From positions 62,001 to 126,000 of the forward strand of contig JAUJOK010000005.1 of assembly GCA_030447685.1 (NCBI GenBank): 64,000 nt of DNA, given 5' to 3'. Within the stretch, counting starts at the first letter, position 1. The number at the start of each line of letters is the position of its first letter. A program made the position numbers and the translations under genes. Origin of the DNA: Armatimonadaceae bacterium. Lineage in GTDB: Bacteria; Armatimonadota; Armatimonadia; Armatimonadales; Armatimonadaceae. The notes below the pieces were generated by a model, which did no database searches, was not told where the DNA came from, and saw only the letters and a program-made list of their open reading frames with translations. Shown one piece after another: positions 1 through 64,000 of this stretch.

Positions 1-413
1 GCGTCCCACAGCCCCGTATGCACGCCGACCTTGCGCCCGCCCGCCCAGCCGTCGGCGTGGTAGGAGACAGCGTCATTTTCCCACCAGACACGATAGCCCG
101 GCGTACGATAGGCGGCAGGCACGATCACATCGTGCCGGTACCAGGCCGGCCCGGCGAAGGTTCCCGGCTGCCCGTCACGTTCCCAGCATCCGGGAACGAC
201 GGCCTCCTTCCACCCCTCGCCCGTGGCCGGGTCCGTGGCCCAGCCCGCCGTTTCCCCCTGATCGGCGGTATCCCGGCGAAATGCCCAGGTTCCCGCAAGG
301 GAGACGGTGCTATTCGTCACGCTGTTGCCCTTCGCGGCGCGATTCGCGCCCGCCGTTGTGCCGAGGGCCGCCGTCCCCAGAGCGGCCTTTTCCAGAAACT
401 TTCGACGGTTCAT
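1..413 (-). CDS. Tat-exported glycoside hydrolase family 2-like protein (N-terminal fragment)
   Basis: The reading frame starts at an ATG at 413 and runs off the left edge, so only about 137 residues are visible. Residues 2-6 read NRRKF, followed by an alanine/glycine-rich hydrophobic stretch, which matches a twin-arginine signal. After it come 'LAGTWAFRRD', 'VVPGCWERDG' and 'PAWYRHDV', the pattern of the sugar-binding jelly-roll domain at the front of GH2 beta-galactosidases and glucuronidases ('W.F..D', 'VP..W', 'WY'). I infer a periplasmic or secreted beta-glycosidase. The catalytic domain lies outside the window, so the substrate is unknown and another family with the same binding module is possible. 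Confidence 0.7.
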   Translation of the reverse strand, partial: MNRRKFLEKAALGTAALGTTAGANRAAKGNSVTNSTVSLAGTWAFRRDTADQGETAGWATDPATGEGWKEAVVPGCWERDGQPGTFAGPAWYRHDVIVPAAYRTPGYRVWWENDAVSYHADGWAGGRKVGVHTGLWD

Positions 414-466
414 GCGCTATATCCACCCCTTCCAGCCCCATTGTAACCGTCAATACCCGGCAAGGC

Positions 467-514
467 AAAAAAAGAGACCGTTCACAAGCGCATCTGGCGC
501 TCAGCGAACGGTCT
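467..514 (-). terminator. Rho-independent terminator of the YjbQ operon
   Basis: On the minus strand a 9-bp stem (475-483 with 506-514) encloses a second 5-bp stem (487-491 with 497-501). Seven T residues follow at 473-467. It sits about 95 bases after the YjbQ stop and before the GH2 gene, so it separates the two transcripts. The rest of 414-610 holds no gene. Confidence 0.75.
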
Positions 515-610
515 GTGGAGTGATTCTCGTGTTGTTTTATGAACGATGCATATTTCATGCCATGATTCCTGGTGGCTGTCCCCTACTTTTACGGGTTTTA
601 GGGGAGGTCT

Positions 611-1021
611 TCAACCCTGCCGGGCATTTAGCACCTTGACCCAGACCTCGCGGGTGCGGGGGCCGTCGAATTCGCACAGGTAGACGCCCTGCCAGCGGCC
701 CAGCAGCGGGCGGCTGCCGTCCACCAACAGGGTCACGGACGGCCCGGTGAGAATACTCTTGATGTGCGAATCCGAATTGCCTTCCCGATGCGCGAAGCCT
801 GCCTGTTCGGGAATCAGGCGGGCAAGAAAGGCTTCTACATCCGCGCGCACATCCGGGTCGGCGTTCTCGTTGATGCACACCGCCGCCGTGGTGTGCGGCA
901 CATACACCACGCACAGGCCGTCGGCGATACCGCTCCGGGCGACAGCGTCCGCGACCTGCGGTGTAATTTCCACAAGATGGCTGCGGCGCTCCGTGCGGAT
1001 GGTGAATGTCTGGGTCGTGAT
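611..1021 (-). CDS. YjbQ/UPF0047 family protein (secondary thiamine-phosphate synthase-like), probable ATC start
   Basis: This is a small beta-rich protein of the YjbQ/UPF0047 family, linked in the literature to a weak thiamine-phosphate synthase activity. Visible family motifs are 'HTTAAVCINENAD', 'HREGNSDSH' and 'GRWQGVYLCEFDGPR'. The first ordinary start codon is a GTG at 973, which would remove the N-terminal strand ('FTIRTERRSHLVEITPQV') that the family needs. An in-frame TGA lies at 1039-1037, so the start must fall between. An ATC at 1021-1019 is preceded by a strong ribosome binding site, GGAGGT, six bases upstream. That start gives 136 residues, the usual family length. It lies directly behind the alpha-E gene in the same operon. 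An ATG changed to ATC by mutation or error is the alternative. Confidence 0.8.
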   Translation of the reverse strand: MTTQTFTIRTERRSHLVEITPQVADAVARSGIADGLCVVYVPHTTAAVCINENADPDVRADVEAFLARLIPEQAGFAHREGNSDSHIKSILTGPSVTLLVDGSRPLLGRWQGVYLCEFDGPRTREVWVKVLNARQG

Positions 1022-1036
1022 GGCGTTACCTCCCGT

Positions 1037-1996
1037 TCAATGGCGCAGGTACATCTCATTTATTGCGCTTCCGATCTCCGAGCAGCGTTTCTGAATCGTC
1101 ATCAGAAACTCGTGCAGGCCCGCTGCATGCATCTCCGTTACCGTTTGGAAGGACAGGTCGGCGTGCAGACGGCCCGCCAGACGCTCGGCATCGCCCACAT
1201 AACGGCGGCCCTGCGAACCGGAGATGGCGCGCAGGCCCCGCTCCACCTGCGAAACGGCATGATGCACGGACGACGGAAACTCCCAGTCCAGCACCAGGAA
1301 CGACAGCACATGGTCGGGGTTGATACCGGCCCGATAGGTTTTGCGGAACGCTTCAAACGCGGAGGCGGATTTGAGGCAGGCGATCCAGCCGTGTGTGTCG
1401 AAATGCTCGTCCTCGTCCAGAACGTAATCGCCGCCGGTCAGTTCGCGCAGCAGCACATCGGTCAGCCGGGCCATCTGGTCGGCGCGCTCCAGAAAGATGC
1501 CTGTTCTTAGAAAATGCGCGGCGTCGCCGATAAGCATGGTGCGCTCCGCCAGGCCGTAAAAAAGGTGGCAGCGGTTTCGTATGTCCATCAGGAAGGCATG
1601 CGGCGACGTGGCGAGCATCTTGTCCACGTCCCAGTTCAGGAGGTTCAAAAAGGCGATGTTCATGGTCTGCCACATCTCCGACGAGATCACCTCCCGCACG
1701 CTCTGCGCGTTCGTTCGGGCGGAGCGGACGCAGGAGACGACGGAGTTGGGCTGGTCGAGGTCGAAGACCATGAACTGGATCAGGTCGCGCTCGCTGACTT
1801 CGCCGTAGCGGGCGCGAAAAATTACATCGTCACCGGAAATCTCTAAGATGGAACGCCACAGCGACGCCGGATCGTGATCCGGCAGCGGTGATTCGAGCGC
1901 GGCATGGTACTGCACGTCCACGATACGCGCGCTCGCCTCGGCCCGCTCCAGATAGCGCCCCAGCCAGAAAAGGGCATCGGCCTCCCGCGCAAGCAT
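1037..1996 (-). CDS. Alpha-E domain-containing protein (DUF403)
   Basis: The 319-residue protein begins 'MLAREADALFWLGRYLERAE', the typical opening of alpha-E proteins, an all-helical family. Alpha-E proteins usually sit beside circularly permuted ATP-grasp enzymes and transglutaminase-like proteases and are thought to act with them in making or modifying an unknown peptide. Here the ATP-grasp partner is two genes upstream and the stop of the SMI1/KNR4 gene abuts this start (1997/1996). No transglutaminase is visible in the window. Family assignment is firm; the biochemical role is not known. Confidence 0.88.
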   Translation of the reverse strand: MLAREADALFWLGRYLERAEASARIVDVQYHAALESPLPDHDPASLWRSILEISGDDVIFRARYGEVSERDLIQFMVFDLDQPNSVVSCVRSARTNAQSVREVISSEMWQTMNIAFLNLLNWDVDKMLATSPHAFLMDIRNRCHLFYGLAERTMLIGDAAHFLRTGIFLERADQMARLTDVLLRELTGGDYVLDEDEHFDTHGWIACLKSASAFEAFRKTYRAGINPDHVLSFLVLDWEFPSSVHHAVSQVERGLRAISGSQGRRYVGDAERLAGRLHADLSFQTVTEMHAAGLHEFLMTIQKRCSEIGSAINEMYLRH

Positions 1997-2608
1997 CTAT
2001 TCCGCCTCCGCCTCTTCTTTTACAAGTTCTGCGACATCTCCCCAGTACACCAGACCCTCGTACTCGTCGAACAGCACATACTCGCCCGCTTCCAGATCAT
2101 CTACGAACTGCTCGACATACTCGCGGAAGCTGGATGCAAGAATAGACCGCTCCACATCGTCATGCCACATAGAAATCACTTGACCAATCTCCCCGTCCGG
2201 AGCAGGGTCCAAATCCAGGCAGTCGTGATTGCCGCAGCCATCATGTGTAAAGGGTATCCATTTCGGGTTCCACCAGTCCGCTCGGATGCCCGCTTCCGGC
2301 TCGCTTTGTATGCCGTCGAAACGCCCGGCGTCACGTACCTGCTTCCAGCCACGCCAATTTTCAACGATACGCTCCAGCGAAAGAAACGTCTCCGCTTCAA
2401 AGATTCCCGTGCCGCCCGCATCGTGACGCTGCCCGTTGTGAATACGATAGGAGGCACGAAAGTCTTCGGGCAAGGTAACGCCCATTGCTTCTTCCGCCGC
2501 TCGGATCTCTTCGTCCGTCGCCCCCGGATTCAGGGCAGCAAGAACCTCCGGCGCATTATCGGCAAGCCAGGAATCCATCCGTTTCCACAACTCTTCCATG
2601 AACTCCAC
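1997..2608 (-). CDS. SMI1/KNR4 family protein
   Basis: The 203-residue protein has the SMI1/KNR4 fold pattern: 'ATDEEIRAAEEAMGVTLPEDFRASYRIHNGQ' around residues 30-60 and a later 'WIPFTHDGCGNHDCLDLDP' stretch, both typical of the SUKH superfamily. Members are often immunity proteins of toxin systems or regulators of cell-wall and polysaccharide assembly. No toxin gene is adjacent. It is placed exactly between the ATP-grasp and alpha-E genes with 0-1 base gaps, so it is co-transcribed with them. A partner or regulatory role for that pair is an inference from position only. The C-terminus is acidic. Confidence 0.85.
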   Translation of the reverse strand: MEFMEELWKRMDSWLADNAPEVLAALNPGATDEEIRAAEEAMGVTLPEDFRASYRIHNGQRHDAGGTGIFEAETFLSLERIVENWRGWKQVRDAGRFDGIQSEPEAGIRADWWNPKWIPFTHDGCGNHDCLDLDPAPDGEIGQVISMWHDDVERSILASSFREYVEQFVDDLEAGEYVLFDEYEGLVYWGDVAELVKEEAEAE

Positions 2609-2609
2609 C

Positions 2610-4175
2610 TCACAAAGATTGGCTTTGCCGCTGACGCCCCTGGCTCTGCGCCTGCGACTGACGCGGAAGAGGGCGCGACAGAACCCAGGTGTCTTTGGAG
2701 CCGCCTCCCTGCGAGGAGTTGACGACGTAGGAGCCTTCTTTCAAAGCGACGCGCGTCAGGCCGCCGGGAATGATGGTGACACCGGATGGGCCGGTCAGAA
2801 TATACGGGCGCAGGTCCACGCGGCGCGGCCCGATATTTTTGCCGTTCAGAAAGCAGGGGGCAGTGGAAAGCTCCACGACCGGCTGCGCCAGATAGTTGCG
2901 CGGATCGGCGCGAACTTTGTCCGCAAAGGCGGCCCGCTCGGCGTCGCTGGCCTGCGGTCCGATCAGCATGCCGTAACCGCCGGACTCGTTCGCGGCCTTG
3001 ACGACAAGAGTATCCAGATGATCCAGGATATAGCTGCGGTCGGCGTCCTCCCAGGCGCAGTAGGTGGGGACATTGGCTAAGACAGCGTCCTCGCCCAGGT
3101 AATCGCGGATAATGTCGGGGACGTACCGGCACACGACCTTGTCGTCCGCGACGCCGGTTCCTACCGTGTTGGCGAGCGCCAGATTACCGGCGGCGTAGGC
3201 GCGCATCAGGCCGGGCACGCCCAGCATGGAGTTCGGGCGGAACACCTCCGGGTCGAGAAAGTCATCGTCCACGCGCCGGTAAATCACATCCACCCGCTGC
3301 GGCCCGGTCGTCGTCTTCATAAAGACGGTGTCGTTGTCCACGAACAGGTCGCCTCCCTGCACCAGTTCGATGCCCATCTGCTGCGCCAGATACGCATGCT
3401 CGAAATAGGCGGAGTTGTAGATGCCCGGCGTCAGTAAAACGACGCTGGGATTGTCGGTGCGCGGGGAAAGCGCGCGCAGATTGTCCAGCAGGACGGTGGT
3501 ATAGTGGCTGACGGGGCGCACGGGATGCGCGGCGAAGACCTGCGGGAAGACGCGCGTCATGATATTGCGGTTTTCCAGCACGTAAGAGACGCCGGACGGG
3601 GTACGCAGATTGTCTTCCAGAACACACCACCTGCCGTCGGCGTCGCGGATCAGGTCGGTGCCGCAGATATGGACGTGGATGTTCTTGGGGGCGGAAAAGC
3701 CGATAAATGCGCGCCGGTAGTGCACCGCGTTCTCGATGATCTCGCGCGGCACCACGCCATCGGACAGAATCTTCGCGTCGCCGTACAGATCGCGCAGAAA
3801 CAGGTTCAGCGCGGTAATGCGCTGCGTCAGCCCGCGTTCGATGATCTCCCACTCGTCGGCGGGCACGATACGGGGAATAAGATCGACGGGAAAGGTGCGT
3901 TCGGTGCCGGAGGCGTCACCATAGACGGTAAATGTGATACCCTGATTCATCAGGGTCGCGTCGGCGAGCGCGACACGGCGCTTGAACTCATCGGCGGAAA
4001 GCGTATTGAGGCGGTCAAACAGGGCCTTGTAGTGTGGACGAGGCTTCGGAGGCGACGCGCCGTGAGTGGAAGAAGCCCCCGCGCGGAAATTCGCCCCGGA
4101 AGCGAACATCTCGTCATAGGCGGCCCCGTAACCACCGCTTTGCCGCCCGGTGTGATAGTCGGCGAACAGGCTCAT
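2610..4175 (-). CDS. Circularly permuted ATP-grasp type 2 family protein
   Basis: A 521-residue member of the circularly permuted ATP-grasp group (DUF404/DUF407). Recognisable pieces include 'HYKALFDRLNTLS', 'FTVYGD', 'ERTFPVDLIPRIV', 'LEDNLRTPSGVSYVLENR' and 'VVKAANESGGYGM', the last being a nucleotide-binding glycine-rich turn. These enzymes are predicted to form amide bonds using ATP; the substrate is unknown. I start at the ATG at 4175 ('MSLFADY') rather than further upstream, because a strong minus-strand promoter at 4242-4271 places transcription start near 4235. It heads the operon ATP-grasp, SMI1/KNR4, alpha-E, YjbQ. Confidence 0.88.
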   Translation of the reverse strand: MSLFADYHTGRQSGGYGAAYDEMFASGANFRAGASSTHGASPPKPRPHYKALFDRLNTLSADEFKRRVALADATLMNQGITFTVYGDASGTERTFPVDLIPRIVPADEWEIIERGLTQRITALNLFLRDLYGDAKILSDGVVPREIIENAVHYRRAFIGFSAPKNIHVHICGTDLIRDADGRWCVLEDNLRTPSGVSYVLENRNIMTRVFPQVFAAHPVRPVSHYTTVLLDNLRALSPRTDNPSVVLLTPGIYNSAYFEHAYLAQQMGIELVQGGDLFVDNDTVFMKTTTGPQRVDVIYRRVDDDFLDPEVFRPNSMLGVPGLMRAYAAGNLALANTVGTGVADDKVVCRYVPDIIRDYLGEDAVLANVPTYCAWEDADRSYILDHLDTLVVKAANESGGYGMLIGPQASDAERAAFADKVRADPRNYLAQPVVELSTAPCFLNGKNIGPRRVDLRPYILTGPSGVTIIPGGLTRVALKEGSYVVNSSQGGGSKDTWVLSRPLPRQSQAQSQGRQRQSQSL

Positions 4176-4241
4176 AACGACTGCGGGGACACTCCTTTTA
4201 ATCGAGGGCCGGGCATCATCGGGGCCTGATGGGAATGGATG

Positions 4242-4271
4242 ATTATACAAGGTTCGGCAGATAGCCGTCAA
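4242..4271 (-). promoter_or_regulatory. Sigma-70-type promoter of the ATP-grasp/alpha-E operon
   Basis: Read on the minus strand: TTGACG (4271-4266), an 18-base spacer, and TATAAT (4247-4242). Transcription would start near 4235, about 60 bases before the ATG of the ATP-grasp gene. Confidence 0.7.
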
Positions 4272-4289
4272 GCAGAATTTAACACGGAG

Positions 4290-5648
4290 ATGACTCCCGA
4301 GGAACGGATAAAGGCGCAGGCGCTCGCGGTCGGCTTCGACGCCGCCCGAATCACCACGGCGGAAGCGCCCGGCCACGCCGAACAGGCGGCGGCCTGGCTT
4401 GCCGCCGGAATGCACGGCGAGATGGGCTATCTGAAGCGGCGCGAAAACCTGCGCGAAGGCCCGGCGTCCGTGCCGGAACTTTTACCGGGCGCTCGCTCGC
4501 TCATACTGGTCGCGCTGTCGTATGATTTTGAGGCTCCTGAGACGCCCTCACCCCCTTCCCCTCTCCCGCTGCGGGAGAGGGGTGCCTTTAATGCTGCCAA
4601 CCCAGGCTTCGCACGAGAGTATGGAGAACCTTCTTTGGCGCGAAGCCGGGGTTGCTTTCGTGATAGGCACCCCTCTCCCGCTGCGGGAGAGGGGAAGGGG
4701 GTGAGGGCTTCCGGCACCGTCGCCCGGTATGCGCGCGGCACGGACTATCACCCATTGATGTGGGAAAAGCTGAAACTGCTGAGCGATTGGATCAAAGAGA
4801 CATTCGGCCCCGACGTTCAGACGCGCGGCTTCGCCGATTCGGGGCCGCTGCGCGAGCGGGAACTGGCGGCGCGGGCAGGGCTGGGCTGGCAGGGCAAGCA
4901 CACGAACCTGATCTCGCTGGACCTGGGGAACTGGTTTTTTATCGGGGTGCTGCTGACGACGCTGCCGCTGAGGCCCGACGAGCCGATGACGGGCGGTCAC
5001 TGCGGCACCTGCACGCGCTGCCTCACGGCCTGCCCAACCGGAGCCATCGTCGCCCCACAGACACTGGATGCGCGCCGCTGCATTTCCTACCTGACTATTG
5101 AGCACCGGGGGCCGATTGCGCCCGAACTGCGCCCGCTGATGGGCAGCCGCATCTTCGGGTGTGACGATTGCCTGGCTGCCTGTCCCTGGAACGACCGGGC
5201 GCAGCAGGCGCGCGAGATGCGCCTTGCCGCGCGGCCCGGTCACGATTTTCCCGACCTGATCGAATGGCTGGAGCGCTTGGCGGACGAGGACTGGTTCAAA
5301 GCCGAATTCGCAAAAACGCCGCTGCTGCGTACCAAGCGGGAGGGGCTGCGTCGCAATGTGTGCGTGGCGCTGGGTAATGTCGGCGGCGGGGAAGCGGCAG
5401 CGCCGCTTGCCGACGCGCTCACTAACGACCCATCGCCGCTGGTGCGTGGGCACGCGGCCTGGGCGCTGGGACAGATAGAACAGCGCGCGGGGGACGGCGC
5501 AGCCCGGCAGGCCCTCGTCGGTGCGGCGGAGAGGGAGACCGACCCGGAGGTTCGCGAGGAGATAACGGCGGCGCTGGCCCCTTTACCGGCCCGGTTCTCC
5601 GGTCCCGGTTCGGAAGGGAGCGCCGGCAGGGGGACGCTGGCCCGGTAG
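4290..5648 (+). CDS. queG: Epoxyqueuosine reductase QueG, with an in-frame repeat insertion
   Basis: QueG carries out the last step of queuosine synthesis on tRNA, reducing epoxyqueuosine with cobalamin and two [4Fe-4S] clusters. The cluster motifs are clear: 'CGTCTRCLTACPTGAI' and 'CDDCLAACPWND'. The C-terminus holds a HEAT-like repeat ('NVCVALGNVGG', 'RGHAAWALGQI'). I start at 4290 ('MTPEERIKAQ'), which matches the family N-terminus; an in-frame ATG at 4239 is the alternative. Codons covering 4544-4708 form a 55-residue proline/arginine-rich insert that is the translation of a palindromic repeat. It falls between 'LSYDFEAPE' and 'GTVARYARGTDYH', which are adjacent in ordinary QueG proteins. 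The 3' end overlaps the convergent dehydratase gene by 66 bases. Confidence 0.92.
   Translation: MTPEERIKAQALAVGFDAARITTAEAPGHAEQAAAWLAAGMHGEMGYLKRRENLREGPASVPELLPGARSLILVALSYDFEAPETPSPPSPLPLRERGAFNAANPGFAREYGEPSLARSRGCFRDRHPSPAAGEGKGVRASGTVARYARGTDYHPLMWEKLKLLSDWIKETFGPDVQTRGFADSGPLRERELAARAGLGWQGKHTNLISLDLGNWFFIGVLLTTLPLRPDEPMTGGHCGTCTRCLTACPTGAIVAPQTLDARRCISYLTIEHRGPIAPELRPLMGSRIFGCDDCLAACPWNDRAQQAREMRLAARPGHDFPDLIEWLERLADEDWFKAEFAKTPLLRTKREGLRRNVCVALGNVGGGEAAAPLADALTNDPSPLVRGHAAWALGQIEQRAGDGAARQALVGAAERETDPEVREEITAALAPLPARFSGPGSEGSAGRGTLAR
4544..4708. repeat. 165-bp palindromic element (family A) inserted in queG
   Basis: The ends are 43-base inverted repeats starting GCCCTCACCCCCTTCCCC that differ at a single central position, and each arm contains its own CTCTCCCGC/GCGGGAGAG hairpin. 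The core carries the string GGCTTCGCACGAGAG. The length is exactly 55 codons and the frame has no stop, so queG stays open. A second member with the same ends and core lies at 52479-52744. It has no coding capacity of its own, so if mobile it must be moved by enzymes from elsewhere. Confidence 0.85.
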
Positions 5649-7487
5649 AGCCTCTATGTGGTGGAAGCCGGTGCGCGCGATACGCAGGATTTCATCCCGC
5701 AGCGTGTCGCGCTCGCCCTGGATCGCCAGCCGGATCAGCCGATCCACTTCGGCCAGAACGGCAGGCGGATTGATGCCGTTGCTCGGTGATACGAATATCT
5801 TTTTATGCGCCGTGGGGGCTGTCTGCTCTTCGTCGTAGGTTAGCTCTTCAAATATCTTTTCGCCGGGGCGGATTCCGGTAAATTCGATCTTGATGTCGTC
5901 GTCGGGCCGGTAGCCGGACAGACGAATAAGATCACGCGCCAGATCGAGGATGCGCACCGGCTCACCCATATCGAGAATATAGATCTCGCCGGATTTTCCC
6001 ATCGCACCCGCCTGAAGAATAAGGGTTACCGCCTCCGGAATCGTCATAAAGTAGCGGGTCATCTCGCTGTCGGTCACGGTCACGGGGCCGCCGCGCTGTA
6101 TCTGTTTGCGCATCACCGGAATCACCGAGCCGCGCGAGCCGAGCACGTTGCCGAAGCGCACCGCCGCGAACTCCACCGAGGACGACGAGGCGACACTCTG
6201 GATGATCATCTCGCCGATGCGCTTGGTCGCCCCCATCACCGAGGTCGGATTGACCGCTTTATCCGTCGAGACATAGATAAACTTCTTGACGCCGCACGCC
6301 TTGGCAAGTTCGGCCAGGTTCCGCGTTCCCAGAACGTTGTTCTTGACCGCTTCCTGCGGGTTCGCCTCCATCAACGGAACGTGCTTGTGCGCGGCGGCGT
6401 GAAACACAACCGTCGGGCGCTCGTGCAGGAAAATCTCCTCCAGCCGCTCCCGATCCTTGATGTCGCCGATCAAAGCGGTCGAGGCGAAGCCCAATTCGCG
6501 AAGCAGTTCCTGCTCGATCTCGAAGATGCTGTTCTCGCCCTGGCCCACCAGCAGAAGCCGCGCCGGGTTCAGCGCGCATATCTGGCGGCAGAGTTCCGAT
6601 CCAATACTGCCGCCCGCTCCGGTCACCAGTACGCGCTGCCCGGCGATATACTTGGCGACCTCTTCCATGTCAATGTGAACGGCGGGACGGCGCAGCAGGT
6701 CCTCAATATTGATGTCCCGCATCTTCAGCGTTGCGCCACTGGACGTTCCTTCCAATATTTCGGGCACACTGGGCACGATGCACAGGCGAGCCTGGGTCTT
6801 TTCGCACCTCCCCACGATGTCGCGTATCGTTCTGCCGGGCGCAGAAGGCAGGGCGATGATTATCACCTCCACCTGCTGCTGGCCCGCAACCGCCGCAATG
6901 TCGTGCGTCGTCCCCAGAACCGGAAGTCCCTGAATGCGGCTGCGCCGCTTTACCGGCTCATCGTCCACAAACCCGATAGGCGCAATGCCCTCGCGCGGGC
7001 GGCGCAGCAGGTCGCGCGCGACCGCCTCGCCCGCATCCCCGGCCCCGACGATCAGGGCGCGCTGCGCCGGACGGTCGGTGCCCGCGCGCGGGTCCGGCAG
7101 AACGCGGTAGCAGATACGCACGCCGGAAAGCAGGAAAAGGTTGATGCCCCAGTCGATGATCTGCATGCCCCACGAATAGTCGCGGCGATGCAAAACCAGC
7201 AGACAGACCCAGAACAGGAACGAGGACATGCTGGTTGCGATAGCCAGCGTGCGTAAGTCGGGGATGGAAAAGTAGCGCCAATGGATACGGTACAGGTTGA
7301 AAACGCTTAGCGACAGCAGACGCAGCGCCACCAGCACCGGCAGGGCAAGCGCGAACTTATCCAGGTACAGCGAGAACGTCGCGTCCTCGGCGTACCGGAG
7401 CAGGAAAGCAGCCGTATTCGCGGCCATGATAATCGCCGCGTCGATGATAACCTGTGCGACGATTCTTCGGCTGATAATTAAACGCAT
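5583..7487 (-). CDS. Nucleoside-diphosphate-sugar 4,6-dehydratase, membrane-bound (PglF/CapD/WbpM type)
   Basis: A protein of about 634 residues with four N-terminal membrane segments followed by two Rossmann domains. The first has 'VGAGDAGEAVARDLL' and the second 'VTGAGGSIGSELCRQI'. The catalytic region reads 'STDKAVNPTSVMGATKR', in which Met replaces the usual Tyr of the YxxxK pair, as is normal for inverting/retaining UDP-GlcNAc 4,6-dehydratases of this class. It probably makes the first intermediate of a rare amino sugar for the initiating transferase encoded just upstream. I use the ATG at 7487 ('MRLIISRR'); an in-frame ATG at 7517 is possible. The end overlaps queG (convergent). Confidence 0.9.
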   Translation of the reverse strand: MRLIISRRIVAQVIIDAAIIMAANTAAFLLRYAEDATFSLYLDKFALALPVLVALRLLSLSVFNLYRIHWRYFSIPDLRTLAIATSMSSFLFWVCLLVLHRRDYSWGMQIIDWGINLFLLSGVRICYRVLPDPRAGTDRPAQRALIVGAGDAGEAVARDLLRRPREGIAPIGFVDDEPVKRRSRIQGLPVLGTTHDIAAVAGQQQVEVIIIALPSAPGRTIRDIVGRCEKTQARLCIVPSVPEILEGTSSGATLKMRDINIEDLLRRPAVHIDMEEVAKYIAGQRVLVTGAGGSIGSELCRQICALNPARLLLVGQGENSIFEIEQELLRELGFASTALIGDIKDRERLEEIFLHERPTVVFHAAAHKHVPLMEANPQEAVKNNVLGTRNLAELAKACGVKKFIYVSTDKAVNPTSVMGATKRIGEMIIQSVASSSSVEFAAVRFGNVLGSRGSVIPVMRKQIQRGGPVTVTDSEMTRYFMTIPEAVTLILQAGAMGKSGEIYILDMGEPVRILDLARDLIRLSGYRPDDDIKIEFTGIRPGEKIFEELTYDEEQTAPTAHKKIFVSPSNGINPPAVLAEVDRLIRLAIQGERDTLRDEILRIARTGFHHIEALPGQRPPAGAPFRTGTGEPGR

Positions 7488-7521
7488 AAAGTGTCCGCCA
7501 CCATGCCGCTGCCGCACCTGC

Positions 7522-8136
7522 TTAGCGACTGCCGCGTCCCGAAAGCACCGATGTCACCGTTCGCAATAAAATACGCAGGTCCAGCAAAAGCGACCGGTGC
7601 TGAAGATACCATATATCGTGAGCCACCTTGCTTTCCGTGTCCAGTTCATCCCGGCCATTAGTCTGCGCCCAACCCGTGATTCCGGGCAGAAGCGCATCCA
7701 CCCCGGCGGCGGCCCGGCGCGCATTCAGTTCGGTCTGCATCGGCAGCGCGGGGCGCGGGCCGACCAGGCTCATTTCACCTTTCAGCACATTGATAAGCTG
7801 CGGGATTTCGTCCACGCTGAGGCGGCGCAGTAACGCCCCCAGGCGCGTGACCGGGCTGGGCCGACATGCCATCTGGTCCGTCGGCAGCGTCGGCGTTCCC
7901 ACCCGCATCGTACGGAATTTGAGCAGGACAAACCGCCTGCCGCGCAAGCCTACCCGCTCCTGACGAAAAAGAGCCGGTCCGGGTGAATCCAGTCGGATCA
8001 GAACCGTGATAACGGCGATAACCGGCAGCAGCAGCGTCAGCAGGACAAGTGTCACAGACACATCCAGAACCCGCTTGCTCCGGTCATTCTCCGGCTCCTG
8101 CGCCAAAGGCGGCGGTGTCGCCGTTTCTACCGCCAT
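7522..8136 (-). CDS. Initiating sugar-phosphate transferase (bacterial sugar transferase, WcaJ/WbaP C-domain type)
   Basis: This 204-residue protein is the short, single-helix form of the polyprenyl-phosphate sugar-1-phosphate transferases that start repeat-unit assembly. It shows 'KRVLDVSVTLVLLTLLLPV' (membrane entry helix), 'GPALFRQERVGLRGRRFVLLKFRTMR', 'DEIPQLINVLKGEMSLVGPRP' and 'PGITGWAQTNGR', all family signatures. The start at 8136 ('MAVETATPPP') has GGGAAA a few bases upstream; extending further would add a low-complexity leader. It sits 34 bases before the dehydratase that would supply its sugar nucleotide. Confidence 0.93.
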   Translation of the reverse strand: MAVETATPPPLAQEPENDRSKRVLDVSVTLVLLTLLLPVIAVITVLIRLDSPGPALFRQERVGLRGRRFVLLKFRTMRVGTPTLPTDQMACRPSPVTRLGALLRRLSVDEIPQLINVLKGEMSLVGPRPALPMQTELNARRAAAGVDALLPGITGWAQTNGRDELDTESKVAHDIWYLQHRSLLLDLRILLRTVTSVLSGRGSR

Positions 8137-8302
8137 GTGTTTCCCGCTTTCCTTTTGGAACGGCGTGATGCATCTCTGGCCCATACGTTCTGACAAACCA
8201 GCCCTGCGTTTGTGTCCGATATTTTTACAGTTCTCGTACACATTCCACGCCGGAAGGCAGCGTACCTGCTAAATCCGCCGTGAAGCGGTGCGATATAGCG
8301 GC

Positions 8303-9369
8303 TTATCGGGCGGGGACGCTTTGCAGCAGACGCAGCAGGCGCGGAGCCGTTACCTGAAGGCAGTACTCCCGCTCAACCTTTTTGCGTGCTTCCCGGCCCA
8401 TCCGCTCCCGCAGAGCGGGATTATCGCGCAGTGCGCACAGCGCGCGCGTCCAGTCTTCCGGCCCTGCCGCCAGAAAACCGTTGACACCTTCTTCGACAAT
8501 CTTCCCGTTTATCCCCACCGGCGAGGCCACTACGGGCCGTCCGCAGGCCATGTACTGAATTAATTTGTAACCGCATTTGCCGCGTTCGAACGGCGCGTCC
8601 GGCAGCGGCATGATCCCGGCGTCGAAACTCTGCACTTCGGAAACCTCGGTCTCCTCCGACCAGGGGCGCACCTGGCCGGGGACGCCGTCCGGCTTCCCCG
8701 CACCCGCGCCCACCAGAACCACGCGCGCCGCGCCGCCCCGGCATACCACTGCCAGCGCAGGACCCACGATTTGCAGAAACGGCGCGGTAACGGGTACACC
8801 GATCCAGCCAATCGTAAAAAGGTCGTTTTCCGACTTCGGGGTGGCCGTATATCGGTCAAGATCGATGACCGTCGGCAGATATTCCACCCGCCCCGCCCCG
8901 GCCTGCCGCGCCCGTTCCGCCAGATAATCGCTCCCCACGACGACCAGCGCCGCACGCCGCATCACTTCATCGATTTTGCCGCCCAGCAGACGGCGCACCC
9001 CGCCTCTGCGGTGCCGGTCATACTGGTGGAAGGTCGCATCATCATAATCAACGACATAAGGCACGCCGAGACGATTCAGCCATCGCTCACCCCACGCGGG
9101 CAGCCAGGGAAACAGCTCCTTTTCGATCCAGACCAGATCGAACCGGCTTCTGCTTTGCCGCAAAAGGCGGATGCGCTCGCGGTAGGCGCGCAGGATATCG
9201 GCATAGTGCTTGCGCCGCCCACCGTACAGGCCGCGCACATAATCGTCATCGAGCAGCGGAGCAACCTGGATGGAAAAACCGCGCGCCTTCAGATAGGGCA
9301 GGTATTGTAAAAAGCGGACGCGGCTGCTTGCCCCAGACGGTCGTAGCGGGTGAGAACCAGAACGCGCAT
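8303..9369 (-). CDS. Glycosyltransferase family 4-like protein, one apparent frameshift near the N-terminus
   Basis: The protein should begin 'MRVLVLTRYDRLG' at 9369 and continue 'ASSRVRFLQYLPYLKARGF', but a base appears to be missing in the run of four C residues at 9331-9334 (GGGG on the coding strand). From there to 8303 the frame is open. GT-B features are present: 'LFTIGWIGVPVTAPFL', 'MPLPDAPFERGKCGYKLIQYMACGRPVVASPVG'. It is a cytoplasmic transferase adding a sugar to the lipid-linked repeat. The ATG overlaps a TGA in another frame (TGATG). The frameshift may be a sequencing error. Confidence 0.8.
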
Positions 9370-10303
9370 CAGCGTGTCCGGGCCGGGAGGGGCTTGCCCA
9401 CAATCGAGCCATCCCGCGCAGTGTCTCCACGGCTTCGGGTGCCGAGCGATGCAGCGCCGCCCGCGCCAATCGCGTCACCGGCTCGATAAGGAGGGTGCCC
9501 AGCGCGAGCAGCGTGGCGGGAACGAAGCCGAAGTGTTTGTAGCCGTAAAGAATCCGGCTCCGCAGCGCGTAAAATAGACGCGTCGCCCGCACCTGTTCCA
9601 GGTTCCTCCCCCTTGTGGTACACCGGCGCGTCCACGCAGTACATGATTCGCCCACCCGCCTGCCGGACACGCAGCGACAGGTCTAAATCTTCTAAATAAA
9701 CGAAAAACCGCTCATCGAATCCGCCCACTGCCACGAAGACCGGGCGGCGAATCAGATAAAATGCGCCGATCACATGATCTACCTCGCGGGTGTCCGCGTG
9801 GTCCCAATCGGTCAGCAGGTGGGTTTGGAAGAGGCGCGGCAGCAGGTAATCGAGGCCAAGCATCTTGACGACGAAATGGGCGGGACGGGGAAAGCGCGCG
9901 CAGGTGCGGCTGATCTGGCCCGTGTCGTCCCGCAATGGAACGCCGCACACGGCCACATCCGCGTTTTCCGGCTCCTGCATGAAGGCAAGGGCCGTTTCCA
10001 GCGAGGCGGGCGATAGGCGCGTGTCGGGGTTCAGGAACAGCAGATAATCGGCGCGGCTTCGTGCCGCGCCTGGTTGCAGGCGGCGGCGACGCCCCGGTTA
10101 TGGGGTGTTCGGCTCACCGTCAGCGTGACTGCGCCCGCCGCTTCCAGCCCTTCCAGCGAACCCGGCGCAGACGCATTATCCACCACGACCACCCGGCTCA
10201 GCGCAAAGTTCCCCTGCTCCGCAAGCGCGATGGAGTTCAAACAGTCATAAAGCTGCCGCCCGGCATTCCAATTGACAATAACGATGTCTAAAGACGGCTT
10301 CAT
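9369..10303 (-). pseudogene. Glycosyltransferase family 2 (rhamnosyltransferase-like), broken by two frameshifts
   Basis: Three consecutive frames together give one GT2 enzyme: 'MKPSLDIVIVNWNAGRQLYDCLNSI' and 'CNQARHEAA' from 10303, then 'ADYLLFLNPDTRL', 'VIGAFYLIRRPVFVAVGGFDERFFVYLEDLDL' and 'VYHKG', then 'LEQVRATRLFYALRSRILYGYKHFG'. The first break is in a GCCGCGCC stretch near 10055-10065 and the second in a run of five C residues near 9608-9612. The pieces have the order and spacing of an intact gene, including the DxD-like 'NPDT' and 'ED' motifs. Exact 3' end is uncertain: I place it at the TGA overlapping the next ATG. Sequencing error is as likely as decay. Confidence 0.75.
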
Positions 10304-10337
10304 GTGCTTTTCATCTTAACGAAAGGTCGCCGGGGCG

Positions 10338-11561
10338 TCAAGCAGTGAAGGCTGCGCCGCCGCTGCTGCCTGCCGCCGCCGCTGACGCCGTTTCGTGCGG
10401 CAAAGCAAGACCCTTGCGGGCAAGCAGCGTTTCGTATATCTCCAGCCACCGGGCCACACACGGCGCGCGCCCGTACTCCTGTGCCATCTTCGCCCGGCCC
10501 GCCGCGCCCATGCGCCGCCGCTCCGGCTCCGGCAGCAAAAGCATCTCTATGGCTGATGCCGCGAGGGCAGCCGGGTCCATGAGCGGAACGATGCGGCCAC
10601 AGGAAGGGTCTATCAGGTCGCGGTTTCCCCGCACGTCCGAGGCGACTACCGGCACTTCCATGCACAGCGCCTCTTGTATCGAGCAGGGCAGCCCTTCCCG
10701 CGCGGACGGAAAAAGCAGCAGATCGCAGACGCTCAAAAGCTGCGCAATATCGTGCCGCCACCCCAGAAACCGGCACTGTTCCCACACGCCCTGCCGACGC
10801 GCCTCGACCTTCAGCCGTTCTTCCCGCTTCCCGCCGCCGATCAGCACCAGATGCGCGTTCTTGAAATGCCGCCGAATCTCCACGAACGCGGCCAGGGCAT
10901 CCGCCGTGCGTTTGTTAGGGGTCATTTCTCCCAAAACCGCCAGCACCGGGTAGGCCGCTTCGGGCAGGGAAAGCTCCCGGCGCACCGCCTGCCGCCTGGC
11001 TGACGGGATGCGCGCCGGGTCGAAGTCTTCCGTGGAGATGCCGACGCCGCGCGTCATGAAAAGCCGATCTTCGGGCACGACCTTTCCCTGAAGGGCCGCC
11101 TCATAGTCTTCGCCGTTGATAACCAACACACCGTCACTGAGGTGGTGCCCGGCGAAGCGCTCGATGGCGCGGTACACGGCATTAGTGGCGCGCGCGCCCT
11201 GCCGGTGAAAGTGGAATCCGTGCGGCGTATAGGCGCGCACCGGAACTTTCGCGCACGTCGCCGCCAGCCTGCCGACAAAGCCGCCTGTCGGGTTGTGCGC
11301 GTGAACGATGGTATATTGACGGGCGCGCAGCAGACGCACCAGGCGTGCCAGAGCCGTAAGGTTGGCCGGATGCAGCGGAAAACGCTGGAACGGCAGGTCG
11401 TGGATCTCCTCGACATGGGGCCGAATCTGGTCGGCGAAGCGTGTCAGTCGGCAGGCCACTTCGACGCTAAAGCCCGCGGCTCGCGCGGCATCCAGATGAG
11501 GCAGCATCGCACGAACGATGTGGTCCAGCGTGGAAACGTAAAGGAGGCGCGGCTTCGTCAT
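10338..11561 (-). CDS. Glycosyltransferase family 4
   Basis: A 407-residue GT-B enzyme. The acceptor half has 'TLDHIVRAMLPHLDAARAAGFSV', 'VHAHNPTGGFVGRLAA' and 'YTPHGFHFH'. The donor half has 'VLAVLGEMTPNKRTADAL', 'LVLIGGGKREERL' and the EX7E-type motif 'FPSAREGLPCSIQEALCMEVPVVASD'. It resembles EpsD/CapM-type transferases that act on polyprenyl-linked oligosaccharides in the cytoplasm. It lies between a GT2 gene and the plus-strand polymerase gene. Confidence 0.9.
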   Translation of the reverse strand: MTKPRLLYVSTLDHIVRAMLPHLDAARAAGFSVEVACRLTRFADQIRPHVEEIHDLPFQRFPLHPANLTALARLVRLLRARQYTIVHAHNPTGGFVGRLAATCAKVPVRAYTPHGFHFHRQGARATNAVYRAIERFAGHHLSDGVLVINGEDYEAALQGKVVPEDRLFMTRGVGISTEDFDPARIPSARRQAVRRELSLPEAAYPVLAVLGEMTPNKRTADALAAFVEIRRHFKNAHLVLIGGGKREERLKVEARRQGVWEQCRFLGWRHDIAQLLSVCDLLLFPSAREGLPCSIQEALCMEVPVVASDVRGNRDLIDPSCGRIVPLMDPAALAASAIEMLLLPEPERRRMGAAGRAKMAQEYGRAPCVARWLEIYETLLARKGLALPHETASAAAAGSSGGAAFTA

Positions 11562-11669
11562 GACGCCTTGGACTCGTAAGTAGTGGCTTCGGAGACTCGG
11601 TTCATACTATAGGTCATTTTACCGCACCGTGAGGGATGGTATCATGGAAGCGTCACTGCAATCGAACCG

Positions 11670-13247
11670 ATGAATCTTTTCTCTTTTCCCAAAAACAGCG
11701 ACACAAGCACGCTTCCCGCCTATTCCGGGCGCGCAAATCGGCGGCTCCCGGCAGCGCCGCCGGGCGGCTACGCACCGGCGGCACCCTGGTATGCCTGGGT
11801 GGTGGCGCTGCTGCTGGCGCTAACGGCGGCGGCGGGCATCGTTTATCCCAAGATGGGCGTGGCCGCAGGCGCGCTGATCCTCATCGCCTTTGTAGCGACG
11901 CGTATTGTTCGTCGGCCCCTCACGGGCCTGCTCGTCGCGCTGTGCGTCTTCCCGGTCTATCCGGCGTTCCGCGCCGCCGTTGTTTTGTATAATCTGCCCC
12001 TGCCCACCGCCGGTCTGCGTTTTTGGCCGCAGGGGCTTCTGTGCCTGGTATTCGGCGGTATTCTTATAGGCAGCATCGCGCGGCGGGAACGGCTTCGAGT
12101 TTACTGGGACGACCTTCCTCCCGTTATCTTTGTCCTGGGCGGCGTCTACGGCACGGCGCTGTCGCTGGCGGCGCAGCACCCGTATTTCGTCATCTTCGGT
12201 ATACATGCATCGCTCGCCCCCGTCTTCTTTTATTTCGCCGCGCGCTGGATACGTCCGTCCCGCCATGACCTGCGGCGCGTCCTTACCTTCTTCCTCACTG
12301 CCTATGCGGTGCTGGCGGTGCTGTCGCTGCTGGACTACTTCCTGCGCCCGGTACTGGTGCTTCAACTGGCGAACGCCGCGCGCCCGCAGATGGTTTCGCC
12401 CCCTTTCCAGCCGCTGGACTTCTGGCGCTTCTATTTCCGCATGCAGTCGCTGCTTTTCGAGGAAAACGTCTGGGGATCGCTGTCAGCGCTGGTTTCTCTG
12501 TTCTGCCTGGCGAGTTTATCCAGCCCACGGCCATCGTGGACTATCCGCGCGCTGTTCTGTCTTTCGACCCTGTGCCTGATTCTGACGCTCTCGCTCGGCT
12601 CGTTCGGGTGCTGGCTTACCGGAACCGGGGTCCTTTTGCTGCTGCGCGGGCAGCACCGGAAGCGGATTTTTGTGGGCCTGGCGCTGCTGACGGCGCTGGG
12701 CGCGTGGACGTATACTATCGTGGGCAAAGATATACGCGTCGCCATGCTGATGCACCATATCGAACAAAGCGGCATCTCCACTGGCGATGTGGGCGCGGAT
12801 CGCCAGCACCAGTGGGAAGCGGGCCTGCGCATTTTTGAGGAAAATCCGTCCGGAACGGGCATCGGCACGGTCGGATACGGCGCTTCTTTGACCGCGATCC
12901 GATTGACGACGGTGGCGGACGGCAACTATATCAGCATTCTTGGGGAAACCGGCGTGCCGGGTATTCTCATCCTGGTTCTTACGGTGCTGGGAACGGCATG
13001 GGTGCTTTTTCGGCATCTGCGCGCGGCGCAGGGAACGGAAAAAATATTGGGGATGACACTCCTCGCCTACCTCTGCGGGATGTGCGTCCATGCCGTCGGC
13101 GCGAACCCCTTTGAATACTACTACACCTTCCCGGTCTTCTGGATGCTCACCGGCATTTATGTCAGTCGGCGCATAGAGGCACAGCAGCAGGCGGCAAGGG
13201 AGATTTATCCGCCGCTGCCGGAGCGCGCCATAACGACCAGAGCGTAA
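11670..13247 (+). CDS. O-antigen polymerase/ligase family membrane protein (Wzy/WaaL-like)
   Basis: A 525-residue polytopic membrane protein with about ten to twelve hydrophobic segments. After a short cytoplasmic start it has 'YAWVVALLLALTAAAGIVYP', and a large periplasmic loop in the second half contains 'EENPSGTGIGTVGYGAS' and 'NYISILGETGVPGILILVL'. This 'G.G...', 'H/N..YL..L.E.G..G' arrangement is typical of the O-antigen ligase domain. It would polymerise or ligate the repeat units in the periplasm. It is the only plus-strand gene inside the polysaccharide locus, and its 3' end overlaps the convergent membrane transferase by 43 bases. Confidence 0.85.
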   Translation: MNLFSFPKNSDTSTLPAYSGRANRRLPAAPPGGYAPAAPWYAWVVALLLALTAAAGIVYPKMGVAAGALILIAFVATRIVRRPLTGLLVALCVFPVYPAFRAAVVLYNLPLPTAGLRFWPQGLLCLVFGGILIGSIARRERLRVYWDDLPPVIFVLGGVYGTALSLAAQHPYFVIFGIHASLAPVFFYFAARWIRPSRHDLRRVLTFFLTAYAVLAVLSLLDYFLRPVLVLQLANAARPQMVSPPFQPLDFWRFYFRMQSLLFEENVWGSLSALVSLFCLASLSSPRPSWTIRALFCLSTLCLILTLSLGSFGCWLTGTGVLLLLRGQHRKRIFVGLALLTALGAWTYTIVGKDIRVAMLMHHIEQSGISTGDVGADRQHQWEAGLRIFEENPSGTGIGTVGYGASLTAIRLTTVADGNYISILGETGVPGILILVLTVLGTAWVLFRHLRAAQGTEKILGMTLLAYLCGMCVHAVGANPFEYYYTFPVFWMLTGIYVSRRIEAQQQAAREIYPPLPERAITTRA

Positions 13248-14527
13248 ACATTGATGAGCAGCAGCCCCCCCAGCAGCAGACCACAGGCGAATGCCCGCTG
13301 CCGCGCCGGGAACAGCGCCTGCCAGCCTGCGGCCATAACGATGCCGAACGGAACCAGAAGCGGAAAAAAGAAGCGACCCTGAGGCGTGAAGTGCGCCCAG
13401 TTATAGCGGTAAAAGACGCCGACCACGAAAAGCGCGAATAGCGCGGCAACGCCGATAGCGGCGGCGAATTCGCTCTCCTTCCGCTCTTGCTGCCCCCCGC
13501 GCTGCCGCCGCCGCTGCCGCCACAGAAGCGCCAGCCCCACGGCGGTAGCGGCCTGCACAGCGGCTAAGACCACGTATATGGCCATGGGAAGCGGGCGCTG
13601 CCCCCCGTCGAAAAGCCCCCAGAAAGACAGCCACCCCCAGACCGTGACACGGGCCGCATAACGCCACGGCGTCACTCCCTGCCCCGACGCCGCCAGCGCG
13701 GCATATCCGGGAATCCTGTCCGTCCACATCTGCGCCGCCGCCGCCTGGCGCAGCGGATCGCCATACAGGGCCTGGTTGCGTACGAACCACCAGCCAATAA
13801 CTATAGCGCTGATCCCCAGAACCAGACCCATCTGCCTTACTATAGCGGAAGTTCTTCCCGGCCCGCGCCGCCGATGCCCGGCCCACCACAGCGCCACGCA
13901 GGCCGTCGGCAGCAGCCCCAAACAGGTCACTTTACTGCCGACACCCACCGCGACCCAGATCGACAGCCCCAGCACCCGCCGTCTATCGAACCCGTGCCGC
14001 AGGCCGCCCCCCATTGCCGCCAGCGCGCCCGCAGCACCCAGCGCCGCGAGGTTCTCGTTCGTCACCGCCGCCGACAGTGATACGAACAGGGGCACACCCG
14101 CCACGATACCCGCAGCCGTCAACGCCGCTGAAGGACACAAAAACTCCCGCGCCGAACGGAAGGTCAGCCAGACTACGCCCGCCCCAAGAACACCGGAGAT
14201 AAGGCGCAGCATCAGCACTGCGCCGTCCTGTCCCAGTAAAGGCGCAGCGACGGCGTACACGACCGCGCCGAAAAGATGGTACAGCGGAGGATGCGCCGAC
14301 TGATAATAGGCAAACGTGTACGGGGGCAGCGTTCGGTGCGCCGCCATGTAGGCAATCACCGCCAGATGGTTCCCCTCATCGGGGTGAAAGTTACTCCAGC
14401 GCGCCGCATTTGCGCCCACGGGACGGGGAACCCGAACGGCCCACAAAGCAGACAGGGTTAAGAACGTCACCAGCAGAGCGATAAGGGGGATGCTGCTCCA
14501 CGCGCGCCCGCTCTTCCCGGAGGCCAC
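13205..14527 (-). CDS. Polytopic glycosyltransferase (ArnT/PMT-like, GT-C fold)
   Basis: A protein of 440 residues starting with GTG at 14527, whose first base is the last base of the preceding TAG stop (TAGTG), indicating coupled translation. It has about ten membrane segments. The first loop carries 'NFHPDEGNHLAVIAYMAAHRTLP' and 'YQSAHPPLYHL', the acidic DE motif and HPP element of polyprenyl-phosphate-dependent GT-C enzymes. It probably transfers a sugar from a polyprenyl-phosphate donor on the periplasmic side. Acceptor and sugar cannot be told. Confidence 0.85.
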   Translation of the reverse strand: MASGKSGRAWSSIPLIALLVTFLTLSALWAVRVPRPVGANAARWSNFHPDEGNHLAVIAYMAAHRTLPPYTFAYYQSAHPPLYHLFGAVVYAVAAPLLGQDGAVLMLRLISGVLGAGVVWLTFRSAREFLCPSAALTAAGIVAGVPLFVSLSAAVTNENLAALGAAGALAAMGGGLRHGFDRRRVLGLSIWVAVGVGSKVTCLGLLPTACVALWWAGHRRRGPGRTSAIVRQMGLVLGISAIVIGWWFVRNQALYGDPLRQAAAAQMWTDRIPGYAALAASGQGVTPWRYAARVTVWGWLSFWGLFDGGQRPLPMAIYVVLAAVQAATAVGLALLWRQRRRQRGGQQERKESEFAAAIGVAALFALFVVGVFYRYNWAHFTPQGRFFFPLLVPFGIVMAAGWQALFPARQRAFACGLLLGGLLLINVYALVVMARSGSGG

Positions 14528-15735
14528 TATCGGAATTCTTCCGCCATCAAGCGCGTGTGCCGAATTACCCGCGTCGCCTTTCGCCACACCCATTGCTCGG
14601 TGGCGCGAATAACGGCGTCTGTCGTCGCGGCAAACGAACGCTTTACGGTCACGGCGGAACGGTTTTCCGCCCCCGTTTTTCCCGCCAGGTCTGCCAGATC
14701 GTTGAACAGCGCGGCGATAGGCGCGGCATGGCACGCAACCGTCGCCCGCTCGTGCAAAGCCGCATGCGCTTTTTCCGCTATTGCCGCGCGCTCGCCCGGC
14801 TGCGCGATCAGCCGGGTGAGCAGAGTATCCCAGTCACCTCGCTCCCGCGCCAGCAAGCCCTCCTCGGCATGGCAAACCGCCTCGGCGAAGCCTGCGGTCG
14901 CCGCCGCCACCGTGGGGACGCGCACCGCCGCCGCTTCCAAAAACTTCACCTCGCTTTTGGCATGATTGAACGGACGCGTCGGGTCCAATGGGGCGAGGTT
15001 GATGTCGATCCCGGCAAGAAGCGCGGGAAGCTCCCGCCAATCCACGAACGGATGCCGCTGCACACGCCCCCCGAACCGCTCGAAGCCAGGCGGCAGGCGC
15101 ACCGTGCCCACCACCAGCAGATTGACATCTTCATCGCGGCGCAGAACGCGGCGAAGCGGCCCGGCAATATCTGCCAGGTCCGCGTCGTGGGTGGGCGAGC
15201 CACTCAGATAGCCGAGCGTAATGCGGTCTCGGCGGGTCAGCCGCCGCTGGGCCGCCGTTTCCGAAATCGACAGCAGCTCATCGGAAACAAAGTTGCGCAC
15301 CACATGCACCGGTTTTCCCGTCAGCAGGCGCGCGCGGCCCGCCAGAAACTCCGTAGAAACGATCAGGGCATCGGCGGCATGCGCCATCGCGGCGCTTGCG
15401 TGTACCACCGCCTGGTGCGCGCGATAACGCACCGCATCCTGCGGGTGCGAAATGCCCGCCTGGTACGCGAACTCCGGTTCAAAAATCAGATCATCGGTGG
15501 AATAAACCAGGACTGCGCCGCAGGCGCGCGCCGCGTCCCGGAAGCGCGCACCGGTCGCATCCAGACCGATCCGGTGGAGCACCACCACGTCATGCGCGAC
15601 CCGGACCTGCTTCTGCCCCGCCCAGGCAAAGTCGGCCTCCACGCCCTGCCGGTGGAGCGCCTCGATCAGATGGCCGCAGCGGTAGCGGGCATTGGCGCGC
15701 TCCTTCGGGTCGGCGGCAACGAACAAGATGCGCAT
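14527..15735 (-). CDS. Glycosyltransferase (GT-B fold, family 4/1-like)
   Basis: This 402-residue protein opens 'MRILFVAADPKERANARYRC' and has a donor half with 'RITLGYLSGSPTHDADL', 'LLVVGTVRLPPGFERFGGRV' and 'LAPLDPTRPFNHAKSEVKFLEAAAVRVPTVAA', a GT4-like pattern in which the lysine and glutamates of the nucleotide-binding site are kept. It lies 10 bases downstream of the next GT4 gene and overlaps the GT-C gene, so it belongs to the same operon. Confidence 0.85.
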   Translation of the reverse strand: MRILFVAADPKERANARYRCGHLIEALHRQGVEADFAWAGQKQVRVAHDVVVLHRIGLDATGARFRDAARACGAVLVYSTDDLIFEPEFAYQAGISHPQDAVRYRAHQAVVHASAAMAHAADALIVSTEFLAGRARLLTGKPVHVVRNFVSDELLSISETAAQRRLTRRDRITLGYLSGSPTHDADLADIAGPLRRVLRRDEDVNLLVVGTVRLPPGFERFGGRVQRHPFVDWRELPALLAGIDINLAPLDPTRPFNHAKSEVKFLEAAAVRVPTVAAATAGFAEAVCHAEEGLLARERGDWDTLLTRLIAQPGERAAIAEKAHAALHERATVACHAAPIAALFNDLADLAGKTGAENRSAVTVKRSFAATTDAVIRATEQWVWRKATRVIRHTRLMAEEFR

Positions 15736-15744
15736 CGGACTATC

Positions 15745-17058
15745 TTACCCCACCGCCAGATCGAAATATTGCTCAAGCCGGTTCACCGATTGCGGCCATG
15801 TCCAGCGACCAAGCACCGCCTCACGCCCTTTGCGCCCCATTCGCTCGGCGAGAGCCGGATCGGCTAAAAGGCGGTTCAGCGCCGCGCCAAATTCGCTGGT
15901 GTTGCGGTCTGTCAGAATCCCCGTTACTCCACCTTGTATCGTTTCCCGCACTCCCCCCTCGCTGACGCCGACGACCGGCGTTCCACAGGCCATCGCTTCG
16001 AGCGGCACGAACCCGAACGGCTCCAGATGCGGCGCGAAGGCGACCACGGCGGCCCGCCGGTAGGCTTCGCGCAAAACCTCCTCCGACACTTCCGTCTGGA
16101 TACAAACATCCACGCCACGCTCGGCGGCGCGGCGGCGCAGCATCTCCGCCATCGAAGCGCCGTCGCGCTTGCCCAGCGACGGATCGTACCCGATGATCTG
16201 CACCCGTGGCCGCCGCGCGCCGGACAGGGTGGCTACCGCATCGATAATGAAGTCGTGCCGCTTGGTTGGGAGCAGGCTTCCCACCGACAGCACGGTGTTT
16301 TCCCGCTCCTCAGACGAGTTCGGCGTAAAGAAATCGGTATCGACGCCGAGGTAGCAGACGCGGGCCTGCACACCGTAGGAGCGCAGAATCGCCTCGCGCG
16401 AATACCGGGAGTTGGCAAGAATTAACGTCGCCGCGCGCGCGTTCGGCGTATCCCGCCGCTGCTGATCCTGCAAAATACGCAGGCTTAGCGGCGAAAACAG
16501 ATGGCCGCGAAACCGGCGGCGTCCCCATTGTCTGCGCGGGTTATCGTATTCGGGGTGCGTTTCCACGGCCCATTCGTGGACGTGACGCAGCGTATCCTGG
16601 CAAAAGTAGACGCTGGGAGTTCGAAGACGCCGCAGCAGATACGGGGAAAGCAAAAAGCGGCAGTGATGCACGTACACCAGATCATAGCCCCGTGCATCCA
16701 TATCGGCGGCTATCTTTGCATAAAGCGCCTCCAGCGCCTCCATCCGGTGCCTGTATTCCTGCACAGCAGCATACGCATGAAGCATCTGCTGCGCGCGCTG
16801 CCCTACGCGGCCTCTCCACAGCGGCGCGGTCAGCCTATTTTCTGTCAGTCGGCGCGCGAACGGCTGCGCCGCCGGGGGAGCCTCGTAGACGAAGGTGCCG
16901 GAGCACAGCGGGTCGAGCGGCAGGAAGGTCTCCTCCGAAGAAGATAGCCGGTAGGCATCGAGCGCATAGCCGCGCGCTTTCAGGTGGCGCGCGTGTTCGT
17001 ACAAAGCGCGTTTCGCGCCACCTGCGGGAAGGTTGTGAAACAAAGCGATCTTTGGCAA
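15745..17058 (-). CDS. Glycosyltransferase family 4 (paralogue of 20364-21734)
   Basis: A 437-residue GT4 enzyme opening 'MPKIALFHNLPAGGAKRALY'. It has 'DLVYVHHCRFLLSPYLLRRL', 'LANSRYSREAILRSYG', 'VLSVGSLLPTKRHDFIIDA' and the EX7E motif 'APHLEPFGFVPLEAMACGTPVVGVSEGG'. It is a close paralogue of the gene at 20364-21734, and both share a 127-bp stretch that is about 97% identical in DNA. It acts in repeat-unit assembly in the cytoplasm. Confidence 0.92.
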   Translation of the reverse strand: MPKIALFHNLPAGGAKRALYEHARHLKARGYALDAYRLSSSEETFLPLDPLCSGTFVYEAPPAAQPFARRLTENRLTAPLWRGRVGQRAQQMLHAYAAVQEYRHRMEALEALYAKIAADMDARGYDLVYVHHCRFLLSPYLLRRLRTPSVYFCQDTLRHVHEWAVETHPEYDNPRRQWGRRRFRGHLFSPLSLRILQDQQRRDTPNARAATLILANSRYSREAILRSYGVQARVCYLGVDTDFFTPNSSEERENTVLSVGSLLPTKRHDFIIDAVATLSGARRPRVQIIGYDPSLGKRDGASMAEMLRRRAAERGVDVCIQTEVSEEVLREAYRRAAVVAFAPHLEPFGFVPLEAMACGTPVVGVSEGGVRETIQGGVTGILTDRNTSEFGAALNRLLADPALAERMGRKGREAVLGRWTWPQSVNRLEQYFDLAVG

Positions 17059-17090
17059 AAGGCTACCGCGATTCCCGTCCGACCCCGCGA

Positions 17091-18014
17091 CTACTTATAG
17101 GCATGGACGATAGCCCGGTATCGCACGATTTGCGGCTTTGCCGCCGCTTCGTTGCTCGTATCCGGTGTTCGACGCCGCCGCAGCAGCGCCGCGCGCAAGG
17201 GCGAAAGACCGCCGCTTTCTCCGGCAGGCGCATTGCCTGGCTGCTGCTGCGTCATCGCCTCCTGAGGCCGACCCACCAGAATTTCCACACGACGAAAGCC
17301 CGCCGCGCGGCACATGCCCTCCAGAGCCTGCTGGTTCGGCGCCCACCAGTTCGTCGGATCCGCCGCCCGCTCATCGGAGGGAAAGAACTCGCAAAGGGCA
17401 TGCTCTTCATAACCGGGCACCGCCACCGCATCAGTTTCTATAACCGCCAGTTCTCCGGTGACCGCCGCCAGACGCTTCAGCGCCTCCAGGGGATTCTCGA
17501 TGTGGTACAGGACGCCCAGGTACAGCACCACATCGAACGTGCCGAGACGCTCCAGATCAACGGTCATAAAGTCCGCCACTACCGATACCGCTTTGCTCTG
17601 CAAAATCTGATGGGCGGTGTCATAGCCTATCTTGCCCGGCAGTGTCTGTGGCTGCCAGACGCTGGGAATCGTGTGCCAGGGTTCTGGCGCGGCATTCTGC
17701 TGCTGACGCTCCTCAATATAACGCCGCACGGCGGGCCAATCGATAGACCAGACGTAGTGATCCAGCGAAACGACCCGCTTCGCCCCGGCGCGCTCGGCAG
17801 CAAACGAAAAGAAGCCGTCCCAGGCCCCGATATCGAGAATGCTCTTACCTTTCAGGTCGGGCAGACGGATAGACTTCAGCTCCTGCTGTAGCTGTTCCTG
17901 GCTCTTCCCGCTTCCCGGAGTGATGACGCCATTGCCCAGATCAATGGAGTGGAACCAGTTCGGCACGGCGTTTACCCTCTCCTGAACCGTCTGCGTCTGC
18001 TGCTGCGAACTCAT
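17091..18014 (-). CDS. SAM-dependent methyltransferase, CmoB-like (DUF1698)
   Basis: A 307-residue class I methyltransferase. The N-terminus has 'WFHSIDLGNGVITPG' and the SAM-binding motif is 'KSILDIGAWDGFFSFAAERAGAKRVVSLDHY', followed by 'FDVVLYLGVLYHIENPLEAL', all as in the CmoB/DUF1698 family. CmoB itself modifies tRNA wobble uridine using carboxy-SAM, but the setting inside a polysaccharide locus suggests that this one methylates a sugar or lipid carrier. Its stop is close to the next gene. The substrate is inferred from context only. Confidence 0.88.
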   Translation of the reverse strand: MSSQQQTQTVQERVNAVPNWFHSIDLGNGVITPGSGKSQEQLQQELKSIRLPDLKGKSILDIGAWDGFFSFAAERAGAKRVVSLDHYVWSIDWPAVRRYIEERQQQNAAPEPWHTIPSVWQPQTLPGKIGYDTAHQILQSKAVSVVADFMTVDLERLGTFDVVLYLGVLYHIENPLEALKRLAAVTGELAVIETDAVAVPGYEEHALCEFFPSDERAADPTNWWAPNQQALEGMCRAAGFRRVEILVGRPQEAMTQQQPGNAPAGESGGLSPLRAALLRRRRTPDTSNEAAAKPQIVRYRAIVHAYK

Positions 18015-18017
18015 ACG

Positions 18018-19265
18018 CTATTTTCCCTGCCCGTTTTCTTCCGTGGAGCTGTCCCGGTAGACCGCCAGCATCGCTCGCGCCTGATTTTCCCCGGAGAAGC
18101 GGCGAACGCGCTCCTGGCCGCGCGCCGACAGGTCCGCCCGCAGGACGGGGTCCTGCGCCAGACGCAGCATCGCGTCAGCAATCGCTTCGACACAGTACGG
18201 GTCCACCAGCAGTCCGGCATCGCCCACTACCTCCGGATGCGAGGAGCGGTCCGACGCGATTACCGGCGTGCCGCAGGCCATCGCCTGCGCCGCCGGAAGG
18301 CCGAATCCCTCGTACAGAGATGGCGTAACCAGGGCCGTCGCAGCGGAATAGAGCGTCACCAGGTCCTCATCCGGCACGAAACCCGTCACCTTGAATTGGC
18401 GCGCGCTCAGGCCCAGTTCAAAAGCCTGGAGCTTGAGCGGAGCCACATGATCCGCCGTCTGCGGACCGGCGAATACCAGATGGCAGTCGGCACCGGACGG
18501 ATGCCTCTCCGCAAACTGAGCGAACGCCTGAAGGACGCGCTCCCGATTCTTGTTGACGCCGTTACCGGAGCAAAACAGGAAGTACGGGCCGCAGAGGCCA
18601 TACCGGGCGAGGCAGTCTTTGCGCCGCGCCGCATCGGTTACCGGAAAGAAATCAGGGGAAATCGCCGGGGGAACGACGTGAACCTTTTCCGGCGGCAGAC
18701 TGAGGCGGGTAATGCCATCCTGCCGGGTCGCCTCGGAGATAGCGGCGACGGCATCCGCGCGCCGGTAGGAGGCGATCTGGCTTTCATAGATATACCAGTG
18801 GATGCCGTGCCATTCCCGCAGAAACTCCTCCCGCAGCACGAGGGGAATCAGGTCGTACAGGGTTTTGACGACACGGCAGCGGAAGCAACCGTCGGCATAG
18901 AAAAACTCCTCCGTAACCGTCGCCAGGTGCAGTACGTCCAGCTTTTCACGCTCGGCTATCCGCTCCAGCCCGCGCCGGTGCTCGCGCTGACGCTGCTGGT
19001 AATACAGCCGCCAGACACGCCGGACCCGGCGACGAATGAAGAGCTGTGTCGCGTGCAGGCGTCGCGTCGGCAACAGCGTTACGCGGCACGATGCGGGCAG
19101 CGATTGCAGCCGCTCCGGGAGCGGAAGATCGGGAAAGGCGATAAGGACGTATTCGTTTTCGGGCGCGAGCCGCGCCACTCCTTCGATCAGGTCGAAGATA
19201 TACGTGCCGATACCGCGAACGCCGCTGCCCAGTTGCGTCGTGCGAATGTCGATTCCGATTCTCAT
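18018..19265 (-). CDS. Glycosyltransferase family 4
   Basis: A 415-residue GT4 enzyme opening 'MRIGIDIRTTQLGSGVRGIGTYIFDL', the pattern of mannosyl- and other hexosyltransferases. The donor half has 'YFLFCSGNGVNKNRERVLQAF', 'LVFAGPQTADHVAPL', 'VTGFVPDEDLVTLYSAATALVTPSLYEGFGLPAAQAMACGTPVIASD', the last holding the EX7E motif. It overlaps the upstream GT2 gene by four bases (19262-19265), so translation is coupled. Confidence 0.92.
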   Translation of the reverse strand: MRIGIDIRTTQLGSGVRGIGTYIFDLIEGVARLAPENEYVLIAFPDLPLPERLQSLPASCRVTLLPTRRLHATQLFIRRRVRRVWRLYYQQRQREHRRGLERIAEREKLDVLHLATVTEEFFYADGCFRCRVVKTLYDLIPLVLREEFLREWHGIHWYIYESQIASYRRADAVAAISEATRQDGITRLSLPPEKVHVVPPAISPDFFPVTDAARRKDCLARYGLCGPYFLFCSGNGVNKNRERVLQAFAQFAERHPSGADCHLVFAGPQTADHVAPLKLQAFELGLSARQFKVTGFVPDEDLVTLYSAATALVTPSLYEGFGLPAAQAMACGTPVIASDRSSHPEVVGDAGLLVDPYCVEAIADAMLRLAQDPVLRADLSARGQERVRRFSGENQARAMLAVYRDSSTEENGQGK

Positions 19266-20359
19266 GGTTCTTTTCGCCGTAACCTGCGGCCACCACTACT
19301 GCTTCGCAGGCGCATGAGCCGCCCGTAAAGCCGATAAAAAGCCGGAAAGCCGAGCCGGATGAGAAAAATCTGCGCGGCCACGCCGCTACGGAGGGCCGAC
19401 TCGAGAAAACGCCACCGGCGGCGAGGCCCGGAGCAGCCGAGTAGCCCCTGGGAGATGATGACTGTGCTGTCCGCCAGTTGCCGACAACGCTGCGCATCGC
19501 GCCATATCTGCCGGTTGTTCAGCCCATCAATCAGAAATTGCCGCCAGGCAACGGAAAGGAGCGCTCGGTAGTTGGGGAAAAATCGTCGGCGCTGCTCCGG
19601 CGTACCATGAAGCCTTACCACGCGCGCGCTGTTACGGGCGAAATAGTAGTTGGAGGACAGCGAGTTCGGGCCTCCCATCGATGTTCCGATCTTATGCCAG
19701 ACTCTGGCGTCGGGAACGACCACGATACGCCATCCCTGTGCGCGGGCGCGCAGACACAGGTCCGCATCCTCCGCATAGATGAAAAACGCATCATCGAAGC
19801 CGCCTGTCTGCTCGGCGACCGCACGGCGCATCATAAAGACGCAGCCGTCCACCGCCGGTACGGCGGCGGCCATGCCCTTTTCGTCTACGGCAAGTTCCGC
19901 CGGGTCATTGATATGCACGGCAACTGGCAGCGCGTCTAGCTGAAGACGCACTCCCAGGCAGGCGATGCGCTCCGGCTCACTGTAGTAGTAGATCGAGGAG
20001 GTTGCAATTCCTATCTTCGGATCGTCCTCCATCGCCCGCACCAGATGCGTCAGAAAGTCCGGCGCGACCGTCGTGTCGTTATTGAGGCAGAGCACATAAT
20101 CGGCTCCCCGCTCCAGGGCGTGCCGGATGCCTGCGTTGTTGCCGCCGGTGAAGCCCAGGTTCCGGCCCAATGCGATAACCGCGACGCCGGGATACGCCGA
20201 TTGAATCGCCTCGGCCTCGCCATTCGCGCTTCCATTGTCTACAACCAGGGTGAGAAGGTTCGGGTAGCGGACGGCAGCGAGCGACTCCAGGCAGGCCAAT
20301 GTGTCGGTGATGCCGTTCCAGTTGATGAGCACGATAGCGACCAGAGGGGAAGTGGACAT
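19262..20359 (-). CDS. Glycosyltransferase family 2 (rhamnosyltransferase-like)
   Basis: A 365-residue GT-A enzyme. It has 'VAIVLINWNGITDTLACLESL', 'LTLVVDNGSANG', 'NLGFTGGNNAGIRHALERGADYVLCLNNDT' (nucleotide-sugar and metal site), and 'GGFDDAFFIYAEDADLCLRARAQGW' with the ED acid pair. The pattern is that of WbbL-like rhamnosyltransferases. I start at 20359 ('MSTSPLVAIV'), four bases after the upstream stop. A hydrophobic/basic C-terminal tail may associate with the membrane. Confidence 0.9.
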   Translation of the reverse strand: MSTSPLVAIVLINWNGITDTLACLESLAAVRYPNLLTLVVDNGSANGEAEAIQSAYPGVAVIALGRNLGFTGGNNAGIRHALERGADYVLCLNNDTTVAPDFLTHLVRAMEDDPKIGIATSSIYYYSEPERIACLGVRLQLDALPVAVHINDPAELAVDEKGMAAAVPAVDGCVFMMRRAVAEQTGGFDDAFFIYAEDADLCLRARAQGWRIVVVPDARVWHKIGTSMGGPNSLSSNYYFARNSARVVRLHGTPEQRRRFFPNYRALLSVAWRQFLIDGLNNRQIWRDAQRCRQLADSTVIISQGLLGCSGPRRRWRFLESALRSGVAAQIFLIRLGFPAFYRLYGRLMRLRSSSGGRRLRRKEP

Positions 20360-20363
20360 AAGA

Positions 20364-21734
20364 TCAGGAGACCACCGAGGCGGCGACGCTGCTGCTGCAC
20401 TCCTGCGGCAGAAGGTCGGCTTCTTCGGGACGCAGAACCTGCTCGAAACAGCGTTCCAGCCTGTCCACGGAGCGGTTCCAGTTCCATTTATCGAGCACCA
20501 CCGCGCGTCCGGCAACGCTCAGATCGTCGGCAAGCGCCCGGTCGGTCAGCACCCGGTCCAGCGCCGCGCCAAAAGCCCGGACATCACGCTCCGTCAGCAG
20601 ACCCGTCACGCCGTCTTCGACCGACTCACGCACGCCCGCCTCGCTCACGCCCACGACCGGCGCGCCGCAGGCCATCGCTTCCAGAGGAACCAGCCCGAAC
20701 GGCTCCAGGATAGGCGCGAACGCCACGACCCCCGCCTGCCGATACGCATCACGCACCGCCTCGTCGGTAACCTCGTTCGAGATGGTCAGATCGACTCCGC
20801 GCTCGGCGGCGAGCCGTTTCAAACCTTCGCTCAACGGCCCCACCCCACGCTTGCCCATCGACGGATCATGACCGATGACCTGCATTCGAGGCCGCCGCGC
20901 CTCGGGAATGGCAGCGACCGCTTTGAGAATGAAGTCGTGTTGTTTATTGACGGTCATGCTGGAAACCGACAGCACCGTGTTTTCGCGGGGCACAGCCGGA
21001 TCAGGGCAGAAAAACTCCGAGTTCACCCCCAAGTAGCAGACCCGCGCATTCACCCCGCTGGTGCGCAGGATGGCTTCGCGCGAATACCAGGAGTTGGCAA
21101 GAACCAGATCAGCAGCGCGTGTATTGGCGACATTGCGCATCTCCTGCTCGTGCCAGAGCCATAACATGGCGCGTGTGGCTAAATGCCCATGCGATTTGCG
21201 CACCCAGCGGCCCTCCGGCAGGGTGTCGTAGTCCGGAACATCGATAAGCGCCCACTCATGGATATAGCGCAGCGTATCCTGACAGAAGTAGACGCTGGGA
21301 GTTCGAAGACGCCGCAGCAGATACGGGGAAAGCAAAAAGCGACAGTGATGCACGTACACCAGATCATAGTCCCGTGCATCCATATCGGCGGCTATCCGGT
21401 TATGAATCGTCTCCAGAACGTTCAGCTCGCGTATCTGCTGGCGAACTTCAATCGCCTCCTCGGCGAAAGCGCGCCGGGCAGGGCCGGCCACTTTCCAGAA
21501 GGGCTGCGTCCAGCGATGATTCAACAGCGAACGAAGCGTGAGGCGGTCTACCACCGGCGCGTCATAGACGAACACGTCACGGCAGAGGGGCGCCAGCGAC
21601 AGGTACGTCTCATCGGCGGTCGTCAGCACGTAGGCGTCCAGAACATGGCCGCGCTCCCGCAGGCGACGTGCGTGTTCGAACAGGGCGCGTTTGCCCCCGC
21701 CTGCCGGAAGATTATGGAACAGGGCGATCTTCAT
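20364..21734 (-). CDS. Glycosyltransferase family 4 (paralogue of 15745-17058)
   Basis: A 456-residue GT4 enzyme opening 'MKIALFHNLPAGGGKRALFEHARRL', with 'LANSWYSREAILRTSG', 'VLSVSSMTVNKQHDFILKAVAAI' and 'APILEPFGLVPLEAMACGAPVVGVSEAG' (EX7E). It is the sister of the GT4 at 15745-17058. The segment encoding 'DLVYVHHCRFLLSPYLLRRLRTPSVYFCQDTLR' is almost base-for-base the same in both genes although flanking parts differ more. It is placed two bases after the preceding gene in the operon. Confidence 0.92.
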   Translation of the reverse strand: MKIALFHNLPAGGGKRALFEHARRLRERGHVLDAYVLTTADETYLSLAPLCRDVFVYDAPVVDRLTLRSLLNHRWTQPFWKVAGPARRAFAEEAIEVRQQIRELNVLETIHNRIAADMDARDYDLVYVHHCRFLLSPYLLRRLRTPSVYFCQDTLRYIHEWALIDVPDYDTLPEGRWVRKSHGHLATRAMLWLWHEQEMRNVANTRAADLVLANSWYSREAILRTSGVNARVCYLGVNSEFFCPDPAVPRENTVLSVSSMTVNKQHDFILKAVAAIPEARRPRMQVIGHDPSMGKRGVGPLSEGLKRLAAERGVDLTISNEVTDEAVRDAYRQAGVVAFAPILEPFGLVPLEAMACGAPVVGVSEAGVRESVEDGVTGLLTERDVRAFGAALDRVLTDRALADDLSVAGRAVVLDKWNWNRSVDRLERCFEQVLRPEEADLLPQECSSSVAASVVS

Positions 21735-21736
21735 AA

Positions 21737-22972
21737 TCAGGCGACCGCCGCCTCATACGAGCGCAGCGTGAGCGCAGCGGTGCGCTCCCAGGTGAACTGT
21801 TTAGCGTGCTCCACGCACAGGGCGCGGCGGCGCGCGTTTTCCTCCGGGTCGGTCAGCAGACGATGCAGTGCGGCGGCTACCTCCCGCGCGTCCGAGGGCG
21901 ATACCTGGATACCCGCTTCCCCCACCACCTCCGGCAGACTCGACGTATTGGATACGATGACCGGCGCGCCGCAGACCATCGCCTCCAGCGGCGGCAGACC
22001 GAACCCTTCATAGTTCGAGATATAGGCAAAGGCGTCGCAGGCGGACATCAACGCATTCATCTCGTCATGTCTCACGTAACCCGTCGTGATCACCCGCTCA
22101 CCTAATCCTAACTCCCGACCCAGCAACCGCAAATCCTGGTCGTATTGGTTCCAGCTTTTGCCCGTCAGAACGAGCTTGTGGTCGGGAAGCCGCGCTTCGC
22201 CGACAGCGAGGGCGAACGCCTCAACCAATCGATCCAGGTTCTTGCGCGATTCCAGCGTGCCCGCGTACAGCACGAAGGGGGTATCCGCGAGATCAAAAGG
22301 AAGCAGAAGCGCGCGCCGCTGGTCGGCATCCTCGATACGGCCCGTCCCTACGCGCGGGGCGAGCGGCGTCACATCGATTCGATCCGCCGCAATTCCCAGA
22401 TGCTCGATGATATCCCGCTTCGTGGACTCCGAAATTGCCAGGATGCGGGAGCAATACCGCTTGCAATACGCGAAAAGTTGCTCCCAGATACCGATATTGT
22501 GCGCGTCATGCGCCGCCGGGAACAGACGGGTCGTCAGGTCGTAAATGGTGCAGGTGTTGTGCCGGGTACGGCACAGCCGCACACCCGCCGACGGCATGTG
22601 CAGAAGGTCGTAACGGCGGCTTCCCACACCCATCCGGAAACGGGCGCTGAGCACCTTCCACGGACGCAGAAGGCGCGCGTCCACCTGATCGGCCACGACC
22701 TGCAAAACCGGGTTGCCCGCAAACGGCGGCTTCGCTGCCAGCCGCAGATCGCTCCCCATGGCATCGATACGAGCGCGTGGGTGATTGCGCCAGGCAAACC
22801 TTCCATCACGGGCATAATACTCCAGCAGATGCGGCGAGTTCAGGGACGGCGCGACGGCGCTGATATCATGCTCGGAGTTACAGGCGTAGAGCGCCTGCAA
22901 AAGGCTGTCCGTATAGTGCTGGACGCCCGTCATTTGCTGCCACTGACCGTCTATGCTAATCCCGATCCGCAT
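21737..22972 (-). CDS. Glycosyltransferase family 4
   Basis: A GT4 enzyme of 411 residues from the ATG at 22972 ('MRIGISIDGQWQ'), which has GGGAGAG just upstream; an ATG four codons earlier is possible. It shows 'RRYDLLHMPSAGVRLCRTRHN', 'AISESTKRDIIEHLGI', 'PFVLYAGTLESRKNLDRLVEAF', 'VITTGYVRHDEMNALMSACDAFAYISNYEGFGLPPLEAMVCGAPVIVSN' with the EX7E motif. This is the mannosyltransferase-like branch with the 'RKN' donor-site element. The start lies inside the end of the upstream methyltransferase-like gene (17-base overlap). Confidence 0.92.
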   Translation of the reverse strand: MRIGISIDGQWQQMTGVQHYTDSLLQALYACNSEHDISAVAPSLNSPHLLEYYARDGRFAWRNHPRARIDAMGSDLRLAAKPPFAGNPVLQVVADQVDARLLRPWKVLSARFRMGVGSRRYDLLHMPSAGVRLCRTRHNTCTIYDLTTRLFPAAHDAHNIGIWEQLFAYCKRYCSRILAISESTKRDIIEHLGIAADRIDVTPLAPRVGTGRIEDADQRRALLLPFDLADTPFVLYAGTLESRKNLDRLVEAFALAVGEARLPDHKLVLTGKSWNQYDQDLRLLGRELGLGERVITTGYVRHDEMNALMSACDAFAYISNYEGFGLPPLEAMVCGAPVIVSNTSSLPEVVGEAGIQVSPSDAREVAAALHRLLTDPEENARRRALCVEHAKQFTWERTAALTLRSYEAAVA

Positions 22973-24119
22973 GCTCTCTCCCATCGGCGGCGCTTCCTTC
23001 TTCCGGCACTTTTTGCGTCCCTGCCTCATCGAACCGCACGAGCGGCAGGGTCGTCAGAAGATGCCTCTGCTCGGCCAGCGGTATTCGGACAACCTCCCCA
23101 CTTTCATTCCGCGCTTCCAGATGCTGGCCCGCCACATATCCCTCTTCCACCCCGACCTCCTTAACGATTTCCGGCTTCTTATCCCGGCGGACGAAAAAGG
23201 CGTTCACCCCGCCGCTGCTGCATCCCACGAAAGCGTATCCCTTACGATGAGCGAGGGTGCACAGCGCCCGCAGCGAAGCGCCATAGTAGATCGCCGAAGG
23301 ATGTGCTTCCGTTTTGCTGAAGCCGGGGTCATACGGCACCGCAGCAGAAATATCGGAACCGAAGCGGTAGTTGTACTCGATGACAACGACAGCGGGACGG
23401 ACAACCTGTATGGCCTCCCAAATCCAGTAATCGTTCCCGTCGATATCGATCACCAGCAGGCCGATTTCCCCGGTTATGCCATTTTCACACAAGAGCCGAT
23501 TGATGTTATCGGTCGTGACAAAGGCGTGAACTGCTTTCAAGTCGCGCCACCAGGAGATCCAGTCAGTTTGGATTCGGGCAATGTTTTCCGCGCTGCCATC
23601 CATGACCAGGCCGGACCAGCGGTTATGGTACAACAGGAACCGGGTGTTGCACTCCCGATAATCTTCCACGCCAAACTCGACGAAGAGCTTCCGCTCCACA
23701 TCTATATGATGAAATAAGAACTGAAGAATGCCGTCCTCGCCAAACTGCGAGAACACCTGGAACTCAGAGGCTCGCAGACCGTCCTCCGGCAGGCGGGGCG
23801 GATTGATCTGCCGCATCTCCACCCGTCCGAGCACCTGGCGCAGGCGGTCCTGGGCCAGCCCACGCTGGTTCCGCTCCACATCGACGGTGTGCTGCAATTG
23901 CGCGACGTCATCTCGCGTCTGCGCGATCATCGACTGCGCCCGCTCCAGTTCCTGCCGTGTTTGAAGCAGTTGCTCCTGCGTTTGAAGCAGTTCCCGGTGC
24001 GTCTGGGCGACTTGCCGCAGCGTCTCTTCCTGCCCGACGAGCATCCGGTTCGTGCTGTCGGCAACCACCTGAATCAGATAAAGCCGGTGCCGCAGCGTTC
24101 TCAGCCAGCGAACGATCAT
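22956..24119 (-). CDS. FkbM-like protein with N-terminal coiled coil
   Basis: A 387-residue protein. Residues about 20-100 are rich in Gln, Glu, Arg and Leu with heptad-like spacing ('ETLRQVAQTHRELLQTQEQLLQTRQELERAQ'), a predicted coiled coil. The remainder has 'FSQFGEDGILQFLFHH', 'LFVEFGVEDYRECNTRFLL', 'WSGLVMDGS' and 'GEIGLLVIDIDGNDYWIWEAI', the pattern of FkbM-like or related class I methyltransferase folds often found in surface-polysaccharide loci. The ATG at 24119 overlaps the TGA of the ABC ATPase (ATGA). Methyl transfer to a sugar is inferred; the SAM site is not textbook. Confidence 0.72.
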   Translation of the reverse strand: MIVRWLRTLRHRLYLIQVVADSTNRMLVGQEETLRQVAQTHRELLQTQEQLLQTRQELERAQSMIAQTRDDVAQLQHTVDVERNQRGLAQDRLRQVLGRVEMRQINPPRLPEDGLRASEFQVFSQFGEDGILQFLFHHIDVERKLFVEFGVEDYRECNTRFLLYHNRWSGLVMDGSAENIARIQTDWISWWRDLKAVHAFVTTDNINRLLCENGITGEIGLLVIDIDGNDYWIWEAIQVVRPAVVVIEYNYRFGSDISAAVPYDPGFSKTEAHPSAIYYGASLRALCTLAHRKGYAFVGCSSGGVNAFFVRRDKKPEIVKEVGVEEGYVAGQHLEARNESGEVVRIPLAEQRHLLTTLPLVRFDEAGTQKVPEEGSAADGREHADRD

Positions 24120-25549
24120 GCGGAGCCACCTCCACTGCGGGACAATGGGAGCGGCGCGGCCAGGGAAAGGGTGACTGCATCGGCCACAGGCGGCAGCGGG
24201 TCCCCTTCGCTCCAGCGAGCCGGGAGAAAGGCGCAGCCATTGGCAAAGCGCCCTGCCGATACCCGAAGGACAGCCGCATCCTCGATGACGTGCTCCGGAT
24301 GCAGATACCATTCGGAGAAGCCGGATTGGGCGAACAGACTCAGGCGCAGACGATACGTTCCTTCGTTCAAACTCAGGAAAGACAGATCAAGGACAACATG
24401 ACCGGACGGGGAAAGATCGGCGAACGACAATTCATGGTCGTAGTTGCTGGTGGTAAACATATGAAGCCCGTCGACGCGATAGATATCCACCCCGAAAATC
24501 GGGTCCGGCAATCGCTGGCCGAAGCGATATTGAATACGCACGCGGGCGGCACTGCCCGCTTCAAAATGCTCGCACCGCCTGCCGGTCGCATCCAGAAGCT
24601 CCACTCCCAGAATGCGCGACCGGGTTGGGTCCGTGCATTCCGCCGCTTTCCGCTCCTCTTCTTCGCGTTGTTTCTCCTCTTCCAAAAGCCGACGGTCTTC
24701 TTCTTCCTGAAGACGCCGCGCTTCCTCCGCAAGGCGCTCTATCTCCCGCCGTTCCGTCTCCCGGATCGCCCATTCCTCGGGAAAGCTGCGTTTGAATTCC
24801 GCCTCTTCGCGCTCGGCCACCACCTCCATGTAGTGCTCCACCGCGTCCCGCGTTTCGCCCTGATAAAGCAGCCGCCCATGATCCAGCCAGACGCATTCGC
24901 GGCAAAGGTCCGCCACCTGCCCCATGCTGTGCGACACGAACACCAGCGTGCCGCCCTGGGCGACAAAGTCTTTCATGCGCCGCAGACACTTGTTCTGAAA
25001 AAGAGCGTCGCCGACGGCCAGCACTTCATCGATGATCAAAATGTCCGGTTCCGTGTGTGTGGCGACAGCAAACCCCAGACGCATGAACATGCCGTTGGAA
25101 TAACGCTTTACCGGAACGTCCATGAAGTTTTCCAGGCCGGCAAAATCGACAATCGCATCGTAACGAGCGGCTATCTCGCGGCGTGACAATCCCAGCAGCG
25201 AACCGTTCAGGTAGACGTTTTCCCGCCCGGTGAGGTCGGGGTGGAAGCCCGCGCCCACTTCGATCAGGGCGCTGATACGCCCCTCCGTGCGAACCTGTCC
25301 GGAGGTCGGCTTGAGGATACCGGTAAGCAGCTTGAGCATCGTGCTCTTGCCGGAACCGTTGTGCCCTACGATACCGAGCGCGGTTCCCGGCTCTACGGTA
25401 AAGGAGATGTCGCGCAACGCCCAGAATTCGCCTGCGCTCTCAGAACGGGGCAGGAAGCGTTGTGCGAATTTTTCACGAAGGTCTGCCGCACGCTGACGAC
25501 CCAAAAGGAACCGCTTCGAAACCTGCTCGACCTGAATACAGCCTGGCAT
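24116..25549 (-). CDS. Wzt-type ABC transporter ATP-binding protein with coiled-coil linker and carbohydrate-binding C-domain
   Basis: A 477-residue ATPase of the polysaccharide ABC export family. The N-terminal part has Walker A 'GHNGSGKSTM', signature 'YSNGMFMRLGFAVA' and Walker B 'DILIIDEVLAVGD'. Residues about 245-315 form a very Glu/Arg-rich helical linker (repeats of 'LLEEEKQREEEER' type). The rest has the Wzt C-terminal beta-sandwich pattern ('ILGVELLDATGR', 'GVDIYRVDGLHMFTTSNY', 'SLNEGTYRLRLSLF'), which in O9a-type systems reads the capped end of the glycan. No Wzm permease gene is in the window, so the transporter is incomplete here. Confidence 0.9.
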   Translation of the reverse strand: MPGCIQVEQVSKRFLLGRQRAADLREKFAQRFLPRSESAGEFWALRDISFTVEPGTALGIVGHNGSGKSTMLKLLTGILKPTSGQVRTEGRISALIEVGAGFHPDLTGRENVYLNGSLLGLSRREIAARYDAIVDFAGLENFMDVPVKRYSNGMFMRLGFAVATHTEPDILIIDEVLAVGDALFQNKCLRRMKDFVAQGGTLVFVSHSMGQVADLCRECVWLDHGRLLYQGETRDAVEHYMEVVAEREEAEFKRSFPEEWAIRETERREIERLAEEARRLQEEEDRRLLEEEKQREEEERKAAECTDPTRSRILGVELLDATGRRCEHFEAGSAARVRIQYRFGQRLPDPIFGVDIYRVDGLHMFTTSNYDHELSFADLSPSGHVVLDLSFLSLNEGTYRLRLSLFAQSGFSEWYLHPEHVIEDAAVLRVSAGRFANGCAFLPARWSEGDPLPPVADAVTLSLAAPLPLSRSGGGSA

Positions 25550-25552
25550 CGT

Positions 25553-26704
25553 CTACTTTGCCAGCCCCTTTTGCGCCAGCTCCGCTGCCGCCGCCTCGAC
25601 CCGATCCTCCGCCGTCTGCGTCCGCATCCACGCCGTCAGCTCCCGCATGCCGTCTTCAAAGCGCACGCGCGGCTCGTATCCCAGCGCGGCTTTTATCTTG
25701 GAAATATCGGCCACACAATGGCGAATGTCGCCGGAGCGGAACCGGCCCGGAATTTCCGGCGTTATCTCCCCGACGCCCAGACCTTCGGCCAGAATGCGGG
25801 CGACATCGAGCAGATTCAGCGCGCGGCCCGTGCCGACGTTGAAGACCTGCCCCGCCACCGCGCCCGCGTCGGCTTCCATCGCCCGTACGTTCGCCTGGAC
25901 GATGTCCGAGACATGAACGAAGTCACGGCTCTGGCGGCCATCCTCGAAGATAAGCGGCGACTTCTTGTTCAATAGGCGCGAACCGAAGATGGCCGCCACG
26001 CCGGTGTAGGGGTTGGACAGCGCCTGGCGCGGCCCGTAGACATTAAAATAGCGCAGGGCGACCGTGGGAATTCCATACGCATTTCCGACCACCAGGCAGT
26101 ATTCTTCCTGATCCTTTTTGGAAAGCGCATACACCGACGTAGAGATCAACGGCTTGTCTTCATCCGTAGGCGCGGGGCGGGCCTCCTCGCCGTTCGGCCC
26201 CTGCATCTCCCACTCTTTGCGCGCAAGCTGCTCATCGGGGCGCAGGCGCGGCGCGAACGGCGTGCCGTCCGGCAGGACGTAGCGGCCTTCGCCATAGATG
26301 CTCATGGAAGAGGCCACTACGAAACGCTCAATAGGAAACCGATCACGGTTGTTGGCGAGCACATCCAAGAGAACGGCGGTCGCGCCGGTATTGCGCGCGA
26401 CGTACTTCTCGATCTCGTACATGCTCTGGCCGACCCCGACCGCCGCCGCCTGATGGTAAACGACTTCGATCCCGTCGAGCGCTTTTTCCAGCAGCGCGCG
26501 GTCAGCCACGTCCCCGGCGATCAATTCCACATCCGGGTTCAGGTAGTCAGGCCGGAAGCCCGGCGTGCTGGCCGCCTGAGGCCCATGCACCTGCTCTTCC
26601 AAACGATCCAGCACCCGAACCGAGTGTCCCTTTTCCAGCAGGGCATCCACCAGATGGGAACCGATAAAACCCGCGCCGCCGGTCACTAAAATGCGCTTCG
26701 CCAA
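25553..26704 (-). CDS. NAD-dependent sugar-nucleotide epimerase (dTDP-L-rhamnose 4-epimerase-like)
   Basis: A 383-residue extended short-chain dehydrogenase. The NAD site is 'ILVTGGAGFIGSHLVDALLEKG' and the catalytic site 'STSVYALSKKDQEEY' (YxxxK). An insert of about 40 residues before the catalytic Tyr ('PFAPRLRPDEQLARKEWEMQ', then 'ARPAPTDEDKPL') matches the branch that includes dTDP-L-rhamnose 4-epimerases more than ordinary GalE. It would supply a 6-deoxyhexose or hexose nucleotide for the transferases in the locus. The exact substrate is not proven by sequence. Confidence 0.85.
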   Translation of the reverse strand: MAKRILVTGGAGFIGSHLVDALLEKGHSVRVLDRLEEQVHGPQAASTPGFRPDYLNPDVELIAGDVADRALLEKALDGIEVVYHQAAAVGVGQSMYEIEKYVARNTGATAVLLDVLANNRDRFPIERFVVASSMSIYGEGRYVLPDGTPFAPRLRPDEQLARKEWEMQGPNGEEARPAPTDEDKPLISTSVYALSKKDQEEYCLVVGNAYGIPTVALRYFNVYGPRQALSNPYTGVAAIFGSRLLNKKSPLIFEDGRQSRDFVHVSDIVQANVRAMEADAGAVAGQVFNVGTGRALNLLDVARILAEGLGVGEITPEIPGRFRSGDIRHCVADISKIKAALGYEPRVRFEDGMRELTAWMRTQTAEDRVEAAAAELAQKGLAK

Positions 26705-26720
26705 GAAATCTTCCCCCTGT

Positions 26721-27998
26721 TTAGAACGCTCCGCCCAGAAAGCCCTTCAGGACGCTGTAAAGATTGATCCCCGTAAAAATCTCCCCGATACCCAGTTTCT
26801 GCCCCACCTTCGGAACATAGACTATGTCCTTGGCAAGAATCTCCGGGTTATGGCGCGGGTCCTGGTCCTTCAGGTACTTTCCGAAGTCATAGACGGTCTT
26901 CGTGGACTTGCCGTTTACCTCGCGCAGCACGGCGATCTGGCCGATCTTGGCGACTCCCGTCGTTCCGCCGGCGTTGCCGATCACATCGATCAGATAGGTC
27001 TTACGGTCTTCGGGCATCCTCTGCTTGCGCGATCCGCCTGCCTCGCCGAAGACATAAACGTAGTTTTCACTCGGCGGGATGAACAGCAGGTCCTGGTCGC
27101 GCAGCTTCACATCGTCTGTGCCCTCGCCGGTCATCACTTCTTTAAGGTTAATCGGGATAACGATGTCCTCGGAAGACAGGTCGCCTTCGACCGCCTTGCG
27201 ATAGATGCGCGCATCACGCAGCGAGCCGGTAGCGCCAAGCGCCGTATAGTTGTATTGGATCTGGGTCAGTGCGCGGCGCAGGCCGAAGTGATGCTCGACT
27301 TCGTGAACCCCGCGAGGCCCTTCGCCCTGGACATACAGGCGGATCGTGCGCGGCGCATCCGCCACCACCGTGTCCCCCTCCAGCAGGGGGACGTTATCCG
27401 CCGCTTCGGGGTCGCTCAGAGCAGTGCTTAGCTTCACCGTTACCGGCGCGGGCCGCAGCGGATTGGTGATGGTCGCGGTGATTCGATCCAGCGGCGCGCG
27501 CGTCCCCCCGAGCGCCGCGATGACATTGGCAAGCCGCCAGTTCGGCAGCAGGCTGACCTCGCGGTTTTCAATGGCGTTGCCGCGCACGGTGACACGCCGC
27601 ATCCGCTGGGCCGTCACCGCCACCGTTACCTGGCCGGGCCGCAGACGAAAGACATGCTTCCAGCCCTTTGCCAGCGCGTCGGCGAGCGCGGCGGACGTTT
27701 TGCCCCGCGCAGACACCGGAGCGCGCAGACGCGGCAGGCGCACCATGCCGTCGGCGGGTATCAGCACCGTCATGGACACATCGGTGTGGCGTGGAACGTC
27801 TACCCGTATCGTGTCGCCGATGTCCAGCCGGTAATCGGCAGGCACGGAAGCCACGGCGTCGGGCAGATCGGAGGCGGCGGGAAGAGGAGCTTGCTGCGCC
27901 CGCGCGGCAATCGGGGTGGCGAGCAGCAGCGCCAAAGCCGAACAAACGGCAGCCCCCGGCAAAAGGGCCTTCAAAACGAAACGTGCGGAGCGAATCAT
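26721..27998 (-). CDS. Polysaccharide export protein, Wza-like (Poly_export and SLBB domains)
   Basis: A 425-residue secreted protein. The signal peptide has a hydrophobic core 'AVCSALALLLATPIAARA' near residues 17-34, without a lipobox cysteine at the expected place. The export domain starts 'ASVPADYRLDIGDTIRVDVPRHTDVSMTVLI', followed by 'GMVRLPRL..PVSARGKTSAALADAL', and later two or three SLBB-type beta-grasp repeats ('VTVRGNAIENREVSLLPNWRLANVIAALGG', 'VYVFGEAGGSRKQRMPEDRKTYLIDVIGNAGG'). It probably forms the outer-membrane or periplasmic channel. It overlaps the Wzz/kinase-like gene by four bases (ATGA). Confidence 0.9.
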   Translation of the reverse strand: MIRSARFVLKALLPGAAVCSALALLLATPIAARAQQAPLPAASDLPDAVASVPADYRLDIGDTIRVDVPRHTDVSMTVLIPADGMVRLPRLRAPVSARGKTSAALADALAKGWKHVFRLRPGQVTVAVTAQRMRRVTVRGNAIENREVSLLPNWRLANVIAALGGTRAPLDRITATITNPLRPAPVTVKLSTALSDPEAADNVPLLEGDTVVADAPRTIRLYVQGEGPRGVHEVEHHFGLRRALTQIQYNYTALGATGSLRDARIYRKAVEGDLSSEDIVIPINLKEVMTGEGTDDVKLRDQDLLFIPPSENYVYVFGEAGGSRKQRMPEDRKTYLIDVIGNAGGTTGVAKIGQIAVLREVNGKSTKTVYDFGKYLKDQDPRHNPEILAKDIVYVPKVGQKLGIGEIFTGINLYSVLKGFLGGAF

Positions 27999-30130
27999 AA
28001 GGCAGCTTCCTCCCGATCTTCCTGGTCCCAGGCGATAGCATCCGGCGTTTCGCCCAGAACAACGCCCAGTATCTGCGGCTGATAACCGTTCGTGAGCAGG
28101 CGGCGCGCGCGGGCGACGTGCTTATCCGGCAGAACGCCCGGCGGCGTTACCAATACCACCCCATCCGCCGCCCTTTGCAGCGGCGCGACGGCGGGAACGC
28201 TGTAAACGGACGGCCCGCTGACAATCAGCAGGTCGGTATCCTTTCGCAGATCGGCCAGCAGCGAGCGCATTCCGCGCTCCGTTACCGGCGTGGTGTCTTC
28301 CGGGGAACCGGCGGCGAGAAAGCGCAGATTATGATCCGCGCCGATATGGAGAATATCGTGGACGCGCGCCCGGCCCGCCAGAACATCGGCCATACCCGGT
28401 GCATCCGGCGCGCCGAACACATGGTTCAGGCGCGGGCAGGCCCGGTCGGCATCCACCAGCGTCACCCGCATACCATCGCGCACCAGAGTCGCCGTCAGCC
28501 GGGCCGCAACATTAGATGTGGTATCATCGGTGCGCGTGCCGACCAGAAGAACGACCGGCGCTCCCGCCCCGCCTTGATTTCGTGCGGCGGGACGCAGATG
28601 CAAAAGATTGTAGCCTGCCTCGCGCAGAGCGTCCTCGATAACCGATGCGGAAGCGTGTGCCGGAACCGGAAGCTCTGCGCCGGGGGGAGCCGCCAGCGCC
28701 ACCGGCACCTCGCCCAGCAGCGGAATGCCGCCCACGCGCGGCAGCCCTTCCGTGCCTTCCCTCCGGCCCGCCTCGGCGAAGTATTCCGCCAGAACCGCTG
28801 TGACCAGGCTCAGGAACAGCCCCAGAAACACGGCCAGCAATGTGTTCCGGACCGGTTTCGGGCTTATTGGGATCGGGTTGGCCCGCGCCCGCTCGAAAAG
28901 CCGCACGCTCGGCTCGGCAGTGGCACGGCGCACATCAATTTCGATGATGCCTGTACGCAGCTTCTCATGCGTAGCGACGGCGCTTGCCTGTTTTCGCACC
29001 AGATCCTCATACTGGCTTTTACGGGCCGCCAAAACCTTCTGCTCTTGTTCCAGCCGTTTCTGCTGCGCCTCGCTGAGCCGGATGCCTGTCTCACCCAGGG
29101 CGATAGCCGCCTCCGAGGCGATTAGCGCACTGACGGCAGTGGAATAATCGGGGTTACGAACAACGCTTTGCGACCCGTTAGAAAACTGTTGCTGCAAAGC
29201 GCGCTCTATCCCCTGCCCGACCGCCCGAATATCCTCATTGACCTCCTGAACTTCCTCGGATTCCTCGGTGAAATTTTCGAGGAGGTTTTGCTTTTTACGC
29301 TCCAGGCGGATCAGGTCCGTGGTGTACTCATCGATAATGGGGTTTTTGTTGCGGGCGTACCCGGAGACGATGGTCGGATCAATCGTCCGAAGCTGAGCCG
29401 TCACCTTTTCGCGCCGACGCTTTTCAAGTTCAAGCGCCTTGCGCTGATCGTCCAGGCTTACCCGCAGCGTGTTGATCTGACCCGCTTTGATGCTGAACAG
29501 CGAGGCCGGATCGGAGGTGCCCAGCTTTTCCATAAATCGGCGCAGGGCGCGTTCCGCCGCCTCTTTTTCCCGGCGCGCATTCTGCTGCGTCCGCACCAGT
29601 CGCTCCACAGCGGCGTAGGCGCTTCTTTCCCGCTCGGCCTTGTTATACTCGGCATAGACACCCGCCACCAGGTTGGCGATACGGGCGGCATCTTCCGCGC
29701 TGTCGGCCTGCACCCCAAGATCTAATATCTGCCCGCCCGGCGCAGTGCTCAGACGCAGCTTACCGGCCAGGTACTCCGGCGGATAGGGCAGATCTCCCTT
29801 GCGGATGACTTCGGTCAGAAGGGCGCGCGAACGGATATATTCCATCTGCGTGTCCATCGAGACGCCTTTGCTGTTTTGCAGCAGGTCCATCAGATTGGAA
29901 GGAAGCGAGCCGCCGCGTGACGGATCGTCGATGAGGACGCGCGCCTGTGACTCGTAAACACGCTTCATGCGGGAAGTAAGAGCGACTGTGGCGCTGACGA
30001 CCACCAAAAACGTGATCGCGGCTATCTTCCAGCGGCGGCGCAGGATAAGCGCTACATCACGCCCGCTGATGGGTGGCGGCGATTTTATTTCGTCCAATTC
30101 ACCTGGCTCCGTTCCCGGCCTGACGGACAC
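27995..30130 (-). CDS. Polysaccharide co-polymerase with degenerate BY-kinase domain (Wzz/Wzc-like)
   Basis: A 711-residue inner-membrane protein. It has a first membrane helix ('WKIAAITFLVVVSATVAL') near residue 35, a long periplasmic coiled-coil region typical of Wzz ('LEKRRREKVTAQLRTIDP', 'LEQEQKVLAARKSQYEDLVRKQ'), and a second helix ('TLLAVFLGLFLSLVTAVLAEYF') near residue 430. The cytoplasmic end resembles a BY-kinase ('VVLLVGTRTDDTTSNVAARLTATLVRDGMRVTLVDADRACPRL'), but the Walker A lysine is missing, the Walker B has Ser where Asp is normal ('LLIVSGPSV'), and there is no C-terminal Tyr cluster. I infer a chain-length regulator without kinase activity. It is the first gene of the locus. 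Confidence 0.88.
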   Translation of the reverse strand: MSVRPGTEPGELDEIKSPPPISGRDVALILRRRWKIAAITFLVVVSATVALTSRMKRVYESQARVLIDDPSRGGSLPSNLMDLLQNSKGVSMDTQMEYIRSRALLTEVIRKGDLPYPPEYLAGKLRLSTAPGGQILDLGVQADSAEDAARIANLVAGVYAEYNKAERERSAYAAVERLVRTQQNARREKEAAERALRRFMEKLGTSDPASLFSIKAGQINTLRVSLDDQRKALELEKRRREKVTAQLRTIDPTIVSGYARNKNPIIDEYTTDLIRLERKKQNLLENFTEESEEVQEVNEDIRAVGQGIERALQQQFSNGSQSVVRNPDYSTAVSALIASEAAIALGETGIRLSEAQQKRLEQEQKVLAARKSQYEDLVRKQASAVATHEKLRTGIIEIDVRRATAEPSVRLFERARANPIPISPKPVRNTLLAVFLGLFLSLVTAVLAEYFAEAGRREGTEGLPRVGGIPLLGEVPVALAAPPGAELPVPAHASASVIEDALREAGYNLLHLRPAARNQGGAGAPVVLLVGTRTDDTTSNVAARLTATLVRDGMRVTLVDADRACPRLNHVFGAPDAPGMADVLAGRARVHDILHIGADHNLRFLAAGSPEDTTPVTERGMRSLLADLRKDTDLLIVSGPSVYSVPAVAPLQRAADGVVLVTPPGVLPDKHVARARRLLTNGYQPQILGVVLGETPDAIAWDQEDREEAAL

Positions 30131-30181
30131 CGCCGCGAGGATCGGCGCAAATGCGGGGCATCAGTAGAAGGCATTCGCGCC

Positions 30182-30211
30182 AGTATATCACAGCACAAAA
30201 GGCGGCGTCAA
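30182..30211 (-). promoter_or_regulatory. Promoter at the head of the polysaccharide locus
   Basis: On the minus strand: TTGACG (30211-30206), 18-base spacer, TATACT (30187-30182). The start point would be near 30175, 45 bases before the co-polymerase gene. No other comparably good promoter was noticed until the end of the minus-strand run. Confidence 0.6.
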
Positions 30212-30234
30212 GCAAATGAACGCGCTGCTGCTAC

Positions 30235-30633
30235 TCATATTGAGTTGTTGTCAGTTGATTTACTTTGCGGGACGAAGTAAGTTGCACCCTGAGTGGGTGT
30301 TTCCCATACCTGGACTCGATCCACACGCCCCCGCTGCCACGGATGCGCGGCCAGACCATCACCAATCAGACGAGCGATATTTTCCGTGGACGGGCTGAGT
30401 TGAGCGAACTCCGGCAGGTCGTTGAGGCAATAGTGATCCAGTCGGTCGAGGATTGCATTCAGCGCCTTCTTAATGTCGCCGAAGTCCTCCATCATGCCGC
30501 TCTCATCCAACTGTTCCCCGCGCAGAAATACCAGAATGCGGTAGTTGTGACCATGCAGCCGCTCGCACGGCCCGTTGTAGTCACGCAGATAGTGCGCGGC
30601 AGCGATGGTTTTTTCTACCACAAGCTCAAACAT
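30235..30633 (-). CDS. queD: 6-carboxytetrahydropterin synthase QueD
   Basis: A 132-residue protein of the QueD/PTPS-like family, which makes 6-carboxy-tetrahydropterin for queuosine synthesis. The zinc ligands are in 'AAHYL' and 'LHGHNYRI' (the HxH pair), and 'MMEDFGDIKKALNAILDRLDHYCLND' plus 'PSTENIARLIG' are family motifs. The catalytic Cys lies in 'GPCERLHGHNY'. The start at 30633 ('MFELVVEK') follows the panD stop by 10 bases, so it is translated from the same message. QueG, the last enzyme of the pathway, is at 4290. Confidence 0.92.
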   Translation of the reverse strand: MFELVVEKTIAAAHYLRDYNGPCERLHGHNYRILVFLRGEQLDESGMMEDFGDIKKALNAILDRLDHYCLNDLPEFAQLSPSTENIARLIGDGLAAHPWQRGRVDRVQVWETPTQGATYFVPQSKSTDNNSI

Positions 30634-30643
30634 AAGAGGTATT

Positions 30644-30991
30644 TCAGGCGTAGCCGGTGAATCGGTTTTCGTCGTCCACCAGGGCGACTTGCGCCGTAAC
30701 TGGCTCGTCGGCGAAGATGAATGCGGCAATGATGATCTTATGGCCGACCTCACAGCGCAGCGCGGCTGGCCCGTTCATGCAGACCGTGCCCGTGGCGCGC
30801 GGTCCGGCAATCGTATAGGTTTGCAGGCGTTCGCCGTTCGTGACGTTCCAAACGTGAACAAGTTCGCCGGGAATCATGCCTGCTCGGTCCAGCAGGTCCT
30901 CATCGATAGTGATGGAACCCACATAATTGATGTCCGCCTCGGTGACGGTAGCGCGGTGAATCTTGGACGAAAGTAGCTGCCGCAGTCGCAT
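30644..30991 (-). CDS. panD: Aspartate 1-decarboxylase PanD proenzyme
   Basis: A 115-residue pyruvoyl enzyme that makes beta-alanine for pantothenate and CoA. The self-cleavage site is clear in 'INYVGSITIDEDLLD' (Gly-Ser), with 'HVWNVTNGERLQTYTI' and 'MNGPAALRCEVGHKIIIAAF' further on. Length is as in the family. It leads a two-gene unit with queD. A plausible promoter lies upstream on the minus strand (TTGCGG, 17 bases, TAGTAT), reading divergently from apt. Confidence 0.96.
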   Translation of the reverse strand: MRLRQLLSSKIHRATVTEADINYVGSITIDEDLLDRAGMIPGELVHVWNVTNGERLQTYTIAGPRATGTVCMNGPAALRCEVGHKIIIAAFIFADEPVTAQVALVDDENRFTGYA

Positions 30992-31119
30992 CCGCTTCTC
31001 CGTGAGCTATACTACCCCAGGGCAGGCGAATCCGCAAGCGCGCAGGAAATCAACCCGCGCGCCGAAGAGATGCCCGGTCACCGCCGCCCACCCAGCCCAG
31101 CGCAAGGAGAATATGCTTC

Positions 31120-31641
31120 GTGAGCGACCTGAAGGCCGTTTCTCTTATCCGCGACGTTCCGGATTTCCCGCAGCCCGGTATCCTGTTCAAGGACATCACG
31201 CCGGTGCTGGCGGACGCCGAAGCGTTCCGCGAAGTGGTGGATCGTTTAACGCAGGCGGCGCGAAAGTTCCAGCCCGACCTTATTGTAGGTATCGAATCAC
31301 GCGGGTTTCTGCTCGGCGCGCCCATCGCCTACCAGCTTCAACTCGGCCTTGCGCCGGTCCGTAAGCTGGGCAAGCTGCCCTATGACCGCATTGCCGCCGA
31401 GTATGCGCTGGAATATGGGACAAACACCGTGGAAATGCATACGGACGCCGTGAAGCCGGGGCAGCGCGTGGTGATAGTGGACGACTTGCTGGCGACGGGC
31501 GGCACGGCGGCGGCGGCGGCGACCCTGGTGGAGCAGCTTGGCGGTACGGTGGCCGGTTACTGCTTTCTGGTGGAGCTTTCCTTTCTTCAAGGCCGCGAAA
31601 AGCTGCCGGGCCACCATATTGACGCACTGATCGCGTATTAA
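31120..31641 (+). CDS. apt: Adenine phosphoribosyltransferase
   Basis: A 173-residue purine salvage enzyme joining adenine and PRPP to give AMP. It has the opening 'LIRDVPDFPQPGILFKDITPVLAD', 'IVGIESRGFLLGAPIAYQL' and the PRPP loop 'VVIVDDLLATGGTAAA'. The start is GTG at 31120, with AAGGAG twelve bases upstream; the homologous N-terminus begins here. It is divergent from panD. Confidence 0.96.
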   Translation: MSDLKAVSLIRDVPDFPQPGILFKDITPVLADAEAFREVVDRLTQAARKFQPDLIVGIESRGFLLGAPIAYQLQLGLAPVRKLGKLPYDRIAAEYALEYGTNTVEMHTDAVKPGQRVVIVDDLLATGGTAAAAATLVEQLGGTVAGYCFLVELSFLQGREKLPGHHIDALIAY

Positions 31642-31673
31642 GGCATCAACCGGCGGGCGGGTCAATAACCTGC

Positions 31674-32193
31674 TTAAATAGCCGCCTCGTTCCGGCCTGC
31701 CCAGAGTACCCCGTTACGCAGCACACGGCGCACTTCGGTCTGATAGAAGACGGGGAAGGTTTCGTGACCGGCGCGGAAGTAGAACACGCGGCCATAATCG
31801 AATGTCCAGGTGACGCGCTGTATGACGCGCGTCCCATCCTTGGATTAAACACCATCGAATACCACCGTCTCGGGCGGAGGCGCTACAAACGTGCCGGAAC
31901 AGCGCTCGTCTTCAGGGATGATAAAATCAGTGATGCCACGCGCAATGGGATGATCGGGCGCAGCCACCAGAACGCTGTGCGACTCGCCCAGGATCTGCGC
32001 GCCTCCCGTCCAGTAACCCAGCGTGTTCGATGCCGGCGCACCCCGGAGAGGCCAATAAGCCCAGACCCGTCATCACGCCGCCGCCCGCCGCCAGCAGCCC
32101 CGCCTGACGCAGGAATCCGCGCCGTGAGATCGCCGCGTCTAACGGCCCGTCTTTTTGCGGCGGCACCGGTTCGAGGTTTTCTTCTTTACGCAT
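31674..32193 (-). pseudogene. Remnant of a Tat-exported ThuA-domain protein
   Basis: The 5' part from the ATG at 32193 encodes a clear Tat signal ('SRRGFLRQAGLLAAGGGVMTG'). Shifting frame after 'LLASPGCA' gives a ThuA-domain tail: 'NTLGYWTGGAQILGESHSVLVAAPDHPIARGITDF', then an in-frame TAA after 'VVFDGV', then 'GRVFYFRAGHETFPVFYQTEVRRVLRNGVLWA'. The N-terminal two-thirds of the domain is absent. The deletion, frame change and internal stop together point to true decay rather than a sequencing slip. Intact relatives are putative sugar-metabolising or sugar-binding proteins. Confidence 0.7.
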
Positions 32194-32354
32194 CCTGTAT
32201 CTGTCCTCGCTGAAAGTATACCTGAACCTGACATCCTGGGGACGTCTGCGCGCGACGGCATGTACCATAGGCATCACTGACCGTTCATGCCAGGAGGTGA
32301 TAAAGACCGCTCTGTTCAACTTGAATGTCACATTGCCTCCCCTGCCTGAAGTTG

Positions 32355-33491
32355 ATGAGCACAGTGACGATTGCAACTATTCTGAATAAGCTGGACACCA
32401 TCGCTCCGCCGCATCTTGCGCTGGAAAATGATCCCGTCGGACTTCTGGTCGGCGATCCTGCCGCGCCTGTGGCACAGGTTGTCGTTGCCCTGGATGCGAC
32501 CCGCGCCGTCGCTGAGGGGGCAGCGGCGCGCGGGGCCAGCCTTGTTATCGCGCACCACCCGTTGATCTACCACCCGCTGAAAAGCGTACGCGAAGACGAT
32601 CCCATCGGCGCGGTGGTTCTTGCCTGCGCGCGGGCGCAGATCGCCGTGGCGGCGGCCCACACGAATTGGGACGTAGCGCAGGGTGGCATCAATGACGTGC
32701 TGGCCAGTCTGCTGGGGCTGATTGAAACCCGTGTTCTGCGCGTCACCCATCGCGAGCCGCTGATGAAGGTCGCCGTATTCGTGCCGCCCGACCACCGTGA
32801 GCGCGTGCTGGAGGCGATGGCCGCCGAGGGCGCGGGCGCTGTCGGGCAGTACGACCGGTGCGCGTTCACCACGCCGGGCATGGGCACATTTCGCCCCCTG
32901 CCCGGCGCGCAGCCCTATGTCGGCACTATCGGGCAGCCGGAAGCCGTGAACGAGGAGCGGCTGGAGATGATCGTGCCGGAGCCGAAATGGCGCGTGGTCG
33001 TCGCGGCCATGAAGCAGGCGCATCCCTACGAAGAGGTCGCCTATGATGTCTATCCGCTGGTGAACACGGCGAAGGAGGAGGGCATCGGACGGATCGGGTC
33101 GCTGCCTCACGCGCTTTCGGCGGAGGCGTTTCATCAGCAGGTCAAAGAGACGCTCGGATTTCCCGAAGTTCGCATGATCGGCCCCCGAAACCGTGACGTG
33201 CGTACCGTGGCCGTGTGCGGCGGCGCAGGCGCATTTCTGATGACCGACGCTCTGGCGGCGGGAGCGGACGCCTTTGTGACCGCCGATGTGCGCCACCATG
33301 AGTTTGTCGAAGCCGAAGCGCGCGGCCTGCTTCTTCTGGATGCCGGGCACGCCGCCACGGAAACACCGGGAACACAGGAACTGGCCCGCCGCCTTGCCTG
33401 GGCACTCGCCGCCGACACCGTTCCGGTCACATTCCTGACCCCCGACGGTCAGGAAGCAGCAGCCGCGCCCGACGAAGCCACATCCCAATGA
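32355..33491 (+). CDS. Nif3-like dinuclear metal center protein (GTP cyclohydrolase I type 2 homologue)
   Basis: A 378-residue Nif3/YbgI-family protein with the large central insert seen in many bacterial members. Metal-binding elements are 'LVIAHHPLIYHPLK' (HHP), 'AAHTNWDVAQGGINDVLA' and, near the C-terminus, 'GADAFVTADVRHHEFVEA' and 'LDAGHAATE'. The start at 32355 ('MSTVTIATIL') matches the family. The true reaction is unknown. It overlaps the following ABC ATPase by four bases (ATGA). Confidence 0.92.
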   Translation: MSTVTIATILNKLDTIAPPHLALENDPVGLLVGDPAAPVAQVVVALDATRAVAEGAAARGASLVIAHHPLIYHPLKSVREDDPIGAVVLACARAQIAVAAAHTNWDVAQGGINDVLASLLGLIETRVLRVTHREPLMKVAVFVPPDHRERVLEAMAAEGAGAVGQYDRCAFTTPGMGTFRPLPGAQPYVGTIGQPEAVNEERLEMIVPEPKWRVVVAAMKQAHPYEEVAYDVYPLVNTAKEEGIGRIGSLPHALSAEAFHQQVKETLGFPEVRMIGPRNRDVRTVAVCGGAGAFLMTDALAAGADAFVTADVRHHEFVEAEARGLLLLDAGHAATETPGTQELARRLAWALAADTVPVTFLTPDGQEAAAAPDEATSQ

Positions 33492-34300
33492 TCGAAGTCC
33501 GTCAACTGAGCAAGTCGTTTGAAGACCCGGACGGCGGACAGGTGGCGGCGGTGACGGACGCCACGCTTTCCTGCGCGGCGGGCGAGATATACGGTCTGCT
33601 CGGTCCCAATGGCGCGGGCAAGACCACCACGCTGCGCTGTCTGGCGACCATTCTGACCCCGACAGGAGGCGCGGCGACCATCGCGGGGCATGACCTTCTG
33701 CAGGAGCCGGAAGCGGTGCGCCGCAGCATCGGCTTCCTTTCTACGACCACCGGCCTGTACGCCCGCCTGACCCCGCGCGAAACACTGCGCTTTTACGGAG
33801 TTCTGAACGGCTTGAACAAGGAGATTCTGGACACGCGCGTCGAGGAGGTGCTGCGTCTTTTCGACATCACCACCTACGCGGACCGCCCCAACGACCGGCT
33901 TTCGACCGGCATGAAGCAGCGCGTCTCATTGGCGCGCGCCGTGGTTCACGACCCGCCGGTGCTTATTCTGGACGAGCCGACGACCGGCCTCGATCCGCTG
34001 GTCAGCCGCACGGTGGAAGAGGCGGTGCAGAGTCTGGCGCAGGGGGGCAAGTGCATTCTGCTGTCCACGCATCTGCTGGGGCAGGCCGAGGAGATGTGCA
34101 CACGCCTGGGGCTTATCGCGAACGGGCGCGTCGTCGCCGAGGGCACCATCGCCGAGCTATGCGCCCTCACCGGTACCGCAACGTTGCGCCAGGCGTTCTT
34201 CTCCCTCATGGATGCTAACTCCCCCTTCCCTTCAGGGAGGGGGGCAGGGGGGGTAGGCCCGGCGCAGACAGGATCGGAGGGCGGCGTGCATGCGGCTTGA
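33488..34300 (+). CDS. ABC transporter ATP-binding protein (NatA-like)
   Basis: A 270-residue ATPase: Walker A 'GPNGAGKTTTL', Q-loop region 'FLSTTTGLYARLTPRE', signature 'LSTGMKQRVSLARA', Walker B 'VLILDEPTTGLDP', switch His in 'LLSTHLLGQ'. It pairs with the permease that follows and overlaps it by 11 bases. The last 29 residues ('DANSPFPSGRGAGGVGPA' and on) are encoded by a GC-rich inverted repeat at 34213-34257 and are not part of the normal fold. NatAB-type systems export sodium or other substrates; the substrate here is unknown. Confidence 0.92.
   Translation: MIEVRQLSKSFEDPDGGQVAAVTDATLSCAAGEIYGLLGPNGAGKTTTLRCLATILTPTGGAATIAGHDLLQEPEAVRRSIGFLSTTTGLYARLTPRETLRFYGVLNGLNKEILDTRVEEVLRLFDITTYADRPNDRLSTGMKQRVSLARAVVHDPPVLILDEPTTGLDPLVSRTVEEAVQSLAQGGKCILLSTHLLGQAEEMCTRLGLIANGRVVAEGTIAELCALTGTATLRQAFFSLMDANSPFPSGRGAGGVGPAQTGSEGGVHAA
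34213..34257. repeat. Short GC-rich inverted repeat at the end of the ABC ATPase gene
   Basis: CTCCCCCTTCCCTTCAGGGAGGGGGGCAGGGGG forms a hairpin (CTCCC with GGGAG) with C- and G-rich flanks. It resembles an arm of the family A elements at 4544 and 52479 but lacks their core, so relation is uncertain. It is translated as the C-terminal tail of the ATPase. Confidence 0.5.
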
Positions 34301-36386
34301 AATCGTGCGCGAGGTGTTTCTCAAGGAACTGCGCGAAACCCTGCGCGACCGCCGCAGTCTGCTGGTGATGTTCGGTGTCCCGCTGCTGCTGTACCCACTC
34401 CTGACGCTCGCCACCGCCTCGCTGGGCACCTCGACGATGCGCCGGATGTCCGAGCGGCGGGCACCCGTGGCCGTGGTCAACGGGGAGGACGCGCCGGGCC
34501 TTGTGCGCCGTATCGAGCGTTCCCGGAGCGGCCTTCGGCTCGCCGCGCCCGCCGCAGCTACGGATGCGCGGCTCGCCCTGGCAGCGGGCCGGGTGGATGC
34601 GGTGCTGATCGTGCCGCCGCACTTCGAGCGGGACGCGCTGGCGGCGGCGGCAGCGGCGGCGCAGGATACCCGAATCCGGGTGCAGATAGACCGCAGCCGC
34701 ACGGCATCGACATTCACGGAGAACAAGATCAACCGGGTTCTGGACGGCTACGAGCGCGACATCATCCGGGAGCGGCTGCGGGCGCGCAGCCTCCCGCCCC
34801 ATCTCGTCCGCCCACTGGCGACGGTGACGGAAAATATCGCGCCGCCGCAGCGGCAGACGGGGACTTCGCTCTCTTATATTTTGCCGATGCTGCTGCTGGT
34901 GACAGGAATGCTGGGCGCGTTCTTCCCCGCTGTCAACGCCACCACATCGGAGCGCGAACTGGGGACGCTGGAAACGCTGCTGGTGACGCCCGCACGCAAA
35001 CTCGAACTGCTGGCCGGGAAAAGCGCGCTGGTGCTGCTGGCGGGCCTGCTGACGGCGGGTATCAACCTGCTCAGCATGACGCTCGTTTTCTGGCGTATCG
35101 CCTCACAGTCACCAGGGGGGGCGCTGGCATTTTCTCTCGACCCCGGCACGCTGGGCCTTGTCTACCTGGCCGTCGCGCCGACCATTCTGTTCTTCGCCGC
35201 CGCCGTGCTGGTGGTCGGCCTGTTCGCGCGCAACTACCGCGAAGCGAACTCCTACCTGACACCGGTGATGCTGCTTACCTTCGTCCCCCTGTTCGTCAGC
35301 CTCACCGAGCCGAAAACGACGCCCGCCCTGCTTATCACTCCGACCGTCAATACGTCGATCATCATCCGCGATGTGCTGACCGGGCAGGCAACGGCAGGCG
35401 CGTTCCTGCTGGCGTTTCTGTCGTCATCGCTGTACGCCGGGCTGATGCTCAGTCTGGCCGCCCGGCTGTTCCGCACGGAAGATCTGGTGAACCCGGCCTG
35501 GGAACCCCTGTCGCTGAAGGGTCTGGGACGACGCAGCAAAGACGCCGCGCCGCGAGCGCGCCGCCTGCCCGCCGCCGACGAGGCCCTGATGCTGTTCGCT
35601 GTCTCGCTGGCGCTGGTCTTTTATGTCAGCCCGTCCGGAGCGGCCTGGGGTGTGCTGCCGCTGGTGGCGGTGAACGAACTCCTGCTTATCGCCGCGCCCG
35701 CGCTTTTCTTTGCGTGGCTGTTTCGCTGGCGCTGGGTGGAGACGTTCGCGTGGCGCAAAGCGGGCGCACGGGAATGGCTGGGAGCGGCTCTGATGGGCGT
35801 CGGGCTGGTGCCTGTTGTCGGCGCGGTGGTCGCGCTTCAAGGCCGCATCTGGCCGCCGAACCCGGAGTTCGCCCGCGCGATGGCAAATCTGTTTCTGCCC
35901 GCGCTCCAGCATAATCCCCTTCTCACGGTAGTCGGCGTGGCCCTGCTTGCCGGGGTCTGTGAGGAGATCCTGTACCGTGGCCCGATACAGACGGCGCTGG
36001 CGCGGCGTCTGCCGCCCTGGCTGGCGCTCGGTGTCGGCGGCTTCCTGTTCGGCGCGGCGCACCTGTATGCGGAGGGCCTGATTCCCATCACCCTGGCCGG
36101 TATCATGCTCGGTTGGGTCGTTCTGCGCGGCGGCTCCATTTTTCCGGCGATGCTCCTGCACTTCGTGTACGACGCCGTGAAGCTGGCGACGTTCGCCTAT
36201 ATGATCCGCACCGAGGGGCCGGAGCGCGCCCTTCAGCTTGCCACCCGCCCCGACACGGCGATAAGCGGCTCGGACGTAACCTATCTGATCGGCGGCATCG
36301 TTTTGCTGCTTCTGGGACTCGTCCTTCTCCAATCGGCATACCGGAATCGCGCCGCGACAGGCAGAATCACCTCAGACGAACGATAG
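34290..36386 (+). CDS. ABC-2 permease fused to a CPBP intramembrane protease (NatB-CPBP)
   Basis: A 698-residue fusion. The first 400 residues are a NatB/YhaP-type ABC-2 permease: first helix 'SLLVMFGVPLLLYPLLTLA', a periplasmic domain, then a block of helices beginning 'SYILPMLLLVTGMLGAFFPAVNATTSERELGTLETLLVTP'. After a basic linker ('RRSKDAAPRARRLPAADE') the second half is a CPBP (Abi/CAAX protease-like) domain with 'AGVCEEILYRGPIQTAL' (EExxxR), 'FGAAHLYAEG' and 'LLHFVYDAVKL', the three metal-site motifs. I infer an exporter whose permease carries its own membrane protease. It is translated with the preceding ATPase. Confidence 0.9.
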   Translation: MRLEIVREVFLKELRETLRDRRSLLVMFGVPLLLYPLLTLATASLGTSTMRRMSERRAPVAVVNGEDAPGLVRRIERSRSGLRLAAPAAATDARLALAAGRVDAVLIVPPHFERDALAAAAAAAQDTRIRVQIDRSRTASTFTENKINRVLDGYERDIIRERLRARSLPPHLVRPLATVTENIAPPQRQTGTSLSYILPMLLLVTGMLGAFFPAVNATTSERELGTLETLLVTPARKLELLAGKSALVLLAGLLTAGINLLSMTLVFWRIASQSPGGALAFSLDPGTLGLVYLAVAPTILFFAAAVLVVGLFARNYREANSYLTPVMLLTFVPLFVSLTEPKTTPALLITPTVNTSIIIRDVLTGQATAGAFLLAFLSSSLYAGLMLSLAARLFRTEDLVNPAWEPLSLKGLGRRSKDAAPRARRLPAADEALMLFAVSLALVFYVSPSGAAWGVLPLVAVNELLLIAAPALFFAWLFRWRWVETFAWRKAGAREWLGAALMGVGLVPVVGAVVALQGRIWPPNPEFARAMANLFLPALQHNPLLTVVGVALLAGVCEEILYRGPIQTALARRLPPWLALGVGGFLFGAAHLYAEGLIPITLAGIMLGWVVLRGGSIFPAMLLHFVYDAVKLATFAYMIRTEGPERALQLATRPDTAISGSDVTYLIGGIVLLLLGLVLLQSAYRNRAATGRITSDER

Positions 36387-36398
36387 CAAAAGCGGCGG

Positions 36399-37382
36399 TC
36401 ATGCACCCCGGCTCTTTTCGCTCAGAACAGCTTCGGCAAGGCTCCACCCACTTACCAACGCGCCTTCGATGCGCGGGCCGCCGCACCAATCGCCACACCA
36501 GCCCAGGCCAAGGCTGCGGTCCCAGAAGTAGCTATGGGGGAAAGTGACAGTCGGCTGGGCATAGCGCCAGCGGAATGATTGCGCTTTCCGAATCGAAGGA
36601 GATTCGACAATATCACGGAGCGCCGCCAGAATCTGCCCGCGCACCAACTCCGGGTCCGATTCCCCCTGCGCCGCGCTCCACGTTCCCTGCGCGTGGACCA
36701 CCAGCGCAAGCGGCGCACCGGCATTGCGCTTGGTGTGGTCACGCGATACCCACGCCACTACCGGATGCTTTACCTCCAGCGCGGGCCAGTCGGCGTCCAG
36801 ATCCTGCTCCAGCCGCGCCAGAACTGTCCACGCCGGGTCGAACTGGACGGCGGCAAGCGGTGCGGTGTCGAGGAACTCACCCACAAGCGGAATGATCTGC
36901 GCCGGGGGCAGGTTCAGCACCAGGCAGCGGGAAGAAAACGTCTCGCCCGCCTCGCTCTGCGCCGCCCACGTTTCGCCATTGCGCCGCACAGTCACGACGC
37001 GCGTCTCGGTGCGAACATCCCGCAGTCCCTGCGCCATTCGCTTCGGCAGCTCGCTCATGCCGTGTGGCGGCGCATAGCGCGCATGGCTCGGCGGGCGCTC
37101 GCGCAGAGTGCCGTCCCAGAGGGGGAACCCGTGGCTCCACACCCGAAGCCACCCGTCCCGTATTCCCTGCTTCACCAAGCCGCGCAGGCGCTCGCCGCGC
37201 GCAGTAAAGAACTGTGCGCCGTGATCTATACGCATGTCGTCCCAGCGCCGGGTAGCGGCCCGCCCACCGACGCCGCGCGCCTTGTCCAGCAGCCGCACCC
37301 GCAGTCCCCGGCTTTGAACATCCTGAGCGAACGCCAGCCCCGCCAGACCGGCTCCAATCACCAGCACGTCCGTTTCATCCAT
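36399..37382 (-). CDS. FAD-dependent oxidoreductase, renalase-like
   Basis: A 327-residue flavoprotein with 'DVLVIGAGLAGLAFAQDVQSRGLRVRLLDKARGVGGRAATRR' (FAD-binding dinucleotide fold) and 'DHGAQFFTARGERLRGLV'. The C-terminus has 'WRYAQPTVTF' and 'LGLGWCGDWCGGPRIEGALVSGWSLAEAVL', the FAD-closing motif of the renalase/NAD(P)-amine oxidoreductase group. Bacterial members oxidise off-pathway dihydro-NAD isomers, so a metabolite-repair role is likely but inferred. It stands alone on the minus strand. Confidence 0.88.
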   Translation of the reverse strand: MDETDVLVIGAGLAGLAFAQDVQSRGLRVRLLDKARGVGGRAATRRWDDMRIDHGAQFFTARGERLRGLVKQGIRDGWLRVWSHGFPLWDGTLRERPPSHARYAPPHGMSELPKRMAQGLRDVRTETRVVTVRRNGETWAAQSEAGETFSSRCLVLNLPPAQIIPLVGEFLDTAPLAAVQFDPAWTVLARLEQDLDADWPALEVKHPVVAWVSRDHTKRNAGAPLALVVHAQGTWSAAQGESDPELVRGQILAALRDIVESPSIRKAQSFRWRYAQPTVTFPHSYFWDRSLGLGWCGDWCGGPRIEGALVSGWSLAEAVLSEKSRGA

Positions 37383-37415
37383 GCGTTCATTATGGCACGC
37401 GACTTCTGTATTCGT

Positions 37416-37462
37416 TTTTGCCCCCCCTGCCCCCCAAGTTTGCGGGGTTCATGGGGGCAAAA
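37416..37462. repeat. Inverted repeat between divergent genes
   Basis: TTTTGCCCCC (37416-37425) pairs with GGGGGCAAAA (37453-37462), with a further CCCC/GGGG pairing inside. It is 34 bases upstream of the renalase-like start and about 70 upstream of the small protein gene. It could act as a bidirectional terminator or operator. Confidence 0.45.
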
Positions 37463-37533
37463 TACATATGAATAGGAGGAGAAGGTTTCGCGCCTGACGA
37501 ATGACACGCTAACTTAGCGCAGGAGGATCAGGC

Positions 37534-37728
37534 ATGGCGTACGAAGTGAAGTCCAAAAAGTCCGGGCAGACGTATTACCTGCATTCCCGGCCCAGCAGCA
37601 ACGGCAAGACCAAGGTATACTTCTTCGCCCGTGAGGTGAAAGACGGCGCGATGGATGCACTGCCGGATGGTTACACCGTGGTCGAGATGGAGCGCACCGG
37701 CCTCCCGTTGCTTAAAAAGAAAAACTGA
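37534..37728 (+). CDS. Conserved small basic protein of unknown function
   Basis: A 64-residue protein: 'MAYEVKSKKSGQTYYLHSR', then 'KVYFFAREVKDGAMDALPDGYTVVEMERTGLPLLKKK'. It begins with a good ribosome binding site (AGGAGG about 10 bases upstream) and is followed by a strong terminator, so it is a real single-gene unit. Small proteins with a 'KGxxYYLH..' or 'YYFS' strand are widespread near ribosomal or stress genes, but I cannot name a function. Confidence 0.75.
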   Translation: MAYEVKSKKSGQTYYLHSRPSSNGKTKVYFFAREVKDGAMDALPDGYTVVEMERTGLPLLKKKN

Positions 37729-37796
37729 CCGCCGCCGCCGCCGCTCCGTGTGGTGATGGCGGCCAGAGGCGGCTTTGACCGAGCAGTCCTGACCTT

Positions 37797-37825
37797 AAAG
37801 GGGTGTCCCTCAGACACCCCTTTTT
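37797..37825 (+). terminator. Rho-independent terminator after the small protein gene
   Basis: AAAGGGGTGTC pairs perfectly with GACACCCCTTT around a five-base loop, followed by a T run. Only 69 bases separate it from the small protein's stop. Confidence 0.9.
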
Positions 37826-37862
37826 ATTGCCTTCTCCCCTTTTACCCCGTGGGTGCGCCTTC

Positions 37863-37891
37863 TTGACAGCGAGTGTTAATGGCGGTACAAT
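37863..37891 (+). promoter_or_regulatory. Consensus promoter of the ZIP transporter gene
   Basis: TTGACA (37863-37868), 17-base spacer, TACAAT (37886-37891). It lies about 80 bases before the ZIP start, after the terminator of the upstream gene. Confidence 0.75.
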
Positions 37892-37972
37892 TGCAAAAGA
37901 TTATCAAAAAGAGGGCACCAAACGTGGCGGCGCAGGGGAAAATACAGGAGCGGCGGCGGCAGGGGCAGGACG

Positions 37973-38728
37973 ATGCATGACATTCTTGTCCGCACCACCA
38001 TCGCCACAGCCGTCGCTATTCTGGGAGGCGTTCTCGGTGTACTGATCGGGCGCGCGAGTCAGCGTTTCGGGGCGCTGGTGAACGCCGCCGCCGGCGCGCT
38101 GCTGGCCGTCACCCTTATCTCCCTTCTGCCCGAAGCCGCCGAATTTATCGCGCTTCCCGAACTCATTCTTGCCGTCGCTTCCGGGTATGCGGTTTTCTTT
38201 CTGGTCGGCAAATACGTCAGCCCCCTTTGCCCCGCCTGCGCCGCCGGGCATATCGACGCCCACACGCCGGTTCATTTCGGGCGTATGACGGTTCTGCTGG
38301 TGATAGCGCTGACGCTGCATTCGCTTATGGACGGCGTGGCGGTCGCGGCGGGGCACGGACTTCATCACGGCTCGGATATGTCGCTTCTGTTCGCCGTCTC
38401 CTTCCATAAGCTGCCGGAAGGGCTGGCCCTGGCGGCGCTGCTGCTGGGCGCGGGTTACACGCCACGGACCGCGCTGCTGTGGACAATCGGTATCGAGATG
38501 ACGACGCAGGTAGGGGGACTGCTGGGAATATTCGCGCTTCGGAATGTGCCCGCCTTCTATCTCGGAGCAACGCTCGCGCATGTCGGCGGCGGCTTTTTGT
38601 ATCTGGTTCTGCATCCGCTGCTCGGCAGGAGCGTCGCTCGTGGAAAAGCATCGCAGATCGGTTATGGGACGCTCGGCTTCGCCTCGGTTGCGCTCCTTTT
38701 GTGGAGCCTGAACCGCCTCAGCCATTGA
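37973..38728 (+). CDS. ZIP family metal transporter
   Basis: A 251-residue membrane protein with about eight helices. Characteristic helix-4/5 motifs are 'LVIALTLHSLMDGVAVAAGHGLHHG' (HxxxDG) and 'AVSFHKLPEGLALAALLLG' (HxxPEG), the metal path of ZIP proteins. It opens with 'TTIATAVAILGGVLGVLIGR'. Substrates in this family are zinc, iron or manganese; the sequence does not decide among them. It is monocistronic from its own promoter. Confidence 0.93.
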   Translation: MHDILVRTTIATAVAILGGVLGVLIGRASQRFGALVNAAAGALLAVTLISLLPEAAEFIALPELILAVASGYAVFFLVGKYVSPLCPACAAGHIDAHTPVHFGRMTVLLVIALTLHSLMDGVAVAAGHGLHHGSDMSLLFAVSFHKLPEGLALAALLLGAGYTPRTALLWTIGIEMTTQVGGLLGIFALRNVPAFYLGATLAHVGGGFLYLVLHPLLGRSVARGKASQIGYGTLGFASVALLLWSLNRLSH

Positions 38729-38731
38729 CTG

Positions 38732-38890
38732 GCCCCGTCCCTGAAGGAACGGGCTGTTCGAAGCAGAAAAGCCCCCTGAAGGGGACTGATGTCACCGGTC
38801 AGGGCTTACTCAATAAGGGCTTACAATGTTCTCCAGCCCCATTTATGGGGCTTCTCTTTACGAAACAGCCCATTCCTTCAGGGACGGGGC
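38732..38890. repeat. 159-bp inverted-repeat element (family B) between the ZIP gene and lysA
   Basis: The ends are imperfect inverted repeats of about 29 bases beginning GCCCCGTCCCTGAAGGAA, differing by one substitution and one extra T. Inside are two further palindromes (AGCCCC...GGGGCT near 38835-38855 is one). The element fills most of the 300-base gap and has no coding sequence. It could be a miniature transposable element, or a folded RNA ending the ZIP message. Confidence 0.6.
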
Positions 38891-38912
38891 TTGTCTTCGC
38901 TCGTGCCTGAAA

Positions 38913-38941
38913 TTGACACCCTGCCCCTTCCGTGGTAGGAT
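38913..38941 (+). promoter_or_regulatory. Promoter of lysA
   Basis: TTGACA (38913-38918), 17-base spacer, TAGGAT (38936-38941), just past the inverted-repeat element. Transcription would start near 38948, about 80 bases before the lysA ATG. No riboswitch was recognised in that leader. Confidence 0.65.
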
Positions 38942-39029
38942 TTTTTTCAGTAGCGCGGCTGGCCGCCCCGGCGGGGGGGACGCCGCGTTATTTTTACCGC
39001 TTCTTGTTTGTGGAAAGGATACGCGGAGG

Positions 39030-40364
39030 ATGTTACTGGGCACGCAGGCCGTGAACGACGCCGGACATTTGGAGATCGGCGGGTGCGATACCGTCGATCT
39101 GGCCCGGCAGTTCGGCACGCCGCTGTATGTGGTGGACGAGACGGCTTTGCGCGACAACTGCCGCCGCTATCAGGCCGCATTCGCGGCGCGCTATCCCGGC
39201 GAAAGCGAAGTTTCCTATGCCGGTAAGGCGTTCCTGGTCACGGCGATGGCGCGGCTTGTCGAGGAAGAAAGGCTGTCGCTGGATGTGGCATCGAGCGGCG
39301 AACTGTACACGGCGCTTCAGGCGGGCTTTCCCCCGGAGCGTATCCTGCACCACGGCAACTACAAGTCGGACGAAGAATTGACCATGGCCCTGGATGCCGG
39401 TGTGGGCCGTATCGTCGTGGATAACTTCTTCGAGCTGCGCCGCCTGAACAGTGTGGCCGGTGAAGCGGGCCGCGTGCAGCCGATTCTGCTGCGCGTCGCG
39501 CCCGGCATCGACCCGCACACGCATCGCCGCATCCGCACCGGCCAGGAAGACAGCAAATTCGGCCTGAACGTGCGCGACGGCGCGGCGATGGAGGCGATTC
39601 AGGAAGCCCTGCGGATGCCCAACATCAAGCTGCTGGGTATCCACTGTCATATCGGTTCGCAGCTTCTGGATGCCAAGTCGCACGAGGACGCCATCGATGT
39701 GATGGTTGCGTTTCTGGCGGAGATACGCGAGCGCACCGGTCAGACAATGGCGGAATTGAACATCGGCGGCGGCCTCGGTGTGCGCTACCTGCCCGATCAC
39801 AACCCGCCTACGTACGAAGAGTTCGCGGACCTCGTCTGCGGCGCGCTTACGACCTCGCTGAAGCGTTACGATCTCGCGCCGCCGCGCCTTTTGCAGGAGC
39901 CGGGCCGCGCGCTGATCGCCGAAACGGGCACGACCCTGTATACCATCGGGCCGACCAAGCGCATCAGTATCACCGAAGAGCCGGGTATCCGCTACTATGT
40001 GAGCGTAGACGGCGGCATGAGCGACAATCCCCGTCCGCAGTTGTATGACGCTGTCTATACGGCGATGATCGCCAACCGGGCCGGTCAGCCGCGCGACCGT
40101 GTGGTGACGATTGCCGGAAAGCACTGCGAAACCGACATCCTGATCTGGAACCTGCCGCTGGGCGACACCGATCAGGACGACATTCTGGCCGTGCAGTCTA
40201 CCGGCGCGTACAACCATGCGATGGCGTCGAACTACAACCGGTTCCGCCGCCCCACCGTCGTCTTCGTGCAGAACGGGCAGGCCGATGTGGTGTATGAGCG
40301 CGAAACGCTGGACGACCTTCTGAGCCGGGACCGCATACCCGAACGGCTGGCGAAGCGTTCGTAG
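39030..40364 (+). CDS. lysA: Diaminopimelate decarboxylase
   Basis: A 444-residue PLP enzyme converting meso-diaminopimelate to lysine. The PLP lysine is in 'VSYAGKAFL', with 'LSLDVASSGELYTAL', 'KFGLNVRDG', 'LLGIHCHIGSQLLD' and 'NIGGGLGVRY' further on, and the C-terminal Cys of the partner site in 'GKHCETDILIWNLPLG'. The start is the ATG at 39030 behind GGAGG. With dapF and dapL (59.5-62.1 kb) it covers the last steps of lysine synthesis, though the genes are unlinked. Confidence 0.96.
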   Translation: MLLGTQAVNDAGHLEIGGCDTVDLARQFGTPLYVVDETALRDNCRRYQAAFAARYPGESEVSYAGKAFLVTAMARLVEEERLSLDVASSGELYTALQAGFPPERILHHGNYKSDEELTMALDAGVGRIVVDNFFELRRLNSVAGEAGRVQPILLRVAPGIDPHTHRRIRTGQEDSKFGLNVRDGAAMEAIQEALRMPNIKLLGIHCHIGSQLLDAKSHEDAIDVMVAFLAEIRERTGQTMAELNIGGGLGVRYLPDHNPPTYEEFADLVCGALTTSLKRYDLAPPRLLQEPGRALIAETGTTLYTIGPTKRISITEEPGIRYYVSVDGGMSDNPRPQLYDAVYTAMIANRAGQPRDRVVTIAGKHCETDILIWNLPLGDTDQDDILAVQSTGAYNHAMASNYNRFRRPTVVFVQNGQADVVYERETLDDLLSRDRIPERLAKRS

Positions 40365-40382
40365 CAAAGACAGGAAGCACCG

Positions 40383-41015
40383 GTGTTAGAAAATTTCGAC
40401 ATCAGCCAGTTCCTCATGGTCATGGTGGCCCTGGTGCTGGGTATCACGGTCCACGAGTTCGCGCACGCCATCACCGCTGACCGCCTGGGCGACCCGACAC
40501 CGCGCTCGCAGGGGCGTGTCACGCTGTCGCCCGCCTCGCACCTGGACCCCGTAGGAACGATCTTCATGGTCGTGTCCTCTGTCATCGGCTTCGGTATCGG
40601 CTGGGGACGCCCGGTTTTGACCAATCCCGGCAACTACCGCATCAATCCGCGTGTCGCCGGGTCGCTGGTGGCGTTCGCCGGGCCGCTGTCGAATCTGGTT
40701 ATTGCCGCTTTCTTCTCGATTCTCATTCGCCTGCGCGTCTTTCCGCCGGGAGACGCCTTTTTCGTCCTTTCCAACCTGATCGTCCTCATCAATATCTATC
40801 TGTTCTTTTTCAATCTGATTCCGCTCTATCCGCTGGACGGCTCGCACCTGCTCGCTAATTCTATGCCCCCCGCAATGGCGGACGCTTACTACCGGTTCAT
40901 GGCGCAATGGGGTTTCTTAATATTCCTCGGCCTGGTCATGTCCCGCGTACTGGGCACCATTATCGGGCCACCGGCGCAGGCAGTCTTTGGTTTTCTTACC
41001 GGAATGCCGATTTAA
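40383..41015 (+). CDS. Site-2 protease family protein (small M50 rhomboid-free type)
   Basis: A 210-residue membrane metalloprotease with the zinc motif 'ITVHEFAHAITADRLGD' (HExxH) in the first helix and the third ligand in 'LIPLYPLDGSHLL' (xPLDG). It has about six helices and no PDZ domain, like the short bacterial M50 group of unknown substrate. The start is GTG at 40383. It lies between lysA and trpS with short gaps, as in many bacteria where this gene is next to trpS. Confidence 0.92.
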   Translation: MLENFDISQFLMVMVALVLGITVHEFAHAITADRLGDPTPRSQGRVTLSPASHLDPVGTIFMVVSSVIGFGIGWGRPVLTNPGNYRINPRVAGSLVAFAGPLSNLVIAAFFSILIRLRVFPPGDAFFVLSNLIVLINIYLFFFNLIPLYPLDGSHLLANSMPPAMADAYYRFMAQWGFLIFLGLVMSRVLGTIIGPPAQAVFGFLTGMPI

Positions 41016-41033
41016 CGACAGCAAGCAGAAGAA

Positions 41034-42077
41034 ATGACGACCACGAGGACTGAGAAAAAGCGGCTTCTTTCGGGCATGAAGCCGACGGGCGGCGGACGCC
41101 TGCACCTGGGAAACCTGGAAGGCGCGCTGCGCCCCTGGGTGCAGCTTCAGGACCAGTACGAGATGTTCTGCTTTATCGCCGACTGGCACGCGCTGACTAC
41201 CGAAGCCGGGCGCGCGGAGTCCATCGCCGAGGCATCGCGGGCGACGGCTCTGGACTACCTTTCCGCCGGTCTCGACCCCGAAAAGTGCGCCATCTTCCGC
41301 CAGTCGCACGTTCCCCAGCACGCCGAGTTGTACCTGCTGCTGGGCATGATGACGCCGGTATCCTGGCTGGAGCGCGTCCCGACCTATAAAGAGCAGCGCG
41401 AGCTGATGGCCGAGTACGAAGGCGGCGGCGCAGTCGGGGTCAGCTACGGCTTTATGGGCTACCCGGTGCTTCAGGCGGCGGATATTCTTATCTACCGCGC
41501 CCACGCCGTCCCCGTCGGCAAGGACCAGGCCGCGCACCTGGAGCTTTCCCGCGAGATCGCCCGGCGCTTCAACCATCTGTATGGCGTGGACATGTTCCCG
41601 GAACCGAAGGCCCTTATCAGCGAAGACACCGGTGTACTTCCCGGCCTGGACGCGGATGCAAACGGCAAGGTGCGGAAGATGAGCACGTCCTACGCCAATG
41701 CTATTAACAACAGCGACACGCCGGACGAGATCACCGCCAAGCTGAAGACCGCCTTCACGTCCCCCACCAAGATAAAGAAGACCGACCCCGGCACGCCGGA
41801 GGGGTGCGCGGTATGCCAGCTTCGGCGTGTGTATGACCCGGCGGGCTATCAAACGCAGTGGGAAGAATGCCGATCCGGCGCGCGCGGCTGTGTCCAGAGC
41901 AAGCGGGAAACGACGGAGATTCTTATCGAGGCGCTGGCTCCCATGCGCGAGCGCCGCGCCCGCTACGAAGCCGACCCCGCCGAACTCGACCGTATTCTTC
42001 ACAACGGCGCGGAGCGCGCCGCCGCCGCCGCCGAGGACACCCTGAATCTGGTGCGCGGCGTGATGAAGCTGGTTTAA
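41034..42077 (+). CDS. trpS: Tryptophan-tRNA ligase
   Basis: A 347-residue class I synthetase. It has 'LLSGMKPTGGGRLHLGNLEGAL' (HxGH-like), 'FIADWHALT', 'YPVLQAADILIYRAHAVPVGKDQAAHLEL' and 'GKVRKMSTSYANAI' (KMSKS). The C-terminal half contains four cysteines ('GCAVCQ', 'WEECRSGARGC') in C-x2-C-x17-C-x6-C spacing, resembling the iron-sulfur site described in some TrpRS enzymes such as that of Thermotoga maritima. The following GrpB gene starts directly at the stop codon. Confidence 0.95.
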   Translation: MTTTRTEKKRLLSGMKPTGGGRLHLGNLEGALRPWVQLQDQYEMFCFIADWHALTTEAGRAESIAEASRATALDYLSAGLDPEKCAIFRQSHVPQHAELYLLLGMMTPVSWLERVPTYKEQRELMAEYEGGGAVGVSYGFMGYPVLQAADILIYRAHAVPVGKDQAAHLELSREIARRFNHLYGVDMFPEPKALISEDTGVLPGLDADANGKVRKMSTSYANAINNSDTPDEITAKLKTAFTSPTKIKKTDPGTPEGCAVCQLRRVYDPAGYQTQWEECRSGARGCVQSKRETTEILIEALAPMRERRARYEADPAELDRILHNGAERAAAAAEDTLNLVRGVMKLV

Positions 42078-42611
42078 ATGGTGTCCGAAAGCCTCCCTGG
42101 CCTCGGCCTGCGGGAAGACTGCGTCTGCGTCGCCGACTACCACCCGGCCTGGCCACACCTGTTCGAACAGGAAAGGGCGCGTATTGCGGCGGCCCTGGCC
42201 GCAGAAACCGTCCGTATCGAGCATATCGGCAGCACCGCCGTTCCCGGCCTGGCCGCCAAGCCTATTCTCGATATTGCCGTGGCCGTGGCCGATCTGGACG
42301 CCGCCGCGCCCCGTGTCATCGCCGCGCTCGAATCACTGGGGTATCTGTTCCGGGGCGAATACGGCCTTGCGGGGCGGCTTTACTTCGTTCGAGGCACCCC
42401 CCGGCGCACGCACCACCTGCATGTCGTTACCACCGGCAGCCCGCACTGGAATCACTGGCTCCAGTTTCGCGACTGTCTGCGGGCCGAACCCGAAACCGCC
42501 CGGCAGTACCGAGAACTGAAACAGGCGTTGGCGGGACGATTCTGCGAGAACCGTCCCGCTTATACCGAGAGCAAGACAGAGTTCATCGAGTCCCTGCTTG
42601 CCCGGCTTTAG
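42078..42611 (+). CDS. GrpB family protein (nucleotidyltransferase-like, UPF0157)
   Basis: A 177-residue protein with the GrpB pattern: 'VADYHPAWPHLFEQERARI', 'IEHIGSTAVPGLAAKPILDIAVAV' (nucleotidyltransferase-fold GS and D..D), and 'HHLHVVTTGSPHWNHWLQFRDCL'. GrpB domains are also found fused to dephospho-CoA kinase; the free form has no firm function. Its ATG follows the trpS stop without a gap. Confidence 0.9.
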   Translation: MVSESLPGLGLREDCVCVADYHPAWPHLFEQERARIAAALAAETVRIEHIGSTAVPGLAAKPILDIAVAVADLDAAAPRVIAALESLGYLFRGEYGLAGRLYFVRGTPRRTHHLHVVTTGSPHWNHWLQFRDCLRAEPETARQYRELKQALAGRFCENRPAYTESKTEFIESLLARL

Positions 42612-42635
42612 GCCCCATAACCACAGCGGTTCGCT

Positions 42636-42716
42636 CCCACTGTCAATCAGGTTTTCCAGGCAGCCGCCGATGAAGCGTTCCTCGTTATAGGCCGCCAATA
42701 GAGCGATGATACGCAT
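42636..42716 (-). pseudogene. Remnant of a glycosyltransferase family 2 N-terminus
   Basis: From the ATG at 42716 the first 27 codons read 'MRIIALLAAYNEERFIGGCL' and on, a textbook GT2 start (the 'AYNEE' strand of the nucleotide-sugar site). The similarity ends where the 3' end of GrpB begins, so the rest of the gene is lost. Confidence 0.55.
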
Positions 42717-42736
42717 GGATAACGAGGCGGCGGCTG

Positions 42737-44026
42737 CTATTTCACAATTACCGTGACCGGCTCTGTGAAATCGACACTCATTGCCGCCGTGTTTGCAGCC
42801 GTAATCTCCCCCTCCTGCAGCCACACGCGGTAGCCGACCGTCAGCGGCTTGTCCGGCTCCAGCGCGTACTCGAAGTAAGAACCGAAGCGGCCATAGTCGC
42901 GCTCGCTGAAACGGGCCTCCTTCGGGTTCGCGGGCCGGTCGAGATAGGCCGCTGTGAAGCGCTGTTCACCCAGTACAAAGCTCATCGCATTCCAGGACAG
43001 ATTAACGTGCGTTTTATCGTTGGGCCAGTTGCGCGTCTCGCCCGGCTTACCCACCCCGTCCGGTCGCAGATAATACGTCTGCTTCGCCGTTTTCTCGGCC
43101 ACCTCATTGTCGGCGCGGAAATGGAAACCTGCGTGCTGCGGGTCGCCGTCCAGCAGAACTTTCCCGCCCGTCGCTCGAAGCCGTGACGCGAACTCCACAA
43201 GCTGCCCGCCGGGAACGTTGTAAACCGTTACCTCCCGCTCTTCCCTGGCGAAGACCTCCTTGCCGACGCCATGCCAGTTAACGACAACCCGATGCCGCCC
43301 GAGCACCGGCCCTTCCTCTGTAGATAGCAGCCGTGCGTGCGATTGGTGGGCGTCGCCGGTGGCATGCCACACATCGGCCTTTTTGTTATCGCCGTAGGTG
43401 ATTTTGTTGAAGGCGTAAAACAGCCCTCGATGGTGCGTGAACCTGCCGCCCGGCCCCTTGGTAACCAGCCTCCTGCCCGCCGGGTCGAACAGATGATGAA
43501 ATACCTTATAGCTCTGTTCACGGGCGGCGGGGCTGGATTCGTCCAGCGGGCGATACATATAACGCAGCACCGGACGATTCGCGAAGCGCAGTTCCGTAGA
43601 GACACGAGGGGTGTCGTGCCAGGTGAAGCCCTGCTGTGGGCGTGCGCCGCCATTGGCGACCGTGGCAGTATAGGTAGCCGTCCTGCCCGCGTCCAGACGC
43701 GGCAGAATGAAATGCAGCTCACGCTGCACACCGCTTCGGCGAAGCAATGGCTCCTTCTCGGCCAGCAAAGAGCGCCCGGTCAACTGCCCCTTAATCGTGT
43801 TCCCTGCGCTGTCCCGCACCGTGACCGACAGGGACTTGACCACATCCTCCACAACAGCGGAGCGGGGGAACAATCGTACGGGAAGCGTCAGCGGGACCCG
43901 AACCGGCACGTTCCTCCGATCATGCTTGCCCGCCTGTACAGAAAGGGTAAATGTCGCCGAAGCCGCTCCGACGGGCATCGCTGACAGGAGCGCCAGAGTC
44001 GCCACCAGTAAAATACGCCGCGTCAT
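42737..44026 (-). CDS. Secreted PmoA-like protein (DUF6807)
   Basis: A 429-residue protein with a signal peptide ('[24 protein letters not shown]'). After a beta-sandwich region it has '[14 protein letters not shown]', '[34 protein letters not shown]', '[12 protein letters not shown]' and '[24 protein letters not shown]', the signature of the DUF6807/PmoA group common in planctomycete-like and acidobacterial sugar loci. Function is unknown; it may bind or process a carbohydrate in the periplasm. Its ATG overlaps the stop of the PhoD-like gene (ATGA). Confidence 0.85.
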
Positions 44027-45099
44027 CGAATAACCCCCGGCTGGAGCGTGCTCAGGTAGATTTTGCGCTGGAGAGTGATGTCTCCGTCCACATCGCGTAT
44101 CTGCAGGCTTATCTGTGGGTCCTGCCGCTCCCAATCGATGCTTATCAGGCCGAAGTTATCGCCCCAGTTCATCGTGCCGACCCGGTGCCGGTTCGTTTCG
44201 TAGGGCCGCCAGCGCTGGGCGCTGCGGTTCAGCGCGCTGCTGGTCAGATCGTAAAGCGGATAGCCGACACCGCCGTCCATCATGGATAGTTCCGCGAGGT
44301 GCCGGTCGCCGCTGATGAAGAGGACGCCCGCCGCCTTCGTGCCACGGATGAGATTGAAAAGCCGTTCACGCTCGTGGGGAAAGTTCATCCACTTTTCCCA
44401 GCCGTGGTCTTCCGGCACAACCTGAATACTGGAGGCGATGATCCGCACCTCGGCAGGCACGCGCAACTGCGCTTCCAGCCATCTCCATTGCGCGTCGCCC
44501 AGCACGGTCACGGCGGGGTCGGGGTTGGGGACATACGGGCCGAGGGCGCGATTTTCCGGCTCCCTTCTTTTCAAGGGGCCGCGATGGTAGCGGGTATCCA
44601 GAAGAATAATCTGTACTTGCTTGCCCGGCGGGCCGTAAACCCGGGCATCATAGACGCCTTCGCGGCTCCGTCGCGGCGAGTTTTTCGGCTCCCCAAAGAA
44701 ATCCAGAAAAACCTGCTGCGATTCCCGGCGCTTCGGATACTCCGCGCCGCCATCGTTGACACCGTAATCGTGATCGTCCCAGGTCGCCAGAACCGGGCAT
44801 GTTGCCGTCAGCTTCTTGTAGCCGGGCTGCGCGCCGAGTCGCGCGTACTTGTCGCGCATCACCTGCATGTCCTCGGTGTCGCCATAGATATTATCGCCGA
44901 CAAACAGGAACAGGTCCGGCTTATTCCCGACTATCGGCTCCCAGATCGGCTGCGGCTGGTCCTGCCCGGCGCAGGAGCCGAACGCGATCCGCTGGAGCGG
45001 CTTCTTCTGCATCTGCGCGGCATCTGCGCCTGTTCCGCTGGGCGGCAGCAGAGCAGCCAGCCCCGTGAAGAGCAGGACGTTACGACGGCTGATTCTCAT
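44023..45099 (-). CDS. PhoD-like phosphatase, Tat-exported
   Basis: A 358-residue metallophosphatase. '[15 protein letters not shown]' is a Tat signal. Metal-site motifs are '[11 protein letters not shown]', '[18 protein letters not shown]', '[12 protein letters not shown]' and '[13 protein letters not shown]', as in PhoD alkaline phosphatase/phosphodiesterases. It likely frees phosphate from esters in the periplasm. It lies between the DnaA-domain-like protein gene and DUF6807 gene with four-base overlaps on both sides. Confidence 0.9.
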
Positions 45100-45761
45100 G
45101 CCTGCCCGCCTCCTTTTCGCCGCTCGAACAGCATATAAGCTAATATCGTCGCGTCCGAGCCGGTCATCGAGGCCACCCGCTCGATGACGCGGGACAGACC
45201 GCGCTCGGTCTGCTCATTGGTTTTCGCGCCTTCGGGAAGCAGTTCCGCCATCGCCTTCTCGACCATCTCCATCGCCTGACGGAGGAAGCGCGCCTTGCCT
45301 GATGCGAGGGCGCGGTATTCGGAGCCGGCCCACATTCGTGATACCTGGTCGTAAATCTCATCCCAGGAAGAAAAGGTTTCCGACTGCACGAACTTTTTCT
45401 GCGCCGCCTGCTGCCGCTGCGCCGTTGCCGCCGCGTCCTGCGCCTTGACATATTCCCAGTCCGCGCGTGTCGTCCCTTCGATCAGCCGGAATTTCAGATC
45501 CGCACTGTTGGCGACCGTGCGCAGCGCCTGCTCCATCGCGCTCTTATGCTCGCCGGAGTTCAGCGAGGAGGCAAGCTGCCCATCCGCCGTGCCGATACCG
45601 ACGACGAACGTGTTGTTTTCCCACGCCACCGGTACGGTCTTTTCCAGCGCGCGCCATAGCGTCGGGGCGATTACCACCTTTTTGACGCGCTCCACGGTCT
45701 GCGCCCATAACTGCTGCATCGCCTGCGGATCCCCGCCGCCGCTACTGCCTATCGCTGCCAT
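45096..45761 (-). CDS. Protein with a DnaA-domain-I-like N-terminus, function unknown
   Basis: A 221-residue protein. Residues about 15-100 ('[40 protein letters not shown]' and on to 'FRLIEG') look like the N-terminal domain I of DnaA: a helix with 'LW', a short beta element 'TFVVGI', and a closing 'LKFRLIEG' strand. The AAA+ and DNA-binding parts of DnaA are absent. The rest is helical, with a Gln/Ala-rich stretch and a C-terminal helical bundle. It may be an adaptor using the same fold, but this is inference. It starts the minus-strand operon with the PhoD-like and DUF6807 genes. Confidence 0.6.
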
Positions 45762-45833
45762 AATCTATCTGCCTCCTTAAAATAGGTCCGCTCCGCCGTC
45801 GCTGTTAGTTTGTACACAGGGCTTCTAAAAACC

Positions 45834-45863
45834 TTGACAAACAAGCGCGGCGTGGTGTATGAT
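45834..45863 (+). promoter_or_regulatory. Promoter of the candidate structured RNA
   Basis: TTGACA (45834-45839), 18-base spacer, TATGAT (45858-45863). It is one of the best sigma-70-like promoters in the window and is not near a coding start. Confidence 0.7.
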
Positions 45864-45869
45864 TCGCCT

Positions 45870-46197
45870 CGTTGCCCCGGCGCTTCCCGCACCGGCAGCG
45901 ATTATCTTGTTGGGAGCCGGTTTTGTTCGATAAAAACGCGACAACCACATATCGGTTCGATAGCGCGCATGCACTGATACGCTGCGGGCTGTGGCTTGCC
46001 GCGACTTCCGGGATGGCCGGAAGGGCCGCAGTTCCCGGCGCGCGGCGTAATGGCCGCGTATCACAAATCGGCGCACCAGCAGCCGGGGCAGGCAGCGGAT
46101 CGGGAGGGTTCACCTCCACATAATCCCGCAGCCTGTAAAAGCGTTTTCAACGCCCCCCGCGCCGATCCGACCATAGGACGAAGCGGGGGGCGTTTTG
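45870..46197 (+). ncRNA. Candidate structured noncoding RNA or leader, about 330 nt
   Basis: The segment lies between a strong promoter and a strong terminator and has no convincing open frame. By eye it folds into several stems: GTTG/CAGC with a CCGG/CCGG inner helix at the 5' end; TGATACGC (45975-45982) with GCGTATCA (46056-46063) closing a domain that contains CTTCCGG/CCGGAAG; and CAGGC (46089-46093) with GCCTG (46131-46135), enclosing GGAT/ATCC and GGAGG/CCTCC. It does not match tmRNA, RNase P RNA, SRP RNA or a riboswitch that I know. It may be a free RNA, or a leader controlling the acetyltransferase 29 bases beyond its terminator. Confidence 0.5.
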
Positions 46198-46202
46198 TTT
46201 TA
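46150..46202 (+). terminator. Rho-independent terminator of the candidate RNA
   Basis: ACGCCCCCCGC (46150-46160) pairs perfectly with GCGGGGGGCGT (46183-46193), followed by TTTTGTTTTATT. It stands just before the GNAT gene, so it could also be an attenuator for that gene. Confidence 0.85.
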
Positions 46203-46225
46203 TTCCCACACCGCAGGAGAAAACC

Positions 46226-46618
46226 GTGATAACTTACCGGACAGACATCGTTCCCGGCATGGACGCCATAACCGCCCTGTATCGCGCCGCGCCCCTGAAT
46301 CGGCCCGTGGATGATACGGAGCGTATGCGGCGCATGTATGCCGGGGCGAATCTGGTGCTGACTGCCTGGCACGGCGAGCGACTTGTGGGGATTATGCGCG
46401 GCTGGACGGACGACGCGCGCGACGGCTATATCTGCGATCTTGCGATTGACCCGGAGTACCAGAAACAGGGCGTCGGGCGGGAGCTTCTGGAGCGGACGCG
46501 GGCGACGAACCCGCAGGTGCAGTTCATCCTGCGCGCATCGGCCATAGCGGCGGATTATTACGGCTATGTCGGCTGGCAGAAGATAGAAAACGGCTGGTAC
46601 TGGCCGCGCGAAGAATAA
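46226..46618 (+). CDS. GNAT family N-acetyltransferase
   Basis: A 130-residue single-domain acetyltransferase with 'VLTAWHGERLVGIMRGWTDD', then the acetyl-CoA loop 'ICDLAIDPEYQKQGVGRELLERT' and a C-terminal 'IAADYYGYVGWQKIENGW'. The start is GTG at 46226 with AGGAG eight bases upstream. The acceptor is unknown. It lies just after a strong terminator, which may regulate it. Confidence 0.92.
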   Translation: MITYRTDIVPGMDAITALYRAAPLNRPVDDTERMRRMYAGANLVLTAWHGERLVGIMRGWTDDARDGYICDLAIDPEYQKQGVGRELLERTRATNPQVQFILRASAIAADYYGYVGWQKIENGWYWPREE

Positions 46619-46631
46619 GCATGCCAGGCTC

Positions 46632-46770
46632 ATGTACCGAGGGACAGAACGTCCCTCGCTCGTGAGCCTCCGGCTAACCGTCCTGCCGGACGCGGCAGAT
46701 TGATTTTCCGTCCGCGAGGACGGCTGACGGCCACGCCCGCAAGCGAGGGACGTTCTGTCCCTCGGTACAT
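46632..46770. repeat. 139-bp inverted-repeat element (family C)
   Basis: Perfect 29-base inverted repeats (46632-46660 and 46742-46770, ATGTACCGAGGGACAGAACG and on) flank an 81-base centre that itself has a CCGTCC/GGACGG palindrome. Each arm also holds an internal hairpin, GAGGGAC/GTCCCTC. There is no coding sequence. It resembles a miniature transposable element. Nothing similar was noticed elsewhere in the window. Confidence 0.75.
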
Positions 46771-46882
46771 TTTCGCGGCCACGCGCCGCAGCAAGCAGTG
46801 CCGCACACCCAAGCGGCGTCCGGGCAGTAGCCGTCGGGACGTTCCGCGTATCGGGGCGGCGCTATAGCGAATATCCTGCAAG

Positions 46883-47100
46883 GGATGTCGCTCCTGGGCG
46901 GACAGCCCAATGGTACATCAGGTTCGAATCCTGAACATGCGGCGTGCGCCGACAGTGCGCGAACGGGAAACCGGACGAGCCGCCGGGCGCGGCTTTGCGG
47001 GCGCGGGGATACCCGCCGGGACAGGCGAATGCCGCAAGGCATCGCTTCCCCGGCGTCAACCACGCCCCCGCCGAATCGGGTGTTTGTCGGCGCGCGTCGC
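46883..47100 (+). ncRNA. tRNA-like, tetraloop-rich leader upstream of the slipin-RtcB genes
   Basis: A full T-arm is present: TCAGG (46918-46922), loop TTCGAAT, CCTGA (46930-46934). It is flanked by GGATGT (46883-46888) and ACATGC (46935-46940), which pair as an acceptor-like stem with one mismatch. Between them is a TGGGC/GCCCA hairpin, but no anticodon arm, so this is not a normal tRNA. Downstream come CGG-GAAA-CCG (about 46963-46972), GCGGG-GATA-CCCGC (about 47001-47014) and a TGCC-GCAA-GGCA hairpin (47030-47041). The whole could be a structured RNA or 5' leader of the operon. A chance tRNA-gene relic is the alternative. Confidence 0.4.
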
Positions 47101-47133
47101 AGAAAACCTGTCGTGCGGAAAGGAGGAGGGGAA

Positions 47134-48189
47134 ATGCTGTCTGTGAACACTGCAGCGAACGTGCTGGTTCCAATCCTGGCGCTGGCTCTGTCGTTCGTAC
47201 TCACGGGCCAGGTGCTGCGCCTGGTCAAGTACCTGGCGGGCATGATCCGCTATGTCGTCATCAACGAATATGAGACGGGCCTGCTGTACGAGAACGGTCG
47301 GTTCCTGCGATCTCTTTCGCCGGGCCGGTACCGTATTTCGGTCTGGCCGTGGAGGCGTCAGGAAGTCACGCGCGTGGACATGCGGCGCATCCCGCTCGTG
47401 CTTTCCGGTCAGGAGATGCTGACCGCCGATGCCCTGTCGGTGCGCCTGAATGTGGCCGCCGAATTCCGGGTGGTGGACGCGGTTCTGGCAGTCCACACCA
47501 CGCAGAGCTACGCGACCGCGCTGTACACGGCGCTTCAGATTCTTCTGCGCGACGAGGTGCAGGCGCGTACGCTGGACGCGCTTCTCGCCGACCGCACCGC
47601 GCTTTCCGGCGCACTGCTGGAGCGAGGCCGCGCGGAGGCCGAGGCGCTGGGCTTGGAGCTGACGCAGGTGGGTGTCAAGGACATCATTCTGCCCGGCGAT
47701 GTCAAGCGAATGCTGTCGCAGGAGATCGAGGCGCAGCGCGCGGGCCGAGCGGCGCTCGTGGCGGCGCGCGAGGAGACGGCGGCCACCCGCGCCAAGGCGA
47801 ACACCGCGCAGATTCTGGCGGGCAACCCGGTACTGCTGCGCCTGCGTGAGATCGAGGCGCTGGCCCAGGTGGCGGGCGGCATGGGCAACACCGTGGTGGT
47901 TGCCGTGCCGAACGAGATAATGACAGCGCTGAACCCTTCCGGCGGGAAGCGCGTCGAGGACTGGAAGAGGCGGAGGCAGCCGGTAAAAAGACCCGCCTCC
48001 GCCCCCGCCCCGAACTATCTTCCGAACCGGGAGATGTGTCTACAGGGTAAGGAGAAATTATCATGCTGGCTATGCTGCAACTGCTCTCGCGCTACCACTA
48101 CGTGGAGCCATTCATTGCATTACCGATTGACAAAGAGAAAAACGAGCAAATACAGGAGAGTGAGGGCGGCGGCCCCGGTACGGAAATAA
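47134..48189 (+). CDS. Slipin/SPFH (band 7) family protein
   Basis: A 351-residue protein with one N-terminal membrane helix ('VLVPILALALSFVLTGQVL') and an SPFH domain ('YVVINEYETGLLYENGRFLRSLSPGRY', 'LTADALSVRLNVAAEFRVVD', 'LGLELTQVGVKDIILPGDVKRMLSQEIEAQRAGRAALVAAREE'). The start at 47134 has AGGAGGAGGGG upstream. Slipins oligomerise at the membrane and are often encoded beside RtcB in RNA-repair loci. The last 50 residues are Cys/Arg-rich and unlike the family; the true end could be earlier if there is a frameshift near 48000. Confidence 0.85.
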   Translation: MLSVNTAANVLVPILALALSFVLTGQVLRLVKYLAGMIRYVVINEYETGLLYENGRFLRSLSPGRYRISVWPWRRQEVTRVDMRRIPLVLSGQEMLTADALSVRLNVAAEFRVVDAVLAVHTTQSYATALYTALQILLRDEVQARTLDALLADRTALSGALLERGRAEAEALGLELTQVGVKDIILPGDVKRMLSQEIEAQRAGRAALVAAREETAATRAKANTAQILAGNPVLLRLREIEALAQVAGGMGNTVVVAVPNEIMTALNPSGGKRVEDWKRRRQPVKRPASAPAPNYLPNREMCLQGKEKLSCWLCCNCSRATTTWSHSLHYRLTKRKTSKYRRVRAAAPVRK

Positions 48190-48309
48190 GCCGGGCTGCC
48201 TCCCTGCCGAAACGTAACGCGCGCGCCGGTCCGATTATCCGCAGGCACCCAGGTTCCCGGAACCGACATGGCCCGCTGAAGCGCAGAAAGAATAGCAGGA
48301 AAGGCAATC

Positions 48310-49485
48310 ATGGAACGAATCGATGGAATCCCGGTGTGGGGCACCCCACCCGACCCCGGCGCAGTCTCTCAAATAAAGACCTGCGCCAAAACCGCAGCCC
48401 ATGTCGCGCTGATGGCGGACCACCACAAGGGGTATGCCGTGCCGATTGGCGGCGTGGTCGCCTATGAGGACAAGATCAGCCCGTCCGGCGTCGGCTTCGA
48501 CATCGCCTGTGGTAACAAGGCGGTGCGAACCGATGTGCCAGCCAGCGAAGTCCGCGCGAAGATCAAGACAATCATGGACGACATCTGGGCCAATCTGTCG
48601 TTCGGCATGGGGCGCAATAACGAGACGCGCGTAGACCATGAACTGTTCGACGACCCCGCCTGGAAGATGCAGCCCGTCAAGCCCCTGAAGCAGATGGCGC
48701 AGAACCAGTTAGGCACCATCGGCAGCGGGAACCATTATGTAGACCTGTTCGCCGATGAACAGGACCGGCTCTGGATCGGGGTCCACTTCGGCTCGCGCGG
48801 ACTGGGACACAAGACGGCGACGTACTTTTTGCAGCAGGGCGGCGCGAAGGACGGCATGGATGTGGACCCGCTGGTAATTGACGTTAACTCGTCGCTGGGC
48901 AGCGATTACCTGACCTGTATGGAACTGGCGGGCCGCTACGCCTACGCGGGCCGCGACTGGGTCTGCGGCGAAGTCGCGCGCATTCTTGGGGCGAATATTT
49001 TGGAGGAGGTGCACAACCATCACAATTTCGGCTGGCTAGAGGAACACGGCGGACGCAAACTCTGGGTGGTGCGTAAGGGGGCGACGCCTGCCTTCCCCGG
49101 TCAGAAGGGATTTGTCGGCGGCTCGATGGGCGATAAGTCGGTGATTCTGGAGGGCGTCGAATCGGAAGAGGCGAAGGACTCGCTTTACTCTACAGTCCAC
49201 GGGGCCGGACGCGTGATGAGCCGCACGGCGGCGCGGGGCAAGGTGAACCGTAAGACCGGCCAGGTGATCTCACCGGGCGTCGTTTCCCGTGAGATGATGC
49301 AGAAATGGATCAAGGAGCAGGGCGTGGAACTGCGCGGCGCGGGAACGGACGAGTCGCCGCACTGCTACAAGCGCCTGCCGGAGGTTCTGGAGCACCACCG
49401 GGACTCCATCCGCATCCTGCACACGCTGACCCCCATCGGCGTGGCAATGGCCGGAGAAAACGAGGTCGACCCGTATAAGGATTAG
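48310..49485 (+). CDS. rtcB: RNA-splicing ligase RtcB
   Basis: A 391-residue GTP-dependent RNA ligase that joins 2',3'-cyclic phosphate and 5'-OH ends. Metal and active-site motifs are present: 'GVGFDIACGNKAVR' (Cys67), 'GSGNHYVDLF', 'IGVHFGSRGLGH', 'EEVHNHHNFGW' and the guanylylated histidine in 'YSTVHGAGRVMSRTAARG'. The length suits the shorter bacterial class. It is 120 bases downstream of the slipin and presumably co-transcribed. Together with the tRNA-like leader this points to a tRNA-repair function. Confidence 0.94.
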   Translation: MERIDGIPVWGTPPDPGAVSQIKTCAKTAAHVALMADHHKGYAVPIGGVVAYEDKISPSGVGFDIACGNKAVRTDVPASEVRAKIKTIMDDIWANLSFGMGRNNETRVDHELFDDPAWKMQPVKPLKQMAQNQLGTIGSGNHYVDLFADEQDRLWIGVHFGSRGLGHKTATYFLQQGGAKDGMDVDPLVIDVNSSLGSDYLTCMELAGRYAYAGRDWVCGEVARILGANILEEVHNHHNFGWLEEHGGRKLWVVRKGATPAFPGQKGFVGGSMGDKSVILEGVESEEAKDSLYSTVHGAGRVMSRTAARGKVNRKTGQVISPGVVSREMMQKWIKEQGVELRGAGTDESPHCYKRLPEVLEHHRDSIRILHTLTPIGVAMAGENEVDPYKD

Positions 49486-49551
49486 CGTCTAATGCGCCCT
49501 GGGCGCAGTTCCGAGTTTACGGTTGGGGGTGAGCGGAAAGCATGTCGTTCC

Positions 49552-49848
49552 TTAGCCCTCAACCGTGAACAGTAACATAAACCGGACGCGCCGCTGAAGC
49601 GTATCGCGCGGCAGTCCAGCGGTCAAGTTCAGGGGCGTGAGCAGCGGAGCCGCAGAGTGAGAAAACTTTCGCGCCCGCGGCAGCAGGGTGTAAGCCAGGA
49701 GCAGTTGGATGCTCCCGAAAACGAGAAACAGAAACCATGCCACGGCACCAAGGGACGCCTTCCTGCCGCCGCCTGCCGGGCGGTTCCGGGCGGCGCGAAT
49801 ACCGGCGAACCAGATCATCACGGCCAAGAGCCAGCAGGCGAAACTCAT
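49552..49848 (-). CDS. Small membrane protein of unknown function
   Basis: From the ATG at 49848, 98 residues with two hydrophobic helices ('MSFACWLLAVMIWFAGI' and 'LGAVAWFLFLVFGSIQLLLAYTLL') joined by a basic loop. No family recognised. There is no strong ribosome binding site at this start, so the frame could begin further upstream or be spurious. It is convergent with rtcB. Confidence 0.45.
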   Translation of the reverse strand: MSFACWLLAVMIWFAGIRAARNRPAGGGRKASLGAVAWFLFLVFGSIQLLLAYTLLPRARKFSHSAAPLLTPLNLTAGLPRDTLQRRVRFMLLFTVEG

Positions 49849-49894
49849 GCCGACAATGACACCGATTGGGACACCCTCCCTGGTAGATAAGACA

Positions 49895-49925
49895 AGCGGT
49901 GGGCAAACCTGCCCACCGCTTTTTT
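49895..49925 (+). terminator. Rho-independent terminator
   Basis: AGCGGTGGGC pairs with GCCCACCGCT around a six-base loop, followed by five T residues on the plus strand. It would end plus-strand transcripts from rtcB; on the minus strand the T run is weak. Confidence 0.8.
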
Positions 49926-49971
49926 CTGTACCTCTGCCGTACACGTTACGGCACCGAAACCCTCTTCATCG

Positions 49972-51077
49972 CTACTTGCAGGGCTGGTGGAGCTGGATGT
50001 TGCCTCCGGCCAGAGCGTTCCCCGCTGTATAGCCCGTGGAGAGGGTAATGCGGAACAGGTCACGGCCACGACCCGGCTCGCCCTCATCGGCTACGTCCAC
50101 CGCATAGGTGCCGGGAACACCATTGATCTCACAGGTGCCTTCGATGTGCCGAGATGTGGGGCCGGTGACGACGTAGGCCGTGACGCCGGTGCCCTTGACC
50201 TTCAGGTTTGTCCCGTGGTCGATGTAGTGCAGATGGCCCCAGAGCGAGCCGTTCTTTAGCCCACCCGCCACTGCAAAGTTGGCGCGCGAGCCGCTCGGCG
50301 TGATGATCCAGCCGCCGCCGGTGACAAAGTCGCCGCCCTGGCAGACGGGTTTTGCGGAGCAGGCGATGTCGGCATGCGCCGAGGCGATGACGACATCCGC
50401 TACTCCAGGGATGACCACGTGCAGTGCGTTTACCGTCAGGCTGCCGTAGTGCTTGCTCGACTCCCTCGTCTGCTCGTTGATGATCACATAGCCGACCGGC
50501 AGGTCGATGCGCTGGTTAGGCGCTCCTGTGACGGCAATCTGCTGCCCGTCAATGGTCAGCACTGCTATCTCCGAATTGCCGCTGGTGACCGGTCCGCGCG
50601 GCCCACAAACCGCCATGGCTCGGGCCATCAGGAAATCAGCGGTGATGGTATGGCCGCCGACGGTCAGGTTCAGGTTGGCTACCGATGCTTCGGAGCGGCT
50701 TCGGTCGCCCTGGCCGATGGTGCTGGCATGAAGAACCCGTGCAGAAAGCAGACCCGGAACCTCTTCCTCCAGCAGCGACGCTTCCTGCGCGCCGCCTTCA
50801 GCCGGAAGCGGTCCTGTATCGGCCAGAACGACGGGAATACCCAGTACGTTCGCGTTAACGACAGTGGCCTGGCCACTGAAAGCAACCGGCTGACTGGAGC
50901 CGCCGCCACCACTGCCGCCCTTGCCGCCACCCTGCTTAGGAGCGGCCCAGGCGGCGACGCTGCCAGCCAGGATCAGGAGAAGGGAAAGGCAGACAGCGGC
51001 AACGAGGATGCCGCGCTGCTGCTTTCCCGTTGTCGAACAGGGGCACCTACCGGTGCCTCGGAAATACCACTACTCAT
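49972..51077 (-). CDS. Secreted post-COAP-1 domain protein, one apparent frameshift near the N-terminus
   Basis: The gene should open 'MSSGISEAPVGAPVRQ' at 51077 and continue with a signal helix ('RGILVAAVCLSLLLILAGSVAAWA'), but one G seems to be missing from the run at 51026-51028. From there the frame is open to 49972. A repeat-like middle region ('VVNANVLGIPVVLADT', 'ANLNLTVGGHTITADF', 'IAVLTIDGQQIAVTG') resembles choice-of-anchor proteins. It is followed by 'GGDFVTGGGWIITPSGSRANFAVAGGLKNGSLWGHLHYIDHG', the post-COAP-1 pattern. It is probably a surface or secreted protein. The frameshift may be a sequencing error. Confidence 0.7.
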
Positions 51078-51101
51078 GGATGTACCTCTCGGGAAGGACT
51101 G

Positions 51102-51121
51102 GCGTTGCCCAATTGCAACGC
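51102..51121. promoter_or_regulatory. Inverted repeat upstream of the post-COAP-1 gene
   Basis: GCGTTGC (51102-51108) and GCAACGC (51115-51121) form a perfect 7-bp inverted repeat with a six-base spacer, 25 bases before the start codon. It could be an operator or an RNA hairpin that blocks translation. Confidence 0.35.
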
Positions 51122-51129
51122 TCTGGTTT

Positions 51130-51600
51130 ATGGTTTCTGGGAGCGTGACTCGGCTTTTCCAAAGAACGACAGACGCTTAAGCCACCTCAGGAACAGCGGA
51201 ATGTGCTGATAATTCTGCCAGGGTTGTATATCAAGATAGTGTCCAGAAGCAGGTATGACTGAAACCTTTTTACAGAAGATATTTTATAAGTACAAATTAA
51301 AGATAAGCAAAGAGAAAGGGATGTCACAGCAATGCGGCGGTAATAGACTGCGTGACGTACAGGGGAGATGGGTGTTTCAGCAGCAAAGATGGGCGACTGT
51401 CGCTCTCAAAATCGCCCGTTTTCGCGACGATGGAATAGTGTCGGGAATGGAAAGCCCGTAATAATAGCATTTTCCCTTACTTGGGAAACGGGAGCAACAT
51501 GGATAGCCCTACCCCCATTCAGGTTCTTAGCCTAAACAATGTTGTGGCGGTTGCCGCCGGGGACCAAGAACGTCCGGTAATAGGCTATGGCATACTATAT
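51130..51600. other. Gene-poor interval between the post-COAP-1 and PPK2 genes
   Basis: The stretch is lower in GC than its surroundings. An open frame at 51255-51461 on the plus strand has no family pattern, and I do not call it. I see no RNA gene or repeat here apart from a GGGCGA/TCGCCC palindrome near 51386-51412. Confidence 0.4.
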
Positions 51601-51629
51601 ACTGCACCCCTCTGACAGCGCGGTATCTG

Positions 51630-52463
51630 TCAGCCCGATGCCGCTTCGGAGCGCATCTTTTGCAGGGCAGTCTTTTGCTCCGCGCCAACAGCGGCAAGGC
51701 GCGCTTCCCACTCGGCGCGATAGGGCCGCAGAGTTTCCACCAGCGCCTCGGCGACGGCGAGATTACGGAACCATTTGTGATCGGAGGGGACGATGAACCA
51801 CGGCGCATGGGGCGCGGCGCATTTGCCGAGGGCGTCTTCATAAGCCTGGGTATAGTCGTCCCAGTAGCCACGCTCTTTCCAGTCGCCGGGGGACAGCTTC
51901 CATGCCTTTTTCGGCTCCGCTTCGCGCGCCAGCAGACGCTTCTCCTGCTCGTCTTTGGAGATGTGCAGATAGAACTTGGCGATAATCACACCGGCATCGC
52001 GCAGCAGTTCCTCAAAGTGGACGATGTGGGCGTATCGAGCGCGCCAGACGGATTCCGGCATGAGGTTGTGGACCCGAACGACAAGCACGTCCTCATAGTG
52101 GGAGCGGTTAAAGACACCGACTTCGCCTTTGGCCGGGGTGCGCGCATGGATGCGCCATAAAAAGTCATGGTCGCGCTCCAACTCCGTGGGCACTTTGAAC
52201 GAGGACACCGAGCAGCCCATTGTGTTCATAAGGCCGATGACTTTGTTGATGACGCCGTCCTTGCCGGACGTATCGCGCCCCTGGAACACAACCAGAAGCG
52301 CATGCTGCCCGGCCCCGTACATCAGTTCCTGAAGGGCGGCCAATTCCGCGCCCAGTTCAGCCAGCTTCTCCTCGCCCTGCTCTTTCTTCAGCTTCGCGTG
52401 TTCCCCGGGGTCGTAGTCAGACAGCTTCACCTTGCCGGGTTTGTCGAGTCGTTTGGCGTACAT
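51630..52463 (-). CDS. Polyphosphate kinase 2 family protein
   Basis: A 277-residue PPK2 enzyme that phosphorylates nucleotides from polyphosphate. It has Walker A '[18 protein letters not shown]', '[17 protein letters not shown]', the lid region '[30 protein letters not shown]' and '[12 protein letters not shown]' with '[19 protein letters not shown]'. The length and motifs suit class I or III PPK2, but the preferred nucleotide cannot be told. The N-terminus ('[24 protein letters not shown]') matches. It appears monocistronic. Confidence 0.94.
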
Positions 52464-52478
52464 GCGTAATCCTTTTGG

Positions 52479-52744
52479 CCCTCACCCCCACACTCGGTCT
52501 GCCGAGGTGCTCTCCCAATTCTGGGAGAGGGATGCCTATCATGGCAGCGGCCCCGGCTTCGCACGAGAGCAGGGAGAACCCGCTTGGCGCGTAGCCGGAA
52601 TGGGTAACGTTACCGACAACCCTTCGGTAACGAACTGGTAACGGGCGAAGCCGGGGTTGGCAATGTCACAGGCACCCCTCTCCCGGCGGCGCAGCCGCAT
52701 TTGAGCCGCCCTTCGGGCGCGGGAGAGGGGACGGGGGTGAGGGC
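52479..52744. repeat. 266-bp palindromic element, second copy of family A
   Basis: The ends are GCCCTCACCCCC and GGGGGTGAGGGC, followed inside by CTCTCCC and GGGAGAGG hairpin arms, as in the queG element. The core repeats GGCTTCGCACGAGAGCAGGG and GAGAACC, and a second GCGAAGCCGGGGTTGGCA. This copy has extra palindromes (GGTAACGTTACC; GGCTCAAATGCGGC-like). It fills the gap between the PPK2 start and the GH4 stop, ending one base before that stop codon. Confidence 0.75.
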
Positions 52745-54040
52745 TTACTTCATCGGGGGCAGCATATCGCCGTGCGCCTCGAACAGCGCGTCGCAAAGCT
52801 CCCAGATTTTATCCAGCGGAAGCTCTTCAGACGTGTGCGGGTCGAGCATGGCCGCGTGATAAACATGCTCTTTCTTGCCCGTCAGCACCGCCTCGACCGC
52901 CAATTCCTGCACGTTGACGTTGGTGCGCATCAGCGCGCCAAGCTGCGGCGGAATCTTACCGATGCGGGTGGCCTGCACGCCGTTCGCATCCACCAGGCAG
53001 GGCACCTCTACCGAGCAGTCGCGCGGCAGGTTGTCGATCAGGCTGTCGTTGGGGACGTTGCCGTAGATGACGCGCGGTTGGTTCGTCTCCATCGAATGGA
53101 TAATCAGCGAGCCGTACTCGTGGCTGCGGCGCACCTCCACCGGCGCGTCGCTTTCGAACGTTTCGCGCATCTTGTGCCATTTGGCGATCTGGTTTTCACA
53201 ACGGCGGATGTACTCGTCAATGGGAACATTGAACTTCTCGATCAGTTCGGGGCTGTCCTGGCGGATGAAGTACGGCGTATATTCCGCGAAGTGCTCACTG
53301 GACTCGGTGACGAAGTAGCCGAGGCGGGTGAACATCTCGTAGCGCACACGGTTCCAGTCGGGAACGCGCCCCTCCTCCACCACCTTGCGAATCAGCGGAT
53401 ACAGGTCTTCGCCGTTGCGCTCGAACGTCAAATAGAACGCCATGTGGTTAATGCCCGCGCACTTATAGGTAATCTCGTTGATGGGCACGCCGATGTCTCT
53501 GGCAAGCTGCTCCGCCGTTCCCTGCACGGAGTGGCACAGGCCGACGGTCTTGATGGAGGTGGCCCGGGTGACGCCCCAGCAGAGCATTGCCATCGGGTTG
53601 GTGTAGTTGAGGAACTGGACGTTCGGGCAGACCGCTTCCATGTCGCGGCACATATCGATCATCACCGGGAGCGTCCGCAGCGTGCGAAAAATACCACCGA
53701 TGCCCAGCGTGTCGGCGATAGTCTGGCGCAGGCCGAACTTTTTGGGAATCTCGAAGTCGATGAGCGTCGAAGGCTTGTAGCCGCCGACCTGGATCATGTT
53801 GATGGCGTAGTCGGCCCCTTCGAGCGCCTTGCGCCGGTCGGTGGTCGCGGTGACGCGGGGCCGCGCCCCGACCGCCTCGCCGACTTTGCGGGCGACGATC
53901 TCGGACGTTCGCAGCCGTTCGGCGTCGATGTCCATCAGGGAGATTTCGGCGTCGGCAAGCTCCGGGAAGCTTAAAATGTCCCCGAGAAGGTTCTTGGCAA
54001 AAACGGTGCTTCCGGCACCGATCATAGCTATTTTAGCCAT
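52745..54040 (-). CDS. Glycoside hydrolase family 4 alpha-galactosidase/glucosidase
   Basis: A 431-residue GH4 enzyme that uses NAD+ and Mn2+ and works by oxidation-elimination. It has the N-terminal NAD fold 'AKIAMIGAGSTVFAKNLLGDIL', 'LMDIDAERLRTSEIVARKV', the metal-ligand motifs 'VGLCHSVQGTAEQLA' (Cys-His) and 'CAGINHMAFYL' (N-H), and 'GGYKPSTLIDFEIPKKFGLRQTIADTLG'. The CHSVQ type is typical of MelA-like alpha-galactosidases, but the sugar is not certain. The stop codon directly abuts the family A repeat. Confidence 0.93.
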   Translation of the reverse strand: MAKIAMIGAGSTVFAKNLLGDILSFPELADAEISLMDIDAERLRTSEIVARKVGEAVGARPRVTATTDRRKALEGADYAINMIQVGGYKPSTLIDFEIPKKFGLRQTIADTLGIGGIFRTLRTLPVMIDMCRDMEAVCPNVQFLNYTNPMAMLCWGVTRATSIKTVGLCHSVQGTAEQLARDIGVPINEITYKCAGINHMAFYLTFERNGEDLYPLIRKVVEEGRVPDWNRVRYEMFTRLGYFVTESSEHFAEYTPYFIRQDSPELIEKFNVPIDEYIRRCENQIAKWHKMRETFESDAPVEVRRSHEYGSLIIHSMETNQPRVIYGNVPNDSLIDNLPRDCSVEVPCLVDANGVQATRIGKIPPQLGALMRTNVNVQELAVEAVLTGKKEHVYHAAMLDPHTSEELPLDKIWELCDALFEAHGDMLPPMK

Positions 54041-54151
54041 ATGGTTTCCTTTTCACTCTGCCGGGCCATCCACGGCTCGGCAAGCTTATTTTCGAGTAAG
54101 CGTCTATTAAATGGTTCGGCGATAAAGACCGAACTCCTGCCTACGGACAGC

Positions 54152-54191
54152 AAAAGGCGCGATAACGTACCGGACGTTATCGCGCCTTTTT
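54152..54191 (-). terminator. Strong bidirectional terminator after tRNA-Gln
   Basis: A perfect 17-bp stem (AAAAGGCGCGATAACGT with ACGTTATCGCGCCTTTT) and a five-base loop. T runs stand on both strands, so it can serve the tRNA transcript on the minus strand, which ends five bases away. Confidence 0.85.
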
Positions 54192-54195
54192 CGAT

Positions 54196-54265
54196 TCCCG
54201 GGCAGAGATTCGAACTCCGATTAACAGGGCCAGAACCTGTCGTCCTGCCATTGAACGACCCGGGA
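54196..54265 (-). tRNA. tRNA-Gln (anticodon CTG)
   Basis: The acceptor TCCCGGG/CCCGGGA, D-arm GTTC-AATGGCA-GGAC, anticodon arm ACAGG-TTCTGGC-CCTGT with anticodon CTG, and T-arm CGGAG-TTCGAAT-CTCTG are all complete. The 3' CCA is not encoded. It starts six bases after the HNH gene's stop codon and is probably transcribed with it. Confidence 0.93.
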
Positions 54266-54270
54266 TCAAT

Positions 54271-54612
54271 CTATTTTTCCGTCCAGTGAAGCTTGCGGTG
54301 GCAGTTTGAACACAGAACCGTGCACTTTGCCACCTCTTCCAAGATTCGCTCTCTGGAAAAAGCCCACTGAATCATGTAACCGACGTTATGTTCCTTCTGT
54401 GAAGGATCGTTATGATGAAAGTCTAACGTAGCCAGGTGGTTCTCTCCACACCGAGCACACGCTAAGGTCTTTCTATATTCTGTCCACCAGACCCGATTTG
54501 CAACAATACGTTCCGCCTTGTTTCGTACATGCTGCTCTTTATTTCGGACGTACCACTCTTTGTTATACGCCCTGCTGTAGCTTTTCCGCTTTTCTATATC
54601 CTTGAACGGCAT
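54271..54612 (-). CDS. HNH endonuclease-like small protein
   Basis: A 113-residue protein with a Lys/Arg-rich N-terminal half and a zinc-bound HNH-type end: 'LACARCGENHLATLDFHHNDP', 'VGYMIQWAFSRERILEEVAKCTVLCSNCHRKLHW'. CxxC pairs at both sides hold the zinc, and 'DFHH..' plus 'CHRKLH' provide the catalytic histidines. Proteins like this are common in phages and mobile DNA as well as free-standing on chromosomes. The start is the ATG at 54612, with a promoter immediately upstream and tRNA-Gln six bases downstream. Confidence 0.8.
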   Translation of the reverse strand: MPFKDIEKRKSYSRAYNKEWYVRNKEQHVRNKAERIVANRVWWTEYRKTLACARCGENHLATLDFHHNDPSQKEHNVGYMIQWAFSRERILEEVAKCTVLCSNCHRKLHWTEK

Positions 54613-54625
54613 AGCGCACCTCGAA

Positions 54626-54654
54626 AGTGTATCACAGGCCGTTAACGGTGTCAA
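54626..54654 (-). promoter_or_regulatory. Promoter of the HNH-tRNA-Gln unit
   Basis: On the minus strand TTGACA (54654-54649), 17-base spacer, TACACT (54631-54626). The IS target duplication begins on the base next to the -35 box. Confidence 0.7.
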
Positions 54655-54669
54655 GACGGGCCGCATCTC
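54655..54669. repeat. Left target-site duplication (15 bp)
   Basis: GACGGGCCGCATCTC, present again unchanged at 56066-56080 on the other side of the insertion sequence. Confidence 0.9.
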
Positions 54670-56065
54670 TGTAACTGCTCAGCGAATGTGTCCGTATTAA
54701 TTGCTCAGCGAAAATGTCCGCTGGTGGCGGGACGCGAAGTGTCCCGGTATGGAAAGCGTGACATTGAACGCGAAACAACAACGCAAGGCACAGATACTGG
54801 CCTGCCTTGTCAGCGGCAGTCTATCAACGGGGCAGGCAGCCACCCTTTTGGGACTTTCCCAGCGGCAAGCGCGTCGCCTGTGCGCCCGCTACCAAAAGGA
54901 AGGAATGGCCGCCGCACGGCAATCGGCAACGGCAGCCACACAACAAAACCGATGCCGCGACAGTGGCACAGGTGATGACATTGGCCGGGGAGGAGGGCCT
55001 TACTTTGGATTCTCCGCCTGCCACCTTCAGGAGATGCTTGCCCAGCGACATGATTTGCACATCGGGCGCTCGACGCTGGACCGGCTGCTCAAAGAGCAGG
55101 GCATCAAGAAGTGCCGAAAGCGGGCGATCCAGAGACGGCCTCACCAGAAGCGAGAGCGCCAACCGGCGGAAGGGATGCTCTTGCGGATCGATGGCAGCCT
55201 GCATGACTGGCTGGAGGGCAGAGGCCGTAAGCTGTGCTTGGTCGGAGCCATCGACGATGCCACCGGCAAGGTGCTGTGCCTGCACTTTCATCTCAGCGAG
55301 ACGCAGGAAGCTTACCTGCTCTTGCTCAGAACCATTGCTCAGGAACGCGGCCTGCCGATGGCTGCCTATCACGACAAGCACACGATCCTGCGCTCCCCGA
55401 AGAAGGCAACTATAGAGGACGAGTTAGCCGGTACCGCCCCGATGAGCCAGGTGCAGCGCGTGCGCATGAGCTGGGCATAGAAAGCATTGCCGCGCGGTCG
55501 CCGCAGGCAAAGGGCAGGGTCGAGCGGCTCTGGGGCACGCTGCAAGACCGCCTCGTCAAGGAGATGCGTCTGGAAGCGGTGGCGGATCAAGACGCTGCCA
55601 ACGCTTTCCTGCCAGGATTTGTGGCTCGCTTCAACGCGCGCTTTGCCGTTGCTGCCGCCGATCCGGAGCCGGTCTGGGTGCCGCTTGACGACGGCTTTGA
55701 CCTGGCCCGCCATTTCAGCACGAAGCAGTTTCGCACCGTCAAGTCCGACCAGACGCTCTCGTTTCTGGGCAGGACGCTGCTCTTGTGCGAGAAGCGCAGC
55801 TTTGCCGGTGAGCGGGTAGCCGTCTGCGTCACCCCGGAAGGGCAGACGTTCCTTTATGGCGGACAGGAGCTAAGATGCGCCTGTCCTTCCGGATTGTTGC
55901 GCCGCCAGAGCAGCAGCGCCCGCAGGCCAAGCTACCGACGAGCGCAAAGGCGGTCTCTCCAGCGGCCAAGACAGATTAAAAACAGCGCCAGGCAAAGTGC
56001 CTGGCTGCATGGCAGGTGGACAAAGTCGCTGAGCAGTTAGAGGACATTATCGCTGAGCAGGAACA
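54670..56065. mobile_element. Insertion sequence of the ISNCY/IS1202-like group, 1396 bp, with defective transposase
   Basis: The ends read TGTAACTGCTCAGCGA and, reversed, TGTTCCTGCTCAGCGA. Each end carries a second copy of the TGCTCAGCGAnnnTGTCC box (left: 54676 and 54701; right: both within 56020-56060), so the terminal repeat is doubled. A 15-bp direct repeat flanks the element. The only gene inside is a DDE transposase broken by frameshifts. From memory, the IS1202-type families have duplications of roughly this length in one subgroup, which fits but needs checking. Confidence 0.85.
54749..56040 (+). pseudogene. DDE transposase of the ISNCY/IS1202-like group, frameshifted
   Basis: The pieces in order are an N-terminal helix-turn-helix ('QILACLVSGSLSTGQAATLLGLSQRQARRL'), 'FSACHLQEMLAQRHDLHIGRSTLDRLLKEQG', the DDE core 'GMLLRIDGSLHDWLEGRG', 'AAYHDKHTIL' and, in a third frame, 'ARSPQAKGRVERLWGTLQDRLVKEMRLE' with the catalytic Glu. 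The reading frame changes near 54912, near 54995 and near 55455, and perhaps once more near 55870. The element is probably no longer able to make its transposase unless these are sequencing faults. Confidence 0.8.
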
Positions 56066-56080
56066 GACGGGCCGCATCTC
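56066..56080. repeat. Right target-site duplication (15 bp)
   Basis: GACGGGCCGCATCTC, identical to 54655-54669. Confidence 0.9.
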
Positions 56081-56157
56081 GCAATCGGGAACGCGAAGGA
56101 GGCGGCGCGGCGTAGGGCGAATTGTGCAAAGATATTCGACAGGGGTTTCTTCCATTG

Positions 56158-56695
56158 ATGACGATCCGCTCACTTTCCATTAGCGCTCTGGCTGCGCTCA
56201 CCGTCCTGGCCGTGCCCGCTTTCGCCGATACGCCCAAAGAGGACATAACCAAGTCCTACTCAGCGATTAACCGCGCGCTCAAGCAGAAGAATCTGAACAC
56301 GGCGCTGAGTTACATGACGCCGGACTACGTCAGTGTTAACAAGGAGGCTCGAAAGTGGCGCTGCAAGCGATGCGCCAGCAGCTTCCCGACATTTTCCGGC
56401 AGATCAACAGCATGGACGCTAAGACCAATATTCAGCGGGTAACGGTCAAAAATAATGCCGCCACCGTCCGGCAAACGACGGACACCAAGCTGACCATTAT
56501 TCGGAAAACGCGCGGCGCACGCCTTCGGACCCACAGACCACGCAAAAGGTCATTGTTACCACTCGCCAAACCGGCGAAGACACCTGGGTGCAGACGCCCA
56601 AAGGATGGCGCATGAAGCAGTCCCGGACGATTGCACAAAAACAGTCCGCGACCCTCAACGGCCAGCCAGTTCAAATGCCCGCGCCGGGCGGTTAG
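56158..56695 (+). pseudogene. Secreted SnoaL/NTF2-like protein with two frameshifts
   Basis: Three frames join to one protein: 'MTIRSLSISALAALTVLAVPAFADTPKEDI' (signal peptide), 'INRALKQKNLNTALSYMTPDYVSVNKE', then 'VALQAMRQQLPDIFRQINSMDAKTNIQRVTVKNNAATVRQTTDTKLTII', then 'QTTQKVIVTTRQTGEDTWVQTPKGWRMKQSRTI'. The fold pattern ('YSAINRALKQKNLNTALSYMTPDY', later 'DTWVQTPKGWRMKQS') is that of periplasmic NTF2/SnoaL-like proteins. Both breaks would be repaired by one added G in a short G run (about 56348 and 56489). The original function is unknown. Confidence 0.7.
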
Positions 56696-56719
56696 ACGCA
56701 AAGACCCGGCGCGGCGGGC

Positions 56720-56748
56720 TTGACAGCGCCCGCCGCCTGGGTTACAAT
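56720..56748 (+). promoter_or_regulatory. Consensus promoter of purA
   Basis: TTGACA (56720-56725), 17-base spacer, TACAAT (56743-56748), about 75 bases before the purA ATG. Confidence 0.8.
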
Positions 56749-56823
56749 AACAGCGTTCATTCGAAATTCCTCTTGGGGATAGCGCCACGCTATCCTTTTC
56801 TTTTTTGTCTGGGGGGCGGCGTT

Positions 56824-58173
56824 ATGGGCGCGGTAGTCGTCGTAGGGACGCACTGGGGCGACGAGGCGAAGGGCAAATTCGTTGACCTTCTGGGCCAGGA
56901 TGCGGATGTGGTCATCCGTTACGGAGGCGGCCCCAACGCCGGCCATACGGTCGTCGTCGATGACCAGACGTACAAGTTCCACCTGGTTCCCTGCGGCATT
57001 CTCAATCCGAAGACGCTGTGCCTGATGGCCGACGGCATGGCCCTCGATCCCGAGATTCTGGTCAAAGAACTGGATGAACTGGAAGCGCGCGGCATCCGCA
57101 CGGCGAACCTTCGCCTCTCTGCCAACGCGCACGTCGTCCTTACGTACCACAAACAACTGGACGCGCTGGAAGAGGCGGCCAAAGGCGAGCGCGCTCTGGG
57201 AACGACGGGGCGCGGGGTCGGCCCCTGCTATGTGGACAAGGCGGCGCGCACCGGCATCCGCATGGGCGATCTGGCGAACCCGCAGCGCCTCAAAGAGCGT
57301 CTTGAAGCGGTTCTTCCCCAGAAAAACGCGGTCTTGACGAAAATTTACGACGCTGCGCCCCTTGATTTAAACGCTTTGCTCGAACAGCTTCGCCCCCTGG
57401 GCGAGCGGCTCGCCCCCCTGGTAACCGATACCTCCGCACTGGCGAGCGAGGCGGTCGCGGCGGGAAAAGCGGTCGTGTTCGAGGGCGCGCAGGCGACGAT
57501 GCTGGACATAGACACCGGCACCTATCCGTATGTCACGTCGTCACACCCGGTCGCGGGCGGCGCGTGCATCGGCACCGGCGTCCCCCCCACAAAGATTGAC
57601 CAGGTGCTCGGCGTGGTCAAGGCCTACACAACGCGCGTCGGCGCGGGCACCTTCCCCACGGAACTGCTGGACGAGCGCGGCGAGCGCATTCGCGAGCGCG
57701 GCCATGAATACGGCACGACCACGGGGCGGCCCCGTCGCTGCGGCTGGCTCGATACGGTCGTTTTGCGCTTTGCGGCGCGCACGAACGGCCTGACCGGTAT
57801 CTGCGTCGGCCATCTGGACGTTCTGGCGGGTTTTCCCACCGTCAGTATCTGTACGATGTACCAAAAAAACGGACACTTGCTGCGCGATTTCCCTGCCGGC
57901 GACGTATCGCTCCTGGACGGCTGCGAACCGGTGTACGAGGAGATGCCCGGCTGGCCGGAGGGAATCGGCAATGTCGCCCGCTTTGAGGAGCTTCCGCCCG
58001 CCGCCCAGGCGTATGTGCGGCGCGTGGAAGAACTTGCAGGCGTCCCTGTCGTCATGGCGTCGATTGGGCCGCGCCGCGACCAGACGCTCGTTCCGCCGGA
58101 CATGCCCCCGCCCCGCGCCCTGTTTTCCGCCCCGCGCGGCGTGCCGGTCGGGCCGCGCGTGCCTGCCCGCTGA
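56824..58173 (+). CDS. purA: Adenylosuccinate synthase
   Basis: A 449-residue enzyme that joins IMP and aspartate with GTP in AMP synthesis. The P-loop reads 'GTHWGDEAKGKFVDLL', where the usual GTQWGDEGKGK has Gln changed to His and the third Gly changed to Ala. The catalytic Asp (WGDE) and His ('NAGHTVV') remain. Other motifs are 'GTTGRGVGPCYVDKAART', 'VVFEGAQATMLDIDTGTYPYVTSS' and 'TRVGAGTFPTEL'. The C-terminus is proline-rich. A consensus promoter lies upstream. Confidence 0.95.
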   Translation: MGAVVVVGTHWGDEAKGKFVDLLGQDADVVIRYGGGPNAGHTVVVDDQTYKFHLVPCGILNPKTLCLMADGMALDPEILVKELDELEARGIRTANLRLSANAHVVLTYHKQLDALEEAAKGERALGTTGRGVGPCYVDKAARTGIRMGDLANPQRLKERLEAVLPQKNAVLTKIYDAAPLDLNALLEQLRPLGERLAPLVTDTSALASEAVAAGKAVVFEGAQATMLDIDTGTYPYVTSSHPVAGGACIGTGVPPTKIDQVLGVVKAYTTRVGAGTFPTELLDERGERIRERGHEYGTTTGRPRRCGWLDTVVLRFAARTNGLTGICVGHLDVLAGFPTVSICTMYQKNGHLLRDFPAGDVSLLDGCEPVYEEMPGWPEGIGNVARFEELPPAAQAYVRRVEELAGVPVVMASIGPRRDQTLVPPDMPPPRALFSAPRGVPVGPRVPAR

Positions 58174-58202
58174 TTGCCCGGTTTTTGAGGCTATGTTATA
58201 AT
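58174..58202 (+). promoter_or_regulatory. Promoter of the miaA-hfq-dapF unit
   Basis: TTGCCC (58174-58179), 17-base spacer, TATAAT (58197-58202). It begins on the base after the purA stop codon and would give a very short leader (about 25 bases) for miaA. Confidence 0.6.
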
Positions 58203-58233
58203 TCCGGGACACAAAGAAGGTATAAAGCCGCTG

Positions 58234-59169
58234 GTGGCGATTGTCGGGCCGACGGCGGTCGGGAAGACGGCGGTCGGCGTCGCGCTCGCGCAGCATCTGG
58301 ACGGCGAGATCATTAGCGCGGACGCGGTGGCGGTGTATCGGGGGCTGGATATCGGGGCGGCCAAGCCGACGGTGGACGAGCGCGAAAGCGTGCCCTTTCA
58401 CCTGATCGATGTCGCGGACCCCGATGAGGATTTTACCGTCGCCGACTTCGTACGCCTGGCAGAAGAGGCGATAACGGCGATCCGGCAGCGGGGACATGTT
58501 CCGATCCTGGTCGGCGGAACCATGCTGTATGTGCGCGCGGTGACGTCGAAGCTCTCGATTCCGCATGTCCCGCCGCAGCCCGAACTGCGCGCCCTTTTTA
58601 TGGCGGAAGCGGAGCGGGAGGGAACTCCGGCGCTGCATAGGCGGTTGGAAGCGATAGATGCGCCCTCGGCGGCGCGCATACAGACGAACGACCGCAAGCG
58701 GATTATCCGCGCGCTGGAAGTATACACGGTAACGGGGCAGCCGCTGTCGGCGTTCCATACGCCGGAAGGGGTTCACGGGACGCCCCGGCCCGACACCTAT
58801 CTGTTCGGCCTGAACGTGGCGCGCGAAACGCTGTATGCGCGCATTGAAGCGCGTGTCGAAACTATGCTGGCGACGGGCCTGGTGGAAGAGGTGCGCGGAC
58901 TGCTGACGGCAGGGTATGGCCTGGAATACAAAAGCATGCAGAGTCTGGGCTACCGCCATATTGCGGAGCACCTGACCGGAGGCAAGGATTTAGAGACAGC
59001 GGTCGCGGAACTTAAGCGCGACACGCGGCGATATGCAAAACGGCAGCTCTCGTGGTGGAACGCCGACCCGAATGTGGTCTGGCTGGACACCGGCGAAAAA
59101 ACAGCGGCACAGGTAAGCGAAGCCATCGCACGACGCCTTGCCCACTATAAAAAACAAGAGCCTCAGTGA
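58234..59169 (+). CDS. miaA: tRNA dimethylallyltransferase
   Basis: A 311-residue enzyme transferring the dimethylallyl group to A37 of tRNAs. Walker A is 'AIVGPTAVGKTAVGVAL', then 'ISADAVAVYRGLDIGAAKPT', 'PFHLIDVADPDEDFTVADF', 'ILVGGTMLYVRAV', 'DRKRIIRALEVYTVTG' and 'LGYRHIAEHLTG'. The start is GTG at 58234. hfq follows 24 bases later, the same order as in many bacteria. Confidence 0.96.
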   Translation: MAIVGPTAVGKTAVGVALAQHLDGEIISADAVAVYRGLDIGAAKPTVDERESVPFHLIDVADPDEDFTVADFVRLAEEAITAIRQRGHVPILVGGTMLYVRAVTSKLSIPHVPPQPELRALFMAEAEREGTPALHRRLEAIDAPSAARIQTNDRKRIIRALEVYTVTGQPLSAFHTPEGVHGTPRPDTYLFGLNVARETLYARIEARVETMLATGLVEEVRGLLTAGYGLEYKSMQSLGYRHIAEHLTGGKDLETAVAELKRDTRRYAKRQLSWWNADPNVVWLDTGEKTAAQVSEAIARRLAHYKKQEPQ

Positions 59170-59193
59170 GGCCAAATAGGGAGGGATAGAAGA

Positions 59194-59531
59194 ATGAACA
59201 AAGGACAGGTAAATCTTCAGGACACGTTCCTGAACCAGGTACGCAAAGAGAACATCGCGGTGACGATCTATCTGATCGGCGGCGTTCAGTTGCGGGGTCA
59301 GGTGCGCGGCTTCGACACGTTCACGATCCTGCTGGACAGCCAGGGGCGGCCCACACAGTTGGTGTACAAAAGCGCCGTCACCAGCATCGTGCCCATGCGC
59401 CCGGTGAATATGCGCGAGGCGCAGGCCGAAGCGCGCGCTGCTGCGGGCCTGGAACCGCTCGGCAACGGCGCGTCAGAAACCGGCGAGCCTATTGCGCAGC
59501 CGCCCGCCGCCGCTCCGGCGGGAGCGAGCGT

Positions 59532-59535
<4 letters not shown>
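59194..59535 (+). CDS. hfq: RNA chaperone Hfq
   Basis: A 113-residue Hfq. The Sm fold is clear: 'NLQDTFLNQVRKENIAVTIYLIGGVQLRGQVRGFDTFTILL' and 'LVYKSAVTSIVPMRPV'. The second motif has YKSA in place of the common YKHA, losing the histidine that binds uridine in E. coli. After residue 70 there is an Ala/Pro-rich tail of about 40 residues. The stop overlaps the dapF start by four bases (ATGA), so translation is coupled. It is probably co-transcribed with miaA. Confidence 0.94.
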
Positions 59536-60366
<831 letters not shown>

Positions 60367-60370
60367 TCTC

Positions 60371-60739
60371 ATGAGCAGCGAGCGGGAGCCTTCAACCACA
60401 GTTCGCATCATCAATCCCATTCCCGTGGACCTTCTTTCGCGTCTTCTGAAAGATTATAGCGAGCGCCTGATGGGAAAAGTAGAGGCGGCGCTTCCTGTCC
60501 TATCCGGTCGTTCTGTTTGGCGCACCAGGGCGAAATCGCCCAACCATCTGTTGACTGACGCCGAGTTGATGCGTGATATCGAGTTCCTTCAGAGCAACAT
60601 CACCCAGCTTGTCGAGAAGGCATCCGCGTATCACGAGCACATCCGAATGGACGAGGGAGAACGCTTCGAGTTAGAATTGCGTCTGTTCGATGCCGAGAAC
60701 GCGCTGCGCCTGTCGAAACGGGCTTTGCAGCGCCGCTGA
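60371..60739 (+). CDS. Hypothetical protein, mostly helical
   Basis: A 122-residue protein with no family that I recognise. The middle ('RLLKDYSERLMGKVEAALPVL') and the second half ('DIEFLQSNITQLVEKASAYHEHIRMDEGERFELELRLFDAENAL') look helical and acidic/basic mixed. It starts just after dapF and precedes the dapL region, so it is likely co-transcribed with them. There is no strong ribosome binding site. Confidence 0.5.
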   Translation: MSSEREPSTTVRIINPIPVDLLSRLLKDYSERLMGKVEAALPVLSGRSVWRTRAKSPNHLLTDAELMRDIEFLQSNITQLVEKASAYHEHIRMDEGERFELELRLFDAENALRLSKRALQRR

Positions 60740-60788
60740 GATCGCACACACCTTCCGCACTTAGACAAAGTAAAGGACGGAAATCCCC

Positions 60789-60869
60789 ATGAACCACATC
60801 TACCTTTCGCCGGGCCAGACGATCCGGCAGCACACCGGCGACGAGAGTTTCGCCACGACCATTTGTTAG
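60789..60869 (+). CDS. Possible 26-residue upstream peptide before dapL
   Basis: An ATG with AAAGGA about 12 bases before it opens 'MNHIYLSPGQTIRQHTGDES' and ends 'FATTIC' at a TAG. That TAG lies within the ribosome binding site of dapL (TAGGAG), so translation of the two could be coupled. It may be a leader peptide or the stub of a degraded gene. Confidence 0.4.
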   Translation: MNHIYLSPGQTIRQHTGDESFATTIC

Positions 60870-60879
60870 GAGAAAGACG

Positions 60880-62058
60880 TTGCAGCGAGCAAAAAGACTT
60901 GACCTGATTCCCCCCTACCTGTTCGGCGAGATCGCCCGCGCCAAAGCGGCGGCCATTGCCGAAGGACGCGATCTAATAGACTTAGGCATCGGCGACCCCG
61001 ACCAGCCCACTCCGCCCGCCATTATCGACAAGCTATACGAGGCGGCCCGCGACCCGGAAACCCATCGCTACGACGAAAGCCCCGCCGGTGATTCGTGCTT
61101 CCTGGATGCCTGCGCGCAGTGGTTCGAGCGGCGCTTTGGTGTGACCGTCGATCCGAAGACAGAGCTATTGCTGCTCATCGGCTCCAAAGAGGGACTCGCG
61201 CACCTGTGCTGGGCCTACATAGACGCGGGCGATATTGCCCTGGTGCAGGACCCGTCCTACACCGTGCCCAAGGTGAACACCCTTCTCGCGGGCGGCACGC
61301 CCCATTCGATGCCGATGACGGCGGAAAACAAATGGCTGCCTGACCTGTCGGCGATTCCGACCGAGGTGGCAAAGCAGGCCAAGCTTCTGTTTCTGAACTA
61401 CCCGCACAACCCGACCGGCGCGACAGCGACACCGGAATTCTTCGCCGAAGCCGTCCGTTTCGCCCGCGAGTACGACATTCTTATCTGCCAGGACTGCGCC
61501 TACTCCGAGGTCGGCTTCGATGGCTACCAGGCACCGTCCATCTTGCAGACGCCGGGCGCGAAAGAGGTCGCTATCGAGACGCACTCGCTGTCTAAGACGT
61601 TCAACATGACCGGGTGGCGCATCGGCTTCGCGGCGGGCAACCCGGACGCCATTGCGACGCTGAACCGGCTCAAAAGCAACATCGACTCCAAGCAGTTCGC
61701 CGCCGTGGACCGCGCGGCGGGATGGGCGATGCTCCATGCCAACAACGATCAGACGCTGGATTTGTACCGCCGCCGCCGCGACATCCTGGTGGACGGTCTG
61801 AACGCGCTGGGGTGGAGCCTCGAAAGACCGAAAGCTGCCTTCTACGTCTGGATTCCTGTGCCGCCGGGCTACACGTCCATGAGCTTCACCAAAGCGCTGT
61901 TGGAGCAGGCGGGCGTGCTCGCCATTCCCGGTGTCGGCTACGGCGATCATGGCGAGGGTTACGTCCGCATGTCTCTTACTCTGGCCGGTGACCGGAACGG
62001 CGAGCGTGTCCAGGAAGCCGTCAACCGCATCCGCGAGCACATCCCGATTCGCTGGTAA
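60880..62058 (+). CDS. dapL: LL-diaminopimelate aminotransferase
   Basis: A 392-residue class I/II PLP aminotransferase. Opening 'KRLDLIPPYLFGEIARAKAAAIAEGRDLIDLGIGDPDQPTPP', then 'HRYDESPAGDSCFLDACAQWFERRFGV', 'LFLNYPHNPTGATAT' and the PLP lysine in 'HSLSKTFNMTGWRIGFAAGN', close to DapL enzymes of the DapL2/MJ1391 type. It converts tetrahydrodipicolinate directly to LL-DAP, the substrate of DapF. The start is TTG at 60880 behind TAGGAG. It is followed by a terminator. Confidence 0.88.
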   Translation: MQRAKRLDLIPPYLFGEIARAKAAAIAEGRDLIDLGIGDPDQPTPPAIIDKLYEAARDPETHRYDESPAGDSCFLDACAQWFERRFGVTVDPKTELLLLIGSKEGLAHLCWAYIDAGDIALVQDPSYTVPKVNTLLAGGTPHSMPMTAENKWLPDLSAIPTEVAKQAKLLFLNYPHNPTGATATPEFFAEAVRFAREYDILICQDCAYSEVGFDGYQAPSILQTPGAKEVAIETHSLSKTFNMTGWRIGFAAGNPDAIATLNRLKSNIDSKQFAAVDRAAGWAMLHANNDQTLDLYRRRRDILVDGLNALGWSLERPKAAFYVWIPVPPGYTSMSFTKALLEQAGVLAIPGVGYGDHGEGYVRMSLTLAGDRNGERVQEAVNRIREHIPIRW

Positions 62059-62068
62059 AAATCGGCGG

Positions 62069-62102
62069 GCCTCTCCCCCGACCCGGAGGAGAGGCTTTTT
62101 TA
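62069..62102 (+). terminator. Rho-independent terminator after dapL
   Basis: GCCTCTCC pairs with GGAGAGGC around an 11-base loop, followed by six or more T residues. Confidence 0.85.
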
Positions 62103-62159
62103 TTTTTCTGGGTATAAAGTGATAAGGTAACAGCAGAAGTTAGTAAGGGAGTTACGACC

Positions 62160-63488
62160 ATTTCCGACAAAGACCGACAACCGAGGATGCACTCGACCGA
62201 GACGGCGGAGCGCGCCGTTCTGGTCGCCCTGGAAACCGACGACTCCGAAGATTCGCTGGAAGCGCGCCTGGACGAGTTGGAAGAGTTGGCGGCGACGGCG
62301 GGCGCGACGGTTATCCGCAAGATCGGCCAGCGTAAACGGCAGCCGGACCCGGCCTATCTCATCGGCCACGGCAAGGCGGATGAACTTTTCGCCGAAGTGC
62401 AGGAGCTTTCGGCGTCGCTGGTCATCTTTGACGACGAAATATCGCCGACTCAGCAGCGCAACCTGGGCGAAACGCTGAAGACGCGCGTTATCGACCGGAC
62501 GCAGCTTATTCTGGACATCTTCGCCCAGCGCGCCCGCACCCGTGAAGGAAAGCTCCAGGTTGAGCTGGCGCAGCTAACCTATCTTTTGCCGCGCCTGGGC
62601 CTGCTGTACACCAAGTTCGAGCGGCAGCAGGGCGGTATCGGGGTTCGGGGCGGCGCGGGCGAAACCAAGCTGGAGACGGACCGGCGCAAAGTCCGCGAGC
62701 GCATCACCGAACTGGAGCGCGAACTGGGTGAGGTCATCAAGCAGCGCGCCCAGCAGCGCGCCTCGCGGCGCAAGCTGCCCTTTCCCACGGCGGCCCTGGT
62801 CGGCTACACGTCGGCGGGCAAATCCACCTTACTGAACGTGCTCAGCGGTTCGGAAGTGCTTGCCGACCGGATGCTGTTCTCGACCCTGGACCCGACCACG
62901 CGGCGCGTCGTTCTGCCCGATGGCTGGGGCATTCTCCTCACCGACACGGTCGGCTTCATTCGTAACCTGCCGCACCACCTGGTCGCCGCTTTCCGTGCGA
63001 CGCTGGAAGAGGTGACGGGCGCGGACTTCCTGATCCATGTCGTCGACGCCTCCGCGCCTGAGGCTGACCGTCAGCGCGATGTGGTCATGCAAACCCTGGA
63101 GGAGTTGGGTGCGGCGGACAAGCCGGTCGTCACCGTCTTCAACAAGGCGGACCGGGTGCAGGATCAGTATGCTTTGCGCTCTCTGGTAGCGACGGTTCCG
63201 AACTCCGTCTATATCTCGGCGGCGCGTGCGGAAGGTATCCCCTACTTGATGGATACGATCCGCGACACAGTGCAGACGCTGGTGGAAGACCTGTGCCTGG
63301 CGATTCCCTACAGCCGCTCCGACTTTGTCGCCCTCTGCTACGAATATGGCCGGGTGTCTTCCGTGGAATACAAGGAAGACGCCATCTATGTCCGCGCCGA
63401 AGTCGCCCACTCGCTTGCCGGTCGCCTCAGCCAGTTCGCGGTCAGGAACGACACCTGCGCGGCGGAGTCCCCGGAGGGAACCGGCTGA
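62160..63488 (+). CDS. hflX: GTPase HflX, probable ATT start
   Basis: HflX is a ribosome-associated GTPase that splits stalled 70S ribosomes. After '[19 protein letters not shown]' and the glycine-rich '[25 protein letters not shown]' come the G-motifs: G1 '[13 protein letters not shown]', G3 'DTVGFI', G4 'FNKADRV'. The only standard start in frame is an ATG at 62187, with a poor ribosome binding site. An ATT at 62160 has AAGGGAG eight bases upstream and gives '[24 protein letters not shown]', a better match to family N-termini. If the ATG is right, the protein is 433 residues. Confidence 0.93.
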
Positions 63489-63501
63489 ACTACACGGGGC
63501 A

Positions 63502-64000
63502 TCATTTGAACGAGGGCAGGATGATGCCGCGCATGATGACCTTCTGCGCGAACAGAAAGACGATCAGGGTCGGCAGGGCGGCAAGCGTCAACGCGGCCAT
63601 GATCATATACTGCGGCGCGGCGGCCTGAAGGTCGTACAGCCACACCATCAGCGTCCACATCTTCGGGTCCTGGCACACCACCAGTGCGAACAGGAACGCG
63701 CCATAGGAGGCCGTAAAGGCGTTCAGGGCGATAACGGAGAAGATCGGCAGCGACAGCGGCACGGTGATGCGCCGGAACATCGTCACCTCGGTCGCGCCGT
63801 CTAAAATCCCTGCCTCGTACAACTCCTTAGGCAGCGAATCGAAGAACCCCTTCAACAGGAAGATGGAAAATCCCGATGCCAGCGTCGGCAGCACCAGCGC
63901 CCAGAAGGTGTTGAGCATACCGAGGTCGCGCAGCAACAGGAAGTTCGGTATCATCGCGACCTCGGCGGGAAAAGCCATCGTCGCCAGCAGAAACAGCAGC
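63502..64000 (-). CDS. Carbohydrate ABC transporter permease, MalG-like (C-terminal part)
   Basis: The frame is open to the right edge; about 165 residues are seen. Helices and the EAA loop ('LPKELYEAGILDGATEVTMFRRITVPLSLPIFSVIAL') match MalG/UgpE-type permeases, ending 'VIMRGIILPSFK'. Upstream residues ('LLFLLATMAFPAEVAMIPNFLLLRDLGMLNTFWALVLP') fit the same family. It is one half of a sugar importer whose other parts are outside the window. Confidence 0.9.
   Translation of the reverse strand, partial: LLFLLATMAFPAEVAMIPNFLLLRDLGMLNTFWALVLPTLASGFSIFLLKGFFDSLPKELYEAGILDGATEVTMFRRITVPLSLPIFSVIALNAFTASYGAFLFALVVCQDPKMWTLMVWLYDLQAAAPQYMIMAALTLAALPTLIVFLFAQKVIMRGIILPSFK

Follow-up and report, generated by a model that had tools for sequence, protein, structure and literature searches.

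A short promoter-terminator unit in an Armatimonadota genome that may encode a small protein rather than a structured RNA

In the window, as we call the whole 64-kb stretch of Armatimonadota DNA analysed here (G000:C53:62001-126000), an intergenic segment at positions 45834-46202 carries transcription signals at both ends and a sequence that appears to fold elaborately. An earlier note on this DNA took the segment for a structured RNA of about 330 nt. We asked whether the locus specifies such an RNA or is better explained as the mRNA of a small protein, relying largely on comparison with one relative, G003 (AVDCRST_MAG63, record CADCTO010000077.1). The signals that delimit the unit, and the gene that diverges from it, are as follows.

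45096-45761, minus strand: gene of a 221-aa protein, divergent, present phylum-wide and without a Pfam family; the synteny anchor
45834-45863, plus strand: sigma-70-type promoter TTGACA-18-TATGAT, 11/12 consensus bases
45870-45900, plus strand: 5' hairpin CGTTGCC...GGCAGCG, which has a G003 counterpart; a competitor of the 8-bp closing stem described below
46149-46194, plus strand: intrinsic terminator, a 12-bp stem that encloses an inner hairpin and leads into an interrupted T run; its conservation in G003 is strong

Promoter sites with at least nine matches are expected by chance about 0.6 times per 2.4 kb scanned; the site found here has a homologue, TTGACA-18-TAAAAT, in the same position in G003. 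The terminator stem amounts to -33 kcal/mol and was overlooked by the automated terminator scan because its loop is long. The transcription unit, a short one that carries start and stop signals of its own, is real, and the conservation of its ends in G003 supports a discrete terminated transcript.

All comparisons were made across genera, with 291 genomes of the phylum Armatimonadota searched and 61 relatives used in BLAST and anchor searches. BLAST of the window transcript against these 61 gave no credible homologue; a 52-bp match in G015 sits within an unrelated protein gene and was dismissed as chance. The divergent 221-aa protein, which has matches in 56/61 genomes, was then chosen as the synteny anchor. 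The protein also shows a faint similarity, far under cut-offs, to DNA polymerase III gamma/tau models. We read the upstream side of its gene in 12 relatives, eight of them from the same family, and only G003 carried the same unit; no other of the 291 genomes was found to have it. The divergent neighbour of the gene in G002 (L005 / L073) resembles, as judged by eye, a polynucleotide (RNA) ligase. Used as a BLAST query, the G003 transcript reached no third genome apart from a 39-bp match in G058.

In G003 the unit diverges from the same 221-aa gene as in the window, and the two regions have in common TrpS, a PhoD-like gene, the 221-aa gene, the unit and a Band 7 gene; a tRNA-Ile lies between unit and Band 7 gene in G003, at the place where the window has an acetyltransferase gene. 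The promoter, the 5' hairpin and the terminator of the two transcripts are clearly homologous. Aligned against shuffled controls, the promoter and 5' end scored z = 4.9 and the terminator z = 8.5, while the part spanning the open reading frame (ORF) discussed below scored z = 2.8.

The predicted fold of the window transcript is more stable than that of shuffled sequences, with z = -4.96 when the terminator is included and -2.98 when it is excluded; the core (45870-46093) gave -2.60, and the terminator-free values lay between -2.6 and -3.5. The lowest z of 464 window slices belonged to 45926-46200, a slice with the terminator inside it, and 3.2% of the slices reached -2.98 or lower. Above-chance folding is real, but the terminator accounts for much of it. 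The closing stem has the following arms.

45874-45881, plus strand: 5' arm of the 8-bp closing stem (GCCCCGGC); absent from G003
46082-46089, plus strand: 3' arm of the same stem (GCCGGGGC), by modelled pairing

This perfect stem has a modelled pair probability of 0.63-1.0 that varies with the assumed 5' end; for a transcript begun at 45866, where the hairpin at 45870-45900 is its rival, the value is 0.63-0.79.

Fold conservation was compared between two sequences, those of the window and G003, which are too few for covariation analysis proper. In this one homologue no conserved secondary structure was found. Without its terminator, the G003 transcript showed no excess folding over shuffles (z = -0.61), and 38 of the 80 comparable pairs predicted for the window were standard in G003; a control with partners slid by up to 6 columns gave 24-34 of about 80, and we take the excess to be the yield of shared sequence alone. 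A covariance model built on the window fold and run over the 291 genomes had the window itself as its sole match and did not match the G003 transcript. Comparison of these two sequences, the only one available, lends no support to a new structured RNA; the transcript of the relative has a coding-like small ORF instead.

Searches for known RNAs agreed with the earlier statement that the segment resembles no common housekeeping RNA or riboswitch. Rfam gave no match over the window transcript at gathering score, and ARAGORN detected no tRNA or tmRNA in the region; a riboswitch, T-box, 6S RNA, tmRNA and RNase P RNA were each considered and set aside, as none gave a match. At a relaxed threshold only weak matches appeared (E > 1), among them CC1840 and rnk_pseudo, which we rejected as resting mainly on the terminator hairpin.

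The interior of the unit contains a possible gene.

45912-45916, plus strand: Shine-Dalgarno-like GGGAG in the sequence, 6 nt upstream of the TTG start
45923-46123, plus strand: candidate 66-aa ORF, TTG start, TAA stop at 46121-46123; its N-terminal part resembles a 64-aa ORF of G003

The first description of the unit holds for promoter, strong terminator and closing stem, but its assertion of no credible reading frame was too strong, as the 66 codons behind GGGAG are open and probably have a counterpart in G003, where the 64-aa ORF occupies the space from 5' hairpin to terminator. With a codon table trained on seven window genes, the G003 ORF had a log-odds of +0.19 (GC3 0.89), the other five frames being negative, whereas the window ORF had -0.24 (GC3 0.60, GC2 0.69), a non-coding-like composition. 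Local alignment of the two peptides over the N-terminal 23 residues (ATTTYRFDSAHALIRCGLWLAAT / ATTAYRPESRRALLRRAMRLGAS) scored 47, which 1/5000 shuffles reached; in a control over all frame pairs, two others scored 48 and 10/300 shuffled controls reached 47. Identity at the three codon positions was 13, 17 and 11 of 23, highest at the second. The stop codons of both ORFs share alignment columns, and the C-terminal halves of the peptides gave no convincing alignment. On these alignments the peptide match is only suggestive. Pfam and NCBIfam held no family for either peptide, and peptide and two-sequence profile searches of the 291 genomes returned weak matches (E 0.002-0.05) and no convincing third homologue; several of these matches have internal stops or lie inside other genes, and those inspected were unconvincing.

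We tentatively favour, with confidence that stops just short of even, the explanation that the locus is a short single-gene unit most likely encoding a small protein, about 66 residues long and fast-evolving, with a hydrophobic segment in its first half. The mRNA of a small-protein gene, or of what remains of one, is more likely than a new structured regulatory RNA because the elaborate fold is not common to the G003 unit. Promoter, 5' hairpin, small ORF and intrinsic terminator would follow one another in that order, with the hairpin and terminator serving to stabilise and end the mRNA and the hydrophobic segment possibly directing the peptide to membrane or export. We infer that the window ORF is translated and that its product is membrane-directed. 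The window ORF itself speaks against a small protein in that its codon bias is poor and it starts at TTG, not ATG. The unit resembles the genes of small bacterial proteins (shorter than about 70 aa and often unannotated) in its short ORF with Shine-Dalgarno sequence, own promoter, 5' hairpin, intrinsic terminator and poor conservation, but differs from them in its weak codon bias, single known relative and lack of a family. If the protein is real, its small gene is unannotated and evolves fast, in a phylum that has been little studied.

The small protein is the leading but unproven explanation, and its close rival is decay of the gene in the window genome, by which the G003 ORF would be functional and the window unit still transcribed and terminated while its ORF loses constraint. 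A coding signature present in G003 and absent in the window, poor C-terminal similarity and conserved ends all suit such a decaying copy; the window ORF, however, is still open across 66 codons with a Shine-Dalgarno sequence, and neither promoter nor terminator has decayed. On balance we think decay improbable, a little more so than either form of the RNA proposal. The first of these, a lineage-specific non-coding RNA of about 330 nt, would be an sRNA and possibly Hfq-dependent, with the G003 ORF coincidental or the G003 transcript different in role. It draws on the above-chance folding, the weak codon bias of the window ORF and the unit's own promoter and terminator, as well as on an Hfq gene that the earlier note correctly placed in the window.

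59170-59532, plus strand: Hfq homologue (phmmer 8e-20 with E. coli Hfq)

The absence of the fold from the only ortholog, a covariance model without a relative among the 291 genomes and the restriction of conserved parts to the ends weigh against such an RNA, which we regard as unlikely, if the least unlikely of the alternatives. Trans-acting sRNAs with intrinsic terminators, the Hfq class, are likewise intergenic promoter-terminator units with a stable fold, but the window unit is long at 330 nt, its U tail is interrupted, its fold is not conserved and it has no Rfam match. Marginally less probable still is a new regulatory RNA of about 330 nt specific to this Armatimonadota genus, possibly of dual function with a small peptide, whose fold would postdate the split from G003. 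The locus illustrates that a GC-rich intergenic transcript can resemble an elaborately structured RNA in a single genome while the sole relative points to a small protein; the main practical gain is a negative one, namely that the window fold should not be taken for a new RNA family.

The earlier suggestion of an attenuator concerned the gene behind the terminator.

46226-46618, plus strand: GNAT acetyltransferase gene, 31 nt past the terminator stem; missing from this position in G003

The GNAT gene may depend on read-through, since it starts so close behind the stem and the intervening sequence showed no promoter. The unit could accordingly be read as a 5' leader whose attenuating terminator controls the acetyltransferase, with read-through supplying the mRNA. 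Like transcription attenuators and riboswitch leaders, it is a structured leader that ends in a terminator immediately ahead of a gene; unlike them, it has a downstream gene that lies outside the conserved unit, and no aptamer, riboswitch or leader family matches it. Leader and gene are not linked in the relative, as G003 keeps the terminated unit without GNAT there and has no clear ortholog elsewhere (best E 8.7e-4). We consider a dedicated attenuator unlikely because conservation of the terminated unit does not extend to GNAT and the GNAT segment looks rearranged or acquired, as the palindromic repeat after it suggests; of all the readings we rate this the least plausible, and by our estimate quite improbable.

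That palindromic element, of about 140 bp (46633-46773), has arms GAGGGACAGAACGTCCCTCG / GAGGGACGTTCTGTCCCTCG with 25 genome-wide matches at up to two mismatches, mostly paired about 100-140 bp apart, against 0 for the reversed control. It is a dispersed MITE-like repeat with many copies in the genome, and it gives rise to spurious miRNA matches in Rfam.

A better conserved-RNA candidate than the unit at 45834-46202 lies nearby.

About 46795-47013, plus strand: conserved RNA candidate immediately upstream of the Band 7 gene, with DNA-level conservation in G003 and G038

By BLAST this sequence is 72% identical to its G003 counterpart and, over two blocks, 75-84% identical to that of the distant G038, and it contains a T-arm-like hairpin (CAGGTTCGAATCCTG); the segment 46785-47060 folds with z = -3.1. 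A Band 7-like gene follows it in the window genome, G003 and G038 (3/3), and in the latter two its counterpart lies behind tRNA-Ile(TAT). RNAalifold on the homologues gave 58 pairs, six of which had changed on both sides in one sequence or more, and a slightly unfavourable covariation term; a model of the RNA matched these three genomes only among the 291. The next gene after Band 7 in the window is RtcB. In diverse bacteria the genes for Y RNAs and Ro60 lie next to that for RtcB (PMC7790460), which makes a Y RNA that includes a tRNA-like domain a natural guess. The candidate is possibly a Y-RNA-like RNA or a leader of the Band 7 gene. No Rfam model matched it, those for Y RNAs included, and a pattern scan of viral contigs gave 20 matches, none fitting the model well. 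A search for TROVE (Ro60) found none in G003 or G038; partial TROVE matches occur in the window genome (G000, C73:103840-104136), on a contig other than that of RtcB.
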